64,000 nucleotides of DNA, taken from positions 558,001-622,000 of the forward strand of contig NZ_CP110005.1 of the NCBI RefSeq assembly GCF_025947225.1, written 5' to 3'. Each line of letters begins with the position of its first letter. The stretch's first letter is position 1. The position numbers and the translations under genes were made by a program. Source of the DNA: Flavobacterium sp. N2270. Its GTDB lineage: Bacteria > Bacteroidota > Bacteroidia > Flavobacteriales > Flavobacteriaceae. Shown here in pieces: positions 1 through 64,000 of this stretch. Below the pieces are notes generated by a model, which searched no databases, had not been told where the DNA came from, and was given only the letters and a program-made list of their open reading frames with translations.

Positions 1-3000
1 ATAATCCGTCAATTGTTTCTAAAGAGATGTTGTATAATCCTGCAGTTATAGCATTAAGGCCTAAAGGGACAATATCTTCATCGGTAAAAGGTAAGGTCTT
101 ACCCTGAATAACGTATTTATCATCATTAATAATGCTATATATAGATGATGAACTACTTTCTAAAGATAAACCATCAAAATTATTTTCAGCACCATTAGTT
201 GCTCCTTCTACATAACCTACTAAAATTTGATTATAAGCATTTGAATTATCGTTAAGGTTTAACCAAATTCTATGTTTCTCTGTTTCTACAGAAGTTGTTT
301 CTGCATTTCTGTAAAATTGTGTGCTTACTGAGGCATTGACTCTTTGGGCATTATTAAATATAGCATTGGTTGTACCTGCAGTTGTTTTTCTTAAATAAAA
401 ACCTTGACCTGTTTGAATGGTTCCATTTGGAACCTTTCCACTTGCAAAAGCAGCAACACCTCCTGTACCAGAAGTATAGGCAGCAAAGTTATTTTGAGGA
501 TAAACACCTCCACTAGCTGCAGTTGTATTGGTCCAGAAGTACAAGGTTCCAACACTTGAATTTGCCGTTAAAAATGAGTTAGCACTTATTGGCGATGCAT
601 AAGGATTACCTAACAAATTAAAACCTTGACCCATATTTTGGTTTATAATTCCATTATTTGGAACACCAGTAAACTGTCCGTTATAAGCTGAAGCAACAGT
701 AGACGATGCATTATCCGCAGCACGAATCATATATCCTTTACCAGCTAAGAAATTAGTTGTTGCAGTAACAGATTGATAAGCTGTTGGCGTTGTTGTACCT
801 GTATATAAGTATTGATAAAAACGTGTTGATACTGTGTTTGGTGAAAATGCTTGTAATTGTTGCCCAGTAACTGGAGAAGACCAAGCGGTATAATCTAAAC
901 GAATAGTTGGCGTAGCAGTTCTTTTTACAATAATGTTTCCAGAATTTACAGCACTATCATCAATCTGACGTAAACCAGCATTGTTTTCAATAGACAACAA
1001 ACCTGTTCCATTAACAGTAACTGCTCCATTTACAATTAATGTGTTTCCTGAATTAAAAGTTACATTAACTCCAGTATTAACCACTACAGAACACGCTTCA
1101 ATATCTGATGAAGAACTAAAATTTCCTGCAAAAGTAACTGCTGTTACTTTACTAGGTGTTCCATTTGACCATGAAGAACCATTCCAAGTAGATGAAATGT
1201 CGCCACAATTAATACCTGTTTTTGGACCTACAGCATATCCTCCAGATATTCGAGTTGTAAAACTAGCTTCAAAAACTACATTTGTTCCAAAAGAAGTAAT
1301 TGTTACTGGCTTTTCTTCAATAACATATGAAGTGTAATTTGATGAATTAACGACACTAATATTATTATTTTGAACTTTAATGATATTTAACTGACTTCTA
1401 GTTTTACCTGTTGCAGATTCCCAAGCAGCGACTTCAGCTTCTGTGAAATAAAGTTTCACTGTATAAGACCCTGTTGGAGTATCATTAGCAGAAGTTATAT
1501 TGAAGGTTTTAGATAAAATTTTGTTTGCAGTATTAGAATCAATAAAAGTTGAAGTTGCTGCTCCTGCAGAAGCATTACTTCTATTTACAGAAACTGATGT
1601 ACATCCATAGTTAAAAGTACCTGCATTGATAATACCTGTCATAATATATCCTGAAGAACTATCTTTTGCATACACAGTTCCTGATGTTGGTATTAATGCT
1701 TGATATAAAGTTGGTGTATTAACTGCAGTTTGCACATTAGTAGCAACTGTAGCATTTAAATTTACCGTATCTAAAAGTAATAAACCAACATTTGTGTTAG
1801 AGGTATTATTGTGTCTAAATACTAAATAACCAGTTTGTCCAGCTAAAGCTAACAAATTGTTTGTTCTTAACTGAGTAGTACCTTCGTTAACTACCAAATT
1901 AGTTTGCACTAATGTACCTGCTAATATTGTAGCTTCAGATGCTATACTAGTAGTAAAATAAACACTAAAGTCACCTGCATTTCTAGTTTGAGCGCCATTA
2001 TCATAACCTCCAATTATATAAGATAAACTAACAGCACTTGCGCCAGCTGGAATTGTAAATTGAGGGCTAATTAAATAGTTATTAGGTGTTGTGTTCCCAT
2101 TACCAGTGCTAAGATAATTTAATCTTTTTTCAGAATAAGCTGCTCTTCCAGATAAAGTATTTGGGGCTGTTCCAAGTCCATCAATTGCGCTTCCACCGAC
2201 TGATCCCCAATTATTTCCATCAGTATCTCCATCTAAAATCAACCAACCTGTTAAATCTTCAAAGTCTTCAGTTAATACTGATACAACTTGTGTTGGGATT
2301 GGAGCAAAGTCATTATCTACTATAGTTATCGTAATTGTTTTAGAACCAGAATTAAGTAAAGCATTACCGCCACTAGCATTCAATGTTAAATCTACAATAA
2401 TAGTCTCGTTCGGTTCTACTATACCGTCATGAAATACTCTTACTGTTAGATTTTGGGCAGTTGTTGAGCCAGTTGGAAAAGTAACCGTAGGGTTTACAAT
2501 TGCATAATCTACATTTTGTGTTGCAGTACCTCCTGTAACATTAAAAGTTACAATTGCATTTGCTGTAGCTGCTTTTAAAATAGTAACTGGGAACGTATAG
2601 TCTGTAAAATTACAGTTTGTGTTTTCATTTATACTACCTGTTGGATTACCAAATTGTATGTAAGGAGCAGGCGCTTGACAAGCTGTAGAAGCATTTAAAG
2701 TGTTTCTTCTTGGTGAATTTTGCATTACCGCTTGAATACGCGTTTTCTGATCAGCCGTGAATGTATCCATACAATAATCATATGAATAATCCATATAGTT
2801 TTGATATTGATCCGCTCCAGCAGCTGTACAAGAATCAACATAGTTACAATCATAATTTGCAGAAGCAGCCAAAGGTGTGTCGGCACAAAAATCATCGACA
2901 GTACAACCGCCATCTCCCCAAATATGCCTTAAACCTAACCAATGTCCAACTTCATGGGTCATTGTTCTTCCTAAGTTATAAGAGCTATTTAAAATAAATG

Positions 3001-3784
3001 TCCCATCATTTTCATCAATAGTACCCATAGCGTCAAAAGAGGCCACTACCCCATCTGTGTTAGCAGCACCGCCATTGGTAGCCAATCCTCCTAAGCCAGA
3101 ATTACTTGGGAATTGTGCGTATCCAAGCACTCCAGCTAAATCACCTGAGAATCTAAATGTCCACATATTTAAATAATTATCTGGATTCCAGATGGTTGAA
3201 GCCTTTGCACTTTCAACTGCTGCATTATCAAAAGAGACTGTATTTAAATTAACTCTATTAATACCATTTGTTGGATTTCCATTTGGGTCTGTTTGCGCCA
3301 AACAAAAATTAATTTGCGTATCAACAGCAACTCCTGTTGAATTAGCACCTCCACGTGTCCCAGACATTCTTCTGTAATCCTGGTTCATTACATTGATTTG
3401 TGAGATTGCCTGAGCATCTGTAATATTTTCTCCGGTACCTATTGCATCACCGTTATGAATAATGTGTATTACAACTGGTATATTATAGACTGCTTGAATA
3501 TTTCTTCCTGCAGCTCTATCTGCTTTAATTTGAGCAATTTTAGGCGCCAACCAAGTTTCAAATTCTGTTGTTGTTGCTCTATCAGGGAATTTATTTTTTA
3601 GTGATGCTTCATATTCTGTGGAATAACATCTTACATGACCACTTGGAGTTAACTCTTGAGTTGGAGCAATTGATCTACCAAATTGCTTTGTTGCAATTTT
3701 ATTAGACAATTGATTGTTTTGGGCATAAATTGACGTCATAAAAGACAACAAAATAGCACAAACTAGTAGGTAGTTTTTATGCAT
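1..3784 (-). CDS. Secreted M43-family zinc metalloprotease (3' end outside window)
   Basis: The frame is open from the ATG at 3784 to base 1 without a stop (about 1261 codons), so the C-terminus lies off the left edge. Seen: a hydrophobic signal peptide (residues 4-20, then SIYAQ); the extended zinc motif HEVGHWLGLRH at residues 277-287; a Met-turn region NYMDYSYDYCM with Met331; a Calx-beta-like domain around 400-490 (VEPNETIIVDL); and from about 861 a region closely resembling the C-terminal module of the neighbouring 1515-residue protein. Pappalysin/cytophagalysin (M43) enzymes are secreted endopeptidases, and in Flavobacteriaceae they usually leave the cell by T9SS. A sorting domain is expected in the missing 100-200 residues (inference). 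Its own promoter lies at 3815-3844. Confidence 0.93.
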   Translation of the reverse strand, partial: MHKNYLLVCAILLSFMTSIYAQNNQLSNKIATKQFGRSIAPTQELTPSGHVRCYSTEYEASLKNKFPDRATTTEFETWLAPKIAQIKADRAAGRNIQAVYNIPVVIHIIHNGDAIGTGENITDAQAISQINVMNQDYRRMSGTRGGANSTGVAVDTQINFCLAQTDPNGNPTNGINRVNLNTVSFDNAAVESAKASTIWNPDNYLNMWTFRFSGDLAGVLGYAQFPSNSGLGGLATNGGAANTDGVVASFDAMGTIDENDGTFILNSSYNLGRTMTHEVGHWLGLRHIWGDGGCTVDDFCADTPLAASANYDCNYVDSCTAAGADQYQNYMDYSYDYCMDTFTADQKTRIQAVMQNSPRRNTLNASTACQAPAPYIQFGNPTGSINENTNCNFTDYTFPVTILKAATANAIVTFNVTGGTATQNVDYAIVNPTVTFPTGSTTAQNLTVRVFHDGIVEPNETIIVDLTLNASGGNALLNSGSKTITITIVDNDFAPIPTQVVSVLTEDFEDLTGWLILDGDTDGNNWGSVGGSAIDGLGTAPNTLSGRAAYSEKRLNYLSTGNGNTTPNNYLISPQFTIPAGASAVSLSYIIGGYDNGAQTRNAGDFSVYFTTSIASEATILAGTLVQTNLVVNEGTTQLRTNNLLALAGQTGYLVFRHNNTSNTNVGLLLLDTVNLNATVATNVQTAVNTPTLYQALIPTSGTVYAKDSSSGYIMTGIINAGTFNYGCTSVSVNRSNASAGAATSTFIDSNTANKILSKTFNITSANDTPTGSYTVKLYFTEAEVAAWESATGKTRSQLNIIKVQNNNISVVNSSNYTSYVIEEKPVTITSFGTNVVFEASFTTRISGGYAVGPKTGINCGDISSTWNGSSWSNGTPSKVTAVTFAGNFSSSSDIEACSVVVNTGVNVTFNSGNTLIVNGAVTVNGTGLLSIENNAGLRQIDDSAVNSGNIIVKRTATPTIRLDYTAWSSPVTGQQLQAFSPNTVSTRFYQYLYTGTTTPTAYQSVTATTNFLAGKGYMIRAADNASSTVASAYNGQFTGVPNNGIINQNMGQGFNLLGNPYASPISANSFLTANSSVGTLYFWTNTTAASGGVYPQNNFAAYTSGTGGVAAFASGKVPNGTIQTGQGFYLRKTTAGTTNAIFNNAQRVNASVSTQFYRNAETTSVETEKHRIWLNLNDNSNAYNQILVGYVEGATNGAENNFDGLSLESSSSSIYSIINDDKYVIQGKTLPFTDEDIVPLGLNAITAGLYNISLETIDGL

Positions 3785-3814
3785 TTTAAATAGATTTGGT
3801 TAATAATCAGTGAA

Positions 3815-3844
3815 CAAATATAACCAAAAAAAGCAAAAAAGCAA
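3815..3844 (-). promoter_or_regulatory. Promoter of the M43 protease gene
   Basis: On the minus strand there is TATATTTG (3822-3815), a perfect TAnnTTTG -7 element. It is preceded by TTG (3844-3842) with exactly 19 bp between, the spacing known for Flavobacterium promoters. The TTG is part of the terminator stem of the upstream gene. It leaves a leader of about 27 nt. Confidence 0.7.
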
Positions 3845-3867
3845 CTCTTTTTAGAATTGCTTTTTAG
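3831..3867 (-). terminator. Intrinsic terminator of the 1515-residue protein gene
   Basis: A perfect 9-bp stem, AAAAAGCAA (3836-3844) with TTGCTTTTT (3857-3865), around a 12-nt loop, followed on the minus strand by T-rich sequence. It lies about 25 bp beyond the stop at 3891. Confidence 0.75.
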
Positions 3868-3890
3868 TTAATTTATTATGGAAAAAATAT

Positions 3891-6800
3891 TTAAAACATA
3901 ATTTTCTTACTTAATTTAGTATTATTCTCTAAAATTATATTAATAATTAATACATTATTTGATTTTACAATTTCATCAACGATCAAAGTATTCGAATCAA
4001 CATTTGTTTTAGAAACCAACAACCTTCCAAGCACATCAAAAATTTCAATATTTTTAATTTTCAAGTTATTTGAAACAATTTGAATATTATCATCAGAAAT
4101 CACAAATAAATCATTTTCGCTTAACTGATTATCTTCAGTACTTAATCTACCATCTGTATACCTTAAAACAAATCTTTCGTTATAAACACCTGATAAAGCA
4201 TAAAAACTATAAGGAGCTTGTCTTAAATCGTGAATAACATTTAACTCTTTATCTTCTAAATAAATGTTTTGACCCTCTTCAAAAAGTCCATCAACTGTTG
4301 CGATTGAAATTATGTGCGTTCCTTGAGTAGATGTTTTAAAACCTACCGGAACTTTATCTGTATCAATAAAAGTAGCTCTACCTTGAATTGTAAACACATC
4401 AGCTCCAATTAAAGTATAAAAGTTTTGAGCACTTTTATAATCCGTTAGCGCATCATACATTCTATCCTTAAGATTAGTGGCATCGTCTACATAAGCAACA
4501 AGGGTTCTTGTAGTTTCATTATTTGGTGTTAATAAATCCAACCATATACGGCTCTTATTTGCATCTACCTGAGACGCATTACCAGATCTATAAAACTGAC
4601 TATTAGAATACCCTTTATTTCTCATTGAGTTATTAAAAGTAACTGTTTCTGAAGTAGCTGCACCAGCATCCATTAATACAAAGAAACCTTGACCACCACC
4701 TATAACACTTAATGTTCCAGGACCACTTGTAGCACCTGCTCCATTTATTGCAACATAATCACCAGCCGTATAGTTTGAAACAAAATTATCATAAAAAGGA
4801 TCAGAAATTCCAGTACTTGGAGACGTTCCATGTGTCCATAATCTAACAAATCCATCAATATTTGTATTTGTTGTTAAAAACGAATTAATGCTTATTGCAG
4901 ATGGATAAGGATTTCCTAGTAAGTTCCAATTATCATCAGTGTCCGTTCTCATAATTCCATTTGGACCAGCTGTTCCTGAACCTAAATTACTTCCTCTAGA
5001 AATTGCTGGTGTATATACTCCATTTCTTGGAACTCCTACAAAATTTCTAGAAAAAACATCACGCATAATATACCCTATACCTGATTGCATTGCAGTATTT
5101 GCAGCTCCAACCCAATATCCTTGACCTCCATTAGGATTTGCAAATGTTGGTGACCATCTGTATATATATCCTGTAGGAGTATTAACTCCATTTACTGGTG
5201 AAGACCAATATACATAATCTAAAGCTACACCAGTTGTACTTCTTTGATAAGAAATATTTCCTGTATTCACTCCTGCATCATCAACTTGTACTAAAGAACC
5301 ATTGTTTAAAACAGTTAAAGTTCCATCAACAGTTAAATCATATTGAATTTCAACATAAGTGCCATCTTGAATCTCTAAAGTAAATGTTGAATTCACTAAT
5401 AAACTGCAACATTCAATGTTTCCATTTGTAGTTGTATCGTAATTTCCATTAATTACTGCATACATAGTAGAAGTAGGAACTCCATTTGACCATGTTGTTC
5501 CATTCCAAATAGTAGTACCATCTTTAACAATTGCCGCTTCAGTTGCAGTATAACAAGTTGCCGAATCTTCTCTGATTTGACAATAATATTGATAATTATT
5601 TAACCCGCTTGTTGAGGAAATATTTAATGTTGCTGAAGTTGCTCCACTATAAACACCTCCATTAGTAACTGCTGTCCAACCAGCATTTCCGGGCACATTC
5701 ACATACCACTGATATGCCAAACCAAGACCTCCTGCCACTCCTTCAGAACCTGCAACATTTAATACAGCCGAATTAGAAGTACAACTAGCATTTGCGTCTA
5801 TAGGGTTAAGAGTTACTGTAGGACTATTTCCATTACCTGCAGGAAGAACTAATCCTGCGCTAGGATAGCATTCGCCAGCTGCTAAAGGTGTAATACTCCA
5901 GTCTGCAGCTACATATGTTGTTCTTGCACTTAACGCACCAGTATTTCTTACCATATAATATCCAGCAGATGGAGAATATGTATGTACATCATCTACAATA
6001 ACTGTTCCTGCAGCATTTCTTAATTGAATACCGTCATCTTGATTAAAACCATTGTCGATTGTTCCATTTGTTGAGGCTGGCCCACAACTACCAGTAGAAA
6101 CCTTTAAAATTCCTAAAGCACCAGGTGCAATTGTACCTGATGTAGCAGCGTAATCAATTTCATTACCATCACCATAGTTACTTGTTCTCCAAATACTATA
6201 TTGAGTTAAATCTACCGCCGAAGCAGTTCCATTATAAATCGTTATGAAACCTCCAGATCCAGTTTTCTCATCATGAATATCATAAATGATTAAATCTGTG
6301 GTCACAGCAACTCCTTCACAAGAAGAATTATCTTCTTTAATAACCGTAAAAGAAGAATATGACAAATCACAACCTCCAGCATCTTGAATAGTAATATTAC
6401 CTGTAGTGGCACCTGTAGGAACAATAGCTTCAATAACTGATCCTGAAACAACAGTAAATGTAGCAGAAGAACCTCCAAAGTTTACAGTAGTCGCTGTAGC
6501 AAAACCACTACCATTAATAGTTACCATTGTACCAACTGGACCTGAAGTAGGTGCAATTGAACTTACCGAAGTAGTTGGTGTACATGTTATTGCCTCTCCT
6601 AATATGTCAAATGTATAAGGATTTTCATCAGCATCGTTATTATCAATAGATACTGTTGCATTACTAATTCCTAAAGCCGATGGACTAAAAGTGATTTCAA
6701 AAGTAGTAGAACCACTACCTGCAACAGTTGGAGCAGGGTTTATAGACACATAAAAATCAGCGGCATCTACACCTGTAATCGTAATACTAGAAATATCTAA

Positions 6801-8438
6801 ATCATCAGTCCCTGAGTTTGTTATTGTAAATGTATGCGACACATCATTACCAAGTACAGTTGTTCCAAAATCAGTATCATCAGTTGTAGATGGTGTTGTA
6901 TCGCCATCAACAATAGAAACACTATTACCTTCTACATCTATTTCTACATCTGGTGGCAAACCACAAAAAACATTTACATTTTGCAAATACCATGGTGATG
7001 TTGTTGATGATGCTTTTCTAAATCTAATATAAACATTTGAAAAAGAAGTATATGCAGATAAATCAACAGTACAAGCTGTTGTTCCTCCTGAAGTAGTATT
7101 TCCTATATTATAAGTTGTTACTGGTGTATATACTCCACCTTGAGTAGTAGTTGAAACTTCAATTATAAAATCTTTAGCAGAACTATTTGAAGTCCTTCTT
7201 AGGTCAAAAGTTAAAGAAGCTGGATTTGAAATAGCTAAAGTCGTTAACTCGCCAGTAAAGGAAGCAAAATTTGCCTCCCCACCTGAATATGTAATACTTG
7301 TTTCAACCCATCCCGCAGGAGTAGTTGTAAAACTTGATTGACTTAAACACGGCCCTGTTCCTAATGTAATTACTAAAGTTTGACTATCTGTTCCTGCGGC
7401 GTTTGTCGCAGTAATCGTAACGTTATATGTTCCAGACACTGTTGGTGTTCCAGAAATAACTCCTGTAGAAGCATCTATAGTTAACCCTGCTGGTAAACCA
7501 GTAGCCGTATAACTTGTAGGTGAATTTGTAGCAGTAATAGTATAAGTAAAAGCAGAACCTTGATTACCTGAAGCCGTCAAACTACTTGTAATTACCGGAG
7601 CACTGATTCCATTACCTTGAATAGTAAAAGTATATGGGCTTTCATCAGAATCATTATTTACAATACTTATCACAGCATTTCTTAAACCGTCAGCCGAAGG
7701 ATTAAATGTTACTTGAAAAGTTGTAGAGCCACTAGCCGCAATAGTAGTAGAAGGTGCACTAGTTACAGAGAAATCGGCAGCATTTGCGCCACTAAATGAA
7801 ATAGCACCAACGTTTAAAACTGTAGTACCTGTATTTTGTATTGTAAATGTTCGTACTATTGTTCCACCAGTTGTTGGAGTTGAACCAAAATCAGTATGAT
7901 CTATTAAAGATGGCGTTACATCTCCCGAAACTATTGAAACTGCATTTCCTTGTATATTTATCTCTGGACCAGAAACAGCTCCTGCAGTAATATCCACATC
8001 ATCCATTGTCATATTTGAAGAACCTCTAGTAAAGGTCCAACGAACAAATCTTGACACTGCATTTAAAACATAAGGTCCTTTTGTCGTACAAGTAGTTGGA
8101 AGATCTGATGAACCGCTTAAACTAACAACTGTTGAATAACTAATCCCGTCGACAGACTCCTCAACTAATAAAGTAGAGGTAGTTGCAGAGTTTGATTTTA
8201 CTACAAATGTTAATTGCCCTGGATTAGAATTGAAATTTACAACCTTACTGTCTCCAGTTGTATCAAACTTTGCACCATTACTCCCTGAGCAGGCAAAAGT
8301 CGATGTATAAGAATCCAAAGGAGTATCCGTCCAACCAGTAGGAGTTGAATTCCAAATAGTTCTATTCAAAGGAAGTGTAGCTTGCCCCCAAGAAAGAGCA
8401 CTAAATAAAAAAGTAAATAAAAGTAATTTTAATTTCAT
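3891..8438 (-). CDS. T9SS-secreted multi-domain surface protein with choice-of-anchor and Ig-like domains
   Basis: 1515 residues. The signal peptide is about 1-19 (ending LSWGQ). After it come a first choice-of-anchor-D type repeat (about 155-280, [14 protein letters not shown]), a putative Ig domain (about 280-360, [19 protein letters not shown]), a second choice-of-anchor-D repeat (about 505-625), an IPT/TIG domain (about 630-705, [18 protein letters not shown]), a lamin-tail-like domain (about 715-800), and from about 974 a module shared with the adjacent M43 protease. The last 75 residues ([11 protein letters not shown] ... KIMF) fit a T9SS type A sorting domain. Likely an extracellular or cell-surface adhesin-like protein; no catalytic motif is seen. 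A promoter lies at 8496 and a terminator at 3831. Confidence 0.88.
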
Positions 8439-8455
8439 TTTTTTAAGTTTTAAAA

Positions 8456-8486
8456 TTGCTGTACCGACTTAGTTTTTTTAAATTTG
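8456..8486 (+). promoter_or_regulatory. Promoter of recX
   Basis: TTG (8456-8458), a 20-bp spacer, then TAAATTTG (8479-8486), about 60 bp before the recX start. It overlaps, in the opposite direction, the leader of the gene starting at 8438. Confidence 0.55.
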
Positions 8487-8495
8487 GACAGCCTA

Positions 8496-8503
8496 CAAAG
8501 GTA
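8496..8503 (-). promoter_or_regulatory. -7 element for the 1515-residue protein gene
   Basis: Minus-strand TACCTTTG matches TAnnTTTG about 58 bp upstream of the ATG at 8438. No clear TTG is seen at the -33 position. Confidence 0.45.
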
Positions 8504-8545
8504 AAATAATATTTTTTACATATAAAATATTTTGCTCATTATTAA

Positions 8546-9040
8546 ATGGTTAAGAAATTGGAAAACGCAAAAAACAAAACGTATAACCTTCAGGAAATCA
8601 AGCAAAAGCTAGAGTATTATTGCGTTTACCAAGAAAGGTGTTTTAAAGAGATTGACGAAAAATTAAATTCTTTTTTTTTAATACCCGCTGCCAAAGAAGA
8701 GATTTTGATTCATCTTATTGAAAATAATTATGTTAATGAAGAGCGTTTTGCTCAAAGTTTTGCCCGAGGAAAGCACAATTATAAAAACTGGGGAAGAAAT
8801 AGGATTAAGAATGAGCTAAAATTTAGAAATATTTCGTCAAGACTTATAGATATTGGCCTAAAAGAAATTGATAACGAAAGTTATTTGGAAAAGTTTAATT
8901 CTTTAGCTGAGAAACATTGGGAAACCATAAAAGAGAAAAAAGGCTCTAAGAAAAACAAGAAGTTTATAGATTACTTTTTAAGAAGAGGTTTTGAAACGAA
9001 TTTGATTTATGAGAAGTTAAGGGAATTAGATGTTTTATGA
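8546..9040 (+). CDS. recX: Regulatory protein RecX
   Basis: 164 residues with the RecX layout of three-helix repeats: NYVNEERFAQSFARGKHNYKN is typical of the second repeat, followed by WGRNRIKNEL. RecX proteins bind RecA and limit filament extension in the SOS/recombination pathway; the protein is cytosolic. The family is usually 140-170 residues, so it is complete. The ATG at 8546 is the first after the stop-containing leader. Its promoter lies at 8456-8486 and thiL follows after 99 bp with its own promoter, so it is probably transcribed alone. Confidence 0.93.
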   Translation: MVKKLENAKNKTYNLQEIKQKLEYYCVYQERCFKEIDEKLNSFFLIPAAKEEILIHLIENNYVNEERFAQSFARGKHNYKNWGRNRIKNELKFRNISSRLIDIGLKEIDNESYLEKFNSLAEKHWETIKEKKGSKKNKKFIDYFLRRGFETNLIYEKLRELDVL

Positions 9041-9095
9041 CTTGGGGATTTAGGGATTGTTATTGAAATTAAAATCATTCTCAACTTAGCTCGAA

Positions 9096-9126
9096 TTGAC
9101 AATGACAACTTAAAAAACTATCTTTG
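9096..9126 (+). promoter_or_regulatory. Promoter of thiL
   Basis: TTG (9096-9098), a 20-bp spacer, then TATCTTTG (9119-9126). The start codon is at 9140, so the leader is only about 10 nt. No TPP (Thi-box) riboswitch fits in it. Confidence 0.65.
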
Positions 9127-9139
9127 CAAAAAAAATTTA

Positions 9140-10192
9140 ATGTTAGAAAATAAAAACAACGACAGAACAAGTTTATCTGATTTAGGTGAATTTGGACTTA
9201 TAGAACACTTAACCAAGCATTTTAAAATTAATCAAGAATCTACACTTAAAAGTATTGGTGACGATGCTGCTGTTTTAGATTTTAAAGATAAAAAAGTGGT
9301 TGTTTCTACTGATTTATTAGTTGAAGGTGTTCATTTTGACTTAAGTTACATGCCTTTAAAACATTTGGGTTATAAAGCAGTTGTTGCAAATTTATCTGAT
9401 ATTTATGCAATGAACGCAAAAGCAACTCAAATTACGGTTTCTATTGCAGTTTCAAATCGATTTCCACTGGAAGCTTTGGAAGAGTTATTTGCAGGAATTA
9501 CACTTGCGAGTCAAATTTATAATGTTGACGTTATTGGCGGCGATACTACTTCTTCTCAAAAAGGGTTAATCATCAGTATAACAGCAATTGGTGAAGCTAA
9601 TTTAAATGAAATCACCTACAGAAATGGCGCAAAAGCAACTGATTTATTGGTTGTAACTGGCGATGTTGGTGCGGCTTATATGGGATTACAGGTTTTAGAA
9701 CGCGAAAAGCAAGTTTTTCAGGTAAACCCAAACAACCAACCCGATTTAGATGCGTATACGTATTTAATTGAACGTCAACTTAAACCAGAAGCAAGAAAAG
9801 ATATTAAAGAAATATTTGCCGGCTTAGATTTACAACCCACTTCTATGATTGATGTTTCGGATGGACTTTCATCTGAAATTATGCATATTTGCAAACAAAG
9901 TAATGTAGGTTGTAATTTATATGAAGATAAAATTCCGGTTGACCCACAATTAATAGATGTTTGCGAAGAGTTTAATATCGACATTACAACTATTGCTTTA
10001 AGTGGCGGAGAAGATTATGAATTGCTTTTTACCATAAAAATGGACGATTATGACAAAATTAAAGCAAATCCTAATTTTACAGTAATAGGTCATATGACTG
10101 AAGAAAAAGAAGGCATGCATTTAATTACAAGAGCGAATACTAAAATTGCATTGAAAGCGCGTGGCTGGAATGCTATGAAAGATGAAGAATAG
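9140..10192 (+). CDS. thiL: Thiamine-monophosphate kinase
   Basis: 350 residues; phosphorylates thiamine monophosphate to thiamine diphosphate with ATP, the last step of TPP synthesis. Seen: the N-terminal Mg-ATP motif IGDDAAVLD (about 41-49), STDLLVEGVHFDL (about 57-69), GGDTTSS, VTGDVGAAYMGL, the central MIDVSDGLSSEI and C-terminal ALSGGEDYELLFT, all in the expected ThiL/PurM-fold order. Length is normal for Bacteroidetes. No other thiamine gene is nearby. It converges on glyS across a shared bidirectional terminator. Confidence 0.97.
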   Translation: MLENKNNDRTSLSDLGEFGLIEHLTKHFKINQESTLKSIGDDAAVLDFKDKKVVVSTDLLVEGVHFDLSYMPLKHLGYKAVVANLSDIYAMNAKATQITVSIAVSNRFPLEALEELFAGITLASQIYNVDVIGGDTTSSQKGLIISITAIGEANLNEITYRNGAKATDLLVVTGDVGAAYMGLQVLEREKQVFQVNPNNQPDLDAYTYLIERQLKPEARKDIKEIFAGLDLQPTSMIDVSDGLSSEIMHICKQSNVGCNLYEDKIPVDPQLIDVCEEFNIDITTIALSGGEDYELLFTIKMDDYDKIKANPNFTVIGHMTEEKEGMHLITRANTKIALKARGWNAMKDEE

Positions 10193-10213
10193 ACTTTTAA
10201 ATTTTATAAAAAC

Positions 10214-10250
10214 AAAAATCCCGAAATTCAATTGAACTTCGGGATTTTTT
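10214..10250. terminator. Bidirectional terminator between thiL and glyS
   Basis: A perfect 12-bp stem, AAAAATCCCGAA (10214-10225) with TTCGGGATTTTT (10238-10249), with T tracts on both strands. The loop itself contains the palindrome TTCAATTGAA. Confidence 0.85.
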
Positions 10251-10273
10251 TATACTTATTTGGTTTCTTGAAA

Positions 10274-11815
10274 TTACATTTTCATTAACCAATTTTTCAT
10301 TGAAACTTCATCGTTAATAATGTTTCTTAAGTCAGAAATGGCAACTCTATCTTGTTTCATAGAATCTCTATGACGAATTGTAACCGTTTTATCTTCTAAT
10401 GTTTGATGATCTACTGTAATACAAAATGGTGTTCCAAGCGCGTCTTGTCTTCTATAACGACGACCTACTGCATCTTTTTCATCATAAGCTACATTGAAAT
10501 CCCACTTTAACTCATCAATAATTTCTCTAGCAACTTCTGGCAAACCGTCTTTCTTTACTAAAGGAAGAATTGCTGCTTTTGTAGGCGCTAAAACTGAAGG
10601 CAAACGAAGAACCGTTCTTGTAGAACCATCTTCTAAAGTTTCTTCTTGTAATGCTTTTGAGAAAACCGACAAAAACATTCTATCTAAACCTACAGAAGTT
10701 TCTACTACATAAGGAACATAACTTGTGTTTGTTTCATTATCAAAAAATTGTAGTTTTTTACCTGAAAATTGTTCGTGTGCTTTTAAATCAAAGTCAGTTC
10801 TTGAATGAATTCCTTCAAGTTCTTTAAATCCGAATGGGAAATTGAATTCAATATCAGCAGCTGCATTTGCATAGTGTGCTAATTTTTCGTGGTCATGAAA
10901 ACGGTAATTTTCTTTTCCTAAACCTAAAGATAAATGCCATTTTAAACGTGTTTCTTTCCAAAACTCGTAATATTTCATTTCTTCACCTGGTTTTACAAAA
11001 AATTGCATTTCCATTTGTTCAAACTCACGCATTCTAAAAATAAATTGTCTTGCCACAATTTCGTTCCTAAATGCTTTTCCGGTTTGCGCAATACCAAAAG
11101 GAATTTTCATTCTACCTGTTTTTTGCACATTTAAGAAGTTTACAAAAATTCCTTGAGCAGTTTCAGGACGTAAATATAAATCCATTGCAGTATCTGCAGA
11201 AGCACCCAATTTTGTTGCAAACATTAAATTAAACTGACGAACTTCTGTCCAGTTTTTAGAACCAGAATCAGGACAAGCAATACCTAATTCTTCTATTAAG
11301 GCTTTTACATCAGCTAAATCTTCTTTTTCAAGAGAACGAGCCATTCGTTGTAAAATTTCATTTTTCTTTGCTAAATATTCTACAACTCTCCCGTTTGTAG
11401 TAATAAATTCTTCCTCATTAAAAGCTTCTCCAAAACGAACTCTTGCTTTTTCTATTTCTTTTTGTGCTTTAATGTTTAATTTTTCTGCATAATCTTCTAT
11501 TAAAACATCAGCACGATATCTTTTTTTAGAATCTTTATTATCGATTAAAGGATCGGAAAATGCATCAACGTGACCAGAAGCTTTCCATGTTGTTGGATGC
11601 ATAAATATTGAAGAATCAAGTCCTACGATATTTTCGTGCATTTGAACCATAGATTTCCACCAATATTCACGTATGTTTTTCTTTAGTTCAACACCATTTT
11701 GTGCATAGTCGTAAACTGCACTTAAACCATCGTATATTTCGCTTGACGGAAAAATATATCCGTATTCTTTTGCATGCGAAACTACATTTTTAAATAAATC
11801 ATCTTGTTTTGCCAT
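10274..11815 (-). CDS. glyS: Glycyl-tRNA synthetase, dimeric class II type
   Basis: 513 residues; charges tRNA-Gly in the cytosol. Seen: the N-terminal FMHPTTWKASGHVDAFSDP typical of alpha2 GlyRS; motif 2 FRNEIVARQFIFRMREFEQ (about 253-271); FPFGFKELEGIHSRTDFDL; motif 3 around ETSVGLDRMFL; and the C-terminal anticodon-binding domain (about 405-513). This is the single-chain type (sometimes glyQS), not the alpha/beta glyQ-glyS pair. A perfect -7 element sits only 5 bp before the ATG, suggesting a very short or absent leader. Confidence 0.97.
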   Translation of the reverse strand: MAKQDDLFKNVVSHAKEYGYIFPSSEIYDGLSAVYDYAQNGVELKKNIREYWWKSMVQMHENIVGLDSSIFMHPTTWKASGHVDAFSDPLIDNKDSKKRYRADVLIEDYAEKLNIKAQKEIEKARVRFGEAFNEEEFITTNGRVVEYLAKKNEILQRMARSLEKEDLADVKALIEELGIACPDSGSKNWTEVRQFNLMFATKLGASADTAMDLYLRPETAQGIFVNFLNVQKTGRMKIPFGIAQTGKAFRNEIVARQFIFRMREFEQMEMQFFVKPGEEMKYYEFWKETRLKWHLSLGLGKENYRFHDHEKLAHYANAAADIEFNFPFGFKELEGIHSRTDFDLKAHEQFSGKKLQFFDNETNTSYVPYVVETSVGLDRMFLSVFSKALQEETLEDGSTRTVLRLPSVLAPTKAAILPLVKKDGLPEVAREIIDELKWDFNVAYDEKDAVGRRYRRQDALGTPFCITVDHQTLEDKTVTIRHRDSMKQDRVAISDLRNIINDEVSMKNWLMKM

Positions 11816-11819
11816 ACTG

Positions 11820-11827
11820 CAAAAGTA
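11820..11827 (-). promoter_or_regulatory. -7 element almost touching the glyS start codon
   Basis: Minus-strand TACTTTTG ends 4 nt before the ATG at 11815. If used, transcription would start within a few bases of the start codon. No TTG is seen at the -33 position. Confidence 0.45.
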
Positions 11828-11875
11828 AAAAGTTGAATTGAAAAAAAGAAATAGAATTGAATAATTAAATTATTC

Positions 11876-12697
11876 TTAGTTATGATCAAAAATTGCGGTA
11901 CCAATTTTTGAAAACTCATTATAAACATTGATCTTATATTTTCCTTTTATAGTCTTGCTTTTTTCAAGATCTACATAAGTACAAATATCAATATCTTTTT
12001 GGGCGTAATTAGCTTCAACTTTAGCACTATAAATTAACTTAACATCTTTTAATTCAATGAAAGTACTTTCTGTTGAAATAATTTGGTTTCTAGGGTTAAC
12101 AATTTGAATGTAAAACTTCTTATCACCTTTTTTTATAAACTCATTGCCTTCAACCGTAAAACAAACTCTTAATTGTTGGATTTTCTTATCACTTGACCTG
12201 CCGTATTTATCAGTAATAATTTTAACTCCTCGTGCGTTAATATTAGTAACAGAAAGTTTATCGGCCTTTATATTAACATCTTTTATTTTTAAGGATTCTA
12301 GCTTATTAAGTGTTTTTTTATCTGAACTTATTTTTTTAGTTAAAAAAACCACTTGCTTTGAATCGGTTTCAATAGCATTTTTTAAAATTTGAATTTGAGA
12401 ATCAATAATGTTTTCCTCTGAGTTATTAACATCATTGTCTTCAAAGTCCTCAACATCATTTTTTTTCGCCTTTGTTATAAAATTTAAAGAATTATCTTTT
12501 GTATTCAATCTTAAAGAATCATACTTTATTAAAATTTCATCAAGCTGACTTTGTTTTAATTTACTTTCTTCAAAAGATTTCTCCTTAAAATTATCAAAAT
12601 TTGAAGTTACTTTGTAAAATTTAAATAATGAAAAAAGCAAAAGCAACACTAATATTAGTGTGCTTAGTTTTAAAACATTATTTTTCTTAAAAGCCAT
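11876..12697 (-). CDS. Membrane-anchored coiled-coil protein, function unknown
   Basis: 273 residues. One hydrophobic segment lies near the N-terminus (about 10-28, LSTLILVLLLLFSLFKFYK). A charged, helix-prone stretch rich in Lys, Glu and Asp follows (about 30-150), then a C-terminal beta-rich domain (about 165-273) containing FTVEGNEFIKKGDKKFYIQI. The layout suggests a single-pass inner membrane protein with a periplasmic or cytosolic coiled coil ending in a small beta domain. I do not recognise an enzyme motif. It is divergent from comF (62 bp apart). Similar proteins may carry a 'chromosome partitioning' label, which nothing here supports. Confidence 0.75.
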   Translation of the reverse strand: MAFKKNNVLKLSTLILVLLLLFSLFKFYKVTSNFDNFKEKSFEESKLKQSQLDEILIKYDSLRLNTKDNSLNFITKAKKNDVEDFEDNDVNNSEENIIDSQIQILKNAIETDSKQVVFLTKKISSDKKTLNKLESLKIKDVNIKADKLSVTNINARGVKIITDKYGRSSDKKIQQLRVCFTVEGNEFIKKGDKKFYIQIVNPRNQIISTESTFIELKDVKLIYSAKVEANYAQKDIDICTYVDLEKSKTIKGKYKINVYNEFSKIGTAIFDHN

Positions 12698-12759
12698 TTG
12701 TTAAAATTTTAATATAAATTAAGTCTATTTTTATATGTTTAACGTTATTTTTCGATAAA

Positions 12760-13443
12760 ATGCTAAAAAATCTGTTGAAATTAATTTTTCCTTCGCTTTG
12801 TTTTGGATGCAATGAACTTTTATTGTTAAATGAAGAAATTATTTGTTCTTCATGTAGACATGATTTACCATTGACCAATCATCATTTAAATCAAAACAAT
12901 GATACAACAAAAAAATTCTACGGCATAATAAATATTGAATTTGGTGCTTCCATGCTTTATTTTCATAAAAAAGGAACCGTTCAAAAATTAATTCATAATT
13001 TAAAATACAAAGGTAGAGAAGAAATAGGTGAATTACTAGGTGAATGGTATGGAAAAGAAATTAAGAACCATGAATTAATTAAGTCAATTGATTTTATTAT
13101 ACCTGTTCCACTACATTCTAAAAGATTAAAAGAAAGGGGATACAACCAAGTTGATCGTTTTTGTAATGCATTATCTAAAGAAACAGATATTCCTTATAAA
13201 AAGGAACTATTAATTAGAACAAAATACAACAAAACTCAAACCAAAAAATCTAAGAACGAACGTCAAGAAAATGTTCAAAATATATTTGACGTTGTCTTTA
13301 ATGAAAACGACTATGGGAAACACTTTTTACTTGTTGATGATGTAATAACATCTGGCGCTACATTAGAACTTTGTGCTAAAGCACTTTTAAAAATTCCAAA
13401 TTCAAAAGTAAGTATTGTCACTATTGCTTATACACAATCATAA
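12760..13443 (+). CDS. ComF family protein (phosphoribosyltransferase-like)
   Basis: 227 residues. The N-terminus has a zinc-finger-like pair of CxxC motifs (CFGCNE ... CSSC, about 13-33). The C-terminus has the PRPP-binding loop LLVDDVITSGATL (about 187-199), preceded by PVPLHSKRLKERGYNQ, the ComF signature. ComF proteins are cytosolic and contribute to DNA uptake in naturally competent bacteria, though the biochemical role is poorly defined and many non-competent bacteria have them. A lipoprotein gene follows 67 bp downstream on the same strand. Confidence 0.92.
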   Translation: MLKNLLKLIFPSLCFGCNELLLLNEEIICSSCRHDLPLTNHHLNQNNDTTKKFYGIINIEFGASMLYFHKKGTVQKLIHNLKYKGREEIGELLGEWYGKEIKNHELIKSIDFIIPVPLHSKRLKERGYNQVDRFCNALSKETDIPYKKELLIRTKYNKTQTKKSKNERQENVQNIFDVVFNENDYGKHFLLVDDVITSGATLELCAKALLKIPNSKVSIVTIAYTQS

Positions 13444-13510
13444 AAAAAAACAAAAAATTATGTTTACTTTAATTATAGTTGTTATTTTGCTTTAGAATTT
13501 AAGTTTATTT

Positions 13511-15121
13511 ATGAAAAAAATTTATTTTATATCACTGTCAATTATTTTTGGTTCTATATTTACCTTTACAAGTTGTGCTAAAAGAGGACAAATTTCTGGT
13601 GGCTTAAAAGATACGTTAGCTCCAAAAATTGTTAATAGTTACCCAGAAAACTACAAAACCAATTTTACTGGAAAAGAAATTAAAATAACTTTCGATGAAC
13701 TTATAAAGGTTAAAGACATCAATAAACAATTGATTATTTCTCCTCCAATGAAAAAAACACCAGTTATTGTTCCACAAGGTAGCGCAAGTAAATTTATTTC
13801 AATTAAAATTTTAGACACTTTACAAGACAATACTACTTATAGCTTTAATTTTGGTCAAAGTATTGTAGACAACAACGAAAGCAATCCGTATTCTCAGTTT
13901 AAGTATGTTTTCTCTACAGGTTCGTATATTGATTCGCTATCTTTAATGGGAAAAATTAAAGATTCATATGATCAAAAAGTAGAAAATTTCGTTTCAATTC
14001 AATTATATGATGCAAAAACATTTAATGATTCTACTGTATACAAAGAAACTCCATTGTACGTAACTAACACTTTAGATAGCTTAAAAGTGTTTGCTTTAGA
14101 AAATTTAAAGGCCGGAAATTACAAAATCATTGCACTTAAAGACAAAAACAATAATTATAAATTTGATCCGAAATCAGATAAAATTGCGTTTTTAAAAGAA
14201 ACTATTTCTATTCCTAACGATACTTTATATCAATTAGAGCTTTTTAAAGAAGTAGAGAAGTTTAAAGCAACAAAAGTTTCCCAAGAATCAACTAACAAAT
14301 TTTTCTTAGCTACCGAAGGAAATAAGGAAAACATAAATGTGACTGCCTTGAACGGAACTGAAAAAGTACCCGTAATAGTTACTAAGTATGCGCTAAAAGA
14401 AACTGACTCTGTTCAGTTGTTTATTCCAAACATTAAAATTGATTCTTTGCAGTTTAAAGTAGAAAAAGGTGCTTTTTCTAAAACTTTTAAAACAAAAATT
14501 AAAGAGTTAAAAACTACCGACACATTAAAAATAGATGTTTCACAAAAAAGTATTTTAGCTTTTAGAGAAAAATTAACTCTAACTTCATCAACACCAATTA
14601 TAAAAATTGACAATTCAAAAATAAGTTTAATTAACAAAGATTCTACTGAAGTGAAATTTACTTCAGTTTATGATGAATTTAATCAAAAAATTGAATTTGA
14701 CTTTAAAAAAGAAGAAGATCAAAAATACAACTTACAACTATTACCAGGAGCAATTATAGATTTTTACGACACAAAGAATGATACTCTAAGTTATAAATTA
14801 AGCACCAAATCTTTTTCTGATTATGGTAATTTAAAGGTAAACTTGAAAAACGCTAAAAGATTCCCTATACTACTTGAGATTTTAAACCCTAAAGGAGATG
14901 TTATTGCCTCATCAATATCTAATGGTGAAGAATTCTTACAATTTGATTTAATTGAACCGAATGTATATTCACTTCGTGTAATTTACGACGATAATAAAAA
15001 TGGCTTTTGGGACACAGGTGATTATTTAGAGCAACGTCAAGCTGAAGAAGTAAAATACTATTCAAAAACAATTGATGTAAGAGCTAATTGGGATGTGGAC
15101 CAAGATTTTATTTTAGATTAA
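13511..15121 (+). CDS. Lipoprotein with N-terminal Ig-like (Big_5/SbsA-type) domain
   Basis: 536 residues. A type II signal peptide (lipobox FTSC, Cys about 22) is followed by an SbsA-type Ig-like domain (about 37-140: PKIVNSYPENYKTNFTGKEI ... ITFDELIKV). The rest is beta-rich, with repeated DTLxxxL-type segments. The C-terminus resembles a dockerin-like or carboxypeptidase-regulatory beta fold (LRVIYDDNKNGFWDTGDYLE). This is a common outer membrane lipoprotein type in Flavobacteriaceae; its function is unknown. Its 3' end overlaps the convergent amidase gene by 14 bp. Confidence 0.85.
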   Translation: MKKIYFISLSIIFGSIFTFTSCAKRGQISGGLKDTLAPKIVNSYPENYKTNFTGKEIKITFDELIKVKDINKQLIISPPMKKTPVIVPQGSASKFISIKILDTLQDNTTYSFNFGQSIVDNNESNPYSQFKYVFSTGSYIDSLSLMGKIKDSYDQKVENFVSIQLYDAKTFNDSTVYKETPLYVTNTLDSLKVFALENLKAGNYKIIALKDKNNNYKFDPKSDKIAFLKETISIPNDTLYQLELFKEVEKFKATKVSQESTNKFFLATEGNKENINVTALNGTEKVPVIVTKYALKETDSVQLFIPNIKIDSLQFKVEKGAFSKTFKTKIKELKTTDTLKIDVSQKSILAFREKLTLTSSTPIIKIDNSKISLINKDSTEVKFTSVYDEFNQKIEFDFKKEEDQKYNLQLLPGAIIDFYDTKNDTLSYKLSTKSFSDYGNLKVNLKNAKRFPILLEILNPKGDVIASSISNGEEFLQFDLIEPNVYSLRVIYDDNKNGFWDTGDYLEQRQAEEVKYYSKTIDVRANWDVDQDFILD

Positions 15122-15878
15122 TCGAAAAATCATCTTTATCATTTAAAAAATTTAGTTTCTCTCTTGTTTGAAGCAATTGTACTTTATCTAACGTTGCAAA
15201 AAACACATCGTCATTTTCATTTGCTTCTACGATGGAGTTTCCTAATTCATCAATCACAATTGAATGACCTACATATTCGTGTTTATTTCCATCTAAACCT
15301 ATTCGGTTAACACCAATAACAAAACTCATGTTTTCTATTGCTCTGGCTTTTAATAGCGCATCCCAAGCAGTAATTCTTGGCTTTGGCCAATTGGCAACAT
15401 AAATCAACAAATCGTATTCTTCAACATTTCTACTGAAAACAGGAAAACGCAAGTCGTAGCATATTTGCGGGCAAATTTTCCAATCTTTATACTGAATGAT
15501 TACTTTCTCTGCTCCTTGTGTATATTGTTCGTGTTCTCCAGCTAAAGAAAACAAATGCCTTTTATCATAGGTTTTTATTTCTCCATTTGGATAGACAAAA
15601 ACAAATCGGTTATAATAATTGGTGTTTTCTTTAATTATGATACTTCCACAAATTGCAGCTTGTTTAGATTTTGCAACTTCTTGCATCCAACTTACAGTAT
15701 CTCCAGTCATTGTTTCCGCTAAATCGTTAGGAAACATCGTAAAACCAGTAGAAAACATCTCGGGCAACACAATTAAATCAACTGGTTGCGAAATTGTATT
15801 TATTATCTGTTCAAATTGTACTCTATTTGCTTTTGGGTTTTCCCAAATTAAATCGGATTGAATGATTGCTATTTCCAT
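15108..15878 (-). CDS. Nitrilase-superfamily amidase (omega-amidase type)
   Basis: 256 residues from MEIAIIQSDL. The longer frame to 15905 would begin inside the sdh terminator, so this ATG is preferred. Catalytic triad visible: Glu40 (LPEMFSTGF), Lys in TYDKRHLF, and Cys in ICPQICYDLRFPVF. The set YDLRFPVF plus IYVANWP is typical of the YafV/omega-amidase branch, which hydrolyses alpha-keto-glutaramate or -succinamate from transamination reactions (family knowledge; substrate inferred). It overlaps the 3' end of the lipoprotein gene by 14 bp with no terminator between. Confidence 0.9.
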   Translation of the reverse strand: MEIAIIQSDLIWENPKANRVQFEQIINTISQPVDLIVLPEMFSTGFTMFPNDLAETMTGDTVSWMQEVAKSKQAAICGSIIIKENTNYYNRFVFVYPNGEIKTYDKRHLFSLAGEHEQYTQGAEKVIIQYKDWKICPQICYDLRFPVFSRNVEEYDLLIYVANWPKPRITAWDALLKARAIENMSFVIGVNRIGLDGNKHEYVGHSIVIDELGNSIVEANENDDVFFATLDKVQLLQTREKLNFLNDKDDFSINLK

Positions 15879-15888
15879 ACTATAAAAA

Positions 15889-15922
15889 TAAAAAACGTCC
15901 TGCATATACAGGACGTTTTTTT
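15889..15922 (-). terminator. Terminator of the sdhC-sdhA-sdhB operon
   Basis: A perfect 12-bp stem, AAAAACGTCCTG (15891-15902) with CAGGACGTTTTT (15909-15920), with a 6-nt loop and T tracts on both strands. Confidence 0.85.
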
Positions 15923-15941
15923 ACAACTATTTTGTTAAAAA

Positions 15942-16685
15942 CTATTTAATACTAGCTTTTAAGTATTCTCTGTTCATACGAGCAATGTTTTCAAGAGAAA
16001 TTCCTTTAGGACATTCTACTTCACAAGCTCCTGTATTAGTACAGTTTCCAAAACCTTCTGTATCCATTTGGTTTACCATGTTCATAACACGATCAGCCGC
16101 TTCTACTTTACCTTGTGGCAACAAAGCAAATTGAGAAACTTTTGCAGAAACAAATAACATTGCTGATGAGTTTTTACAAGTTGCTACACAAGCACCACAA
16201 CCAATACAAGTTGCAGCATCGAAAGCATCATCAGCATCTTTTTTATTAATTGGAATGTTGTTTGCATCTTGAGTATTTCCTGAAGTATTTACAGAAATAA
16301 AACCACCTGCGTGCTGAATTCTATCGAACGAACTTCTGTCTACAACTAAATCTTTAACAACCGGAAATGCTTTTGCTCTAAATGGCTCAATATAAATAGT
16401 ATCACCATCCTTAAACATACGCATATGCAATTGACACGTAGTTACCGCTCTATCTGGTCCGTGAGCTTCACCATTAATATACAAAGAACACATACCGCAA
16501 ATTCCCTCACGACAATCGTGGTCAAATGCAACAGGCTCATCACCTTTTTGAATTAATTCGTCATTTAATACATCTAGCATTTCAAGGAAAGACATATCTG
16601 GAGAAACATCGCTAATTTTATAATCAACTAGTTGTCCTTTATCTTGAGCGTTTTTTTGACGCCATATTTTTAATGTAAGATTCAT
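15942..16685 (-). CDS. sdhB: Succinate dehydrogenase / fumarate reductase iron-sulfur subunit
   Basis: 247 residues; carries electrons from SdhA to the membrane quinone site. All three cluster motifs are visible: 2Fe-2S (CREGICGMC with a later TTCQ, about 58-83), 4Fe-4S ([11 protein letters not shown], about 160-170) and 3Fe-4S ([14 protein letters not shown], about 210-223). Third gene of the operon, separated from sdhA by 82 bp that carries short repeats. Length is normal for the B-type Bacteroidetes enzyme. Confidence 0.97.
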
Positions 16686-16691
16686 ACTTTT

Positions 16692-16762
16692 AAGTTTAAA
16701 AGTCTTAATGCCTAAAGTTTAAAAGTCTTCTACTTAGAGACTTTTGACTTTCGACCTTTGAC
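16692..16762. repeat. Short direct repeats in the sdhA-sdhB gap
   Basis: The 15-mer AAGTTTAAAAGTCTT occurs exactly twice (16692-16706 and 16715-16729). It is followed by a GACTTTTGACTTTCGACC-type array (16739-16762) of the same family as the GTCAAAAGG array at 39461-39493 in opposite orientation. Confidence 0.7.
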
Positions 16763-16767
16763 TAATT

Positions 16768-18768
16768 TTATTTATAACTTCTTTGAACTAGTTTAATATT
16801 TTCAAACTTCAACTCTTCTTTATGTAAAACAGCTTCACTTGGTTTCCCTTTGTATTCCCAAGCAGCAACATAAGCAAAGTTTTCATCGTCACGCATTGCT
16901 TCACCATCTTCTGTTTGGTATTCTTCACGGAAGTGACCACCACAAGATTCGTTTCTATGTAAAGCATCTTTTGCGAATAATTCTCCTAATTCCATGAAAT
17001 CTGCAACACGCATTGCTTTTTCCAATTCTTGGTTAAAACTATCCAATGTTCCAGGAACACGAACATCTTTAAAGAACTCTTCTCTTAAAGCTGCAATTTC
17101 TTCGATTGCCTCTGTAAGTCCTTTAGCATTTCGTGCCATTCCAACTTTATCCCACATGATTTTTCCTAATTTCTTATGGAAATAATCTACAGAATGTGTA
17201 CCGTTATTATTAATGAATTTCTCTAATTGTTGACGTACATTATTTTCAGCTTCATCAAACTCTGGTGTATCTGTAGGAATTTTTCCTGTACGAATATCAG
17301 CAGCTAAATAATCACCTATAGTATAAGGTAAAACAAAATATCCATCTGCTAAACCTTGCATTAAAGCAGAAGCTCCTAATCTATTTGCACCATGATCAGA
17401 AAAATTAGACTCTCCAATTGAGAAACATCCAGGAATTGTTGTTTGCAAGTTATAATCAACCCAAGTACCTCCCATTGTATAATGAACCGCAGGGTAAATC
17501 ATCATTGGAGTTGTATATGGATTTTCATCAACAATTTTCTCATACATTTGGAATAAGTTACCGTATTTATTAGCAACAACTTCAGTACCTAATTGTTTCA
17601 CTAAATCAGCATCATTTTCATCTAAATGCTTAATTTTAGCTTGTTCTTTACCGTAACGTTGAATTGCAGAAGCAAAATCTAAATAAACAGCTTCTCCTGT
17701 TTTATTTACTCCGAAACCAGCATCACATCTTTCTTTAGCAGCACGAGATGCAACATCACGAGGTACTAAGTTACCAAAAGAAGGATAACGACGCTCTAAG
17801 TAATAATCTCTATCTTCTTCAGCCAATTGTGTTGGTTTTAATTTTCCTTCACGAATTGCTTGAGCATCTTCTAGTTTTTTAGGAACCCAAATACGACCGT
17901 CATTACGTAATGATTCAGACATTAACGTTAATTTAGACTGATGATCTCCAGAAACTGGAATACATGTTGGGTGAATTTGTGTATAACAAGGGTTTGCAAA
18001 AAATGCTCCTTTTTTGTGGATTTTCCACGCTGCAGTAGCATTACTTCCCATTGCATTTGTCGATAAGAAGAAAACATTTCCATAACCACCTGAAGCAATT
18101 ACTACCGCATGAGCTGAATGTCTTTCAATTTCACCTGTAACCAAGTTACGAGCAATAATCCCTCTTGCTTTTCCGTCTACTTTTACTAAATCTAGCATTT
18201 CGTGACGGTTATACATTTTTATCTTACCACGACCTATTTGACGGTTCATTGCCGAATAAGCACCTAATAATAATTGTTGACCGGTTTGTCCTTTAGCATA
18301 AAAAGTTCTTGATACTAATACACCTCCAAACGAACGGTTATCTAATAATCCACCATAATCACGAGCAAATGGAACACCTTGTGCTACACATTGGTCAATG
18401 ATATTTGCAGAAACTTCTGCTAAACGATGTACGTTAGCTTCACGAGCACGATAATCTCCTCCTTTTACAGTATCATAAAATAAACGGAATGTTGAATCGC
18501 CATCTCCTTGGTAGTTTTTTGCCGCATTGATACCTCCTTGTGCTGCAATTGAGTGAGCACGACGTGGAGAATCTTGGAAACAAAAAGCTTTTACGTTATA
18601 ACCTAATTCTGCAAGAGTTGCAGCAGCAGAACCACCTGCTAAACCAGTTCCAACAACAATAATATCAATATTACGTTTATTAGCTGGGTTTACTAAGTTA
18701 ATATGGTTTTTGTAGTCTGTCCATTTATCAGAAATTGGACCATTTGGTATTTTAGAATCTAAAGCCAT
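16768..18768 (-). CDS. sdhA: Succinate dehydrogenase / fumarate reductase flavoprotein subunit
   Basis: 666 residues; oxidises succinate to fumarate with covalently bound FAD. Seen: the FAD-binding [19 protein letters not shown] (about 37-55), [17 protein letters not shown] with the FAD-linking His, active-site segment [20 protein letters not shown] and the C-terminal SHGAN-type motif ([20 protein letters not shown]). Preceded by sdhC (18 bp) and followed by sdhB. Length is typical for Bacteroidetes. Confidence 0.97.
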
Positions 18769-18786
18769 AATCTTTTCGGATAAATA

Positions 18787-19656
18787 TTATTTAGAAATAA
18801 AGTGAATATATAATGGAATGATAGCAAATAATAACGGTACAATAACCGCAAATGCTTTTCCTAAAAATTTAATTGTATTATTCAACTTAGGACTATTAAC
18901 TCCTAACGATTGAAAAGCACTTGCAAAACCATGCCATAAGTGAAAACCTAAAACAATCATTGCCAATGCGTATGCAATTGTTGCAATTAAACCCGTTTTT
19001 GGGTTCTTAAAAAATGCAAAAGTAATTTTATGTAGATCTTTATATAAATCTGCCATTTTTACATTTGCTTGAACATTATAAACTTCTGTTTTGTTCTTAA
19101 TCACAAGTTGTTTTGGCATTGCACCTTCTTGTAATTTTTCATTTTCAGCTTGTACTTGATCAACAGGGTAATATTGCCCTACTGAAGTTCCAACATAAAA
19201 ATCTTGAGACATTCCAGGCTGCACTTCGATAGATTTAGTCATTAAAGGCATGTTTTTATCAAAATGCATTTTAGCCCAAAAATTGACCATGTGTGTAACG
19301 ATGAAAACTAAAATTAAAGTTCCTAAAACCGCCATATTTCTAGAAGCGAAACCACTATTAGCAGCAGCATTATTTTTCGCATAACCTATTGGCCTGGCTT
19401 TTTTGTTTTGAATTGCTAATAATATTCCATCTACTGCGTGAAATAAAATAGAAATGTAAGTTAGATAAGAAAGCAGTTTTACAGCTGGATTTGTAGTCAT
19501 GAATAAAGCATATTCATTAAACTGAAGCGGTGTTCCAAAGATTAATTGTAGATTACCTGCTAAATGTCCTGCCAAAAACAAGCATAAGAATAAACCTGTA
19601 AGAGCCATCCAGTATTTTTTACCAATAGACGACTTTAAAAGTGCTGATTTTGCCAT
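18787..19656 (-). CDS. sdhC: Succinate dehydrogenase cytochrome b subunit
   Basis: 289 residues; five-helix di-heme membrane anchor of the B-type enzyme that passes electrons to menaquinone. Membrane segments lie at about 14-34, 57-80, 106-127, 222-243 and 265-285. Candidate heme His residues are in FLAGHLAG, SILFHAVDG, FIVTHMVNF and FHLWHGF. Between helices 3 and 4 is an unusually long hydrophilic loop (about 130-205). Bacteroidetes SdhC proteins are usually about 220-235 residues, so this appears to be an insertion. First gene of the operon, with a promoter at 19696-19726. Confidence 0.92.
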   Translation of the reverse strand: MAKSALLKSSIGKKYWMALTGLFLCLFLAGHLAGNLQLIFGTPLQFNEYALFMTTNPAVKLLSYLTYISILFHAVDGILLAIQNKKARPIGYAKNNAAANSGFASRNMAVLGTLILVFIVTHMVNFWAKMHFDKNMPLMTKSIEVQPGMSQDFYVGTSVGQYYPVDQVQAENEKLQEGAMPKQLVIKNKTEVYNVQANVKMADLYKDLHKITFAFFKNPKTGLIATIAYALAMIVLGFHLWHGFASAFQSLGVNSPKLNNTIKFLGKAFAVIVPLLFAIIPLYIHFISK

Positions 19657-19695
19657 AATTTTTATTTGATTGTTCTTATTTTATTTAAAACCAAA

Positions 19696-19726
19696 CAAAA
19701 ATACACCATATTACCATTAACTACAA
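19696..19726 (-). promoter_or_regulatory. Promoter of the sdh operon
   Basis: Minus-strand TTG (19726-19724), a 20-bp spacer, TATTTTTG (19703-19696); the leader is about 35 nt. Confidence 0.7.
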
Positions 19727-19797
19727 CCTTTTCAAGCTAATTTATAATGAATTTAAAAAACGTTTAAGCTATGCAAAACCAATATTAAAAAAACGTT

Positions 19798-20667
19798 TTA
19801 TCTTTCAAAAGAAGGAATTAAACCTCTAAGCCCCATATCTACAACATTTTCACCTATTGATGGCTCATATTTTCCGTCAGCAATAACTTCTTCCCATTCA
19901 AAACTGTTGTTGTTAGACAAGGAAAGTGTTACATAAACATCGCTTGTTTCATTGTTGGTTATAACTAAATTATTTTGAAATTTACCAGTAACCACACAAG
20001 ATCCAGCAGGAATAGGCGAAGTAGATGCAATTGGATTAGGAACCGTTGTTGCACCAGAAGGCGCTTGCCCTGAAGCAGCATAAGGCAAACCATTTAACCC
20101 AAAAGCCCAATATCCTTGCAATCGATTTCCATTAACAGGAAAGGAATTGTTCCCTATATAATGTGTTGTAATATAGGAATTATAACCCACAAAACTTTCT
20201 AAAGTTCCGATATAATCAACAGCATTGCTTCTTACAGAAATTTCATAATTTTGATAAGAAAGAGAAACGCGAACGTATTCGTAATTTCCTTGCGGAACTT
20301 GACTTAAAGGTATTGACAAAAAGATTTCGTCTTCTCCAACAATTTTAGCTCTACTAAAATCAATAGCCAAGTCTCCTCCTGCCATTGTTTCTGGTGCATG
20401 ATACAAAACAGAACCTTGCCCTAATGCCGTATATTGATTTGGAGCTAATTCAAAATAATGTGCACTTATTGAATTAAAAATAGGAGATTGTGCCGCATTT
20501 CCGACAGGAACCAATGAAGGTTGACCTAAATTATTCAATCTAACCTGAGTAGGATCAAATTTAAATTTAATGATTAATTGTGGTTCAACAGAAACATCAT
20601 CTTTATCTGAACAAGAAAAAGATATAAATCCGAGTAAAATTGCCGCTAAAAAAACTTTCAACCTCAT
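19798..20667 (-). CDS. Predicted outer membrane lipoprotein, function unknown
   Basis: 289 residues from MRLKVFLAAI; the frame extends 12 codons upstream, but this Met begins a clean type II signal peptide (lipobox SFSC, Cys about 19). The mature part is acidic after the Cys (SDKDD), a pattern typical of surface-exposed lipoproteins in Bacteroidetes. The remainder is Asn/Ser/Tyr-rich and beta-like, with no motif I recognise. It sits between sdhC and a large secreted BNR protein on the same strand, with no clear promoter seen. Confidence 0.8.
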   Translation of the reverse strand: MRLKVFLAAILLGFISFSCSDKDDVSVEPQLIIKFKFDPTQVRLNNLGQPSLVPVGNAAQSPIFNSISAHYFELAPNQYTALGQGSVLYHAPETMAGGDLAIDFSRAKIVGEDEIFLSIPLSQVPQGNYEYVRVSLSYQNYEISVRSNAVDYIGTLESFVGYNSYITTHYIGNNSFPVNGNRLQGYWAFGLNGLPYAASGQAPSGATTVPNPIASTSPIPAGSCVVTGKFQNNLVITNNETSDVYVTLSLSNNNSFEWEEVIADGKYEPSIGENVVDMGLRGLIPSFER

Positions 20668-20733
20668 GTTTTGTAATTTTATGTTAAAACAATCAAAAAC
20701 CATGCTATAATTTATAACGGATTTAACATTTTT

Positions 20734-23322
20734 TTATTGCTTTGGCATTTCAATAATTAATTTTGAACTATATTTTATTTTATTTACCTCAATTTCAACA
20801 AAATAAGCACCTTCATTTAAGTAATATTTATTGTTTTTTGCTTTAGTAATTTTCTCTTTATTTGAATATTTTTCGTCTACCGATAAATCATACTCCACAA
20901 AATTCAATCCTTTAACCAAAGAAACTTTTCTTGTAAACAATAATTTCTGTTTTTCATTTTTAACATTTAGAACTACTTCTTTTTTAGAGTTTGAATAAAC
21001 TGAAATATTTGTTTTTGGTTCAAATATTTCAGACCAAGAACTCCAAGAACTACCCCAACGATCTGATTTTTTTATTTTTTCCACATCAAAAACATGAATT
21101 TCTTTTGCTAAAATTTTAGCATCCAATGCTTGTATTTTATCTAAATTCACTTTATAAATTGATCGACCATGTGTCGCCACCACTAGTTCTTTGGCTTTAG
21201 CTTGAATAACCAAGTCATGAACAGCAACATTTGGCATTACTGAAGAAAAATCTTGCCAAGACAAACCTTTATCCATTGAAATAAACAAACCATTATCAGT
21301 ACCAACATATAAAATATTTTCTTTTTCTGAATCTTCAACAATTACATTTACTGAATTAGTCAAGCCCTTTGAAATATTTGTCCAGGTTGTTCCATAATCA
21401 TCTGAAACAAAAACATACGATTTAAAATTGTCGTTTCGATAACCGTTTAAAGTTGCATAAACTCGTTCTTTCTTATATTTTGAAGCAACAACTCGTGATA
21501 CCCATAAATTTTGAGGAAGATTTTCAGAAATTTTCATCCATGTAATACCTCCATCTTTTGAAACATGGATTAATCCATCATCTGAACCCACATATAATAA
21601 TCCGAATTGAGATTTGCTTTCTGCAATTGTTGTAATAGTCCCAAAAGCTACATTGCCTTCTACTTTTCCTTGTGTTAAATCGCCAGATATTTTCTCCCAA
21701 TTTTTACCTTGATTCATTGAACGGTATAAAAACTGAGAACCCATGTATAAAATATCTTGGTTATGAGAAGATAATAAAATAGGTGTTTGCCAATTGAAAC
21801 GTAATGCTTCTTCCTCTTTTTTAACCTTTGGTGTTATGAAATCTCTTTTACCAGATTTTCTATCAATTCTATAATAATTACCAAACTGATATCCTGTATA
21901 CACAATATTTGCATCGCGATTATCTATTTGCACTTGCATTCCATCGCCACCCATTAAAAATTCATACGGATATTTACCTTCTTGTTGCCAATCTAATGAA
22001 TGTTCGTAATTATTTGGCCCAACCCAAACGCCATTATCTTGCAAGCCGCCATAAACATTATATGGTTTTTCATCATCTACATTCACAGTATAAAATTGCC
22101 CAACTGCTTGATTGTTGCATTTGAACCAATGTTCTCCATTATCATATGTAATGTTAACTCCACCATCGTTTCCGTTAATAATATGATTTGGATTTTTTGG
22201 GTTTATCCACGTTACATGATGATCGGCATGCACATTTTCTTTACTTATTGACTTGAAAGTTTTCCCTCCATCTTCCGAAAAAATCAACGGAACGCCACCA
22301 AGATAAATCCTATTCTCATTCGTTAAATCGACCGCTATGTTTCCAAAATAATAACCGTAACTGTAATACAAATCATCAATGTAGTTCTCATGCGTTTTTT
22401 TCCAAGAAATTCCACCATCAATAGATTTATATAATTCGCAACCTATAACTTCCGTTTCAAAAAGAGCTGCGTTGGCATCTTTTGGTTTTTCCATTTTTGA
22501 ATTTGGTCGCTTATTCTGATTATCCAAAACTGCATACACTACAGAATCATTGACTGCAAAAAGTCCGATTCTACCAACTCCTTCATCTGCAGGAAATCCA
22601 CTTTCTGAACTTGAAATTAAGTTCCAATTAGAGCCGGCATCTGTACTTTTGTAAATTCCAGAACCGTTACCATTTCCTTTAAAATCCCATGCTTTTCTGT
22701 CTTTTTGCCAAGCAGCAGCGTATTGAATATTGAAATTATTCGAATCAACCACAACATCAATAATTCCGGTTTCATCATTTACAAAAAGAGTTTGTTGCCA
22801 TGTTTTTCCACCATCTAAAGTTTTGTAAATTCCTCTTTCTTTATTCTTAGTATATAAATGTCCTGTAACTCCAACAATAATTTCATTAGTATCCTTTGGG
22901 TTAACCAAAATTCTACTTATGTGGTGACTTTCAGGTAAACCTAAATTTTCCCATGTTTTTCCTTTATCCGAAGATTTTAAAACACCAATCCCTGAATACG
23001 ATGAACGCGAGGCGTTTACTTCACCAGTTCCTACCCAAATTGTTCCCGATTTCCAATCAACCGTAACTGAACCACAGTTTAAAGTTGGAGCCGAATCCAT
23101 GACTGGCCTAAAACTATTCCCGTTATTATTCGTGTACCAAAGTCCACCAGAAGCATAAGCGGCATAAAATTCGGTTGGATTTTCAGGATTTACTGCTAAA
23201 TCAACAATTCTACCACTCATAATTGTTGGTCCAATATTTTGAAAAGCAACTTTGGTAAACAAATTGTCTTGTGCAAAAACAACAGATGAAATAAATAAGG
23301 AGAATAAAAGAAGTTTCTTCAT
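20734..23322 (-). CDS. Secreted BNR/Asp-box (VPS10/sortilin-like) beta-propeller protein
   Basis: 862 residues from MKKLLLFSLF (residue 15 of the open frame), which starts a standard signal peptide ending VVFAQ. At least ten Asp-box motifs of the form SxDxGxxW are spread over the length (SSDKGKTW, TLDGGKTW, STDAGSNW, SIDGGISW, SKDGGITW, SDDYGTTW, SMDKGLSW), indicating one or two seven- to ten-bladed propellers. The last 120 residues form a separate beta domain. In Bacteroidetes such proteins are often labelled glycosyl hydrolase or photosystem assembly factor by similarity; no catalytic residues identify an enzyme here. Confidence 0.88.
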   Translation of the reverse strand: MKKLLLFSLFISSVVFAQDNLFTKVAFQNIGPTIMSGRIVDLAVNPENPTEFYAAYASGGLWYTNNNGNSFRPVMDSAPTLNCGSVTVDWKSGTIWVGTGEVNASRSSYSGIGVLKSSDKGKTWENLGLPESHHISRILVNPKDTNEIIVGVTGHLYTKNKERGIYKTLDGGKTWQQTLFVNDETGIIDVVVDSNNFNIQYAAAWQKDRKAWDFKGNGNGSGIYKSTDAGSNWNLISSSESGFPADEGVGRIGLFAVNDSVVYAVLDNQNKRPNSKMEKPKDANAALFETEVIGCELYKSIDGGISWKKTHENYIDDLYYSYGYYFGNIAVDLTNENRIYLGGVPLIFSEDGGKTFKSISKENVHADHHVTWINPKNPNHIINGNDGGVNITYDNGEHWFKCNNQAVGQFYTVNVDDEKPYNVYGGLQDNGVWVGPNNYEHSLDWQQEGKYPYEFLMGGDGMQVQIDNRDANIVYTGYQFGNYYRIDRKSGKRDFITPKVKKEEEALRFNWQTPILLSSHNQDILYMGSQFLYRSMNQGKNWEKISGDLTQGKVEGNVAFGTITTIAESKSQFGLLYVGSDDGLIHVSKDGGITWMKISENLPQNLWVSRVVASKYKKERVYATLNGYRNDNFKSYVFVSDDYGTTWTNISKGLTNSVNVIVEDSEKENILYVGTDNGLFISMDKGLSWQDFSSVMPNVAVHDLVIQAKAKELVVATHGRSIYKVNLDKIQALDAKILAKEIHVFDVEKIKKSDRWGSSWSSWSEIFEPKTNISVYSNSKKEVVLNVKNEKQKLLFTRKVSLVKGLNFVEYDLSVDEKYSNKEKITKAKNNKYYLNEGAYFVEIEVNKIKYSSKLIIEMPKQ

Positions 23323-23410
23323 GAGGAAAAATTTGATTGGAAAATTAACCAATAATTGCTGCATGTCAAAATTTTACATCGGAATTAACAACTATTCCTT
23401 TTAAAGTTAT

Positions 23411-23418
23411 TATTTTTG
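23411..23418 (+). promoter_or_regulatory. -7 element for the aminopeptidase P gene
   Basis: TATTTTTG, about 30 bp before the ATG at 23449. The TTG at its end could be misread as an upstream start codon of the same frame. Confidence 0.5.
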
Positions 23419-23448
23419 AGTCAAAGTTTAATAAAACAATATTGCACA

Positions 23449-24741
23449 ATGAAATACCATCAAATAGACAAAGACTTATTTATTAAAAACAGAAAAAAGT
23501 TTGCTTCTCAAATGAAACCAAACGGACTTGCTATTTTTAATTCAAACGATATTTACCCAGTTTCAGCAGATAGTACTTTGCCTTTTGCTCAACATAGAGA
23601 TATTTTTTACTTAAGCGGCGTAGATCAAGAAGAAAGTATTTTGTTGCTTTTTCCAGATGCTCCATATGAAAACCAACGTGAGATTTTATTTTTAAAAGAA
23701 ACAAACGACCATATTGCGGTTTGGGAAGGTGAAAAACTGACTAAAGAACGTGCTTTTGAAGTTTCGGGAATTAAAAACGTAATTTGGTTACAAGATTTTG
23801 ACAAAACATTGAAAGAGTTAATGTCGTATGCCGATACCATGTACATTAATACAAATGAACATTATAGAGCAACAATTGAAACTGAAACGCGTGAAGCTCG
23901 TTTTATAAAAAAATGGAAAAACGATTATCCTGCTCATAAAGTAGAAAAATCAAACCCAATTTTACAACGCATTCGTTCGGTTAAAGAAAGTGAAGAACTA
24001 GATTTAATTCAACAAGCATGTGATATTACCGAAAAAGGCTTTAGACGAATTTTAAATTTCGTAAAACCAAACGTAATGGAATACGAAATTGAAGCTGAAT
24101 TTGCTCATGAATTTTTAAGAAATCGTTCTAAAGGTTTTGCTTATACGCCAATTATTGCTTCTGGAAATAATGCTAATGTTTTACATTATATTGAAAACAA
24201 CCAACAATGTAATGCTGGCGATTTAATTTTATTAGACGTTGGTGCAGAATACGCCAATTACTCTAGTGATATGAGTAGAACTATTCCTGTTTCTGGGAAA
24301 TTTACTGAAAGGCAAGCTGCTGTTTATAATGCTGTTTTACGTGTAAAAAACGAAGCTACAAAAATGCTTGTTCCAGGTACATTATGGAAACAATATCATG
24401 TTGAAGTTGGAAAATTAATGACTTCTGAATTATTAGGTTTGGGGTTATTGGACAAAGCCGATGTTCAAAATGAAAACCCAGATTGGCCAGCGTATAAAAA
24501 ATACTTTATGCACGGAACTTCGCATCACATGGGATTAGATACGCACGATTATGGTTTATTATATGAACCAATGCAAGCGAATATGGTGTTTACTGTTGAG
24601 CCTGGGATTTATCTTCCAAAAGAAGGGTTTGGAATTCGTTTAGAGGACGATGTTGTTATTCAAGCCAATGGAGAACCTTTTAATTTAATGAGAAACATTC
24701 CTATTGAGATCGATGAAATTGAGTCGATAATGAATTCTTAA
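23449..24741 (+). CDS. pepP: Xaa-Pro aminopeptidase (aminopeptidase P)
   Basis: 430 residues from MKYHQIDKDLF; the frame could extend to a TTG at 23416, but that lies in the -7 element. It releases N-terminal residues next to proline. The N-terminal creatinase-like domain (about 1-165) precedes the pita-bread catalytic domain with all metal ligands: two Asp in LLDVGAEYANYSSDMSRT, His in HGTSHHMGLDTHD, Glu in FTVEPGIYLP and Glu in GIRLEDDVVI. Cytosolic, no signal peptide. Followed by a terminator and a repeat-rich gap. Confidence 0.95.
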   Translation: MKYHQIDKDLFIKNRKKFASQMKPNGLAIFNSNDIYPVSADSTLPFAQHRDIFYLSGVDQEESILLLFPDAPYENQREILFLKETNDHIAVWEGEKLTKERAFEVSGIKNVIWLQDFDKTLKELMSYADTMYINTNEHYRATIETETREARFIKKWKNDYPAHKVEKSNPILQRIRSVKESEELDLIQQACDITEKGFRRILNFVKPNVMEYEIEAEFAHEFLRNRSKGFAYTPIIASGNNANVLHYIENNQQCNAGDLILLDVGAEYANYSSDMSRTIPVSGKFTERQAAVYNAVLRVKNEATKMLVPGTLWKQYHVEVGKLMTSELLGLGLLDKADVQNENPDWPAYKKYFMHGTSHHMGLDTHDYGLLYEPMQANMVFTVEPGIYLPKEGFGIRLEDDVVIQANGEPFNLMRNIPIEIDEIESIMNS

Positions 24742-24778
24742 ATTTTGTTTAAGAGTTTATAGGTTATAAGTTTAAAAG

Positions 24779-24810
24779 AAACGGTTTGCAGAAATGTAAA
24801 TCGTTTTTTT
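24779..24810 (+). terminator. Terminator of pepP
   Basis: Stem AAACGGTTT (24779-24787) with AAATCGTTT (24798-24806), with one G-U pair, followed by a T tract. Confidence 0.7.
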
Positions 24811-24823
24811 ATGCTCAAAGTTA

Positions 24824-24877
24824 TCATTCTGACGAAGGAAGAATCTCACTAATGTGATTTCTCCTTTGTCGAAATGA
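24824..24877. repeat. REP-like imperfect inverted repeat
   Basis: Left arm TCATTCTGACGAAGGAAGAA (from 24824) and right arm ending TCTCCTTTGTCGAAATGA (to 24877) form a long imperfect hairpin around CTAA. From memory, near-identical palindromes recur between genes in other Flavobacterium genomes. Confidence 0.65.
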
Positions 24878-24897
24878 CAAGGTTATAAGAAACTATT

Positions 24898-24935
24898 CTT
24901 TGTGAACTTTGTGAAAAATCTTTGTGTGCTTTGTG
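24898..24935 (+). repeat. CTTTGTG array
   Basis: Four copies of CTTTGTG begin at 24898, 24907, 24920 and 24929 (spacings 9, 13, 9), leading directly into the hydrolase promoter. Confidence 0.7.
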
Positions 24936-24952
24936 GTTAAACCTTAATTTTG
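24922..24952 (+). promoter_or_regulatory. Promoter of the alpha/beta hydrolase gene
   Basis: TTG (24922-24924) inside the CTTTGTG array, a 20-bp spacer, then TAATTTTG (24945-24952). Confidence 0.6.
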
Positions 24953-24976
24953 CATCACCAACTTATCAACAAGCCA

Positions 24977-25759
24977 TTGAAACACACTTTTTACAAAAAC
25001 ACCAAAATAGCCTATTCCGATACTGGAAAAGGAACTGCCATTGTTCTTTTGCATGGTTTTTTAGAAAATTCTACCATGTGGAACGCCCACGTTGAAGAAT
25101 TAGCCCAAAAACACCGCGTTATTTGTGTGGATTTACTGGGTCATGGTTCAACAGATTGTTTGGGTTACGTGCATACTATGGAAGATATGGCAGATGCTGT
25201 ACACCATGTGTTACACGAATTAAAGTTGCGCAAAGTAGTTTTAGTTGGGCATTCTATGGGTGGTTATGTTGCTTTGGCTTTAGCCGAATTATACCCTGAT
25301 ATGATGAAAGGTTTGGTTTTAGTAAACTCAACCGCAAGAGCAGATAGTGACGAACGAAAACTAAACAGAAACAGAGCTATTTTAGCTGTTAAGAAGAGTT
25401 ACATTACCGCAATTCGTATGGCAATTGCTAATTTATTTAGCGAAGAAAATAGAGATAGATTAGTTGACGAAATCGAAGTGGTTAAAGAAGAAGCTTTAAA
25501 AACACCTTTGCAAGGAATTGTTGCTGCACAAGAAGGCATGAAAGTTCGTAACGACAGAGAGGTTTTATTGCATTTAACTCCGTATCCTAAAGTATTAATT
25601 TTAGGGGAAAAAGATCCTGTTTTAAACTACGAAGAAACAAAAGACCAAGTTGAAAATTCAGATGTTGAATTAGTTACTTTCAACGACGGACACATGAGTC
25701 ACATTGAAAACAGAGACGAACTTACGAAAGTTTTATTAGGTTTTTTGAAGAAAGTTTAA
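24977..25759 (+). CDS. Alpha/beta hydrolase with a non-ATG start
   Basis: 260 residues if it starts at the TTG at 24977 (then KHTFYKNTKIAYSD). Seen: oxyanion region VLLHGFLENSTMW, nucleophile elbow VGHSMGGYVAL (Ser catalytic), acid within ILGEKDPVLNY and His in GHMSHIENRDE. The first in-frame ATG lies within the oxyanion region, too late for a folded enzyme, and a stop at 24938-24940 closes the frame upstream. The other TTG at 24950 lies inside the promoter -7 element. Substrate unknown. Its stop overlaps that of the convergent mscS gene by 4 bp. Confidence 0.85.
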   Translation: MKHTFYKNTKIAYSDTGKGTAIVLLHGFLENSTMWNAHVEELAQKHRVICVDLLGHGSTDCLGYVHTMEDMADAVHHVLHELKLRKVVLVGHSMGGYVALALAELYPDMMKGLVLVNSTARADSDERKLNRNRAILAVKKSYITAIRMAIANLFSEENRDRLVDEIEVVKEEALKTPLQGIVAAQEGMKVRNDREVLLHLTPYPKVLILGEKDPVLNYEETKDQVENSDVELVTFNDGHMSHIENRDELTKVLLGFLKKV

Positions 25760-26598
25760 CCTTCATATTGTTTAATTTCCACAATAGAAGATGGAAGTGA
25801 AAAACCATTATCCGTTAGTGTCTGCAAAGCATTTTTCATTACTTGTGTTCTAACTCCTAAATGATAGCTTTTTGACGAACTTTTAAATGTATCTAACCAA
25901 AAAAACACCTTTAAATTAATTGTGCTTGTTGCAAATTCATCAATTATAACCGCTGGTTTTTTTTCGCCAAGTAAAACGCCATCTGTTTTTGAAACCGATT
26001 CAATAATTATTTCAATTGCTTTTTGAAGATCACTTGAATAATCCAAACCAAGCATGAATTCATTTCTTAGAAAACCATCAATAGTATAATTAATTAATGG
26101 AGAAGTTAAAATTTGAGAATTCGGCACAAAAACATCTTTTCCATCGGTGGTTTTAATAACGGTTTCTCTAATTCTTAACTCTTTTACATAACCAATAATA
26201 TTTTCAGTTTCAATTAAATCGTTTTCTTTAAACGGACTTTTGAAAGCTAATAAAATTCCGGCAAGGAAATTTTCACCAATATCTTTAAAAGCAAAACCTG
26301 CCACAAAAGTAAGAATTCCGGCACCAGCCAATAATTTTGTCGTTACTCCTTGAAAACCTATTAAATCTAAAAAGAAAACAATCGTAATTGTTTTAATAAT
26401 TCCAGAAATTATTTGCGCAATAAACAGTCCAGACAAAGTGTTTTTAACTTTAGATTTAATTCTATTTTGCGTGAATCTTTTTCCAAAATTAGCAATCGCA
26501 AAACCAACAATTAAAACAATAACTCCAATTAAAAAACCAGGTGCATTTTGTAAAATGGTATCATAATAAAAATATAGTTTTTCAATTAACTTGTCCAT
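25756..26598 (-). CDS. Small-conductance mechanosensitive channel (MscS family)
   Basis: 280 residues. Three hydrophobic segments lie at about 18-40, 58-80 and 86-118. The last contains the Gly/Ala-rich pore helix LLAGAGILTFVAGFAFKDIGENFLAGILL, described here by its ends LLAGAG and GILL, followed by the MscS beta domain (TTDGKDVFVPNSQI) and an alpha/beta C-terminal domain. Opens under membrane tension to release solutes during hypo-osmotic shock; inner membrane. It starts 9 bp after the PD-(D/E)XK nuclease gene and is probably co-transcribed with it. Confidence 0.93.
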   Translation of the reverse strand: MDKLIEKLYFYYDTILQNAPGFLIGVIVLIVGFAIANFGKRFTQNRIKSKVKNTLSGLFIAQIISGIIKTITIVFFLDLIGFQGVTTKLLAGAGILTFVAGFAFKDIGENFLAGILLAFKSPFKENDLIETENIIGYVKELRIRETVIKTTDGKDVFVPNSQILTSPLINYTIDGFLRNEFMLGLDYSSDLQKAIEIIIESVSKTDGVLLGEKKPAVIIDEFATSTINLKVFFWLDTFKSSSKSYHLGVRTQVMKNALQTLTDNGFSLPSSIVEIKQYEG

Positions 26599-26607
26599 AA
26601 AATGTAG

Positions 26608-29388
26608 TTATAAAGTTTCTTTAAACGGAATTTCTTTATTTAAAATTTCTAGTATTAAATGTACTAATTCTATTTTAAATTCTTCAATAGTTTCTAAATT
26701 GATTTCAGTTATTGCATTTTTACCTTTTCCTAAACCAAAAGGCATGAAACCTTCTTTCATGTTTTTAAACGAAATAATTCCGGCTTGAATATCTTGATTT
26801 TGGAACATTTCGCTATTTTGAAACATCATTGCATAACAAAGTAATTGAATTACTTTTTCATTTTTAAGGTTTGCTGTTAAACCATCAAAATCATTAATAC
26901 GTAAATTTCTTTGTTCTACTTTTCCAGATTTATAATCTATAATTCGAATGCTTCCGTTTCGCTCTTCAATTCGGTCAACTTTACCTGCAATTTTCACAGG
27001 ATAAGGCAAATCTTCATGCTCAATCGTAACATCTAAAGGAGCTTCAAGACATATTACTTTTATTGCATCTTTATCTTGAATTGCTTTTTTCTCAGAATTT
27101 AAAAAATTATAAATATTTCGTTTAGCCACTTCAAATGCTAATAAATTTTTCCCTTTTTTAATTTCACCTTCTTTATAAATTAGCTTAAACTGTCTTAATG
27201 TTACTTCTTCGATTTTAGACAACATCACATCGACATGATGTTCTGATAAGTAAACACCAACAAAAGGCTCGTAAAGCTCTTCTAATGCTTCATGAATAAT
27301 TGTTCCTAATGTATTTACTGCAATACTTTCTTCTACTTCATCAGCTTCATTAATACGTAAGACTCTTTGAAAATAAAACTGCATAGGATTACGTATATAA
27401 CTTGTAAGGGAAGATGGAGAAAATCCCTTTATCGTTGCAATTTCTTTTAAGCGTTCTAGAACTTTCTCTGTTTTTTCAATTTCCATTACTTCATAAGCCG
27501 TTTTCGGCAATACTGCATTGTAAATTTCGTGAGTTAAAGTATGTTTAGGTTGTTTCTCAATTTCTAACTGAGTTAAGAATCTACTTTTTTCACCAGCATC
27601 TATTCCTTCATTATCGGTATTATAAAGTAAATAAATATTTTTTGCTCGCATCAACAAATGATAGAAATGGTAGCTGTAAATAGCATCTTTTTCTTTATAT
27701 GTTGGCAACTCTAATTCTCTTTTTACGTCGAAAGGAATAAATGAATTTTGTGATTTACCTGATGGAAACTTACCTTCGTTTACAGAGGTTATAATTACGT
27801 TTTCAAAATCTAAAACCCTACTCTCTAAAACACCCATAATTTGCAAACCTGATAATGGTTCGCCTTCGAAAGAAACTTCGGCTAAATCTAAAATTTGTTT
27901 GTAAATAACTTGTAAAGTTTCAATTGAATCAATTCTACCGTATTTTTCTTGGTAACTGATTAACTTATTAATGACTTTATAAATCGCATAAACAAATGTT
28001 TTAGACACTTTTTCTTCTTCAACATCATTACTTAAATGTTCTTTTATTTGAAGTAAAATTAGTGATAGTGTTTTTAAAACTTCATCGCAATTTGAATTCC
28101 ACTTATTAAACAATAAGTCAAAAAAAGTATTATTTAAATTGGGATATTTCTCATTATAAAGTCTTATTAAAGTGTCGTGAGAAAAGAACGTGAAGTTATT
28201 ATCATTGATAACCGAAATAAGCTCTGAAACCTTAACATAAGATTCAACTAACGGATGATTTAAAACTTCTAAAACATCTTTATAGTAAAGCGTGTAAGAT
28301 TTTTCGTTTCTGTTTATTGCATTTGTATGCAACTTAAACAATTTAGTAATTAAAATTTGAGCAGGATTATTTTTACCCGAATAACCCATCGTAATATTCA
28401 AACTCTCAATTGTATTTGGCAATCCGTAAAGAATAGGAATTAATAAATTTTCATCACCTAAAACCAAAGCGGTTTTGTTAATGTTTGCGCCGTTAATAGA
28501 TAATTTTTCAATTATATTTCCTGCAATTTTTGCTTGTCCAACTGATTTTGGCGTTCCAATGATTTGAATATTTTTCTCATCTTGAAAACAATTCGTTATC
28601 CATTCAAATGGTTGTGAAGAGTAACTTTTCCAGTTTTGTTTAAAACGTCTTATAAACAAACCTGCATCATGAAAAGGATCTTTTAAAAAGGTATCATCGA
28701 TATCCCAATAAATTTTTGCTTGATTTGTATATAATAAATGTTGAACTATTTTTTCTTCCGCTTGATTCAATGCATTGAAACCAGCAAATACAATAATTTC
28801 ATCACCAAGTTTCTCAGCAAATGATTTACATTTTTTATATGCTTCTCTATAAATTAATCCTTGATATCCCGATTTTTTATTTAAAAGATGCTTGTAAAAT
28901 ATTTCATAATAAAGTGGGAGTTTATTCCAAAAGTCAAGGTGATTATCTATTAAGGACGTTTTTTGAACAGGCACTAGATCCCATCTTTTAAGAGCTTCAA
29001 TTTCTTTTAAATAAGAGAAAACTTTTTTTGGCTGAATTAAGTAGCGGTCAATTTCATTAAAATCTTGTAGCAATGTTTTGGCCCAATTAGAAAATAATTC
29101 AAATGACTGTTGCTGGTCTTTTGGAGTAATTTTTAAATAAACATCGTAAAACTCAAACAACAGTTCAATTGAGTCTATTGAACGAATACCTGAAATATCT
29201 TGAACAAGATCTTCAATACTTATAATTTTAGGAGCAAATACTGTTGTAGTTAATTTATTTTTTAGACACTGCAATAAAAAAACTTTCGCTCTTTTATTAG
29301 GCAAAACAATTCGAATATTATTTAATTTATGCTGAAAATCAATTATTATTTGATTTGCTAACTGGTCTAAAAAAGTTGTTTCATTCAT
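26608..29388 (-). CDS. PD-(D/E)XK nuclease, AddB-like subunit of a recombinational repair nuclease
   Basis: 926 residues. The N-terminal part resembles an inactivated helicase domain (IVLPNKRAKVFLLQCLKNKL, where a Walker A would be). The C-terminal about 250 residues are a RecB-type nuclease domain: SSLTSYIRNPMQFYFQRVL, LGTIIHEALEELY, then AGKVDRIEERNGSIRIIDYKS with the catalytic D...DYK. With the UvrD-like helicase at 32199-35387 it probably forms an AddAB/RecBCD-like end-resection machine. AddB iron-sulfur cysteines are not evident. Followed at 9 bp by mscS. Confidence 0.87.
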   Translation of the reverse strand: MNETTFLDQLANQIIIDFQHKLNNIRIVLPNKRAKVFLLQCLKNKLTTTVFAPKIISIEDLVQDISGIRSIDSIELLFEFYDVYLKITPKDQQQSFELFSNWAKTLLQDFNEIDRYLIQPKKVFSYLKEIEALKRWDLVPVQKTSLIDNHLDFWNKLPLYYEIFYKHLLNKKSGYQGLIYREAYKKCKSFAEKLGDEIIVFAGFNALNQAEEKIVQHLLYTNQAKIYWDIDDTFLKDPFHDAGLFIRRFKQNWKSYSSQPFEWITNCFQDEKNIQIIGTPKSVGQAKIAGNIIEKLSINGANINKTALVLGDENLLIPILYGLPNTIESLNITMGYSGKNNPAQILITKLFKLHTNAINRNEKSYTLYYKDVLEVLNHPLVESYVKVSELISVINDNNFTFFSHDTLIRLYNEKYPNLNNTFFDLLFNKWNSNCDEVLKTLSLILLQIKEHLSNDVEEEKVSKTFVYAIYKVINKLISYQEKYGRIDSIETLQVIYKQILDLAEVSFEGEPLSGLQIMGVLESRVLDFENVIITSVNEGKFPSGKSQNSFIPFDVKRELELPTYKEKDAIYSYHFYHLLMRAKNIYLLYNTDNEGIDAGEKSRFLTQLEIEKQPKHTLTHEIYNAVLPKTAYEVMEIEKTEKVLERLKEIATIKGFSPSSLTSYIRNPMQFYFQRVLRINEADEVEESIAVNTLGTIIHEALEELYEPFVGVYLSEHHVDVMLSKIEEVTLRQFKLIYKEGEIKKGKNLLAFEVAKRNIYNFLNSEKKAIQDKDAIKVICLEAPLDVTIEHEDLPYPVKIAGKVDRIEERNGSIRIIDYKSGKVEQRNLRINDFDGLTANLKNEKVIQLLCYAMMFQNSEMFQNQDIQAGIISFKNMKEGFMPFGLGKGKNAITEINLETIEEFKIELVHLILEILNKEIPFKETL

Positions 29389-29400
29389 TTTATAAAAATA

Positions 29401-29432
29401 AAAAAACGCCCTGAATAATCAGGACGTTTTTT
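29401..29432 (-). terminator. Terminator of the OmpA-family gene
   Basis: Stem AAAAAACGCCCTG (29401-29413) with CAGGACGTTTTTT (29420-29432), with one C-A mismatch. Much of the stem is the same as in the sdh terminator at 15889. Confidence 0.75.
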
Positions 29433-29451
29433 ATTTATATTTTGGAAGAAA

Positions 29452-30855
29452 TTATTTTACTAATTTCACCTCAACTCTTCTGTTGTTAGCTCTTCCTTTA
29501 GAAGTTTTATTAGAATCAATTGGTTTAGACTCTCCAAAACCAGCTGAAGTTAATCTTGCAGCATCAATTCCGTTTTCAACTAAATAAGTTTTAACAGCAG
29601 CTGCTCTATCTTCAGATAATTTTTGATTTAATGAATCTGAACCTTGACTATCAGTGTGACCTTCAATCATGAAGTTAGCACTTGGATATTCTTTTAAGAT
29701 TGCAGTAATTGCTTGTAAAACTGGCATTGTTTGTTTTTGGAAAGAAGATTTTCCAGAGTTAAACAAGATAGTTTTAGCATAGCTATTTAATTTGTTGATT
29801 GCTTCTTCAGAAACCTCAGGACATCCATTGTTAGCTACAGTTCCAGCTACTGTTGGACATTGGTCATCTTTATCAGCTACTCCATCTCCATCAGTATCAG
29901 GCCAAGGACAACCAGCGTTAGCTTTAGGTCCTTTTACTTCTGGACAGTTGTCATCTTTATCAGCTACTCCGTCTCCGTCAGCATCTGGACAACCTTTCAT
30001 AATTTTAGTACCTTTTACTTCTGGACAAGCATCTTCGTTATCAACGATTCCGTCTCCATCAGTATCAGGACATCCATTAAATTCAGCTAATCCAAAAACT
30101 TCTGGACAAGAATCATCTTTATCTGCGATTTTATCACCATCAGTATCAGGACATCCCATAAACTCTTTTAAACCTGGAGTTTCTGGACATGCATCGTCTT
30201 TATCATATACACCATCACCATCAGTATCTTTACCACCAAATTTGAAAGTAAGACCTGCAAAGTGTTGCATAACTGTAGGTACATCTGCGTCTGGAGTTCT
30301 TTCATCATCAAATGAATACTTAAGAGATGACTGTAAACTTATACCAACATGCTCAGTTAACCAAAAAGTTAAACCTAAACCTCCATTTACAGTTCCTGCA
30401 GAAGCATCACCAAAGAAAGTATAACCTCCACCAACATGTGCAGAAGGGTCTAACCATTTAGATTTAAGCATGTCTTGAAAACTATACTTAATTGTACCAT
30501 CAATAGCATAATAACTTAAATCTCCTGGGTTTGAAACCACATAAGTACTTGATGTCATAGGAACTTTATCAATCATTTTACTGATTTTGTTAACAGAACC
30601 CGTTAAACCAAATGAAAAATTATCCCCAACGTATCTAGATACCGTTAAAGAAGATACAGAAGGAATCATGTTCCAATTGTCTTGAGCGTTTAACAACTCT
30701 TTAAAAACAAGTTTGTCATTTCCTGACATACTTATTTTTGTGTCAACCGCATTAGCTCCGAAAGATACAGCCCATGGATTGTTACTGTCTTGTGCTTGCG
30801 AAGTTACTCCAGCAAACATTAAAGCAGCAATAAATAATTTGTTTAGATGTTTCAT
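29452..30855 (-). CDS. OmpA-family outer membrane protein with thrombospondin type 3 repeats
   Basis: 467 residues. Signal peptide about 1-22 (ending SQAQ). An N-terminal beta-barrel (about 23-210) is followed by five calcium-binding type 3 repeats ([19 protein letters not shown] and four relatives, about 215-340) and a C-terminal OmpA peptidoglycan-binding domain (about 350-467: [47 protein letters not shown]). Anchors the outer membrane to the cell wall and is usually a major protein in Flavobacterium; the strong promoter at 30892-30919 agrees. Confidence 0.94.
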
Positions 30856-30891
30856 ACTTTATAATTTAATTACAATACGTTATAATTATAG

Positions 30892-30919
30892 CAAAAGTAA
30901 TATTTTTTTTTAATTACAA
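30892..30919 (-). promoter_or_regulatory. Promoter of the OmpA-family gene
   Basis: Minus-strand TTG (30919-30917), a 17-bp T/A-rich spacer, TACTTTTG (30899-30892); the leader is about 33 nt and AT-rich. Confidence 0.7.
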
Positions 30920-30954
30920 AAAATTTTGTTAAAAAAAGTACTACTAAATTTATA

Positions 30955-32151
30955 TTATTTAATGATTTTTAGATTTTTACCCACTTCTATAAAAGCATTG
31001 ATAGCTTTATCTAAATGGTTTTGAGTGTGTGCAGCAGACAATTGAACTCTAATTCTCGCTTTCTCTTTTGGAACTACTGGAAAAAAGAAACCAATTACAT
31101 AAACTCCTTTTTGAAGTAATTCTTCCGACATTTTTTGCGCCAATTTAGCATCATAAAGCATAACAGGTACTATTGCAGAGTCTCCATCAATAATATCGAA
31201 ACCCGCTTTTTTCATTCCATCTTTGAAATAATTAGTATTCCATTCTAATTTATCTCGAAGCGAAGTGTCTTTTTCTAATAATTCAAAAACCTTTAAAGAA
31301 GCCCCTACAATTGATGGCGCTAAAGAGTTTGAAAACAAATAAGGGCGTGAACGCTGACGCAAAATTTCGATGACTTCTTTTTTAGCAGTTGTATAACCTC
31401 CCATTGCTCCACCAAGAGCTTTTCCAAGCGTTCCCGTAATGATATCTACACGACCCATTACGTTTTTAGCTTCCAAAGTTCCTTTTCCAGTTGCGCCAAT
31501 AAAACCCGCAGCGTGACATTCGTCAACCATTACTAAAGCATCGTATTTATCTGCTAAATCACAAATTTTATCTAATGGAGCAACTAAACCGTCCATTGAA
31601 AATACACCATCAGTAACAATTAGCTTAAATCTATGTCCTTTTTCAGTTGCTGCAATAAGTTGCGTTTCTAAGTCAGCCATATCATTATTTTGGTAACGAT
31701 AACGAGCCGCTTTACATAAACGAACTCCGTCTATAATTGAAGCGTGATTTAAACTATCAGAAATAATACAATCTTCTTCACCTAATAAAGGTTCAAAAAC
31801 TCCACCATTTGCATCAAAAGCAGCTGCATATAAAATAGTGTCTTCAGTTCCATAAAAATCAGCTATTTTTTTTTCCAATTCTTTATGAATATCTTGAGTT
31901 CCACAAATGAAACGAACAGACGACATTCCGAATCCATGAGAATCTAAAGCGTCTTTTGCAGCTTGAACCACTTCTGGATGAGAAGAAAGTCCTAAATAAT
32001 TGTTTGCACAAAAATTCAAAACTGTTTCTCCAGTTGAAACTTTAATTTCTGCTCCTTGAGGTGTAGTTATGATTCGTTCTTTTTTAAACAATCCGTTTTC
32101 ACGAATAGCGTTTAATTCATTTTCTAAGTGTTGTTGTATTTTACCGTACAT
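30955..32151 (-). CDS. kbl: Glycine C-acetyltransferase (2-amino-3-ketobutyrate CoA ligase)
   Basis: 398 residues; PLP enzyme cleaving 2-amino-3-ketobutyrate with CoA to glycine and acetyl-CoA in threonine degradation. Seen: [38 protein letters not shown] (PLP-binding Asp) and [19 protein letters not shown] with the Schiff-base Lys, and the C-terminal [11 protein letters not shown]. Length 398 matches Kbl. No threonine dehydrogenase gene is in the window. A -7 element lies in the 3' end of the upstream helicase gene. Confidence 0.95.
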
Positions 32152-32198
32152 TTTTAAATGTTGATTTGGTTATTCGTTATTTTTATGATTTACTGAAG

Positions 32199-35100
32199 TT
32201 ACAAAAGTACAACTTCTATTTTTTCTCCTATATAAACCAATGCTTTTTTTGCAATTGTATAATTCATTTCTTGAAGTACAAAAGCATATTCATTGATTTG
32301 ATTTTGGTGTTTTTGATTTTTCTCCCCAGTTTTATAGTCTAAAAGATAAACTTCGTTATTAAAAACAACCACTCTATCTGGTTTTAAATTTTTATATCCG
32401 TTTTTCAATATTGTTTCTTCATTATAAACCATTCCTTGTCCGTTAAAAAAGTCACTCAACTCATTATTTGAAATTATTTGCTGAACTTTATCTTTAAAAA
32501 TATCTAATTGAGAAATTGTAATTAATCCATTTTCAATTGCTTTTTGAATCGCAAAGTCTGAATCTTCTTTTACAATAATGAACGACATAATTTCGTGCAA
32601 AATATTTCCAAATTCAATTGCTTGTTGCTGATCGGTATTCCACATTAAAGCTTCTCGTTGTGCAATTTTTATACTACTAGAGTTGAGCTTTTCCTTTACC
32701 AATGAAATTGTTTTTTGCTCTTTAATTTCATGTTTTTCGGCAGAAAGTTTTTCGGGATTTCCAAATTCGTATTCTAATTTTGTTTCATCGTACATTCCTA
32801 TGTTTTGCAAATACTCAATAAAGTAAGATGATAAATTATCAGGCAAACCCGTTTTATTCAACAAATGATTAGAAATTACATACAATTGCTCTTCAGCTCT
32901 TGTTAACGCAACGTATAAAACATTTATGATGTCTAGAATCTCTTCTTGGCTTTTAGTATCATAGATTTCTTTTGCTTTTTCCCCATAGTCAACTACTTCT
33001 TTTTTTGAATTTACCAATGCTTTTGGAAATTCTATTTCTTCATCATCATCAAAATCAACCCAAATTTTATTTCTAATTTTTCTATTAAAATCCTCATCTG
33101 CAAAAGGATAAATGACTACTGGAAACTCTAGTCCTTTTGATTTATGAATAGTCATTATACGAATAGCATCATTTCCTTCAGGCGAAGGAATACTTTTTTG
33201 AAACCCAGTTTTTTCCCAATATTCTAAAAAATCGCCAATACTTGACTGTAATTTACTATCGCGTTCTAAAACTAAATCTAAAAAATATTGTACATAAGAA
33301 GTGTTGGTTTTCTCTTGAATAAACACATCTACAATGATTTCAACCGCTTCGTACAATGATTTTTTTCTACAATTTTGAAAGGAAACAGAAATATTTAATT
33401 TTCTTAAAAATAATTCCAAATCGTTTTCAGACAAGTCTTTAGTTGCAGCAATAAAATCATGTGTTGAATATTTATTTTGTAAATTTTTTGCAACATAATA
33501 CAAAACATATGCTTTTGATTCTTGGTCTTTATTGCTTTTTAAATATTTTAATAAATTGACGATTAACTTAACTTCAGTTGCATTTTGAATCAATAAGGTT
33601 TCCGAAGACAAAATAGGAATTTGATTCTCGGTTAAAAAGTTTGCCAAAGCAACTCCGTCTGATTTTTTTCGCGTAAGCAAAACAATATCTTTATATTGAA
33701 AACCTTTATTTTTAATACTAGAAATGGTTTCTAATGTTTTACTTAAGTAATATTTTGTTTTAGCAGAATAGGTATTGTCTTCGTCAAATTCACTGAAAAA
33801 ATCTTCATTTTCTTCTTTTGGAACTTCTATAAATGAAAGATTTACATAACCGCCAATTTTACTGTTTATTTCCTGATGACTGTGATTTAAATATAAATCG
33901 GCATAATCTTCATTAGAGAATTTACTTGATAAATGAGCAAAAAAACGGTTGTTAAACGAAATCACCTCCGAATAACTTCTGTAATTTGTACCCAATCTAA
34001 AAACTTCTTTTTCTTTGTTTGAAAACGGATATTCATCCAAATCATTAGGATTATCAGTTTTACTTAACTTAATAAATTGTTCTGCTTTTCCTCCACGCCA
34101 GCGGTAAATAGATTGTTTCGGATCACCGACCAACATTAACGTTCCTTTTACTCCGTTTTCTTCACTTGCAACCGCATTATCAATTAATGGTATTAAATTT
34201 TTCCATTGCATAATAGACGTGTCCTGGAATTCATCGATGAAGAAATGTCTGTATTTTTCACCTAATCGTTCATATATAAAAGGGGCTGGTTGATTTTGTA
34301 TTTCGTTAAAAATAATTTTATTAAAATCGGAAATGGAAAGTATATTTTTCTCTTCTTGAATGTTTTTAAATTCTAAATGAATTGTATTTAATAACGAAAG
34401 TGGATTGATATTTTGGAGAAATGCTTGATAAAAAGACATTTTAGAGCAATTGTAATAACATTTTTGTAACAGAAACAATAAGTTTCCAGAAACAAATTCA
34501 ATAGCACCAATATCTTTAGCAGTTTTATTAATCGCAATATCTTCAAAATGAACGTATTTAGAAAAATCTTTACTTTCTAAATTTCCTTCTTTAATTTTAG
34601 TAATATGATTTGGAAAAGTGCTTCTTGAGAAAGATTTTAAATCAATTCCATTTTCGGAAAGCATTTGAAAACATTGAGCCGCTAATCCAGAATTTTGTTC
34701 CTGAAAAAACATTATTCTTTCGCTCAAAGTTTTCTTTATTTGAGTAAAATCATCAAACGTCTTATCTTCAAATTGAGTCAATTCGTTTGCATTATTTTCA
34801 TTGGTAATTAACTTTGATACTTCAAATAATTCTTTAGAAATATCCCAATTTTTATCTTCGTCAGTTTTATTTTTCGTGAATTCGATTAAAAGATCAGTAA
34901 GTATTTGTTCTTCTCCAACTTTTGAAATTACTAAATCGACGGCTTCTTGCAAAAGCGCATCCGTATCTAAAGAAACCTCAAAATTGGCAGGTAAATTTAA
35001 ATCTTGTGCAAACGCACGAATAACCTTGTGTGTAAATTTATCAATTGTAGAAATTCCGAAAGCAGTGTAATTATGAATAATATTTTTAATAATAACTTTT

Positions 35101-35387
35101 GCCTTATCTTTAATTGTTGCAACTGATAAACCTGTTTCTTTAGCAATCTCTTTTAATAACATCATTGATTTTACAGAAGTATTCACTTTTGAAAAATCAT
35201 AAAGGTTATCAATTATACGAGACTTCATTTCTTCCACTGCTTTATTTGTAAAAGTAATGGCCAAAATTTTCTTGTAAGCATCGTTAGTTGGCGAATTAAA
35301 TAAAATTTTTAAATACTCTTTTGTAAGCGTATAAGTTTTACCTGATCCGGCAGAAGCGTCGTATAAACTAAAAGCGGGTGTGTTCAA
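32199..35387 (-). CDS. UvrD/RecB-type helicase-nuclease, AddA-like
   Basis: 1062 residues, complete SF1A helicase: Walker A DASAGSGKTYTLTKEYL (about 9-25), FIDEFQDTS (motif II), VGDPKQSIYRWRGG (motif III), GTNYRS (motif IV), IMTIHKSKGLEFPVVIYP (motif V) and LYVALTRAEEQLYVIS (motif VI). The C-terminal nuclease domain has FGNILHEIMSF, then KPDRVVVFNNEVYLLDYKTG with D and DYK residues. With the AddB-like protein it should process double-strand breaks. Divergent from sodB, with its own -7 element. Confidence 0.92.
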   Translation of the reverse strand: MNTPAFSLYDASAGSGKTYTLTKEYLKILFNSPTNDAYKKILAITFTNKAVEEMKSRIIDNLYDFSKVNTSVKSMMLLKEIAKETGLSVATIKDKAKVIIKNIIHNYTAFGISTIDKFTHKVIRAFAQDLNLPANFEVSLDTDALLQEAVDLVISKVGEEQILTDLLIEFTKNKTDEDKNWDISKELFEVSKLITNENNANELTQFEDKTFDDFTQIKKTLSERIMFFQEQNSGLAAQCFQMLSENGIDLKSFSRSTFPNHITKIKEGNLESKDFSKYVHFEDIAINKTAKDIGAIEFVSGNLLFLLQKCYYNCSKMSFYQAFLQNINPLSLLNTIHLEFKNIQEEKNILSISDFNKIIFNEIQNQPAPFIYERLGEKYRHFFIDEFQDTSIMQWKNLIPLIDNAVASEENGVKGTLMLVGDPKQSIYRWRGGKAEQFIKLSKTDNPNDLDEYPFSNKEKEVFRLGTNYRSYSEVISFNNRFFAHLSSKFSNEDYADLYLNHSHQEINSKIGGYVNLSFIEVPKEENEDFFSEFDEDNTYSAKTKYYLSKTLETISSIKNKGFQYKDIVLLTRKKSDGVALANFLTENQIPILSSETLLIQNATEVKLIVNLLKYLKSNKDQESKAYVLYYVAKNLQNKYSTHDFIAATKDLSENDLELFLRKLNISVSFQNCRKKSLYEAVEIIVDVFIQEKTNTSYVQYFLDLVLERDSKLQSSIGDFLEYWEKTGFQKSIPSPEGNDAIRIMTIHKSKGLEFPVVIYPFADEDFNRKIRNKIWVDFDDDEEIEFPKALVNSKKEVVDYGEKAKEIYDTKSQEEILDIINVLYVALTRAEEQLYVISNHLLNKTGLPDNLSSYFIEYLQNIGMYDETKLEYEFGNPEKLSAEKHEIKEQKTISLVKEKLNSSSIKIAQREALMWNTDQQQAIEFGNILHEIMSFIIVKEDSDFAIQKAIENGLITISQLDIFKDKVQQIISNNELSDFFNGQGMVYNEETILKNGYKNLKPDRVVVFNNEVYLLDYKTGEKNQKHQNQINEYAFVLQEMNYTIAKKALVYIGEKIEVVLL
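32202..32209 (-). promoter_or_regulatory. -7 element for kbl
   Basis: Minus-strand TACTTTTG inside the last codons of the helicase gene, about 50 bp before the kbl ATG. No TTG is seen at -33. Confidence 0.4.
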
Positions 35388-35440
35388 TGTGTTATATTTT
35401 TCTTAATTATAGTGGTATAAGAACAATCTATTTTTTAATC

Positions 35441-35448
35441 CAAAGTTA
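35441..35448 (-). promoter_or_regulatory. -7 element for the AddA-like gene
   Basis: Minus-strand TAACTTTG, 54 bp upstream of the ATG at 35387; the same octamer is used by sodB 7 bp away on the other strand. Confidence 0.45.
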
Positions 35449-35454
35449 AATTTA

Positions 35455-35462
35455 TAACTTTG
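35455..35462 (+). promoter_or_regulatory. -7 element for sodB
   Basis: TAACTTTG, 32 bp before the sodB ATG. Confidence 0.55.
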
Positions 35463-35494
35463 AATTCATTAATACTAATCTAAATATAAAAATT

Positions 35495-36100
35495 ATGGCT
35501 TTCGAATTACCACAATTACCATATGCGTATGACGCCCTTGAACCACATATTGATGCTAGAACGATGGAAATACATCACACTAAGCACCATAATGGATATA
35601 CAACTAATCTAAATAACGCAATTGCAGGAACAGATTTAGAAGGAAAAACTATTGAAAACATCTTATTAAACCTTGACATGAATAATGCAGCCGTAAGAAA
35701 TAATGGTGGTGGTTTTTACAATCACAACTTATTTTGGTCGGTAATGTCTCCGAATGGTGGTGGTTTACCAACAGGTGAATTAGCTGATGCTATTGACAGT
35801 GCATTTGGATCATTTGATGCTTTTAAAGCTGCATTTGCAAAAGCTGGTGCAACGCAATTTGGATCAGGTTGGGCTTGGCTTTGTTTAAAAGACGGAAAAC
35901 TTGAGGTTTGCGGAACTCCAAACCAAGACAACACTTTAATGCCTGGTGTAGGTTGTGGCGGAACTCCAATTTTAGGAATGGATGTATGGGAACACGCTTA
36001 TTATTTAAACTATCAAAACAGAAGACCAGATTATATTGAAGCTTTCTTTAACGTAATAAACTGGACTGAAGTAGCAAGAAGATTTGCTGTAGCAAAATAA
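35495..36100 (+). CDS. sodB: Superoxide dismutase (Fe/Mn family)
   Basis: 201 residues; dismutates superoxide. Metal ligands are visible: His27 ([11 protein letters not shown]), a second His in [10 protein letters not shown], and Asp and His in [10 protein letters not shown]. The Fe- versus Mn-type choice is not certain from sequence alone, and cambialistic enzymes are common in Bacteroidetes. No signal peptide, so cytosolic. Monocistronic: own -7 element upstream and a perfect terminator downstream. Confidence 0.96.
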
Positions 36101-36113
36101 CAATTACAATAGT

Positions 36114-36149
36114 AAAAAAAGAGGTTCGCAATAGTGCGAACCTTTTTTG
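36114..36149 (+). terminator. Terminator of sodB
   Basis: Perfect stem GGTTCGCA (36123-36130) with TGCGAACC (36135-36142), ATAG loop, then a run of T. Confidence 0.9.
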
Positions 36150-36169
36150 TTTTTAGAGTATCTGTAAAA

Positions 36170-36253
36170 TAAAAAAGGTATGCTTTGCATACCCTTTTTG
36201 CCCCAAATCTACCATAAAACTTAACCTACTAATTTTTTGGTACAGCTAAAGTA
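36170..36253 (-). ncRNA. Candidate small RNA A (left copy of a tandem pair)
   Basis: On the minus strand: the -7-like TACTTTAG (36253-36246), then TACCA, an A/T-rich stretch, the 43-nt core (36237-36195) identical to copy B, and a terminator: stem GGTATGC / GCATACC (36193-36187 and 36183-36177), loop AAA, then T6. The RNA would be about 70 nt. TACCA near its 5' end can pair with TGGTA in the core. No TTG is seen at the right distance upstream. It could be a structured regulatory RNA, a repeat element, or encode a micro-peptide (MVDLGQKG...). Nothing else is evident in the 110 bp between copies A and B. Confidence 0.55.
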
Positions 36254-36365
36254 GATTGAATTTATTATGCGTGCATAAAAAATTGACAAACTGTCCAAAT
36301 ATTCGATAAAAGGTGTTTTTTTTGCTTTTATTTAAGAAATTAATTGAAAAATGAAATTATATAAA

Positions 36366-36452
36366 TAAAAAAAAGGTGAAATTGCTTTCACCTTTTTGCC
36401 CCAAATCTACCATAAAACTTAACCTACTAATTTTTCTGGTAGTGCTAAAGTA
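36366..36452 (-). ncRNA. Candidate small RNA B (right copy of a tandem pair)
   Basis: Same layout as copy A. A 43-nt core (36435-36393) is base-for-base identical, preceded by TACTTTAG (36452-36445) and, 19 bp further upstream, TTG (36474-36472). The terminator stem is GGTGAAA / TTTCACC (36375-36381 and 36386-36392), different from copy A's GGTATGC stem, followed by T8. CTACCA and TGGTAG can form a 6-bp helix. It lies just downstream of the purF stop, whose transcript has no other terminator here. Family unknown to me. Confidence 0.6.
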
Positions 36453-36474
36453 TGATAGACAAATGTTAAATCAA
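36445..36474 (-). promoter_or_regulatory. Promoter-like sequence of small RNA B
   Basis: Minus-strand TTG (36474-36472), a 19-bp spacer, TACTTTAG (36452-36445), one base off TAnnTTTG. Confidence 0.45.
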
Positions 36475-36518
36475 TTAAAAAATTGTTTAACGTGTAAAAT
36501 AATCGATAAAGTGCATAA

Positions 36519-38417
36519 TTAATATGCGCGAGCGTCATTTCCTTCATAAAAATTTAAGAAAGCTTTGTTTACAACTCTGTTTCCTCCATTTGTAGGGTAA
36601 TCTCCAGTAAAGTACCAATCTCCAAGATTTTTTGGACAAGCAATATGTAAATCATCAACCGTTTGATAAATAATTTTAACTTCAGCATGAGTGTTTTCTG
36701 GAGTTAACATTTCAGATATTTTGTCTGATATTTCTTCATCTGTAAAGGGAGCATAAATTTCTTTTACAAAATTTACAACCTCAGCATCTTTTAAATTTTC
36801 TTGCGCTTTTGATTTTTTATAAACTTCTTCAACAATATGAAGTAAACCTCTGTCTTTTAGTAGCTCCATAGCGGCTCTAAAAGCAACTAATCCTTCAAGT
36901 TTAGCCATATCAATACCGTAACAGTCAGGATAACGAATTTGTGGTGCAGATGACACAACAACAATTTTCTTTGGTTTAAGCCTATCCATCATTTTAATGA
37001 TACTTTGCTTCAGCGTTGTTCCTCTTACAATACTATCGTCAATGATAACCAAATTGTCAGTCGTTTTCACAACTCCATAAGTAACATCATACACATGGGC
37101 AACTAAATCATCTCTACTACTGTCTTCAGTGATAAAAGTTCTTAATTTTGCATCTTTAATTGCTACTTTCTCTGTTCGAATTTTAACTGATAAAATTTCA
37201 GCTAGTTTTTCTTCTGAAAGCGTATCTCTATTTTTTAAAATTTCAGCCGTTTTTCTCTGATTCAAAAAGTCTTGAGCCGCTTCTGTCATTCCATAAAAAG
37301 AAGTTTCGGCAGTGTTTGGTATGTATGAAAAAACCGTGTTATCAGTATCGTTATCGATTGATTTTAAAATGGCTGGGAAAATTAATCTTCCTAATTTCTT
37401 ACGTTCTTGGTGAATTTCTGCATCACTTCCACGAGAAAAATAAATACGTTCAAACGAACATGCTTTTTTAACCAAAGGTGTTCTAACTTCATTAAGTGAA
37501 ACAGAACCGTCTTTTTTAATTACAATAGCGTTTCCAGGTGTTAATTCTTGAACTTTTTCGAAAGGAACATTAAAAACCGTTTGAATAACTGGTCTTTCAG
37601 AAGCTACAACAACAATTTCATCATCTTCATAAAAATAAGCCGGGCGAATACCTGCTGGATCTCGCATTACAAATGCATCTCCATGACCTAATAAACCAGC
37701 CATTGCATAACCTCCATCCCAGTTACGAGAAGCACGCTCTAAAATTCTAGGAATATTTAATCGGTCAACGATTACTTTTGAAGCTTCTTGCTTTGTAAAC
37801 CCTTCTAATTTTGCTTGTTTGTAAATTTCGGTAACTTCATCATCTAAAAAATGACCTATTTTTTCCATTACAGTAACAGTATCAGCTAATTCTTTTGGAT
37901 GCTGACCTAATTCTACCAAACTATCAAAAAGCTCTTTAACATTTGTCATGTTAAAATTCCCGGCAACAATAAGATTGCGGTGCATCCAATTATTCTGACG
38001 CAAGAAAGGATGTACGCTTTCGATACTGTTTTTTCCAAAAGTTCCATAACGTACGTGTCCTAAAAATAACTCGCCTATATAAGGAATATTATTTTTTTGT
38101 AACTGAACATCATTTTGATATTCTGGGTGTTCTAAAAGTTCGTGATTAATTCGTTCATTAACCTGTGCAAAAACATCTTTAATAGGATTTGCATCATTAG
38201 AACGTATACGGCTTATATAACGTTGCCCTGGAGCAACATCTAATTTTATACTTGCTAAACCTGCACCATCTTGACCGCGATTGTGCTGTTTTTCCATTAG
38301 CAAATACATTTTTTGAACTCCGTAAAAAGCTGTACCGTATTTTTCTTTGTAAAACTCTAACGGTTTTTTTAATCTTAATAGTGCAATTCCGCATTCATGT
38401 TTAATAGCGTCACTCAT
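36519..38417 (-). CDS. purF: Amidophosphoribosyltransferase (glutamine PRPP amidotransferase)
   Basis: 632 residues; first step of purine synthesis, PRPP plus glutamine to phosphoribosylamine. The N-terminal Ntn-glutaminase begins at Cys9 (HECGIALL), implying removal of 8 residues, with QHNRGQDGAG and GNFNMTN. The C-terminal phosphoribosyltransferase has the PRPP loop VIIDDSIVRGTTL. It is longer than the usual PurF of about 470-510 residues; a long form occurs in Bacteroidetes. The leader before the ATG is an unstructured CAA-rich run. purN is nearby on the same strand but not in one operon. Confidence 0.9.
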   Translation of the reverse strand: MSDAIKHECGIALLRLKKPLEFYKEKYGTAFYGVQKMYLLMEKQHNRGQDGAGLASIKLDVAPGQRYISRIRSNDANPIKDVFAQVNERINHELLEHPEYQNDVQLQKNNIPYIGELFLGHVRYGTFGKNSIESVHPFLRQNNWMHRNLIVAGNFNMTNVKELFDSLVELGQHPKELADTVTVMEKIGHFLDDEVTEIYKQAKLEGFTKQEASKVIVDRLNIPRILERASRNWDGGYAMAGLLGHGDAFVMRDPAGIRPAYFYEDDEIVVVASERPVIQTVFNVPFEKVQELTPGNAIVIKKDGSVSLNEVRTPLVKKACSFERIYFSRGSDAEIHQERKKLGRLIFPAILKSIDNDTDNTVFSYIPNTAETSFYGMTEAAQDFLNQRKTAEILKNRDTLSEEKLAEILSVKIRTEKVAIKDAKLRTFITEDSSRDDLVAHVYDVTYGVVKTTDNLVIIDDSIVRGTTLKQSIIKMMDRLKPKKIVVVSSAPQIRYPDCYGIDMAKLEGLVAFRAAMELLKDRGLLHIVEEVYKKSKAQENLKDAEVVNFVKEIYAPFTDEEISDKISEMLTPENTHAEVKIIYQTVDDLHIACPKNLGDWYFTGDYPTNGGNRVVNKAFLNFYEGNDARAY

Positions 38418-38460
38418 TGTGTTGTTGTTGTGTTGTTTAATGCTTACTGTAATGTATACA

Positions 38461-38488
38461 AAAATGCCCCGAAAATTCGAGGCACGTT
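38461..38488 (-). terminator. Terminator of the PfkB kinase gene
   Basis: Minus-strand stem TGCCTCGA with TCGGGGCA (positions 38465-38484, one G-U pair), followed by TTTTTG. Confidence 0.65.
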
Positions 38489-38489
38489 T

Positions 38490-39419
38490 TTATTCTTCTA
38501 ATTCAATTTCAAATTGTGTTAATGCTTTAAATTGTTTTAAACGCATATTAACTTCTTCCTTGTCTAATTTTTGCATGCGCTCAGTTCCAAATTTCTCCAC
38601 ACAAAATGAAGCTAAGTTTGAACCGTAAATAATTCCGTTTTTCATATTATCAAACGAAATGTTTTCACTTTGAGCAATATAACCCGCAAAACCACCTGCA
38701 AATGTATCACCAGCTCCTGTTGGATCAAACACTTCCTCTAAAGGTAAAGCTGGTGCAAAGAACACTTCTTTATCTTGAAACAATAATGCTCCGTGTTCTC
38801 CTTTTTTAATTACTACATATTTAGGACCCATTGTATGGATCTTTTGAGCTGCTTTTACTAATGAATATTCACCAGATAATTGACGCGCTTCTTCATCATT
38901 AATTGTAATTACATCAACACGTTTAATAACGTCTAATAATTCTGGCAATGCACAATCCATCCAAAAGTTCATTGTATCTAAAACAATTAATTTTGGTTGT
39001 GTTTCCATTTGATCTAAAACTCCAGATTGTACTAAAGGATGTAAGTTTCCTAATAATACAACATCAGAATTTTTATAACCTTGAGGAACAACAGGGTTAA
39101 AATCCGCTAATACGTTTAATTCAGTTACTAAAGTATCACGAGAATTTAAATCGTTATGGTATTTTCCACTCCAAAAGAATGTTTTTCCACCTTTAACCAC
39201 TTCAATTCCGTCTATATTTACACCATTATTGGTTAATAAATCTAAATACTCTTGGGGAAAATCTTCACCTACTACCGAAACAATTGCTGCATCTACATTA
39301 AAAAAGTTAGAGGCTAAACCAATATACGTTGCTGCACCACCTAAAATTTTATCTGTTTTTCCGAAAGGCGTTTCAATAGCATCAAAAGCTACCGTTCCTA
39401 CTATCAATAATTTATTCAT
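38490..39419 (-). CDS. PfkB-family sugar/nucleoside kinase
   Basis: 309 residues. Ribokinase-family motifs: N-terminal GGAATYIGLASNFF (about 27-40) and C-terminal DPTGAGDTFAGGFAGY (about 246-261) with the catalytic Asp and anion hole. It phosphorylates a sugar or nucleoside with ATP; the exact substrate cannot be read from the sequence. The family also includes adenosine kinases, which would fit the purine genes on either side, but that is context only. Cytosolic. Its promoter lies at 39443-39472 and overlaps a repeat array. Confidence 0.88.
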   Translation of the reverse strand: MNKLLIVGTVAFDAIETPFGKTDKILGGAATYIGLASNFFNVDAAIVSVVGEDFPQEYLDLLTNNGVNIDGIEVVKGGKTFFWSGKYHNDLNSRDTLVTELNVLADFNPVVPQGYKNSDVVLLGNLHPLVQSGVLDQMETQPKLIVLDTMNFWMDCALPELLDVIKRVDVITINDEEARQLSGEYSLVKAAQKIHTMGPKYVVIKKGEHGALLFQDKEVFFAPALPLEEVFDPTGAGDTFAGGFAGYIAQSENISFDNMKNGIIYGSNLASFCVEKFGTERMQKLDKEEVNMRLKQFKALTQFEIELEE

Positions 39420-39442
39420 TCTAATCGATTTGAAATAAGAGG

Positions 39443-39472
39443 CAAAGATACTTGTAAAAAGTCAAAAGTCAA
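39443..39472 (-). promoter_or_regulatory. Promoter of the PfkB kinase gene
   Basis: Minus-strand TTG (39472-39470), a 19-bp spacer, TATCTTTG (39450-39443). The TTG is supplied by the GTCAAAAGG repeats. Confidence 0.6.
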
Positions 39473-39493
39473 AAGGTTAAAGTCAAAAGGTTA
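39461..39493. repeat. GTCAAAAGG array
   Basis: GTCAAAA (39461-39467) is followed by two copies of GTCAAAAGGTTA (39468-39479 and 39482-39493). It is related to the array at 16739-16762. Confidence 0.7.
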
Positions 39494-39530
39494 ATTGGTT
39501 GATAATTTTTAATTAAAAAAATTTAAAAAC

Positions 39531-40010
39531 CTATAACAACTTCTCCTCTTCTCTTTCATAAAAAACATCAACAGAAAGTTTTTCTTGTTGAGAAGCCATA
39601 ACAGCTAATTCATCGCAACGCTCGTTTTGAGGATGATTATTATGCCCTTTTACCCATTGAAAATCTACTTTATGATTTCGGTACGCTTTTAGAAAGCGCA
39701 TCCATAAATCGGGATTCTTTTTTCCTGCAAAATTTTTCTTTTCCCATTGAAAAACCCAACGTTTTTCAACAGCATCTACCACATATTTAGAATCGGAAAC
39801 GACTAATACTTTCGTTTTTAAGTTTTTTAGTTTTTCTAAACCTACAATAACAGCTAAAATTTCCATTCTATTATTGGTAGATTTTCGAAAACCTTCATAA
39901 AATTCCCTTTTATAAGGAGTTCCAACCATTTCCATAACTACGCCATAACCCGCCGGACCAGGATTTCCCTTAGCAGCGCCGTCTGTATATATGTGAACTT
40001 CGTGACTCAA
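39531..40010 (-). CDS. rnhA: Ribonuclease HI
   Basis: 159 residues; degrades the RNA strand of RNA-DNA hybrids. The acidic catalytic set is present: Asp in IYTDGAAKGNPGPAGYG, Glu in NNRMEILAV, Asp in VVSDSKYVVDAV and Asp in ERCDELAV, with the WVKGHNNHPQNE loop. Length is normal for bacterial RNase HI. Starts 11 bp after purN on the same strand, so probably co-transcribed. Confidence 0.96.
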   Translation of the reverse strand: MSHEVHIYTDGAAKGNPGPAGYGVVMEMVGTPYKREFYEGFRKSTNNRMEILAVIVGLEKLKNLKTKVLVVSDSKYVVDAVEKRWVFQWEKKNFAGKKNPDLWMRFLKAYRNHKVDFQWVKGHNNHPQNERCDELAVMASQQEKLSVDVFYEREEEKLL

Positions 40011-40015
40011 GTAAA

Positions 40016-40040
40016 TAGTGATTAGTGATTAGTGATTAGT
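40016..40040. repeat. Heptanucleotide tandem repeat at the purN stop
   Basis: TAGTGAT three times plus TAGT. On the minus strand it encodes the last residues (LITNH) and the stop of purN. Confidence 0.8.
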
Positions 40041-40588
40041 TGTTCAATAATAGTCGGAAAATATTCATGCTCTAATTGATGTACTTTATTTGCAATTTCT
40101 TCAGCAGAAACACAATCCTCTATAGAAACTTTATGCTGAGAAATGTATTCACCTTCATCATAATGTTCGTTTACATAATGAATAGTGATTCCGGTTTCTT
40201 TTTCGTTATTTTCTAAAACCGCTTTGTGCACATTCATTCCATACATTCCTTTTCCACCATATTTAGGCAAAAGAGCAGGGTGAATGTTAATTACTTTATT
40301 AGGATATTGATTTATGATAGATTCTGGAAATTTTAATAAAAATCCAGCTAAAACAATTAAATCTGGATCAATTTTTTTGAGTTTTTGAAGAACAAAATCA
40401 TTATTTAAGTCAGATTTTGTAAAAATAACAGCCTCCATTTGATGATTTTTTGCTTTTTCTAGCACTTTGGCATCAGGATTGTTTGTAAAGATAGTGACTA
40501 CATTTGCAAAGGTTGATTTTTTGAAATGTAATATGATCTTTTCGGCATTGGAACCATTGCCAGAAGCGAATAGCACTATTTTTTTCAT
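40022..40588 (-). CDS. purN: Phosphoribosylglycinamide formyltransferase
   Basis: 188 residues; transfers a formyl group from 10-formyl-THF to GAR, third step of purine synthesis. Seen: FASGNGSNAEKII (about 7-19), LAGFLLKFP, the catalytic INIHPALLPKYGG (Asn and His), GITIHYVNEHYDEGEYI with the catalytic Asp. Length is normal. The C-terminal LITNH and stop are encoded by a heptamer repeat, so copy-number change would alter the end of the protein. Divergent from acpP; rnhA follows at 11 bp. Confidence 0.96.
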   Translation of the reverse strand: MKKIVLFASGNGSNAEKIILHFKKSTFANVVTIFTNNPDAKVLEKAKNHQMEAVIFTKSDLNNDFVLQKLKKIDPDLIVLAGFLLKFPESIINQYPNKVINIHPALLPKYGGKGMYGMNVHKAVLENNEKETGITIHYVNEHYDEGEYISQHKVSIEDCVSAEEIANKVHQLEHEYFPTIIEQLITNH

Positions 40589-40702
40589 TTATCCTGTAAT
40601 TTTAATTACACAAAAAAAAGAATAATAATTGGTAAAAAATAGAAAAAAGAGGTCTTTGTGAATTATTTTTTTTTAAATTCGTAGTCACATTTAGAAACAA
40701 AA

Positions 40703-40734
40703 TTGTTGTTTTAAAATAAAGTTTTTTATTTTTG
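40703..40734 (+). promoter_or_regulatory. Promoter of acpP
   Basis: TATTTTTG (40727-40734) preceded by TTG at 40706-40708 (18-bp spacer) or 40703-40705 (21 bp); about 29 bp to the ATG. Confidence 0.7.
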
Positions 40735-40763
40735 CCAACAAATTAAATTAAAATTAAAAGATT

Positions 40764-41000
40764 ATGTCAGACATTGCATCAAGAGTAAAAGCGATTATCG
40801 TAGACAAATTAGGTGTTGACGAAAACGAAGTTGTAACAGAAGCAAGCTTCACAAATGATTTAGGAGCTGATTCATTAGACACTGTTGAGCTAATTATGGA
40901 ATTTGAAAAAGAATTTGATATTCAAATCCCAGATGATCAAGCAGAAAACATTGCTACTGTAGGTCAAGCTATTTCTTACATCGAAGAAGCTAAAAAATAA
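40764..41000 (+). CDS. acpP: Acyl carrier protein
   Basis: 78 residues, acidic, four-helix. The 4'-phosphopantetheine attachment Ser is in the invariant [15 protein letters not shown] motif (about 34-48). Carries growing acyl chains in fatty acid synthesis. Followed by fabF with a 199-bp gap that holds a terminator-like hairpin, so fabF may receive only part of the strong acpP transcription. Confidence 0.98.
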
Positions 41001-41008
41001 TATTTTAG

Positions 41009-41047
41009 ACACTCGTGGGTTTATACTCATGAGTGTTATTATTTTTT
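41009..41047 (+). terminator. Terminator or attenuator between acpP and fabF
   Basis: 12-bp stem ACACTCGTGGGT (41009-41020) with ACTCATGAGTGT (41025-41036), two G-U pairs, TTAT loop, followed by a T-rich tract. Confidence 0.7.
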
Positions 41048-41199
41048 CTTCGAAATTTTAAAATCTTTTATTAGATTTGAAGAAAACATTGATTGTATTA
41101 CAATCATTAAAATAAAAAACTATGTAATACCCATTGTTTCTTTTAGTTACATTATTAAAAGTACATTGGGTTTTTTATATATAACCAAAATTTAATTAT

Positions 41200-42453
41200 A
41201 TGCAATTAAAGCGTGTTGTTGTAACTGGTCTAGGAGCCCTTACCCCTATTGGAAATAATATTCAAGAATATTGGGAAGGATTGATTAATGGTAAAAGTGG
41301 TGCCGCACCTATTACTTACTATGATACTGAAAAACATAAAACAAAATTTGCTTGTGAAGTTAAAAACTTCAATATAGAGGATTTTATTGACCGTAAAGAA
41401 GCTCGTAGAATGGATAAGTTTGCACAATATGCTGTTGTTGCAAGTGATGAGGCTATTAAAGATGCCGGTATTACAGCTGAGAATGTTGACAAACATAGAG
41501 TTGGAGTTATTTGGGGAGCAGGAATTGGAGGCTTAGAAACTTTTCAAGAAGAAGTTTTATACTATGCCAAAGGTGATGGAACTCCAAAATTTAATCCTTT
41601 CTTTATTCCTAAAATGATTGCAGATATTGCCCCTGCTCACATTTCAATGAGAAATGGGTTTATGGGTCCAAATTACACAACTGTTTCTGCTTGTGCTTCT
41701 TCTGCAAATGCAATGATAGATGCATTTAATTATATTCGTTTAGGAATGTGTGACGTTATTATTTCTGGTGGTTCAGAAGCAGCCGTAACAATTGCTGGAA
41801 TGGGTGGATTTAATTCTATGCATGCTTTATCAACAAGAAATGAAAGCCCAGAAACTGCCTCTAGACCTTTTGACGCAACTAGAGATGGTTTTGTTTTAGG
41901 TGAAGGAGCTGGCGCTCTAGTACTTGAAGAATATGAACACGCAAAAGCACGTGGTGCTAAAATATATTGTGAGATTGGCGGAGGTGGAATGTCTTCTGAT
42001 GCTTACCATTTAACAGCTCCACACCCTGAAGGATTAGGAGTAATAGCCGTTATGAATAATACTTTAAGAGACGCAGGAATGCAACCACATGAAGTTGATC
42101 ATATTAACACACATGGAACATCAACACCATTAGGTGATGTTGCCGAATTAAAAGCAATAAGTGCTGTTTTTGGCGACCATGCTAAAAATATTAACATTAA
42201 TTCAACAAAATCTATGACCGGCCATCTTTTAGGTGCTGCAGGTGGAATTGAAGCTATTGCTTCGGTATTATCAATAAAACACGGAATTGTTCCTCCTACA
42301 ATTAATCATTCTGTTGTAGATGAAAACATTAATCCAGAGTTAAATTTAACTTTAAATAAAGCACAAAAAAGAGATGTTAAAGTCGCTATGAGTAATACTT
42401 TTGGTTTTGGAGGACATAATGCTTGCGTATTATTTAAGAAAATAGAAGAATAA
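41200..42453 (+). CDS. fabF: 3-oxoacyl-ACP synthase II (KAS II)
   Basis: 417 residues; condenses malonyl-ACP with acyl-ACP in chain elongation. The Cys-His-His active site is visible: Cys in TTVSACASSANAM, His in NTHGTSTPLGD and His in STKSMTGHLLGAAGG; C-terminal NTFGFGGHNACVLF. Length is normal. Possible own -7 element TAGATTTG at 41072-41079. rnc starts 6 bp after the stop. Confidence 0.98.
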   Translation: MQLKRVVVTGLGALTPIGNNIQEYWEGLINGKSGAAPITYYDTEKHKTKFACEVKNFNIEDFIDRKEARRMDKFAQYAVVASDEAIKDAGITAENVDKHRVGVIWGAGIGGLETFQEEVLYYAKGDGTPKFNPFFIPKMIADIAPAHISMRNGFMGPNYTTVSACASSANAMIDAFNYIRLGMCDVIISGGSEAAVTIAGMGGFNSMHALSTRNESPETASRPFDATRDGFVLGEGAGALVLEEYEHAKARGAKIYCEIGGGGMSSDAYHLTAPHPEGLGVIAVMNNTLRDAGMQPHEVDHINTHGTSTPLGDVAELKAISAVFGDHAKNININSTKSMTGHLLGAAGGIEAIASVLSIKHGIVPPTINHSVVDENINPELNLTLNKAQKRDVKVAMSNTFGFGGHNACVLFKKIEE

Positions 42454-42459
42454 GAACGG

Positions 42460-43200
42460 ATGCGTTTTTTTAAAAAAATAATTAAAAACTCCCGTTCTCA
42501 AGAAGACGGGATTTTTTTTGACAAAATCAGCAAAATTTTAGGTTTCAAACCACTTAATTTGGTTTATTACCAGAAAGCTTTTACACATCGTTCTACAAAT
42601 AAAATTGGAGAAAACGGCTATCCTTTTAATTATGAGAGATTAGAATTTTTAGGAGACGCCATGCTAGGCAGTGTTATTGCAGCACATTTATACAACGAAG
42701 TACCAAGTGGTGATGAAGGTTATTTAACCAAAATGCGCTCTAAAATTGTAAGTAGAGAACATTTAAACGAACTAGGCAGAGATTTAAAACTAATTCAATT
42801 TGTTGATAGTAAAGTTAATCCTCAGCATTTTAGTGACAATATACACGGAAATATTTTTGAAGGTTTAGTTGGAGCCATTTATTTAGATAGAGGGTTTTCT
42901 TATTGTGAAAAATTTATTTTTAACAAAGTTATCCAACCTTATGTAGACATTCCTAAGCTTGAAGGAAAAGTTATTAGCTATAAAAGTTTAATTATTGAAT
43001 GGTGTCAAAAAGAAAAAAAGAAGTTTGTTTTTGAAACTTTTGAAGATAATGGTACAGAAGAACAACGCTTTTTTGGAGTAAAGTTAGATATTGATAATAA
43101 AACTGTTGCAAAAGCAAGAGAAACATCAAAGAAGAAAGCTGAAGAGAAAGCTGCAAAAAGAGCTTATTTTGCTTTACAAGAAATTATTTCAAAAAAATAA
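42460..43200 (+). CDS. rnc: Ribonuclease III
   Basis: 246 residues; cleaves double-stranded RNA in rRNA and mRNA processing. Seen: the RNase III signature YERLEFLGDAMLG (about 60-72), second acidic cluster in NIFEGLVGAIYLDRGF, and a C-terminal dsRNA-binding domain (about 165-240) with FFGVKLDI and KKKAEEKAAKRAYFAL. The ATG at 42460 lies 6 bp after fabF. A strong terminator-like hairpin with T8 falls within codons 9-20. There is no plausible later start before the catalytic domain. Confidence 0.95.
   Translation: MRFFKKIIKNSRSQEDGIFFDKISKILGFKPLNLVYYQKAFTHRSTNKIGENGYPFNYERLEFLGDAMLGSVIAAHLYNEVPSGDEGYLTKMRSKIVSREHLNELGRDLKLIQFVDSKVNPQHFSDNIHGNIFEGLVGAIYLDRGFSYCEKFIFNKVIQPYVDIPKLEGKVISYKSLIIEWCQKEKKKFVFETFEDNGTEEQRFFGVKLDIDNKTVAKARETSKKKAEEKAAKRAYFALQEIISKK
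42484..42519 (+). terminator. Terminator-like hairpin inside the 5' coding end of rnc
   Basis: Stem TCCCGT (42490-42495) with ACGGGA (42506-42511); an outer A-run / T-run pairing extends it past one mismatch. It is followed by T8 (42512-42519). It may end fabF transcripts or attenuate rnc. Confidence 0.6.
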
Positions 43201-43257
43201 TTTTCTTAACACACACCCATTTCATAAATTGTATATTTACAAAAACAATTCACACAA

Positions 43258-43731
43258 ATGGCCGTTCATAAAATTCAAATAGTTGACTTTTTATCAATTG
43301 ATTATGAATTAATTGCCATTCATACATCAATAGAGGATTATAGACTCGCTTATTTTTTAAACAGAGAATTAAATATAAAGCTGTGCAAAAACAATTTAAA
43401 CATTGCTATAGAAACTCAAGAAGGAAAAAGCTCTTTTAATCATTATTTTTATGATGATAAAAAAACAGACATTCAATGGAGTTTAATAGAAAACAAAACC
43501 ACTATAAATTCTACTAATAAAAAATCAGCTGGTATATTTGAGAATATGGAAGTTAACGTATATTTAATCCCTGAATTTAAAAAAGCTGACTTCCTTTTAA
43601 AAATTGAAAATGTTGATTCGTTTTTTAAAACTAAAGAAGTAACAAAAAAAATAGAATCAATAAATAACGTTTCAATGTCATACTTAATTGATAAAGTAAA
43701 CTTAAAATCAAAAAATAATTTAATATTTTAA
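43258..43731 (+). CDS. IPExxxVDY family protein
   Basis: 157 residues. It carries the family's namesake segment in variant form, LIPEFKKADFLLKIE (about 101-115), preceded by a small alpha/beta N-terminal domain (DYRLAYFLNRELNIKL). This small family is restricted to Bacteroidetes, has no assigned function, and typically sits between rnc and pyk, as here (57 bp and 11 bp gaps). No signal peptide or membrane segment, so probably cytosolic. Confidence 0.88.
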   Translation: MAVHKIQIVDFLSIDYELIAIHTSIEDYRLAYFLNRELNIKLCKNNLNIAIETQEGKSSFNHYFYDDKKTDIQWSLIENKTTINSTNKKSAGIFENMEVNVYLIPEFKKADFLLKIENVDSFFKTKEVTKKIESINNVSMSYLIDKVNLKSKNNLIF

Positions 43732-43742
43732 CTAAAATATAA

Positions 43743-45167
43743 ATGAATAAAAAAACTAAAATTGTAGCAACTTTAGGTCCTGCTTGCAGCACTAAAGAAA
43801 CTATTAAAGAAATGATTGACGCAGGAGTAAATGTTTTTAGAATTAACTTTTCTCATGCAGACTATGAAGATGTTTTAGCTAGAATAAATACTATTCGTGA
43901 ATTAAATGCTGAATTTAACTACACAACATCAATACTTGCCGATCTACAAGGACCAAAACTAAGAGTTGGAGTAATGAAAGAAGATGTAATTGTAAGCAAA
44001 GGCGATAAAATTACATTTACAACTGCAGAAGACATATTAGGAACTGCAGAAAAGGTGTACATGAATTACAAAGAATTTCCAAAAGATGTAAATCCAGGTG
44101 AAAGAATTCTTTTAGACGACGGAAAATTAATCTTTGAAGTTGTAAAAACCGATAAAAAAACTGAAGTTGAAGCAATAGTTGTTCAAGGCGGACCTTTAAA
44201 ATCTAAAAAAGGGGTAAATCTTCCTAACACAAAAGTTTCTTTACCAGCTTTAACAAAAAAAGATATAAAAGACGCATTATTTGCGATTGAAAATAAAGTA
44301 GACTGGATTGCACTATCCTTTGTTAGAACTCCCGAAGATTTAGAGCAATTGCAAGATTTAATTGTAAAACATTCTGACCATAAAATTCCAATCATTGCAA
44401 AAATTGAAAAGCCTGAAGCTGTTGAAAATATAGACAAAATTGTTGCTTTTTGTGACGGATTGATGGTTGCTCGTGGTGATTTAGGTGTTGAAATTCCAGC
44501 AGAACAAGTTCCATTAATTCAAAAGAAACTAATCCATAGAGCAAAGACAGCTCGTATTCCAGTAATTGTGGCAACACAGATGATGGAAACAATGATTACA
44601 AGTTTAACACCTACTAGAGCAGAAGTAAATGATGTTGCCAACTCAGTAATGGATGGTGCAGATGCAGTTATGCTTTCTGGAGAAACATCAGTAGGAAGTT
44701 ATCCAGTTCAAGTAATAGAAACAATGTCAAAAATTATTAGAAGTGTTGAAGATTCACCTTTAATTAAAGTGCCTTTAAACGCTCCTTATATTAGAACAAA
44801 TCGATTTGTAACAAAGTCTATTTGCTACCATGCAGCAATTATGGCCGATGATATAAATGCAAAAGCAATAACAACGTTAACCAATAGTGGTTATACAGCT
44901 TTTCAAATTTCAGCATGGAGACCAAATTCACTTATTTTAGTTTTCACTTCTAATAAAAGAATTTTAACTCAATTAAATTTACTTTGGGGAGTTAAAGCTT
45001 TCTATTATGATAAATTTGTGAGTACCGATGATACCGTTGAAGACATCAACTTAATATGCAAAGTACATGGACATGTTGAAAAAGGCGATATGATTATTAA
45101 TCTTGCCGCAATGCCTATTATTAAAAAAGGTATGGTAAATACATTAAGAGTATCAGAAATCGAATAA
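43743..45167 (+). CDS. pyk: Pyruvate kinase
   Basis: 474 residues; PEP plus ADP to pyruvate plus ATP, last step of glycolysis. Seen: TKIVATLGPACSTKETI (about 4-20), FRINFSHADYED, LADLQGPKLRVG, the active-site IPIIAKIEKPEAVENID with catalytic Lys, and GLMVARGDLGVEIPAEQVP with the metal-binding Glu/Asp, then ATQMMETMI. C-terminal allosteric domain present. Length is normal. 11 bp after the IPExxxVDY gene. Confidence 0.97.
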   Translation: MNKKTKIVATLGPACSTKETIKEMIDAGVNVFRINFSHADYEDVLARINTIRELNAEFNYTTSILADLQGPKLRVGVMKEDVIVSKGDKITFTTAEDILGTAEKVYMNYKEFPKDVNPGERILLDDGKLIFEVVKTDKKTEVEAIVVQGGPLKSKKGVNLPNTKVSLPALTKKDIKDALFAIENKVDWIALSFVRTPEDLEQLQDLIVKHSDHKIPIIAKIEKPEAVENIDKIVAFCDGLMVARGDLGVEIPAEQVPLIQKKLIHRAKTARIPVIVATQMMETMITSLTPTRAEVNDVANSVMDGADAVMLSGETSVGSYPVQVIETMSKIIRSVEDSPLIKVPLNAPYIRTNRFVTKSICYHAAIMADDINAKAITTLTNSGYTAFQISAWRPNSLILVFTSNKRILTQLNLLWGVKAFYYDKFVSTDDTVEDINLICKVHGHVEKGDMIINLAAMPIIKKGMVNTLRVSEIE

Positions 45168-45175
45168 ATTTTATT

Positions 45176-45183
45176 TACATTTG
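45176..45183 (+). promoter_or_regulatory. -7 element before the BI-1 family gene
   Basis: TACATTTG, 28 bp before the ATG at 45212; no TTG at -33. Confidence 0.45.
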
Positions 45184-45211
45184 AAATAATAAACATTTAT
45201 AATTTTTTTAT

Positions 45212-45970
45212 ATGAAATTTGAATCAAAAAATCCTTTTTTAGGAAGTAAAGCATTTACTAATACAAGTAAAAATGCTGATGAAACAATTGCCATACAACA
45301 AGAAACAATGACTGTAAGTGGAGCGATTAACAAAAGTTTCATGTTATTATTTATGTTACTTACTACAGCGTGTATTACTTGGTGGTTAGCATTTAATGGT
45401 TATAATCCTCTAGTACTTACAATTGGAGGAGCAATTGTTGGTTTTATTTTAGTGCTTATTGCTGCTTTTAAACCTCATACATCTACTTGGGTCGCACCAG
45501 GATATGCTTTGTTTGAAGGTTTATTTATTGGTGGAATCTCTGCATTTTTTGAAGCATCATACCCTGGAATTGTAATACAAGCTGTAAGTTGCACATTTAT
45601 TACATTCATTGTATGTTTTGCTTTATACAAATACAAAATTGTAAAAGTAACTGAACGTTTTAAATCTATTGTAATTGCTGCTACTTTAGCTATTATGACA
45701 TATTATCTATTGTCTTGGATTTTGTCTTTTTTCATCACATTTGAGGCGGTTCATCATGGTAATTCATTAATGAGTATAGGAATAAGTGTTTTTGTAATTG
45801 TTATTGCAGCTTTAAATTTATTTTTAGATTTTGACGAAATTGAAAAAGGTGCGGCTAAACAAATGCCAAAATATATGGAATGGTTCAGTGCAATGGGATT
45901 AATGATTACATTAGTATGGTTATACGTTGAATTTTTACGTTTACTTTCTAAATTGTCAAGTAGAGATTAA
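45212..45970 (+). CDS. Bax inhibitor-1 / YccA family membrane protein
   Basis: 252 residues. A hydrophilic N-terminal 45 residues are followed by seven hydrophobic segments (about 46-66, 70-90, 97-117, 121-140, 152-175, 185-203, 224-244). LFLDFDEIEKGAAKQMPKYM near the end, with paired acidic residues, is typical of the bacterial YccA branch. Family members are inner membrane pH-sensitive leak channels or protease modulators; the role here is unknown. Convergent with dinB across a shared terminator. Confidence 0.92.
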   Translation: MKFESKNPFLGSKAFTNTSKNADETIAIQQETMTVSGAINKSFMLLFMLLTTACITWWLAFNGYNPLVLTIGGAIVGFILVLIAAFKPHTSTWVAPGYALFEGLFIGGISAFFEASYPGIVIQAVSCTFITFIVCFALYKYKIVKVTERFKSIVIAATLAIMTYYLLSWILSFFITFEAVHHGNSLMSIGISVFVIVIAALNLFLDFDEIEKGAAKQMPKYMEWFSAMGLMITLVWLYVEFLRLLSKLSSRD

Positions 45971-45991
45971 GTTTAGCAAAGTTATAGATAC

Positions 45992-46020
45992 AAAACCATC
46001 AATTTAACTTGATGGTTTTT
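45992..46020. terminator. Bidirectional terminator between the BI-1 family gene and dinB
   Basis: Perfect 11-bp stem AAAACCATCAA (45992-46002) with TTGATGGTTTT (46009-46019), 6-nt loop. Confidence 0.85.
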
Positions 46021-47121
46021 TTATGGTTTAAAATCAAATTGCAATTGAACAGAAACACTTTTAGGGATTTCTTTAGCCTTCTTTTCTTCATTGTTCAAAT
46101 TATTGACGGATATACCTAATAAACGAACAGAATCTTTTAATCTTTCTTGGTATAAAAGTTCTTTTGCTACATCAAATAACAAATGCTTATCACTAATATA
46201 ATATTGAAGGGTTTTGCTTCTAGTTTGTAAAGAAAAGTCAGAATATTTGATTTTTAAAGTAATTGTTCGTCCTGAAATTTTACTTTTTTGCAATCGTTTT
46301 TCTAATTCGGTTGCGATATTTAATAAACGTTCTTCCATATAAATTTCAGACGAGAGATTTTCATTAAAAGTTCTTTCTGCTCCAAAAGATTTTACTGTTC
46401 TATTGGGTTTTACTTGACTGTTATGAATTCCTCTAGAAATATTGAAATAATATTGAGCACTATTTTTAAAATATTTTTCTAAATATTCTAAAGATTTTTG
46501 TTTTAAATCATATCCCGTAAAAATACCTAATTGATAAAATTTTTCGGCTGTTACTTTACCTATTCCATAGAATTTTTTAATATCTAATACTTCTAAAAAA
46601 GCTTCAACTTCATCTGGATTTACCGTTTTTTGTCCATTTGGTTTGTTATAATCAGAAGCAATTTTAGCTACAAATTTATTTACGGAAATTCCAGCAGAAG
46701 CAGTTAATCCAACTTCTTCAAAAATGCGCTTTCTAATTTCCTGAGCGATTAAAGATGCACTAGGATTATTTTTTTTATTCACTGTAACATCTAAATATGC
46801 TTCGTCTAAAGAAAGAGGTTCGACTAAATCTGTGTACTCAAAGAAAATTTTTCTAATTTTTTTAGAAATTTCTTTATATCTATCAAATCGTGGTCTAACA
46901 AAAATTAAATCTGGGCAATTTCTTTTGGCTTGAATACCACTCATGGCACTTCTAACTCCAAATTTCCTAGCTTCGTAACTTGCTGCACTCACAACACCTC
47001 TTGTTTCACTTCCACCAACAGCTAATGGTTTTCCTTTTAGTTCAGGAAAATCCATTTGTTCTACAGAGGCGTAAAAGGCATCCATATCAACATGAATTAT
47101 TTTACGTTGTGGAAATGACAT
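46021..47121 (-). CDS. dinB: DNA polymerase IV (Y-family)
   Basis: 366 residues; error-prone translesion polymerase. Catalytic acidic residues lie in IHVDMDAFYASVEQ (about 9-22) and EPLSLDEAYLDVT (about 98-110). Palm/finger segment SYEARKFGVRSAMSG, helix-hairpin-helix around FYGIGKVTAEKFYQLGI, and the little-finger domain follow. A short C-terminal tail SVQLQFDF is close to the beta-clamp-binding consensus QLxLF. Starts 23 bp after the multi-pass membrane protein gene on the same strand. Confidence 0.96.
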   Translation of the reverse strand: MSFPQRKIIHVDMDAFYASVEQMDFPELKGKPLAVGGSETRGVVSAASYEARKFGVRSAMSGIQAKRNCPDLIFVRPRFDRYKEISKKIRKIFFEYTDLVEPLSLDEAYLDVTVNKKNNPSASLIAQEIRKRIFEEVGLTASAGISVNKFVAKIASDYNKPNGQKTVNPDEVEAFLEVLDIKKFYGIGKVTAEKFYQLGIFTGYDLKQKSLEYLEKYFKNSAQYYFNISRGIHNSQVKPNRTVKSFGAERTFNENLSSEIYMEERLLNIATELEKRLQKSKISGRTITLKIKYSDFSLQTRSKTLQYYISDKHLLFDVAKELLYQERLKDSVRLLGISVNNLNNEEKKAKEIPKSVSVQLQFDFKP

Positions 47122-47144
47122 GTAATTCTATTTCTGTAAAATTA

Positions 47145-49175
47145 TTAAATTACTTTATCTTTTAGTGGAAAAAAGAAGTTTAAAGGTGCTTTCTTAAAGT
47201 AATTAAAAATTGATTTATTCAATAAGTGCAATTCTGACAATGGAATATTTCTAGAGCGAAATGCCAAAAGCATTGACAAAGTAAAACTCACTATAAAATT
47301 GATAAAACCTATTAAGCCAATTCCAATTATAGACCAAAAAAACGACCAAAAATTAATGGTAAAATGACTTCCGTATAAACCCAAGGCAAAATTTCCACTA
47401 GCAAAAGTAATGTGACGAATATCTAAATTTAAACCAAAGAAAATGCCGAGTGAAGCCGTGCTTCCAAGAAAAATTCCAAACCATAAGTTTGAAACAACAC
47501 CTGCCCAATTTTCATTCACCCAATTAGATATACTTTTTGTTTTTTGAATTCCAAATGTTTGTTTTAAAAAAGGGTTTTCTTGAATACGATAAGCTACTTG
47601 ATAATGTTTGTTTCTGTTAGAAATATTACCAGAAATAATTCCTGATAAAAACAAGAAAACTCCAGCAATTGCAGCATGTAAAAGAGCTAAAGAATGAATG
47701 GGACTTAAATCAGATATTAATTTTTCGGCTTTTGCTTCCGCTAAATTAGTTCCTAATAAAAAATCTAAAAACCAAATTAGAAGTAAAGAAACAGGAAAAG
47801 CAAAAAGCACATTACCTACAAAAGCAATAAATTGTGTTCGAAATATACGTGCAAATAATTTGGCAAACGACTTATGTTTATCATTGGCTTGATTTTTATT
47901 TTTCATGCCTTCTTCTAATGTTTGTGCTATAGTTGCAGCTGTCATTGCAGGCTGTTTTGTAGCTAAAGTGTACCCTAATAAAAAAATTAGAATGAATCCA
48001 AAAGCATAATTAAAACTATATAAAAAAGCATGACCAAAAGCCGAAGTATCTACTTTTGAAAACAACAATTTAAATAAACACAAAAAACCAACAATAAATC
48101 CTCCACCAATAGCTTTATAAAACATGGTAAAATATTCTTTATAGCCATCTGTAATATATTTTTGGCCCGATTTTGCTGTGTGTTGTGTTATTTCATAAGA
48201 AATTAATTGAGTGCTTTCTAAAAATAATTTTCTGATATTATTTTTATAACAATTGTATCGAATTAATTTAAGCAAAATTAAGGTGCTGTTTCTAACTTTA
48301 TCTTCTTCAATTTCAACTACTATTAACGGCAATAATTCTTTAATACGCACCAATTGTTGTCTAATGCGCAGTAAACTTTGATTAACCGTTAATGAAATTC
48401 CGTATTTAGAGCTGTTTAAAAAGGCTTTATCTACAAAATCATCACATTGTTTATGTAATAACAAAAGTTGCTTATAAACCAGCTCAGATGAATTAATATA
48501 ATGATAATTATTAGTGCGAATAATATGTTCTAGATGATTTAATTCTTTTTCAAAACCTAAAAAAGGACTTTCAAAATTAGAATATTCGGGAACCATTTTT
48601 ATTACATCATTTTCTAAAGCTCTTCCACTCATTCTTTGTGCTAAAATTTGCATCGCTAAAATGATTTCAGAAAAAGGGGTTTCTTCTTTTATGTTTCCAT
48701 AAATATCTTTGAAACCTAACAATTCGTATACAATTACAATTTCGTTATAAGGAATCTTATTTATCCAAATTGGATCTGTACTTAAATAAAAAACCTGATT
48801 TAAAACAAATTGTAGCGTTCCTTTTTCGGGTTGAAAAGGTAAAAATTTATCAAAAATTCTTTTTTTAATTTCAGTTACAAAATGATTATCATTTAGAATT
48901 CCAGAATCGGTTAAAAGTCGAGAAAATTTATTCTTATTTACTATCGTTTTAAAGTAGTTTCTAAAAAGAGAAATGTAAACGGGATTATCTTTAAGAAAAT
49001 TAATGAAATCTATTAATGAAACTTGTTGAATTTCTTTAGGTTTTTTTGGCCTAATGACATGAATTAAATCAACTAAAAACAATAGTTTTTCGTCGGCATA
49101 AGTATCCTTATCGAAATGATTTTCAAAGAGTTCCTTGATAGATTTATCCTGTTGAAACTGATGCCTTACATTCAT
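47145..49175 (-). CDS. Multi-pass membrane protein of the family labelled 'site-specific recombinase' (SpecificRecomb/Gcr)
   Basis: 676 residues. The N-terminal half (about 1-340) is soluble and helical. The C-terminal half contains about six or seven hydrophobic segments (about 351-372, 382-402, 448-472, 492-515, 557-578, 590-625), including IGGGFIVGFLCLFKLLF and FGHAFLYSFNYAFGFILIFL. The family name derives from a gonococcal protein proposed to act in gene variation. I see neither a Tyr/Ser recombinase active site nor a DNA-binding motif, so a membrane function is more likely (inference). Upstream of dinB in a probable two-gene operon. Confidence 0.75.
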   Translation of the reverse strand: MNVRHQFQQDKSIKELFENHFDKDTYADEKLLFLVDLIHVIRPKKPKEIQQVSLIDFINFLKDNPVYISLFRNYFKTIVNKNKFSRLLTDSGILNDNHFVTEIKKRIFDKFLPFQPEKGTLQFVLNQVFYLSTDPIWINKIPYNEIVIVYELLGFKDIYGNIKEETPFSEIILAMQILAQRMSGRALENDVIKMVPEYSNFESPFLGFEKELNHLEHIIRTNNYHYINSSELVYKQLLLLHKQCDDFVDKAFLNSSKYGISLTVNQSLLRIRQQLVRIKELLPLIVVEIEEDKVRNSTLILLKLIRYNCYKNNIRKLFLESTQLISYEITQHTAKSGQKYITDGYKEYFTMFYKAIGGGFIVGFLCLFKLLFSKVDTSAFGHAFLYSFNYAFGFILIFLLGYTLATKQPAMTAATIAQTLEEGMKNKNQANDKHKSFAKLFARIFRTQFIAFVGNVLFAFPVSLLLIWFLDFLLGTNLAEAKAEKLISDLSPIHSLALLHAAIAGVFLFLSGIISGNISNRNKHYQVAYRIQENPFLKQTFGIQKTKSISNWVNENWAGVVSNLWFGIFLGSTASLGIFFGLNLDIRHITFASGNFALGLYGSHFTINFWSFFWSIIGIGLIGFINFIVSFTLSMLLAFRSRNIPLSELHLLNKSIFNYFKKAPLNFFFPLKDKVI

Positions 49176-49246
49176 AAATAGAATGAATTAGTTATTTTAA
49201 AAAATCATTTCTTAAATTAGTCGAAAATATAAAAAAAACAACACCC

Positions 49247-49714
49247 ATGATAGAAATTGAACGCAAATTTTTAGTAAATTCAGATGTTTTTTTAAAGCAA
49301 TATAAAACACGAAATAGAATTGTTCAAGGTTATTTGTCATCTGACCCGAAAAGAACCGTTAGAATTCGTCTTAAAGGAGAAAATGGTTATTTAACTATCA
49401 AAGGAGAAAGCAATGAAAGTGGTTTAAGTCGTTTTGAATGGGAAAAAGAAATTTCTTATACTGATGCTGAAAATTTATTAAGTATATGTGAAAAAGGTGT
49501 AATTGATAAAATTAGATATGAAGTAATTGTTGGTGTTCATGTTTATGAAGTAGACGTTTTTGCAAAAGACAATAAAGGTTTAGTTATTGCAGAGATTGAA
49601 TTAACAAATGAAAATGAATCTTTTGAAAAACCAAGTTGGCTTGGAAAAGAAGTTACTGGTGACGAACGATATTATAATGCTTATTTAAGTAAAAATCCTT
49701 ATAAAAATTGGTAG
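49247..49714 (+). CDS. CYTH domain protein (triphosphatase/adenylate cyclase-2 fold)
   Basis: 155 residues, essentially only the CYTH tunnel-fold domain. Signature EIERKFLV at residues 3-10; basic and acidic strands TVRIRLKG, GYLTIKG, FEWEKEIS, KIRYEV, YEVDVF and IAEIELTNENE follow in order, and ERYYNAYLSKNPY closes the domain. Bacterial single-domain CYTH proteins usually hydrolyse inorganic triphosphate or related compounds; the substrate is not determined here. Its stop is 1 bp from that of the convergent TetR gene. Confidence 0.93.
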   Translation: MIEIERKFLVNSDVFLKQYKTRNRIVQGYLSSDPKRTVRIRLKGENGYLTIKGESNESGLSRFEWEKEISYTDAENLLSICEKGVIDKIRYEVIVGVHVYEVDVFAKDNKGLVIAEIELTNENESFEKPSWLGKEVTGDERYYNAYLSKNPYKNW

Positions 49715-49715
49715 A

Positions 49716-50300
49716 TTATTTTATTTCCGTCAAATACAAAAAATCTTTTGAAAGAATTCCTTTTAATCTTCTGGTGATGAAATATTCTAATGCTTCTTCT
49801 TTTGAATACTTATGTAAAAAATTATTTTTCCAAATTCTTTCATCAAAATATTTGAAATTAACTTCACAAAATAAGAGTAGATTTACGTTTGAGTCTATTT
49901 GACTTTCTTTCTGAGCTTTTTCTAATAAAGGTAAAATAAAATCATCTATTAAAGCATTTCTATTAGCCACATATAAACACATAATTTTATTGTGATATTT
50001 CTTTAAACTTACAATAAATATTGGCTCAATGCTGCTCACAATTTCAATAGCTCTTTTATAAATTAAGATGATTTTTTTAATTGGATTTTCTTCACTTTCT
50101 AGTATCTCTTGAACATCTTTTAAATAATCATTCCACAATAAATTAACTGCTTCAGTGATGAGAGCTTCTTTATTTTTGAATAAAGTATAAAGGGTTTTTT
50201 TAGACAATCCAAATTCATTAGCAATATCATCCATTGTAATAATTTTGCTTCCATTTTTAAGAAAATGATTTAATGCTTTTTGAATTATTTCTTCTCTCAT
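49716..50300 (-). CDS. TetR/AcrR family transcriptional regulator
   Basis: 194 residues. The N-terminal helix-turn-helix (about 20-45: TMDDIANEFGLSKKTLYTLF) is typical of TetR. The C-terminal ligand domain (about 60-194) is helical with no recognisable specificity. It lies immediately after the RND efflux operon's terminator on the same strand, so it may control efflux genes, but the operon also has its own regulator at the head. No promoter element is obvious. Confidence 0.92.
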   Translation of the reverse strand: MREEIIQKALNHFLKNGSKIITMDDIANEFGLSKKTLYTLFKNKEALITEAVNLLWNDYLKDVQEILESEENPIKKIILIYKRAIEIVSSIEPIFIVSLKKYHNKIMCLYVANRNALIDDFILPLLEKAQKESQIDSNVNLLLFCEVNFKYFDERIWKNNFLHKYSKEEALEYFITRRLKGILSKDFLYLTEIK

Positions 50301-50313
50301 TTTTAATTAAATT

Positions 50314-50341
50314 AAAATCCCTGCTTTCGCAGGGATTTTTT
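50314..50341 (-). terminator. Terminator of the RND efflux operon
   Basis: Perfect 11-bp stem AAAATCCCTGC (50314-50324) with GCAGGGATTTT (50329-50339), TTTC loop, T-rich on both strands. Confidence 0.85.
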
Positions 50342-50344
50342 AAA

Positions 50345-51736
50345 TCAATTACCTCCTCCTAATGCTTTATAGAGATTAATAACAGCATTAAGTTGTTTAT
50401 ATTTATTGTCTATGTAATTTATTTCTGTATTTAGAGCATTGTCTTTTGCAGTTAAAACTTCTAAATAATTTACCATTCCATACTTTAACAATTCGTCAGA
50501 ATAATCAGCTGCAGCTTGAAGTGCTACCAATTGTTTCTTACGAATAGTTAACTTTTGAGTTTCGTTTTCATAATTTGCTAAAGCATCGGAAACTTCTTTA
50601 CCTGCTACTAATAAAGATTTTTCAAATTGCAAATAAGCTTTTTGTTGATTTGCCTTGGCAACTTCTAAACGTGTTTTGTTTTGTCGTTGATTAAAAATTG
50701 GTTGTGCTAAACCTGTTATTACGTTCGCAAAAATTGATTTAGTACTAAACCAGTCTTCCAACTCTAGAGCTTGTAAACCTCCTGTTGCAGTTAATGTTAA
50801 CGAAGGATAAAAATAGCTTTTTGCAACATTAGTTAATTCAAATGAGTTTCTAAAATTTAGCTCAGCAGTAATTACATCGGGTCTTTTACTCAATAAATAA
50901 GTTGGCAAACCTACTTTTATATCGGTATTAATTTCTTGATTTTCAAAAATTGAACGTTCAACAGTTCCTGGTGTTTTACCTAAAAGTTGATTAAATGAAT
51001 TTTCTAAAACCTTACGATTATACTCTAAGTCTTTTAAAATGATTTCTGTAGCATATTTTTGAGCTTCTGTTTGTTTTACAGCCACTTCATTTACGCTTCC
51101 AGATTCTTTTAAGGCTTGTATTACTTCAACACTTTTAACTCGGTTTTCAATAGTTTTAGTTACTACATTAATTTGCGCATCGGTAGCTAATAATTGATAA
51201 TATAAAGAAGCAATGTTGGCTACCAATTCTGTTTGAATAGCTTGTTTAGCCGCTTCTGTTTGTAAATATTGAGCTACCGAAGCTCTTTTATTACTTCTTA
51301 TTTTTCCCCAAATATCAGCTTCCCAAGATAATTTTGCAGACAATTCATATTGATCTATACTACTAAATAAAGTCCCAAATTGACTATTCTCTGAAGTTTC
51401 TTGATGTGTCCAAGTTGCGTTTCCATTAATTGTTGGAAAATAACCTGCTTTTCCTTGCTTCATCATGGCTTCAGCAGCTGCCATATTTTGCAAAGCAATT
51501 TTCATGTCTAAATTATTTTGCAAACCTTCAGTAATATATCCTTGCAATTTTGGATCAGAAAAAAGTTTATCCCAAGATACCATTGCTAAAGATGTACTAT
51601 CTATAGCTTGTTCTGTTCTATAAAGGTTGTCTATATTAACTTCTGGCTTCTTGTAATCTTTAGCTACAAAACATGATTGTACTACAAACATGGTAAAAAC
51701 TATAAGACTTCCTTTGATTATATGTTGTTTTTTCAT
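50345..51736 (-). CDS. Efflux RND transporter outer membrane factor (TolC/OprM-type lipoprotein)
   Basis: 463 residues. Type II signal peptide (lipobox VQSC, Cys about 22), then the two OEP repeats: coiled-coil helices with AAEAMMKQGKAGYFPTINGN and the second-repeat KSYFYPSLTLTATGG. AKLSWEADIWGKIRSNKRAS is typical of OprM/NodT channels. Forms the trimeric outer membrane duct of the pump. Last gene of the operon, 9 bp after the permease gene, with a terminator directly after the stop. Confidence 0.94.
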   Translation of the reverse strand: MKKQHIIKGSLIVFTMFVVQSCFVAKDYKKPEVNIDNLYRTEQAIDSTSLAMVSWDKLFSDPKLQGYITEGLQNNLDMKIALQNMAAAEAMMKQGKAGYFPTINGNATWTHQETSENSQFGTLFSSIDQYELSAKLSWEADIWGKIRSNKRASVAQYLQTEAAKQAIQTELVANIASLYYQLLATDAQINVVTKTIENRVKSVEVIQALKESGSVNEVAVKQTEAQKYATEIILKDLEYNRKVLENSFNQLLGKTPGTVERSIFENQEINTDIKVGLPTYLLSKRPDVITAELNFRNSFELTNVAKSYFYPSLTLTATGGLQALELEDWFSTKSIFANVITGLAQPIFNQRQNKTRLEVAKANQQKAYLQFEKSLLVAGKEVSDALANYENETQKLTIRKKQLVALQAAADYSDELLKYGMVNYLEVLTAKDNALNTEINYIDNKYKQLNAVINLYKALGGGN

Positions 51737-51745
51737 GATAATTAC

Positions 51746-54700
51746 TTATAAATTTTCAGTATCTTCTTTAGTGGTTTCAATAGTCTTTGTACTAACTTTT
51801 TCTTGTAAAGTTTGGAAGATGATAAATAAAACTGGAATAACAAAAACCCCTAAAATAGTTCCAATTAACATTCCTCCAATTGCTCCAGTACCAATAGCTT
51901 TGTTTCCAACAGCTCCAGCACCTTTTGCTAACATTAACGGCAATAACCCAAGAATAAAGGCAAACGATGTCATCAAAATAGGACGTAAACGAGCCGTAGC
52001 TCCTTGAATTGCAGCTTGTGCAATACTCCAACCTTTTCTACGGGCTTCTGCTGCAAATTCTACAATTAAAATAGCATTCTTAGCCAATAAACCTATAAGC
52101 ATAATCAAAGTGATTTGAAGGTAAATATTATCACTTACATTAAATAAATAGGCAAAAATGTAAGCACCTGCTAAACCAACTGGCAATGATAATAACACTG
52201 CAAACGGCAACATATAACTTTCATATTGAGCAGCTAACAAGAAGTACACAAATATCAAACACAACATAAAAATATATAATGTTTGACTTCCAGCACTGAT
52301 CTCTTCACGTGTCATTCCAGAAAACTCATAACCATACCCTAATGGTAAACTCTCAGTAGCAACTTCTTGTACAGCTTGAATAGCATCTCCAGTACTAAAT
52401 CCATCATTAGGAGCACCTGTAACTTTTACAGAAGTAAATAAATTAAAACGATCAATTGCCTGAGGACCAAATACTTTTTCCAATGTTACAAATTGTGAAA
52501 TTGGAGCCATTTGGCCTTTATCATTACGTACCATAACGCTATTTAAGGAAGCAGGGTCAGCTCTAAAATTAGGGTCAGATTGATAAACAACTCTATATTG
52601 TTTTCCGAATTTATTAAAGTTAGAAGCGTAAACTCCTCCATAATACCCTTGCATAGTACCTAACACATCTGTAACTGACAAGCCAGCTTTCTTAATATTT
52701 GGTACATCTAAGTTAATTAGATATTGCGGATAATTAGGTGAAAACGAAGTTGCAGCATATTTAATCTCTGGACGGCTATTTAAAGCAGCTAAAAACTTAT
52801 TATTTACATCACTTAATTCTTTAATAGTTCCTCCTTTTTGATCTTGTAATTGAAATTCAAATCCATTGGTAAATCCAAACCCTACCAATGTTGGACGTCC
52901 AAAAAACAATACTTTTGCATCTTTTACAACTGATGCACGTTTAAACAATTCCCCAACAACAGCCGTAATTTCTTGGTTAGCATCAGGACGATCAGCCCAT
53001 GGTTTTAGTTTTACGATAACCATTCCATAATTGCTTCCGGTACCACTAATTAAACTTCTACCAGATATACGTAAAACTTCTTTAATCTCGGGAATATCTT
53101 TTACTTGATTTTCAATTTGCAATAACACCTCTTCTGTTCGTTCTAATGAAGTTCCTGGAGGAAGTGAAACATCTGATAAAATTGCTCCAGTATCTTCCCC
53201 TGGCACAAATGCTTTGGGTGTAATGTTTAAAAGTAAAATAAATATTCCTGCAAAAACAGCAATCCCCAAAAAGGCAACCCATTTGCGTTTAATAAAAAAT
53301 TCAACTCCTCTTTTATATTTTACAGTTGTAGCTTCAAAACCAACGTTAAATGCGGTATAAAAACGTTGTAAGAATCCTTTTTTCTTTTCTTCTTCACTAT
53401 GAGGCTTTAAGAAAATAGCACATAATGCAGGTGATAATGTTAAAGCATTAACAGCAGATAAAACAATAGCTACAGCTAAGGTTAATCCAAATTGCTTATA
53501 AAAAACACCCGCTGACCCACTAATAAATGATACAGGGATAAAAACAGCCGACATAACCAAAGTTATAGAAATAATAGCACTACTAATATCGCCCATTGCA
53601 CTATGAGTTGCTTTTTTAGGGTCGTGTTCTCCAGCTTCCATTTTGGCATGCACGGCTTCCACAACTACAATAGCGTCATCCACTACGATTCCAACAGCAA
53701 GTACTAATGCAAATAGTGTAAGTAAATTAATTGTAAAACCAAATATACTTAGGAAAAAGAAAGTTCCAACAATGGCAACAGGTACAGAAATAGCAGGAAT
53801 AAGCGTAGACCTCCAGTCTTGTAAGAATACAAAAACCACTAAAAACACTAATAAAAATGCTTCAATTAAAGTGCTAATTACTTTTGAAATAGATTCTTCC
53901 AAGAAATCATTAGCATTAATCAAAGTTGCATAATTTACACCTTTAGGAAAATTAACTGATGAATTGTCTAAAACTTTTAAAGAACCTTCTATTACTTCTT
54001 GTGCATTTGAACCAGCAGTTTGAGCAATAGCTATGGCTACTGATTTATTACCGTTAGTATTCGCACTACCAGCATAGCTAACAGCTCCTAATTCAATTCT
54101 AGCCACATCTCCTAAACGAAGTACTTCTCCATTTTCAGTAGACTTAACTACAATATCTTCAAACTCCTTTGTACTTTTTAATCTTCCTTTATATTTTAAA
54201 GCATATTGAAATGTTTGATCACCGCTTTCACCTAATTGTCCAGGTGCAGCTTCAATATTTTGTTCGGCCAACAAAGCAGTTATATCCGATGGTACTAGAC
54301 TATAAGAAGCCATGATATCTGGTTTTAACCAAATACGCATTGAGTAATCTCTTTGTCCAAATATTACAGCATCTCCAACTCCAGCTACACGTTTAATTTT
54401 TGGTAAAATATTGATGTTGGCATAATTTTGAAGAAACGTATCATCATATTCCGGATTTTCACTGTAAAGTGAAACAATTAAAATATTATCACTTTGCTTT
54501 TTTGAGGTGGTAACTCCGGCTTTAGTTACCTCTTGTGGAAGTAATGAAGTTGCTCTAGATACTCTATTTTGAACATTTACCGCTGCCAAATCTGGATTTG
54601 TACCTAACTTAAAATAAATATTAATGCTGGCAGAACCATCATTATTAGACGTGGAAGTCATGTAACTCATATCTTCCACACCATTAATTTGTTCTTCTAA

Positions 54701-54892
54701 GGGAATTACAACCGAATTCATTACAACTTCTGCACTAGCTCCTTGATAACTTGCCGAAACCGTAACCGTTGGAGGTGCTATTTCTGGATATTGAGATACT
54801 GGAAGAGTAATTAATCCTAAAATTCCCAATATCACGATAATAATAGAAATTACCGTTGACAATACAGGTCTGTCAATAAATTTTGAAAACAT
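51746..54892 (-). CDS. Efflux RND transporter permease (HAE1/AcrB type)
   Basis: 1048 residues; inner membrane drug/proton antiporter. First transmembrane helix at about 10-30; FIDRPVLSTVISIIIVILG at the N-terminus is typical of AcrB. Proton-relay acidic pair in helix 4: ALVLAVGIVVDDAIVVVEAV (about 400-419). Helices cluster at about 335-500 and 870-1035 with periplasmic loops between, the standard 12-TM RND plan. Length fits HAE1 pumps. Middle gene of the adaptor-permease-channel operon. Confidence 0.97.
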   Translation of the reverse strand: MFSKFIDRPVLSTVISIIIVILGILGLITLPVSQYPEIAPPTVTVSASYQGASAEVVMNSVVIPLEEQINGVEDMSYMTSTSNNDGSASINIYFKLGTNPDLAAVNVQNRVSRATSLLPQEVTKAGVTTSKKQSDNILIVSLYSENPEYDDTFLQNYANINILPKIKRVAGVGDAVIFGQRDYSMRIWLKPDIMASYSLVPSDITALLAEQNIEAAPGQLGESGDQTFQYALKYKGRLKSTKEFEDIVVKSTENGEVLRLGDVARIELGAVSYAGSANTNGNKSVAIAIAQTAGSNAQEVIEGSLKVLDNSSVNFPKGVNYATLINANDFLEESISKVISTLIEAFLLVFLVVFVFLQDWRSTLIPAISVPVAIVGTFFFLSIFGFTINLLTLFALVLAVGIVVDDAIVVVEAVHAKMEAGEHDPKKATHSAMGDISSAIISITLVMSAVFIPVSFISGSAGVFYKQFGLTLAVAIVLSAVNALTLSPALCAIFLKPHSEEEKKKGFLQRFYTAFNVGFEATTVKYKRGVEFFIKRKWVAFLGIAVFAGIFILLLNITPKAFVPGEDTGAILSDVSLPPGTSLERTEEVLLQIENQVKDIPEIKEVLRISGRSLISGTGSNYGMVIVKLKPWADRPDANQEITAVVGELFKRASVVKDAKVLFFGRPTLVGFGFTNGFEFQLQDQKGGTIKELSDVNNKFLAALNSRPEIKYAATSFSPNYPQYLINLDVPNIKKAGLSVTDVLGTMQGYYGGVYASNFNKFGKQYRVVYQSDPNFRADPASLNSVMVRNDKGQMAPISQFVTLEKVFGPQAIDRFNLFTSVKVTGAPNDGFSTGDAIQAVQEVATESLPLGYGYEFSGMTREEISAGSQTLYIFMLCLIFVYFLLAAQYESYMLPFAVLLSLPVGLAGAYIFAYLFNVSDNIYLQITLIMLIGLLAKNAILIVEFAAEARRKGWSIAQAAIQGATARLRPILMTSFAFILGLLPLMLAKGAGAVGNKAIGTGAIGGMLIGTILGVFVIPVLFIIFQTLQEKVSTKTIETTKEDTENL

Positions 54893-54910
54893 AATTGATT
54901 GGTTTTTTGA

Positions 54911-56020
54911 TTATTTTTTAGGCGTATCTAATTCTTTTAAACTGGTAATTTCTGGTTTTATTGGAGTTCCTTCTGTAATGATACCGACACCTTCAACTAA
55001 ATATTTATCATTGGCATTCAATCCTTTATCAACTACGAAATATTTTCCACCTGGTACTGGGCGTACTTCGATAGGAACAAATTTAACTTTGCTTTCACTA
55101 TCAACAATTAAAGCAATTCTTTTATCTTGTAATTCGATAGTGGCACTTTGTGGAATTAAAGTCACATCTTTTAAATTTGTAGGAATTTGAATTGTTCCAC
55201 TACCTCCAGAACGCAAAAGTTTATTTGGGTTTGGAAAACTAGCTCTTACATTAAACGAGCCTGTTTGTGTATTTGCTTGACCGCTGAAAGTTTCGATTTT
55301 TCCAGTTTCTTGATAAATCGATCCATTACTTAAAACCAAATTTATTGCTGGCATTTTTTTAATTTTATCTTGAAATGATTTTCCTTCAGCATTCATCATA
55401 ATATCTAATTGCTCTTTTTCATTGATTGAAAAGTAAGCATATATTTTACTGATATCTGAAATTCGTGTTAAGGGTTCTGCGGTTTGACTACTTACATAAC
55501 TACCTATTCTTAGAGGTAATGTTCCTACAATTCCGTTTACAGGGCTTTTAATTGTAGCATAGTTAATTCTTGCAACTATACTTTGGTAGGTGCTTTTTGC
55601 ATTAGCTAAATTTGCATTAGCTGTTGCTAATTGAACATCACTAATGATCTTTCTTTCAACAAGTGGTTTTAATCTGTTAACTTCAACTAAAGCGGCATCA
55701 ACTTTTGCTTTAGCGGCAGCGGCATCTTGAGTAGCGGTTTGGGTTTCTAATTTAAATAGTATTTGTCCTTTTTTTACTTCTTGACCTTCATCTACATAGA
55801 TTTTTTCAATATATCCATCTACTTTTGGACGAATTTCTATATCGGTAATTCCCTCTAATTTAGTTGGATATTCTGCTAAAAGTGTTGTGTTTTCATTTGA
55901 TACTTGAACGACCTTATAAGACATTGGAGTATTTTCCTTTTTAACATCTTGCTTATTGTTGCAAGAAAGCAAGCTAATTGTTAGTATTAAGCTGCTTAAA
56001 AAATATGCTTTCTTTTTCAT
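54911..56020 (-). CDS. Efflux RND transporter periplasmic adaptor (AcrA/MexA type)
   Basis: 369 residues. Lipoprotein signal (lipobox LLSC, Cys about 20). Lipoyl/barrel-sandwich segments: DGYIEKIYVDEGQEVKKGQI (about 68-87) and YATIKSPVNGIVGTLPLRIG. A short coiled-coil hairpin between them (about 95-145), a beta-barrel and a membrane-proximal domain follow. Bridges the inner membrane pump and the outer membrane channel. It lies 7 bp after the GbsR regulator gene and 18 bp before the permease gene. Confidence 0.96.
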   Translation of the reverse strand: MKKKAYFLSSLILTISLLSCNNKQDVKKENTPMSYKVVQVSNENTTLLAEYPTKLEGITDIEIRPKVDGYIEKIYVDEGQEVKKGQILFKLETQTATQDAAAAKAKVDAALVEVNRLKPLVERKIISDVQLATANANLANAKSTYQSIVARINYATIKSPVNGIVGTLPLRIGSYVSSQTAEPLTRISDISKIYAYFSINEKEQLDIMMNAEGKSFQDKIKKMPAINLVLSNGSIYQETGKIETFSGQANTQTGSFNVRASFPNPNKLLRSGGSGTIQIPTNLKDVTLIPQSATIELQDKRIALIVDSESKVKFVPIEVRPVPGGKYFVVDKGLNANDKYLVEGVGIITEGTPIKPEITSLKELDTPKK

Positions 56021-56027
56021 TTTGATA

Positions 56028-56519
56028 CTATTTTTTATTGGATTGATTTTTTATTTCTATTTCTTTAAAATTGTTTATTGTAGTCATTAAAAGTTGTTCC
56101 GCTTTTAACATATGCTCCCGATATGCATAACTATTTTGCAAATTAATTTCTTCCTGTGAGCAAGAGATGTTTTTTTCTCTATACCTTATAATTTTATCAA
56201 TTAGAATTTTTTCATTATTTACTAAGGTTAAATAATTATTCAGTCGTTGACTTAAAGGAGCGGCTTTAAAATATTTTTTTCTATCCCCAATTTTGGTGAA
56301 ATAGTTTATTTTATCCATTTTTTGAAGCAAGTTTAGGTTTGTTGAAATTGAACTTTTACTAGCTTGCATCTTTTCAACTAATTCTTCAAAGGTTAAACCA
56401 CTTTTACACCCATCAATAATTAATGTACCTAATATCCTGGCTGCTAAAGGTGGAATGTTATAAAGCTGTTCGAAGTGTACTCCAAACATTTCAATAATCT
56501 CTTGTTTTTCTGCCTCCAT
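56028..56519 (-). CDS. GbsR/MarR family transcriptional regulator
   Basis: 163 residues from MEAEKQEIIEMF; the frame extends 12 codons further, but only this start falls downstream of the -7 element. Winged helix-turn-helix: IPPLAARILGTLIIDG, LTFEELVEKMQASKSSISTN (recognition helix about 53-65), wing DRKKYFK. GbsR-type regulators often respond to small ligands. As the first gene of the efflux operon it probably autoregulates the operon; tandem 9-bp repeats lie just upstream of its promoter. Confidence 0.93.
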   Translation of the reverse strand: MEAEKQEIIEMFGVHFEQLYNIPPLAARILGTLIIDGCKSGLTFEELVEKMQASKSSISTNLNLLQKMDKINYFTKIGDRKKYFKAAPLSQRLNNYLTLVNNEKILIDKIIRYREKNISCSQEEINLQNSYAYREHMLKAEQLLMTTINNFKEIEIKNQSNKK

Positions 56520-56535
56520 CTTGATTATTTTTTTA

Positions 56536-56543
56536 CAAAGATA
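56536..56543 (-). promoter_or_regulatory. -7 element of the efflux operon
   Basis: Minus-strand TATCTTTG, 17 bp upstream of the regulator ATG at 56519; -33 is not a clean TTG (TCG at the 19-bp position). Confidence 0.55.
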
Positions 56544-56560
56544 AATTTGGTTCACAAATT

Positions 56561-56578
56561 ACCGAACTAACCGAACAT
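56561..56578. promoter_or_regulatory. Tandem 9-bp repeat, candidate operator of the efflux operon
   Basis: ACCGAACTA (56561-56569) followed by ACCGAACAT (56570-56578), in the -33 zone of the promoter. GGTTC at 56549-56553 is an inverted partial copy. Confidence 0.4.
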
Positions 56579-56606
56579 AATTTTTTGTTAAACTTTATAG
56601 CAAAAA

Positions 56607-56634
56607 AAAAATCAGCTTTCGCTGATTTTTATTC
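56607..56634 (-). terminator. Terminator after the RlpA-like gene
   Basis: Perfect 10-bp stem AAAAATCAGC (56607-56616) with GCTGATTTTT (56621-56630), TTTC loop, T tract on the minus strand. Confidence 0.85.
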
Positions 56635-57069
56635 TTTTATTATTTCAAGGTTTACTATTAAACCTCCTCTTTGTTTGTTTTTTGCAATTTCCATGAAGGC
56701 CTTTTTGGAGAGGTCGATTTCTCTTCCTTTTGTAAATGGACCTCTATCGTTAATTGTAACGATAACAGATTTATTATTTACCGTATTGGTTACCTTTAGT
56801 TTTGTTCCAAATTTTAAGGTTTTATGAGCTGCAGTATATTTAGAATTACTAAACACTTGTCCACTTGCTGTTTTTCTTCCATTTAACTTATCTGAATAAT
56901 AAGATGCATGAACATTTTGTTTGTATAATTTAGTTTTATGTGTTTCTAAGCTATCTTGAAAAACAGAAAGAACTATATCTTCTTTTTTAAAAGAACGTTC
57001 TTTTAAAGAAAAACTAAGGGTAAAAAACCCTAAAAGAATGATTAAAAAATATCTTAAATACTTTTTCAT
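56629..57069 (-). CDS. RlpA-like double-psi beta-barrel protein
   Basis: 146 residues. Signal peptide or anchor at about 5-23 (FLIILLGFFTLSFS), then a DPBB domain (about 52-143): HASYYSDKLNGRKTASGQ, FGTKLKV, VIVTINDRGPFTKGREIDLS, the RlpA signature with the catalytic-type Asp. In gamma-proteobacteria RlpA is a septal lytic transglycosylase; this copy lacks a SPOR domain, so targeting to septa is not implied. It has a possible promoter of its own at 57093 and ends a run of minus-strand genes. Confidence 0.9.
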   Translation of the reverse strand: MKKYLRYFLIILLGFFTLSFSLKERSFKKEDIVLSVFQDSLETHKTKLYKQNVHASYYSDKLNGRKTASGQVFSNSKYTAAHKTLKFGTKLKVTNTVNNKSVIVTINDRGPFTKGREIDLSKKAFMEIAKNKQRGGLIVNLEIIKE

Positions 57070-57092
57070 AAAAATTTTTATTTAAGATTTTT

Positions 57093-57100
57093 CAAAAATA
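57093..57100 (-). promoter_or_regulatory. -7 element before the RlpA-like gene
   Basis: Minus-strand TATTTTTG, 24 bp before the ATG at 57069; no TTG at -33. Confidence 0.4.
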
Positions 57101-57107
57101 GTGCCAA

Positions 57108-57533
57108 TTAGTTAAACCAGCTTGCCCAAGGTAATCTAGCTAATATTAAAACTAACCCTAACGTATAAAAGAGAGCAATTTTCTTAAATTTACCATTATT
57201 ACTTTCTTCTTTTTTATGTTTAGACCAACCTATAGTGATTAAAGCAATTGCTATAATATTTATTAACGGATGCTCTATAGAAGTAAGTCTTAAAGCAGCG
57301 TCTTTCATATTCCCTGCAGAATCAAAACCTAAAGGAGAAATAAAATAGAGTATCAATCCAATAAGTAATTGAAAATGAGTTAATATTATGGTAAATAAAG
57401 AGATTCTTAAATCTTTTGTGCTAAATACTCTTTTTGAAACTACTCCAGAAATGGCATTAATAGATGCTAAAAGTAAAATAGATAAAACAATATAAGCAAA
57501 TATTGAATGTGCAGGTTGTAAAATTTGATACAT
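57108..57533 (-). CDS. Small four-helix membrane protein, function unknown
   Basis: 141 residues with four hydrophobic segments (about 9-29, 45-67, 86-104, 118-136). Each of the first three contains or borders a His: LQPAHSIFAY, IILTHFQLLIG and TSIEHPLINI, plus the terminal RLPWASW. Bacteroidetes homologues are sometimes named cytochrome b-like; His pairs in membrane helices would suit heme binding, but no cytochrome motif is certain. A -7 element (57554) precedes it within a run of same-strand genes. Confidence 0.75.
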   Translation of the reverse strand: MYQILQPAHSIFAYIVLSILLLASINAISGVVSKRVFSTKDLRISLFTIILTHFQLLIGLILYFISPLGFDSAGNMKDAALRLTSIEHPLINIIAIALITIGWSKHKKEESNNGKFKKIALFYTLGLVLILARLPWASWFN

Positions 57534-57553
57534 AAATAGGTGTTTTAGTTTAA

Positions 57554-57561
57554 CAAATATA
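57554..57561 (-). promoter_or_regulatory. -7 element before the four-helix membrane protein gene
   Basis: Minus-strand TATATTTG, 21 bp before the ATG at 57533; no TTG at -33. Confidence 0.4.
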
Positions 57562-57569
57562 ATTAAATA

Positions 57570-59207
57570 TTAATTCTTAAATTCATTTAATAAAAAAGAA
57601 GTTGAAGCGTCGTGATTTGATTTTACACCAAAGTTTAGCTCTTTTATTATTGTAGATGCCAATTTTTTTCCTAGCTCAACTCCCCATTGATCATAACTAA
57701 AGATGTTCCAAATAACACCTTGAACAAATATTTTATGCTCATACATTGCAATTAGTGAACCTAAATTTTCAGGCGTTAATTTGTCTATCAATATAGTATT
57801 TGAAGGCTTATTACCTTTAAAAACTTTAAAAGGAGCCAGTTTTTGAACCTCTTCAAAAGAGCAGCCTTCTTTAGTTAATTCTTCCTTTACCTCTTCTAAT
57901 GATTTTCCGTTTAACAACGCTTCTGATTGCGCAAAAAAATTTGCCATAAACTCATTATGTTTATGCATTGAAGCAGAAAGTGGTTTTTTAAAACCTATAA
58001 AATCTACAGGAATAATTTTTGTTCCTTGATGAAATAACTGAAAAAATGCATGTTGAGCATTCGTTCCTGGTTCTCCCCAAACAATTTGAGAAGTTTGGTA
58101 ATTAACCTCTTCACCATTTCTATCAATGTTTTTTCCATTACTTTCCATTACACTTTGTTGTAAATAAGAAGGTAATTTTTGTAAATATTGCGAATAAGGA
58201 ATCACCGCTTCGGTCTCAGCTTTTAAAAAATTATTGTTCCAAATACCTATTAAAGCAAGTAAAACAGGTATATTTTTATCAAAAGATGATTCTTTAAAAT
58301 GCAAATCCATTTCATTTGCTCCTTTTAGTAATTTTTCGAAATTATCAAAACCAAGACTTAAACTTATTGTTAAACCAACTGCACTCCATAATGAAAAACG
58401 ACCACCAACCCAGTCCCAAATAGGGAAAACAAAATTTTTATTTACCCCAAATGACAACGCTTCTTCTACATTCGCTGTAACTGCAACAAAATGATCATCT
58501 GCGCTTATAATTTTATCAGAACTCAACAACCACTCTTTAATTAAACGAGCGTTATCTATAGTTTCTCTTGTAGTAAATGTTTTAGAAACTACTACAATTA
58601 ATGTAGTCTCTGGATTTAATTTTTTTAATACTTCTTGAACAAAGTCAGCATCAGCATTTGAAATAAAATGCGTTTGTAAGTGATTTTTATAATAGCTCAA
58701 TCCATTTACAACCATTGACGGGCCAAGATCAGAACCACCAATACCAATATTAATAACATCAGTAAATACCTTTCCTGAGTTTCCTTTTAAATTTCCTTTT
58801 ATAACTTGATTAGAGAATTTTTCAATCTCTCTTTTAACTCTATAAACTTCAGGAACAACGTTTACTCCATTCACTAAAAAAGATTCTGTTTCTTTAGCAC
58901 GTAAAGCCATATGAAGAACTGCTCTATTTTCAGTTTCATTTATGTTTTCTCCTTGAAAATAAGAAGTAATACTTTGTTTTAAATTTAACTCATTGGCTAA
59001 ATCTATTAAAAGCTCTTTGGTTTTATTATCAATTCTGTTTTTAGAATAATCCAGTAAAAACTGTTCCCATTTTACATGAAAGTTTTCTACTCTTGAATCA
59101 TCAAGAGCAAAAAAATCATTCATTTCTGAATTCTTTATTTTACCAAAATGTTTTTCAAGTGCTTTCCAAGCAACTGTTTGGGTAGGGTTTATGTTGGATA
59201 GAATCAT
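57570..59207 (-). CDS. pgi: Glucose-6-phosphate isomerase
   Basis: 545 residues; interconverts glucose-6-P and fructose-6-P. Seen: INIGIGGSDLGPSMV (about 152-166), VVSKTFTTRETIDNA, catalytic Glu in QQSVMESNGKNIDR, His in GEPGTNAQHAFFQLFHQG, and the C-terminal DQWGVELGKKLA with Lys. Length is normal for the bacterial enzyme. It starts 2 bp after the M23 peptidase gene, in the middle of a tightly packed operon with genes of unrelated function. Confidence 0.97.
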   Translation of the reverse strand: MILSNINPTQTVAWKALEKHFGKIKNSEMNDFFALDDSRVENFHVKWEQFLLDYSKNRIDNKTKELLIDLANELNLKQSITSYFQGENINETENRAVLHMALRAKETESFLVNGVNVVPEVYRVKREIEKFSNQVIKGNLKGNSGKVFTDVINIGIGGSDLGPSMVVNGLSYYKNHLQTHFISNADADFVQEVLKKLNPETTLIVVVSKTFTTRETIDNARLIKEWLLSSDKIISADDHFVAVTANVEEALSFGVNKNFVFPIWDWVGGRFSLWSAVGLTISLSLGFDNFEKLLKGANEMDLHFKESSFDKNIPVLLALIGIWNNNFLKAETEAVIPYSQYLQKLPSYLQQSVMESNGKNIDRNGEEVNYQTSQIVWGEPGTNAQHAFFQLFHQGTKIIPVDFIGFKKPLSASMHKHNEFMANFFAQSEALLNGKSLEEVKEELTKEGCSFEEVQKLAPFKVFKGNKPSNTILIDKLTPENLGSLIAMYEHKIFVQGVIWNIFSYDQWGVELGKKLASTIIKELNFGVKSNHDASTSFLLNEFKN

Positions 59208-59209
59208 TA

Positions 59210-60433
59210 TTAATTAACCTCTATATTATCTAATTCTTCTTTTAAAGGTTTTATATATTGTAAATATTTTCCTTTAACACTTTCGTTCATAGGTTCGGTA
59301 TTCGGTAGTTTTAAACGAAGTGGATCAACTTGAACTCCATTTTTCCAAAAACGATAACAAACATGAGGTCCTGTAGCTAAACCTGTACTTCCAACTTTAC
59401 CAATAATTTGACCTTGCGTAACATGTTGACCTCTTTTTACCAAAATTTTAGACATGTGAAGGTATTGTGTAGAATATGTACTGTTATGTTTTATTTTAAC
59501 ATAATTTCCATTACCAGCCGTGTAACCTGTTCTTTCAACAACACCTGTTGCTGTTGTTTTAATTGGTGTTCCATGAGCTGCAGCATAATCTGTTCCGTTA
59601 TGTGCTTTCCATCTTTGCTGTACAGGGTGAAATCTTCTTCCTGAAAACTTAGATGATATTCTAAAGAAGTCTAAAGGCGCTTTAAGAAACATACTTTTTA
59701 AGCCTCTACCATTCTCGTCATAATAACTGTATTCTTTTTGAGAATCAGATGTTTTGTAAGGAAAAGCATAATATTTTTTTCCTTTGTGTTCAAAAAAAGA
59801 TGATTCAATTCTTTCAACACCAACATATATAGAATCTTCAATGAATTTTTCGTAAATAGTAACTGCAAAATTATCATCTTTTTGAATTTTGAAAAAGTCA
59901 ATTGAATAAGCGTATACACTAGCTAACTTTGGCGCTAAAGAAGCGCTCACCCCAGCTTTACTTAAAGTTTCAGACAATGAACCATCAATTTTAGCTGCAA
60001 TTGTTCTTCTTTTAATTGTTGTTGGCCTTTCCTTATTAACTACGCTTACTGAGTCTCTAAAATCGATAAGTGTATAGTTAATTTTATTATTTACATAAAC
60101 AAAAGCTTTTATATTTTTTGGATTTTCTTTATCTAAAAAAATAAAATAAGGCTTACCTGCTTTAATTGTTCTTGGATTAAATGAACTTCTAATTTTATCT
60201 GTTACTTGATGCACATTTAAACTATCAGGAAAAATATACTTATCCATTATTGTCCCAAAAACATCTCCCGATTTAATAGTATCTTTTAACACTTCATAGT
60301 CATTAAAGGTAAGACCAAAGTCTTTAACTATAACTTCTTTTTTTTGTTCAATAATTGGCGTAGAATCTTCTCCCTTTTCTTTTATACAAGAGGCAAAAAG
60401 GCTTAAAAAAATTAATGCAGATAAATATTTCAA
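59210..60433 (-). CDS. M23-family zinc metallopeptidase lipoprotein
   Basis: 407 residues. Lipoprotein signal (lipobox FASC, Cys about 16). The C-terminal LytM/peptidase M23 domain (about 270-370) has the zinc ligands HNGTDYAAAHG (His, Asp), YLHMSKI and ATGPHVCYRF. The N-terminal two-thirds contain OapA/LysM-like regulatory segments, as in long Bacteroidetes M23 proteins. All catalytic ligands are present, so it is likely an active murein endopeptidase in the periplasm. 18 bp after the tryptophan dioxygenase gene. Confidence 0.93.
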   Translation of the reverse strand: MKYLSALIFLSLFASCIKEKGEDSTPIIEQKKEVIVKDFGLTFNDYEVLKDTIKSGDVFGTIMDKYIFPDSLNVHQVTDKIRSSFNPRTIKAGKPYFIFLDKENPKNIKAFVYVNNKINYTLIDFRDSVSVVNKERPTTIKRRTIAAKIDGSLSETLSKAGVSASLAPKLASVYAYSIDFFKIQKDDNFAVTIYEKFIEDSIYVGVERIESSFFEHKGKKYYAFPYKTSDSQKEYSYYDENGRGLKSMFLKAPLDFFRISSKFSGRRFHPVQQRWKAHNGTDYAAAHGTPIKTTATGVVERTGYTAGNGNYVKIKHNSTYSTQYLHMSKILVKRGQHVTQGQIIGKVGSTGLATGPHVCYRFWKNGVQVDPLRLKLPNTEPMNESVKGKYLQYIKPLKEELDNIEVN

Positions 60434-60451
60434 TTGTAATGTTTTTTGTAA

Positions 60452-61381
60452 TTATAAATTTTCTCCCCAGTTATCCATTTCTTCTTTTGTCCATAATTCA
60501 GGAAAGAAAATTCTTTTTTGATATTTTGGTAACATGTATTTTTTCCAATCACTTCCGCCTGTAGCTTCATGATTCCCTGGAACACTTTCAATATATTTTT
60601 TAGCAGCATTAAAATGACCCATTACCCATGTAATATTGACCGTTTCATCGTAATGACGCATTGCTTTAATAAGTTCTGTATTTTGTTGATCTGCTTCAGG
60701 AAGTTCCTTGAATTTTCTCCAAACATTTATGGTGTTATATTCTTCCATAAAACTCAAGAACATTTTTTTGTATTTCTTTTCAAAACCTGTTAAAAGAAAT
60801 GATTTTTCACCTGTATGATAATCTTTACCTGCAGCTTGCCAATATAAATGTTCAAAAGCATGATCGTAAGGCGTATTTCTGTCAATATTGTCTCTAAATC
60901 TTCTATCAATAAGGTTAATTAAATCAGTAGAAGCAAATTCAATCAATCTATATTGTGCACTTTGAAAACCACTTGCAGGCGTTAAAGTATTTCTAAATTT
61001 TAGATACTGCTCAGGCTCCATACCATCCATCATAATTGTAAAGGAAGTGGTAAGCATATCAAAATATCTACTAATTCTTCCTAGTTTTTCTGTAAAAAAA
61101 GAAGTTGATGGTTTTTCTTTATGAGACAATTGGTCGATTTCCCATAAAATCATTTTAAACAACAATTCGTTTACTTGATGATACATGATAAACACCATTT
61201 CATCTGGTAAAGTTGTTCTTTGAATTTGCAGATTTAAAAGAGCATCCGTTTGAATATAATCCCAATAATTTATTGGTTTAGACCAAAGAAGTCCTTCTAA
61301 ATGTGTTTCTGTATTTTGATTAATATCAGAGAATTTTTTTTCAATTTTTTCTAATTGATCTTTATATTTTTCTAATTCCAT
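60452..61381 (-). CDS. kynA: Tryptophan 2,3-dioxygenase
   Basis: 309 residues; heme enzyme opening the indole ring of Trp to N-formylkynurenine. Seen: NYWDYIQTDALLNLQ (about 38-52), FIMYHQVNELLFKMILWEI with the active-site His, RFRNTLTPASGFQSAQYR (substrate region), and NITWVMGHFNAAKKYI with the proximal heme His. Length fits the Bacteroidetes branch. No kynureninase or formamidase is nearby. Its ATG overlaps the stop of the DUF3108 gene (TAATG). Confidence 0.93.
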   Translation of the reverse strand: MELEKYKDQLEKIEKKFSDINQNTETHLEGLLWSKPINYWDYIQTDALLNLQIQRTTLPDEMVFIMYHQVNELLFKMILWEIDQLSHKEKPSTSFFTEKLGRISRYFDMLTTSFTIMMDGMEPEQYLKFRNTLTPASGFQSAQYRLIEFASTDLINLIDRRFRDNIDRNTPYDHAFEHLYWQAAGKDYHTGEKSFLLTGFEKKYKKMFLSFMEEYNTINVWRKFKELPEADQQNTELIKAMRHYDETVNITWVMGHFNAAKKYIESVPGNHEATGGSDWKKYMLPKYQKRIFFPELWTKEEMDNWGENL

Positions 61382-62151
61382 TATTTTTTTACTTTTAAAG
61401 TGCTTTTTAAACCTTTAAATGTTTCAATATCTGCTTTTAAAGAACCTACTGCTAAACTAGCTTTTAATCTTATTGGAATTTTGTTTTCATCATCTGATAT
61501 CCAAACAGTTAAACTCTCATCTTCCTTAAAAACTCTTCCTGCTTGTACATAAGGTCTAAATATCATACAAGAAACTTTACCAAATTTAGTTTTTATATCC
61601 TCTCTACCAAGAAATTTTAACTTAAACTTTGTAATTTCATCGTCAAAAAACATGTCTATATAAATAGCTTCTCCTGTTTTTAATTTATCAATTTTTGGGT
61701 GATTTCTTAAATAATAAAACGCTGAAACAATATCTTGAACATCTTCAGTTACAGAAAATGTTTTTTCTGTATTCTTTTTATAATCTTTAACCAATACAGT
61801 ATTGCTATTTTGATTAAAAAAGCCTTCTTGATGTTTGGTATAACCGCCTTCATCAATTTTTCTTAAAAACTGATAAGGTTTATTAGTGGTTTTATCAAAA
61901 TAACTTTGATAATCATCATCTACCTCAAAGAAAAATTTTGTCATTCCAACAGTATACCCCTTTCCTATAACGTGATGTACTTTTTTATTGTTTTTGACAG
62001 CTTCCTTTACTTCTAAAGTAGCGTATCCAGCATTAACTAAACCATAATGAATTCTTAATTTAATAAATTCACCGGTTGTGTAAGATTTTTCTTGCGACAC
62101 AAAAGAATTTGTAGTAATGAAAAGCAGTAATAAAAGTCCTATTTTTTTCAT
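61381..62151 (-). CDS. DUF3108 family exported protein
   Basis: 256 residues. Signal peptide about 1-19 (ITTNSFVSQ). The mature part is a beta-rich domain (about 20-250), with FKLRIHYGLVNAGYATLEVK near the start and YVQAGRVFKEDESLTVWISD near the end, the DUF3108 signatures. Members are periplasmic or outer-membrane-associated and lack an assigned function. First gene of a tight operon (with kynA, M23 peptidase and pgi); promoter at 62191-62221. Confidence 0.9.
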   Translation of the reverse strand: MKKIGLLLLLFITTNSFVSQEKSYTTGEFIKLRIHYGLVNAGYATLEVKEAVKNNKKVHHVIGKGYTVGMTKFFFEVDDDYQSYFDKTTNKPYQFLRKIDEGGYTKHQEGFFNQNSNTVLVKDYKKNTEKTFSVTEDVQDIVSAFYYLRNHPKIDKLKTGEAIYIDMFFDDEITKFKLKFLGREDIKTKFGKVSCMIFRPYVQAGRVFKEDESLTVWISDDENKIPIRLKASLAVGSLKADIETFKGLKSTLKVKK

Positions 62152-62190
62152 AATTTATTCGTTTTGTATTATAAATTGCAATTTCTGTTC

Positions 62191-62221
62191 CAAAAATACT
62201 AAAACAAAAAAACCCAGTCAA
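62191..62221 (-). promoter_or_regulatory. Promoter of the DUF3108-kynA operon
   Basis: Minus-strand TTG (62221-62219), a 20-bp spacer, TATTTTTG (62198-62191). The TTG straddles stem and loop of the preceding terminator. Confidence 0.65.
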
Positions 62222-62320
62222 AATAATGACTGAGTTTTTATGCTATTAACCAACCAAAAAACTATAAATTATGAAAATTTACTTACAATAAATAAGGGTA
62301 ACTACTCCCTCATTTTTGCG
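62204..62320 (-). ncRNA. Candidate small RNA C with terminator
   Basis: Transcription would begin near 62320 downstream of the promoter at 62325-62356. It would end after a 10-bp hairpin (AACTCAGTCA / TGACTGGGTT, positions 62236-62211, one G-U pair) and a T tract. The RNA, about 115 nt, has no ORF longer than a few codons. A GGG...CCC hairpin lies near its 5' end, and it has a U/G-rich stretch (TTTTTTGGTTGGTTAATAGC) just before the terminator. It is distinct from the leader of the DUF3108 gene, which has its own promoter. Family not recognised. Confidence 0.55.
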
Positions 62321-62324
62321 AGTG

Positions 62325-62356
62325 CAAATGTACTGTTGTTTTTAAATTATTCTCAA
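62325..62356 (-). promoter_or_regulatory. Promoter of small RNA C
   Basis: Minus-strand TTG (62356-62354), a 21-bp spacer, TACATTTG (62332-62325), in a gene-free gap. Confidence 0.6.
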
Positions 62357-62441
62357 CAAAAAATCAACTTTAACATTTTTAACACAAAAAATACTTTTTA
62401 AATTATTGGTTTATTGTATTATTCTCAATTATTATTGCTTT

Positions 62442-63605
62442 TTATAACGTTCCTCGCAATTCTTGCTCTCTCTCAATTGATTCAAAAAGAGCTTTAAAGT
62501 TACCTGCACCAAATCCTCTTGCTCCCATTCTTTGAATTACTTCAAAAAATAATGTAGGTCTATCTTCAATAGGTTTAGTGAAAATTTGTAATAAATACCC
62601 TTCTTCGTCAGCATCGATCATGATGCCTAATTTTTGAAGCTCATTGATATCTTCTTTAAATTTATGCATGTGATCTTTTAATCGATCTGGAATTGCATCA
62701 TAATAAGCTTGAGGTGGGGTGCTTAAAAACTCTATACCTCTAGAGCGCATATCGGCAACTGTTTTAATAATATCATCGGTAGCAACTGCGATGTGTTGAA
62801 CTCCTTCGTCTTCATAAAAATCTAAATATTCTTCAATTTGTGAACGTTTTTTACCGTTTGCAGGCTCATTAATTGGAAATTTAATTCTACCGTTTCCGTT
62901 AGACATTACTTTAGACATTAAAGCTGAATATTCAGTAGTAATTTGTTTGTCGTCGAATGAAAGAAAGTTCACAAACCCCATTACATCTTCAAACCATTTT
63001 ACCGCCTCGTTCATTCTGTTCCACCCAGTGTTTCCAACCATATGATCGATAAATTTTAACCCTACTGGCTCTGGGTTGTAATCTGATTTCCATTCACTAT
63101 ATCCTGGCAAAAAGATTCCATTATAATTTTTACGTTCTACAAAAACAAAAACTGTTTCCCCGTAAGCGCCATAAATTCCTGCACGAACTACTTCTCCGTT
63201 TTCATCTTTTTCTACTACTGGTTCAAAATAAGGTTTTGCTCCTCGTTTTGTAGTTTCTTCAAATGCTGAACGTGCATCTTCAACCCAAAGCGCAATTACT
63301 TTAACACCATCTCCATGTTTTTTTACATGTTCACCTATAGGCGATTTGCTATTTAAAGCAGTTGTTAACACAATGCGGATTTTATCTTGTTTTAAAACAT
63401 ACGATGCTCTATCTCTTACGCCGGTTTCTAATCCTGCGTAAGCAAGAGATTGAAATCCAAATGCTGTTTTGTAAAAATGTGCTGCTTGTTTTGCATTACC
63501 TACATAAAACTCAACATAATCTGTCCCTAGAAGGGGAAGGAAATCTTGCGCTCCTTCGAATATTTTTTCTAAACCGTAGTTTACTGATTTTAATTCTTCA
63601 CTCAT
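62442..63605 (-). CDS. hpd: 4-hydroxyphenylpyruvate dioxygenase
   Basis: 387 residues; converts 4-hydroxyphenylpyruvate to homogentisate in tyrosine degradation. Two vicinal-oxygen-chelate domains; the iron ligands are visible as His in LKFIDHMVGNT, His in DEGVQHIAVATDD and Glu in RPTLFFEVIQR. C-terminal RMGARGFGAGNFKALFESIE is the family's closing helix. Starts 50 bp after hmgA on the same strand; the two catalyse consecutive steps and are probably one operon. Confidence 0.96.
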   Translation of the reverse strand: MSEELKSVNYGLEKIFEGAQDFLPLLGTDYVEFYVGNAKQAAHFYKTAFGFQSLAYAGLETGVRDRASYVLKQDKIRIVLTTALNSKSPIGEHVKKHGDGVKVIALWVEDARSAFEETTKRGAKPYFEPVVEKDENGEVVRAGIYGAYGETVFVFVERKNYNGIFLPGYSEWKSDYNPEPVGLKFIDHMVGNTGWNRMNEAVKWFEDVMGFVNFLSFDDKQITTEYSALMSKVMSNGNGRIKFPINEPANGKKRSQIEEYLDFYEDEGVQHIAVATDDIIKTVADMRSRGIEFLSTPPQAYYDAIPDRLKDHMHKFKEDINELQKLGIMIDADEEGYLLQIFTKPIEDRPTLFFEVIQRMGARGFGAGNFKALFESIEREQELRGTL

Positions 63606-63655
63606 GATCTTATATTTTTTAAGCTAAATTGCTTTTTAATGTTGTTTATCTATTT

Positions 63656-64000
63656 TTAGTCTAACCAAGATTGATAATATTTTTCATCTGCAATTTTCAT
63701 TGCTTCTTCTGTAACCATTAAAGGCTTAAATGTATCAACCATTACAGCTAATTCTTGTGTTTCTGTTTTACCAATACTTCTCTCTGCTGCACCTGGATGT
63801 GGGCCGTGAGCTATCCCTGCAGGATGTAAAGAAATATGCCCTGCTTCAATATCATTTCGGCTCATAAAATCACCATCTACATAATATAAAACCTCATCGG
63901 CATCAATATTACTATGATTGTAAGGAGCAGGAATTGATAATGGATGGTAATCGTATAATCTTGGAACAAACGAACAAATTACAAATGCATTTGTTTCGAA
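63656..64000 (-). CDS. hmgA: Homogentisate 1,2-dioxygenase (C-terminal part; 5' end outside window)
   Basis: 115 codons are visible and the frame is still open at the right edge, so the start lies outside; an internal Met at 63865 is not the start. Seen: FVPRLYDYHPLSIPAPYNHS, ADEVLYYVDGDF and HISLHPAGIAHGPHPGA, containing the metal-site His and Glu region of homogentisate dioxygenases. Opens the aromatic ring of homogentisate to maleylacetoacetate, directly after the hpd step. Confidence 0.93.
   Translation of the reverse strand, partial: FETNAFVICSFVPRLYDYHPLSIPAPYNHSNIDADEVLYYVDGDFMSRNDIEAGHISLHPAGIAHGPHPGAAERSIGKTETQELAVMVDTFKPLMVTEEAMKIADEKYYQSWLD

Follow-up and report, generated by a model that had tools for sequence, protein, structure and literature searches.

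Two short tandem units on the minus strand of the window, the whole 64,000-nucleotide stretch of DNA analyzed here, belong on sequence evidence to a real and strongly conserved family of small RNA (sRNA) genes that is of a known kind and is missing from Rfam. The best explanation, and a fairly likely one, is a tandem, independently transcribed, multicopy regulatory sRNA that would be governed by an orphan LytTR regulator and would function free of Hfq. In the proposed mechanism, two tandem genes of a Flavobacteriaceae-wide non-coding RNA family (~71-75 nt) would each possess a housekeeping-type -7 promoter, with a LytTR-type regulator acting on two direct repeats 20 bp apart upstream. The RNA would run from ACCA through a short 5′ hairpin displaying AGTAGGTTAAG and a single-stranded linker, AUUUGGGGCAAAA, to its terminator end. 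The RNA would act in trans, with the near-invariant loop and/or the GGGG linker base-pairing to several mRNAs without Hfq, and tandem copies would provide a higher dose.

Architecture of the two units

The exact repeat previously described in both units as 43 nt long is real and slightly longer, at 45 nt, and its copies lie 198 nt apart. Likewise present on the minus strand of each copy is TACTTTAGC-NN-TACCA, where NN is TG in copy A and AC in copy B. Two covariance models were used: R1, built from 4 copies and applied with a cut-off of E ≤ 1e-3 (its E-values are rough and its filters strict), and R2, built from 102 matches. The genes flanking the sRNAs are presumed to be purF and sodA. The features of the locus are as follows.

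36519..38417, minus strand: purF-like amidophosphoribosyltransferase gene, the conserved upstream neighbor (likeness by tblastn)
36502..36515, minus strand: left half of the LytTR-like direct repeat of copy B, TGCACTTTATCGAT (motif and letters)
36482..36495, minus strand: right half of the LytTR-like repeat of copy B, ACACGTTAAACAAT, 20 bp away and diverged from the consensus
36445..36452, minus strand: copy B -7 box, TACTTTAG, 12 nt ahead of ACCA
36369..36440, minus strand: sRNA copy B, the first after purF, ~72 nt (R1/R2 matches; 5′ end from the -7 box position)
36391..36435, minus strand: 45-nt stretch of copy B, same as in copy A, containing the loop AGTAGGTTAA and the linker ATGGTAGATTTGGGGC
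36370..36397, minus strand: intrinsic terminator of copy B, GGTGAAA/TTTCACC (terminator scan)
36302..36315, minus strand: left half of the LytTR-like repeat of copy A, CACCTTTTATCGAA (motif and letters)
36282..36295, minus strand: right half of the LytTR-like repeat of copy A, GACAGTTTGTCAAT, 20 bp away (motif and letters)
36246..36253, minus strand: copy A -7 box, TACTTTAG, 12 nt ahead of ACCA
36171..36241, minus strand: sRNA copy A, the second copy, ~71 nt (R1/R2 matches; 5′ end from the -7 box position)
36193..36237, minus strand: 45-nt stretch of copy A, same as in copy B
36171..36199, minus strand: copy A intrinsic terminator, GGGTATGC/GCATACC plus T run (fold, letters and covariation of the family helix)
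35495..36100, plus strand: sodA-like superoxide dismutase gene, the conserved convergent neighbor (likeness by tblastn)

Across the family, TAnnTT precedes ACCA by exactly 12 nt in 162 of 183 copies, and the -7 box is absent at that place in 21 of 183. Because the -7 box of Flavobacterium psychrophilum spans -12 to -5 (PMC9723704, in excerpt), this spacing puts the predicted +1 at the A of ACCA, at 36440 in copy B and 36241 in copy A, one base off the 36441 and 36242 of the initial annotation. Each copy conserves its own promoter, seen in the -7 box, and its own intrinsic terminator, seen in compensated stem pairs. Two transcription units are supported by the constant spacing of the -7 box and by direct repeats ahead of first and later copies, and transcription of both is very likely, judging from these elements. 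A generic sigma-70 scan gave nothing on the minus strand at the window locus.

The terminator stems of the two copies are wholly different, as had been noticed (GGGTATGC/GCATACC in A versus GGTGAAA/TTTCACC in B). In an alignment of 90 distinct copies, the terminator helix has two-sided changes in 8 of 11 pairs and 99.7% of its cells paired. Over the whole structure the paired share is 96.4%, compared with 43.6-57.8% in six slid controls, in an alignment that had been fitted to the covariance model; RNAalifold recovers the same two helices from it, the 5′ helix with 4 pairs. In the core, AGTAGGTTAA is constant in 87 of the 90 distinct rows and ATGGTAGATTTGGGGCA in 84, figures biased toward likeness by retrieval of the rows with a model of this very sequence. 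Compensated pairs in the stem and constant letters in the core thus bear out the earlier suggestion that the terminator is kept for its structure and the core for its sequence. Since the core is so constant, we infer that it must be under constraint from several partners or from one essential partner.

Pairing of TACCA with TGGTA had also been proposed. The pairing is predicted as the 5′ helix (ACCA/TGGT), with which two RNAs from other genera (L023 and L033) fold, but from the inferred start the lowest-energy model of both window copies and of L060 has the 5′ part paired differently, with the linker. Covariation speaks neither for nor against this near-invariant helix because its stem hardly varies. 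With a few extra 5′ bases, both window RNAs are more stable than nearly all shuffles (z of -3.76 and -3.46); from the inferred start the z values are -2.70 and -3.37.

Four terminator-like hairpins are found between 36000 and 36700, against 0.3 expected from shuffles. The terminator scan gives the copy B hairpin on the minus strand and that of copy A on the plus strand only, which is probably due to the T-run rule of the scan. A further hairpin 3′ of sodA (36117-36148, GGTTCGCA/TGCGAACC) faces the sRNA terminators and is terminator-like on both strands in the scan. A downstream GCCC element, considered as a terminator extension, occurs in only 7 of 193 copies and was dropped.

It is very improbable that the core codes for a conserved micro-peptide, MVDLGQK.... 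Although an ATG frame crosses the core and the 17 nt from the ATG are alike in 84 of the 90 distinct model-found copies, the frame stops after 8 codons in 47 of the 90 and after 5 or 10 codons in another 7, and in the remaining 36 no stop comes before the RNA end. It is also shifted by the length of the A run, most of the few core changes alter residue or frame (by eye), and the ATG lies inside the predicted 5′ stem.

Distribution and genomic setting

A wider search of the core with a covariance model had been recommended, and it places the RNA far beyond the window. Of the 299 Flavobacteriaceae genomes sampled, 240, representing 193 of 236 genera, have an R1 match (E ≤ 1e-3), as do 260 of 299 genomes within the genus of the window at the same cut-off; the 59 family genomes without an R1 match perhaps include some lost to the strict filters. 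R2 matches 23 of 247 genomes in a sample of the phylum, all 23 of them Flavobacteriaceae, with 204 matchless genomes given as a count only. In a sample of the order, 25 of 146 genomes have an R2 match, and 24 of these belong to the Flavobacteriaceae; the single match outside (G910) is weak (E 6.5e-5) and comes from a genome with 6% contamination. A search for the 30-nt core with up to 3 mismatches finds it in 5 of 61 genus genomes, all listed matches being exact.

A pattern scan of named genomes yielded at least 117 stretches (loci). The named genera among the matches listed are nearly all Flavobacteriaceae, and include Flavobacterium, Winogradskyella, Algibacter, Formosa, Aquimarina, Lacinutrix, Salegentibacter, Aequorivita, Tamlana and others. 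One contig labeled Lentimicrobium (L169) has the Flavobacterium-type purF-sRNA-sodA order and, because of that same order, is probably from a misbinned assembly.

The remark that no family with this core was known holds true for Rfam 15 at the gathering level, in the window and 12 related loci. Weak Rfam matches at a relaxed threshold (28 listed, such as NrrF at 28.1 bits versus 60 and STnc40 at 26 versus 45) were attributed to chance or to resemblance between terminators, and short matches in 3 records of a phage collection (E 0.8) as chance. Strings of 16 nt from the core have no match in the full text of searchable papers, a search covering main texts mostly outside subscription journals. 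Nor was the core found in the main-text literature on Flavobacterium RNAs that was searched. Two RNA-seq studies list candidate Flavobacterium sRNAs (PMC9723704 and PMC5395568, both in excerpt), and none of the candidates of the latter matched Rfam according to the excerpted text. The published lists may already contain the sRNA, which may be one of the 89 Rfp RNAs of PMC9723704 (in excerpt).

The genomic place of the family is largely fixed. Among the matches listed, 84 of 117 loci have purF upstream and a convergent sodA downstream, 18 have purF only, 7 sodA only and 8 neither, and several of the missing neighbors reflect ends of the fetched stretch. The first copy lies 3′ of purF on the same strand in 102 of the 117 loci listed, with the core mostly 90-130 nt past the gene. 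This position would suit units that are 3′ end elements of purF, whether terminators or RNAs processed from the 3′-UTR of its mRNA. Such an origin is nevertheless improbable, given that later copies too have the -7 box at its fixed distance and the direct repeats, and that 7 of the listed loci have sodA alone beside the RNA, some of them due to contig or stretch ends.

Copy number varies among loci. In 118 arrays, the window included, 56 have one copy, 50 two, 9 three, 2 four and 1 five (among the matches listed), and the spacing between copies is 170-260 nt in 64 of 78 cases in these listed arrays. At 19 of 51 two-copy loci the first copy has GTTC with 7 A and the second GTTT with 5 or 6 A; from these position-specific letters, the first and second positions may be old paralogues. 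The same terminator hairpin is shared by 21 of 97 within-locus pairs, as against 12 of 1891 between-locus pairs (related species unweighted), and this excess of identical hairpins within loci suggests partial homogenization or recent duplication there.

An exact repeat that is multicopy and often tandem might also be a dispersed repeat or mobile element, a reading with next to no chance of being right, as the position is fixed in most listed loci and the model has no match elsewhere in the window genome. In that genome (2.79 Mb, one contig) the covariance model matches these two copies only; blastn adds 7 further matches, all with E of 0.06 or worse. The initial annotation had held that homologues occurring as scattered repeats, devoid of hairpin and promoter, would speak against sRNA genes, and the homologues instead retain promoter, hairpin and genomic position.

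Direct repeats and a candidate LytTR regulator

The alignment of 287 promoters reveals conservation in two blocks, at about -57 and -37. A matrix trained on the right block picks out its left counterpart exactly 20 bp upstream, both in first copies (n=94; mean score 4.33 versus -9.48, best of 200 shuffles) and in later ones (n=57; 3.31 versus -7.12, best of 200 shuffles); the loci are related, so these repeat counts are not independent events. Words of the form CCGTT[CT][GA]TC occur in 18 of 151 promoters, compared with 1 in the reversed control and 0 on the opposite strand, and three of the four such words are AlgR sites in the excerpted text of PMC4064291. The half-site tGCaTTTcATCgAA of the sRNA promoters is accordingly like the AlgR sites CCGTTCGTC, CCGTTTGTC and CCGTTCATC (PMC4064291, in excerpt). 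LytTR regulators bind imperfect direct repeats ~12 bp apart, AlgR not always doing so (PMC4064291; for AgrA, PMC4227749; both in excerpt). Two direct repeats upstream, the mark of a LytTR promoter, are found with a 20-bp period at first and later copies, and in the window the right half-site of copy B departs from the consensus. Binding of a LytTR protein to these repeats is a somewhat better than even prospect, and the sRNA genes are probably switched on by a LytTR-type regulator.

Of 60 family genomes, 58 encode LytTR domains. LytTR genes were taken from 14 hand-picked genomes, mostly small and RNA-bearing, six of which (G106, G308, G152, G354, G237 and G226) are small genomes with exactly one LytTR gene and one RNA copy each. 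These six single LytTRs and one each from G327, G103, G323, G080, G225 and the window genome form one clade (FastTree support 0.997; 12 of the 21 proteins in the tree). A priA-like ORF lies downstream of the clade gene in 12 of 12 genomes (by eye, with a Pfam check on the copy of the window genome) and ribosomal S6 ORFs, mostly with S18, lie ahead of it in 10 of 12 (by eye); no kinase-like ORF is seen by eye among the listed neighbors. Among the 12 clade proteins, 4 retain the phosphoacceptor aspartate (the window genome, G226, G323 and G103; alignment, by eye). In the priA-linked LytTR of L300 and 11 other loci, this aspartate is replaced in 8 of 12 and the DNA-binding domain is still alike.

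The RNA promoter of G106 is an almost perfect 20-bp repeat. In G106 and G327, which are of one genus, the same 20-bp repeat also precedes the LytTR gene, matched by 1 and 0 of 300 shuffles respectively (figures uncorrected for the number of tests); a significant 20-bp repeat of the LytTR gene's own is absent in 10 of the 12 genomes. A direct repeat of 21-bp period, CGTTCACAAC, stands ahead of the G225 LytTR gene (L294, G225b; by eye) and scores poorly with the sRNA-promoter matrix.

The most likely regulator is the orphan LytTR protein encoded beside priA, to judge from this concordance. G083, with no RNA match and two LytTRs that both fall outside the clade, and G124, with neither an RNA match nor a LytTR, fit the link. 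Counting against LytTR control are G246, which has the RNA (E 7.2e-8) yet no LytTR gene that could be found, and G939, which has no LytTR while its genus-mate G125 carries the RNA. Because the RNA-bearing genomes compared were hand-chosen, the concordance may only mirror a widely conserved LytTR.

Mode of action and likeness to known RNAs

The window genome was searched for complements of the linker and loop, allowing up to 2 mismatches; the places listed are, for the linker, 100 of 112 on the forward strand and 0 of 118 on the reverse, and, for the loop, 77 of 77 on the forward strand and 23 of 62 on the reverse. The linker complement is commoner than its reversed control (112+118 versus 61+72, both strands alike) and the loop complement is rarer (77+62 versus 134+126). 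Inspection around 28 of the 230 linker and 18 of the 139 loop places, own RNA genes set aside, gave no target; nearly all of these inspected places are within genes, and many of them run antisense to the gene. A possible ORF end is close by at three: a loop complement with 2 mismatches 27 nt inside a start (L263), a linker complement with 2 mismatches close to an ORF start on the opposite strand (L238), and a loop complement at a reverse-strand place adjoining an ORF end (L264).

Hfq was found in 0 of 60 family genomes by a search that was positive in 5 of 14 control genomes. An RRM_1 protein is found in 1 of the 60, the window's own genome, and most of the other 59 carry the RNA. This protein (G000:C1:1165318-1165527, L273) is a possible RbpB-like partner in this genome only.

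CsrB/RsmY and 6S RNA act by protein binding or titration. In the same way, the sRNA might bind and titrate a protein rather than pair with mRNA, its near-identical tandem copies setting the dose. This alternative is rather unlikely. Some 30 core nt are near-invariant across the whole family, beyond the needs of a short antisense seed, and the 1 to 5 tandem units per locus (among the matches listed) and the 0 of 60 count for Hfq are also in its favor. However, no repeated protein-binding motif was noticed inside one RNA; an RbpB-type partner is made unlikely by the single RRM_1 protein among 60 family genomes, neither the window nor 12 related loci match 6S RNA in Rfam, and the partial target search without success gives titration no credit. 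Antisense action, set against protein titration, has about an even chance.

Multicopy paralogous sRNAs are known from Bacteroides, where the FopS RNAs (RF04319; PMC11697453, in excerpt) are ~65-70 nt and have sigma-ABfr promoters. The present family resembles them as multicopy paralogous short sRNAs in Bacteroidota. It fails the FopS gathering score (15.3 bits versus 56), no copy in the window or 12 related loci giving a gathering match, and unlike FopS its members stand in tandem at a single locus behind LytTR-like repeats. FopS RNAs bind the RRM protein RbpB (PMC11697453, in excerpt), whereas RRM_1 is found in 1 of 60 genomes of the flavobacterial family. Another RNA for comparison is Rfp18 of F. 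psychrophilum, a genus-wide conserved sRNA that was found by RNA-seq and has an effect on metalloprotease mRNAs (PMC9723704, in excerpt). Compared by description only, Rfp18 pairs with protease mRNAs via a third stem-loop (same excerpt), while the window sRNAs have two hairpins.

Flavo-1 (RF01705) is, like the present family, a short flavobacterial RNA family, but at its gathering score no copy in the window or the 12 loci is assigned to it. Its one match in L217 (4992-5076, minus strand) lies ~0.9 kb beyond a five-copy sRNA array, without overlap.

RNAIII of Staphylococcus aureus is a long regulatory RNA that also encodes a peptide. The likeness here is that of a regulatory RNA whose promoter has direct repeats to which a LytTR response regulator binds, with binding in the present case being predicted. 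AgrA, the S. aureus LytTR regulator, acts at promoters P2 and P3 (PMC4227749, in excerpt). Unlike in that system, the candidate regulator has no kinase-like neighbor ORF and has lost the usual phosphoacceptor in 8 of 12 cases (by eye).

A broader proposal, put forward tentatively at somewhat below even chances, is a core Flavobacteriaceae circuit in which the orphan priA-side LytTR, its phosphoacceptor lost in several lineages, would drive the purF-sodA sRNA array. Such a circuit would be family-wide, Hfq-free and mostly RRM-free. If the preferred explanation of a LytTR-controlled multicopy sRNA is true, a regulatory RNA would be conserved family-wide in the Flavobacteriaceae, a major environmental family in which one sRNA, Rfp18, has been tested by deletion according to the excerpted text of PMC9723704. 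It would also raise how base-pairing RNAs work in a group with no Hfq detected. The question of the regulator is directly testable, because six small genomes have one RNA copy and one LytTR gene each.
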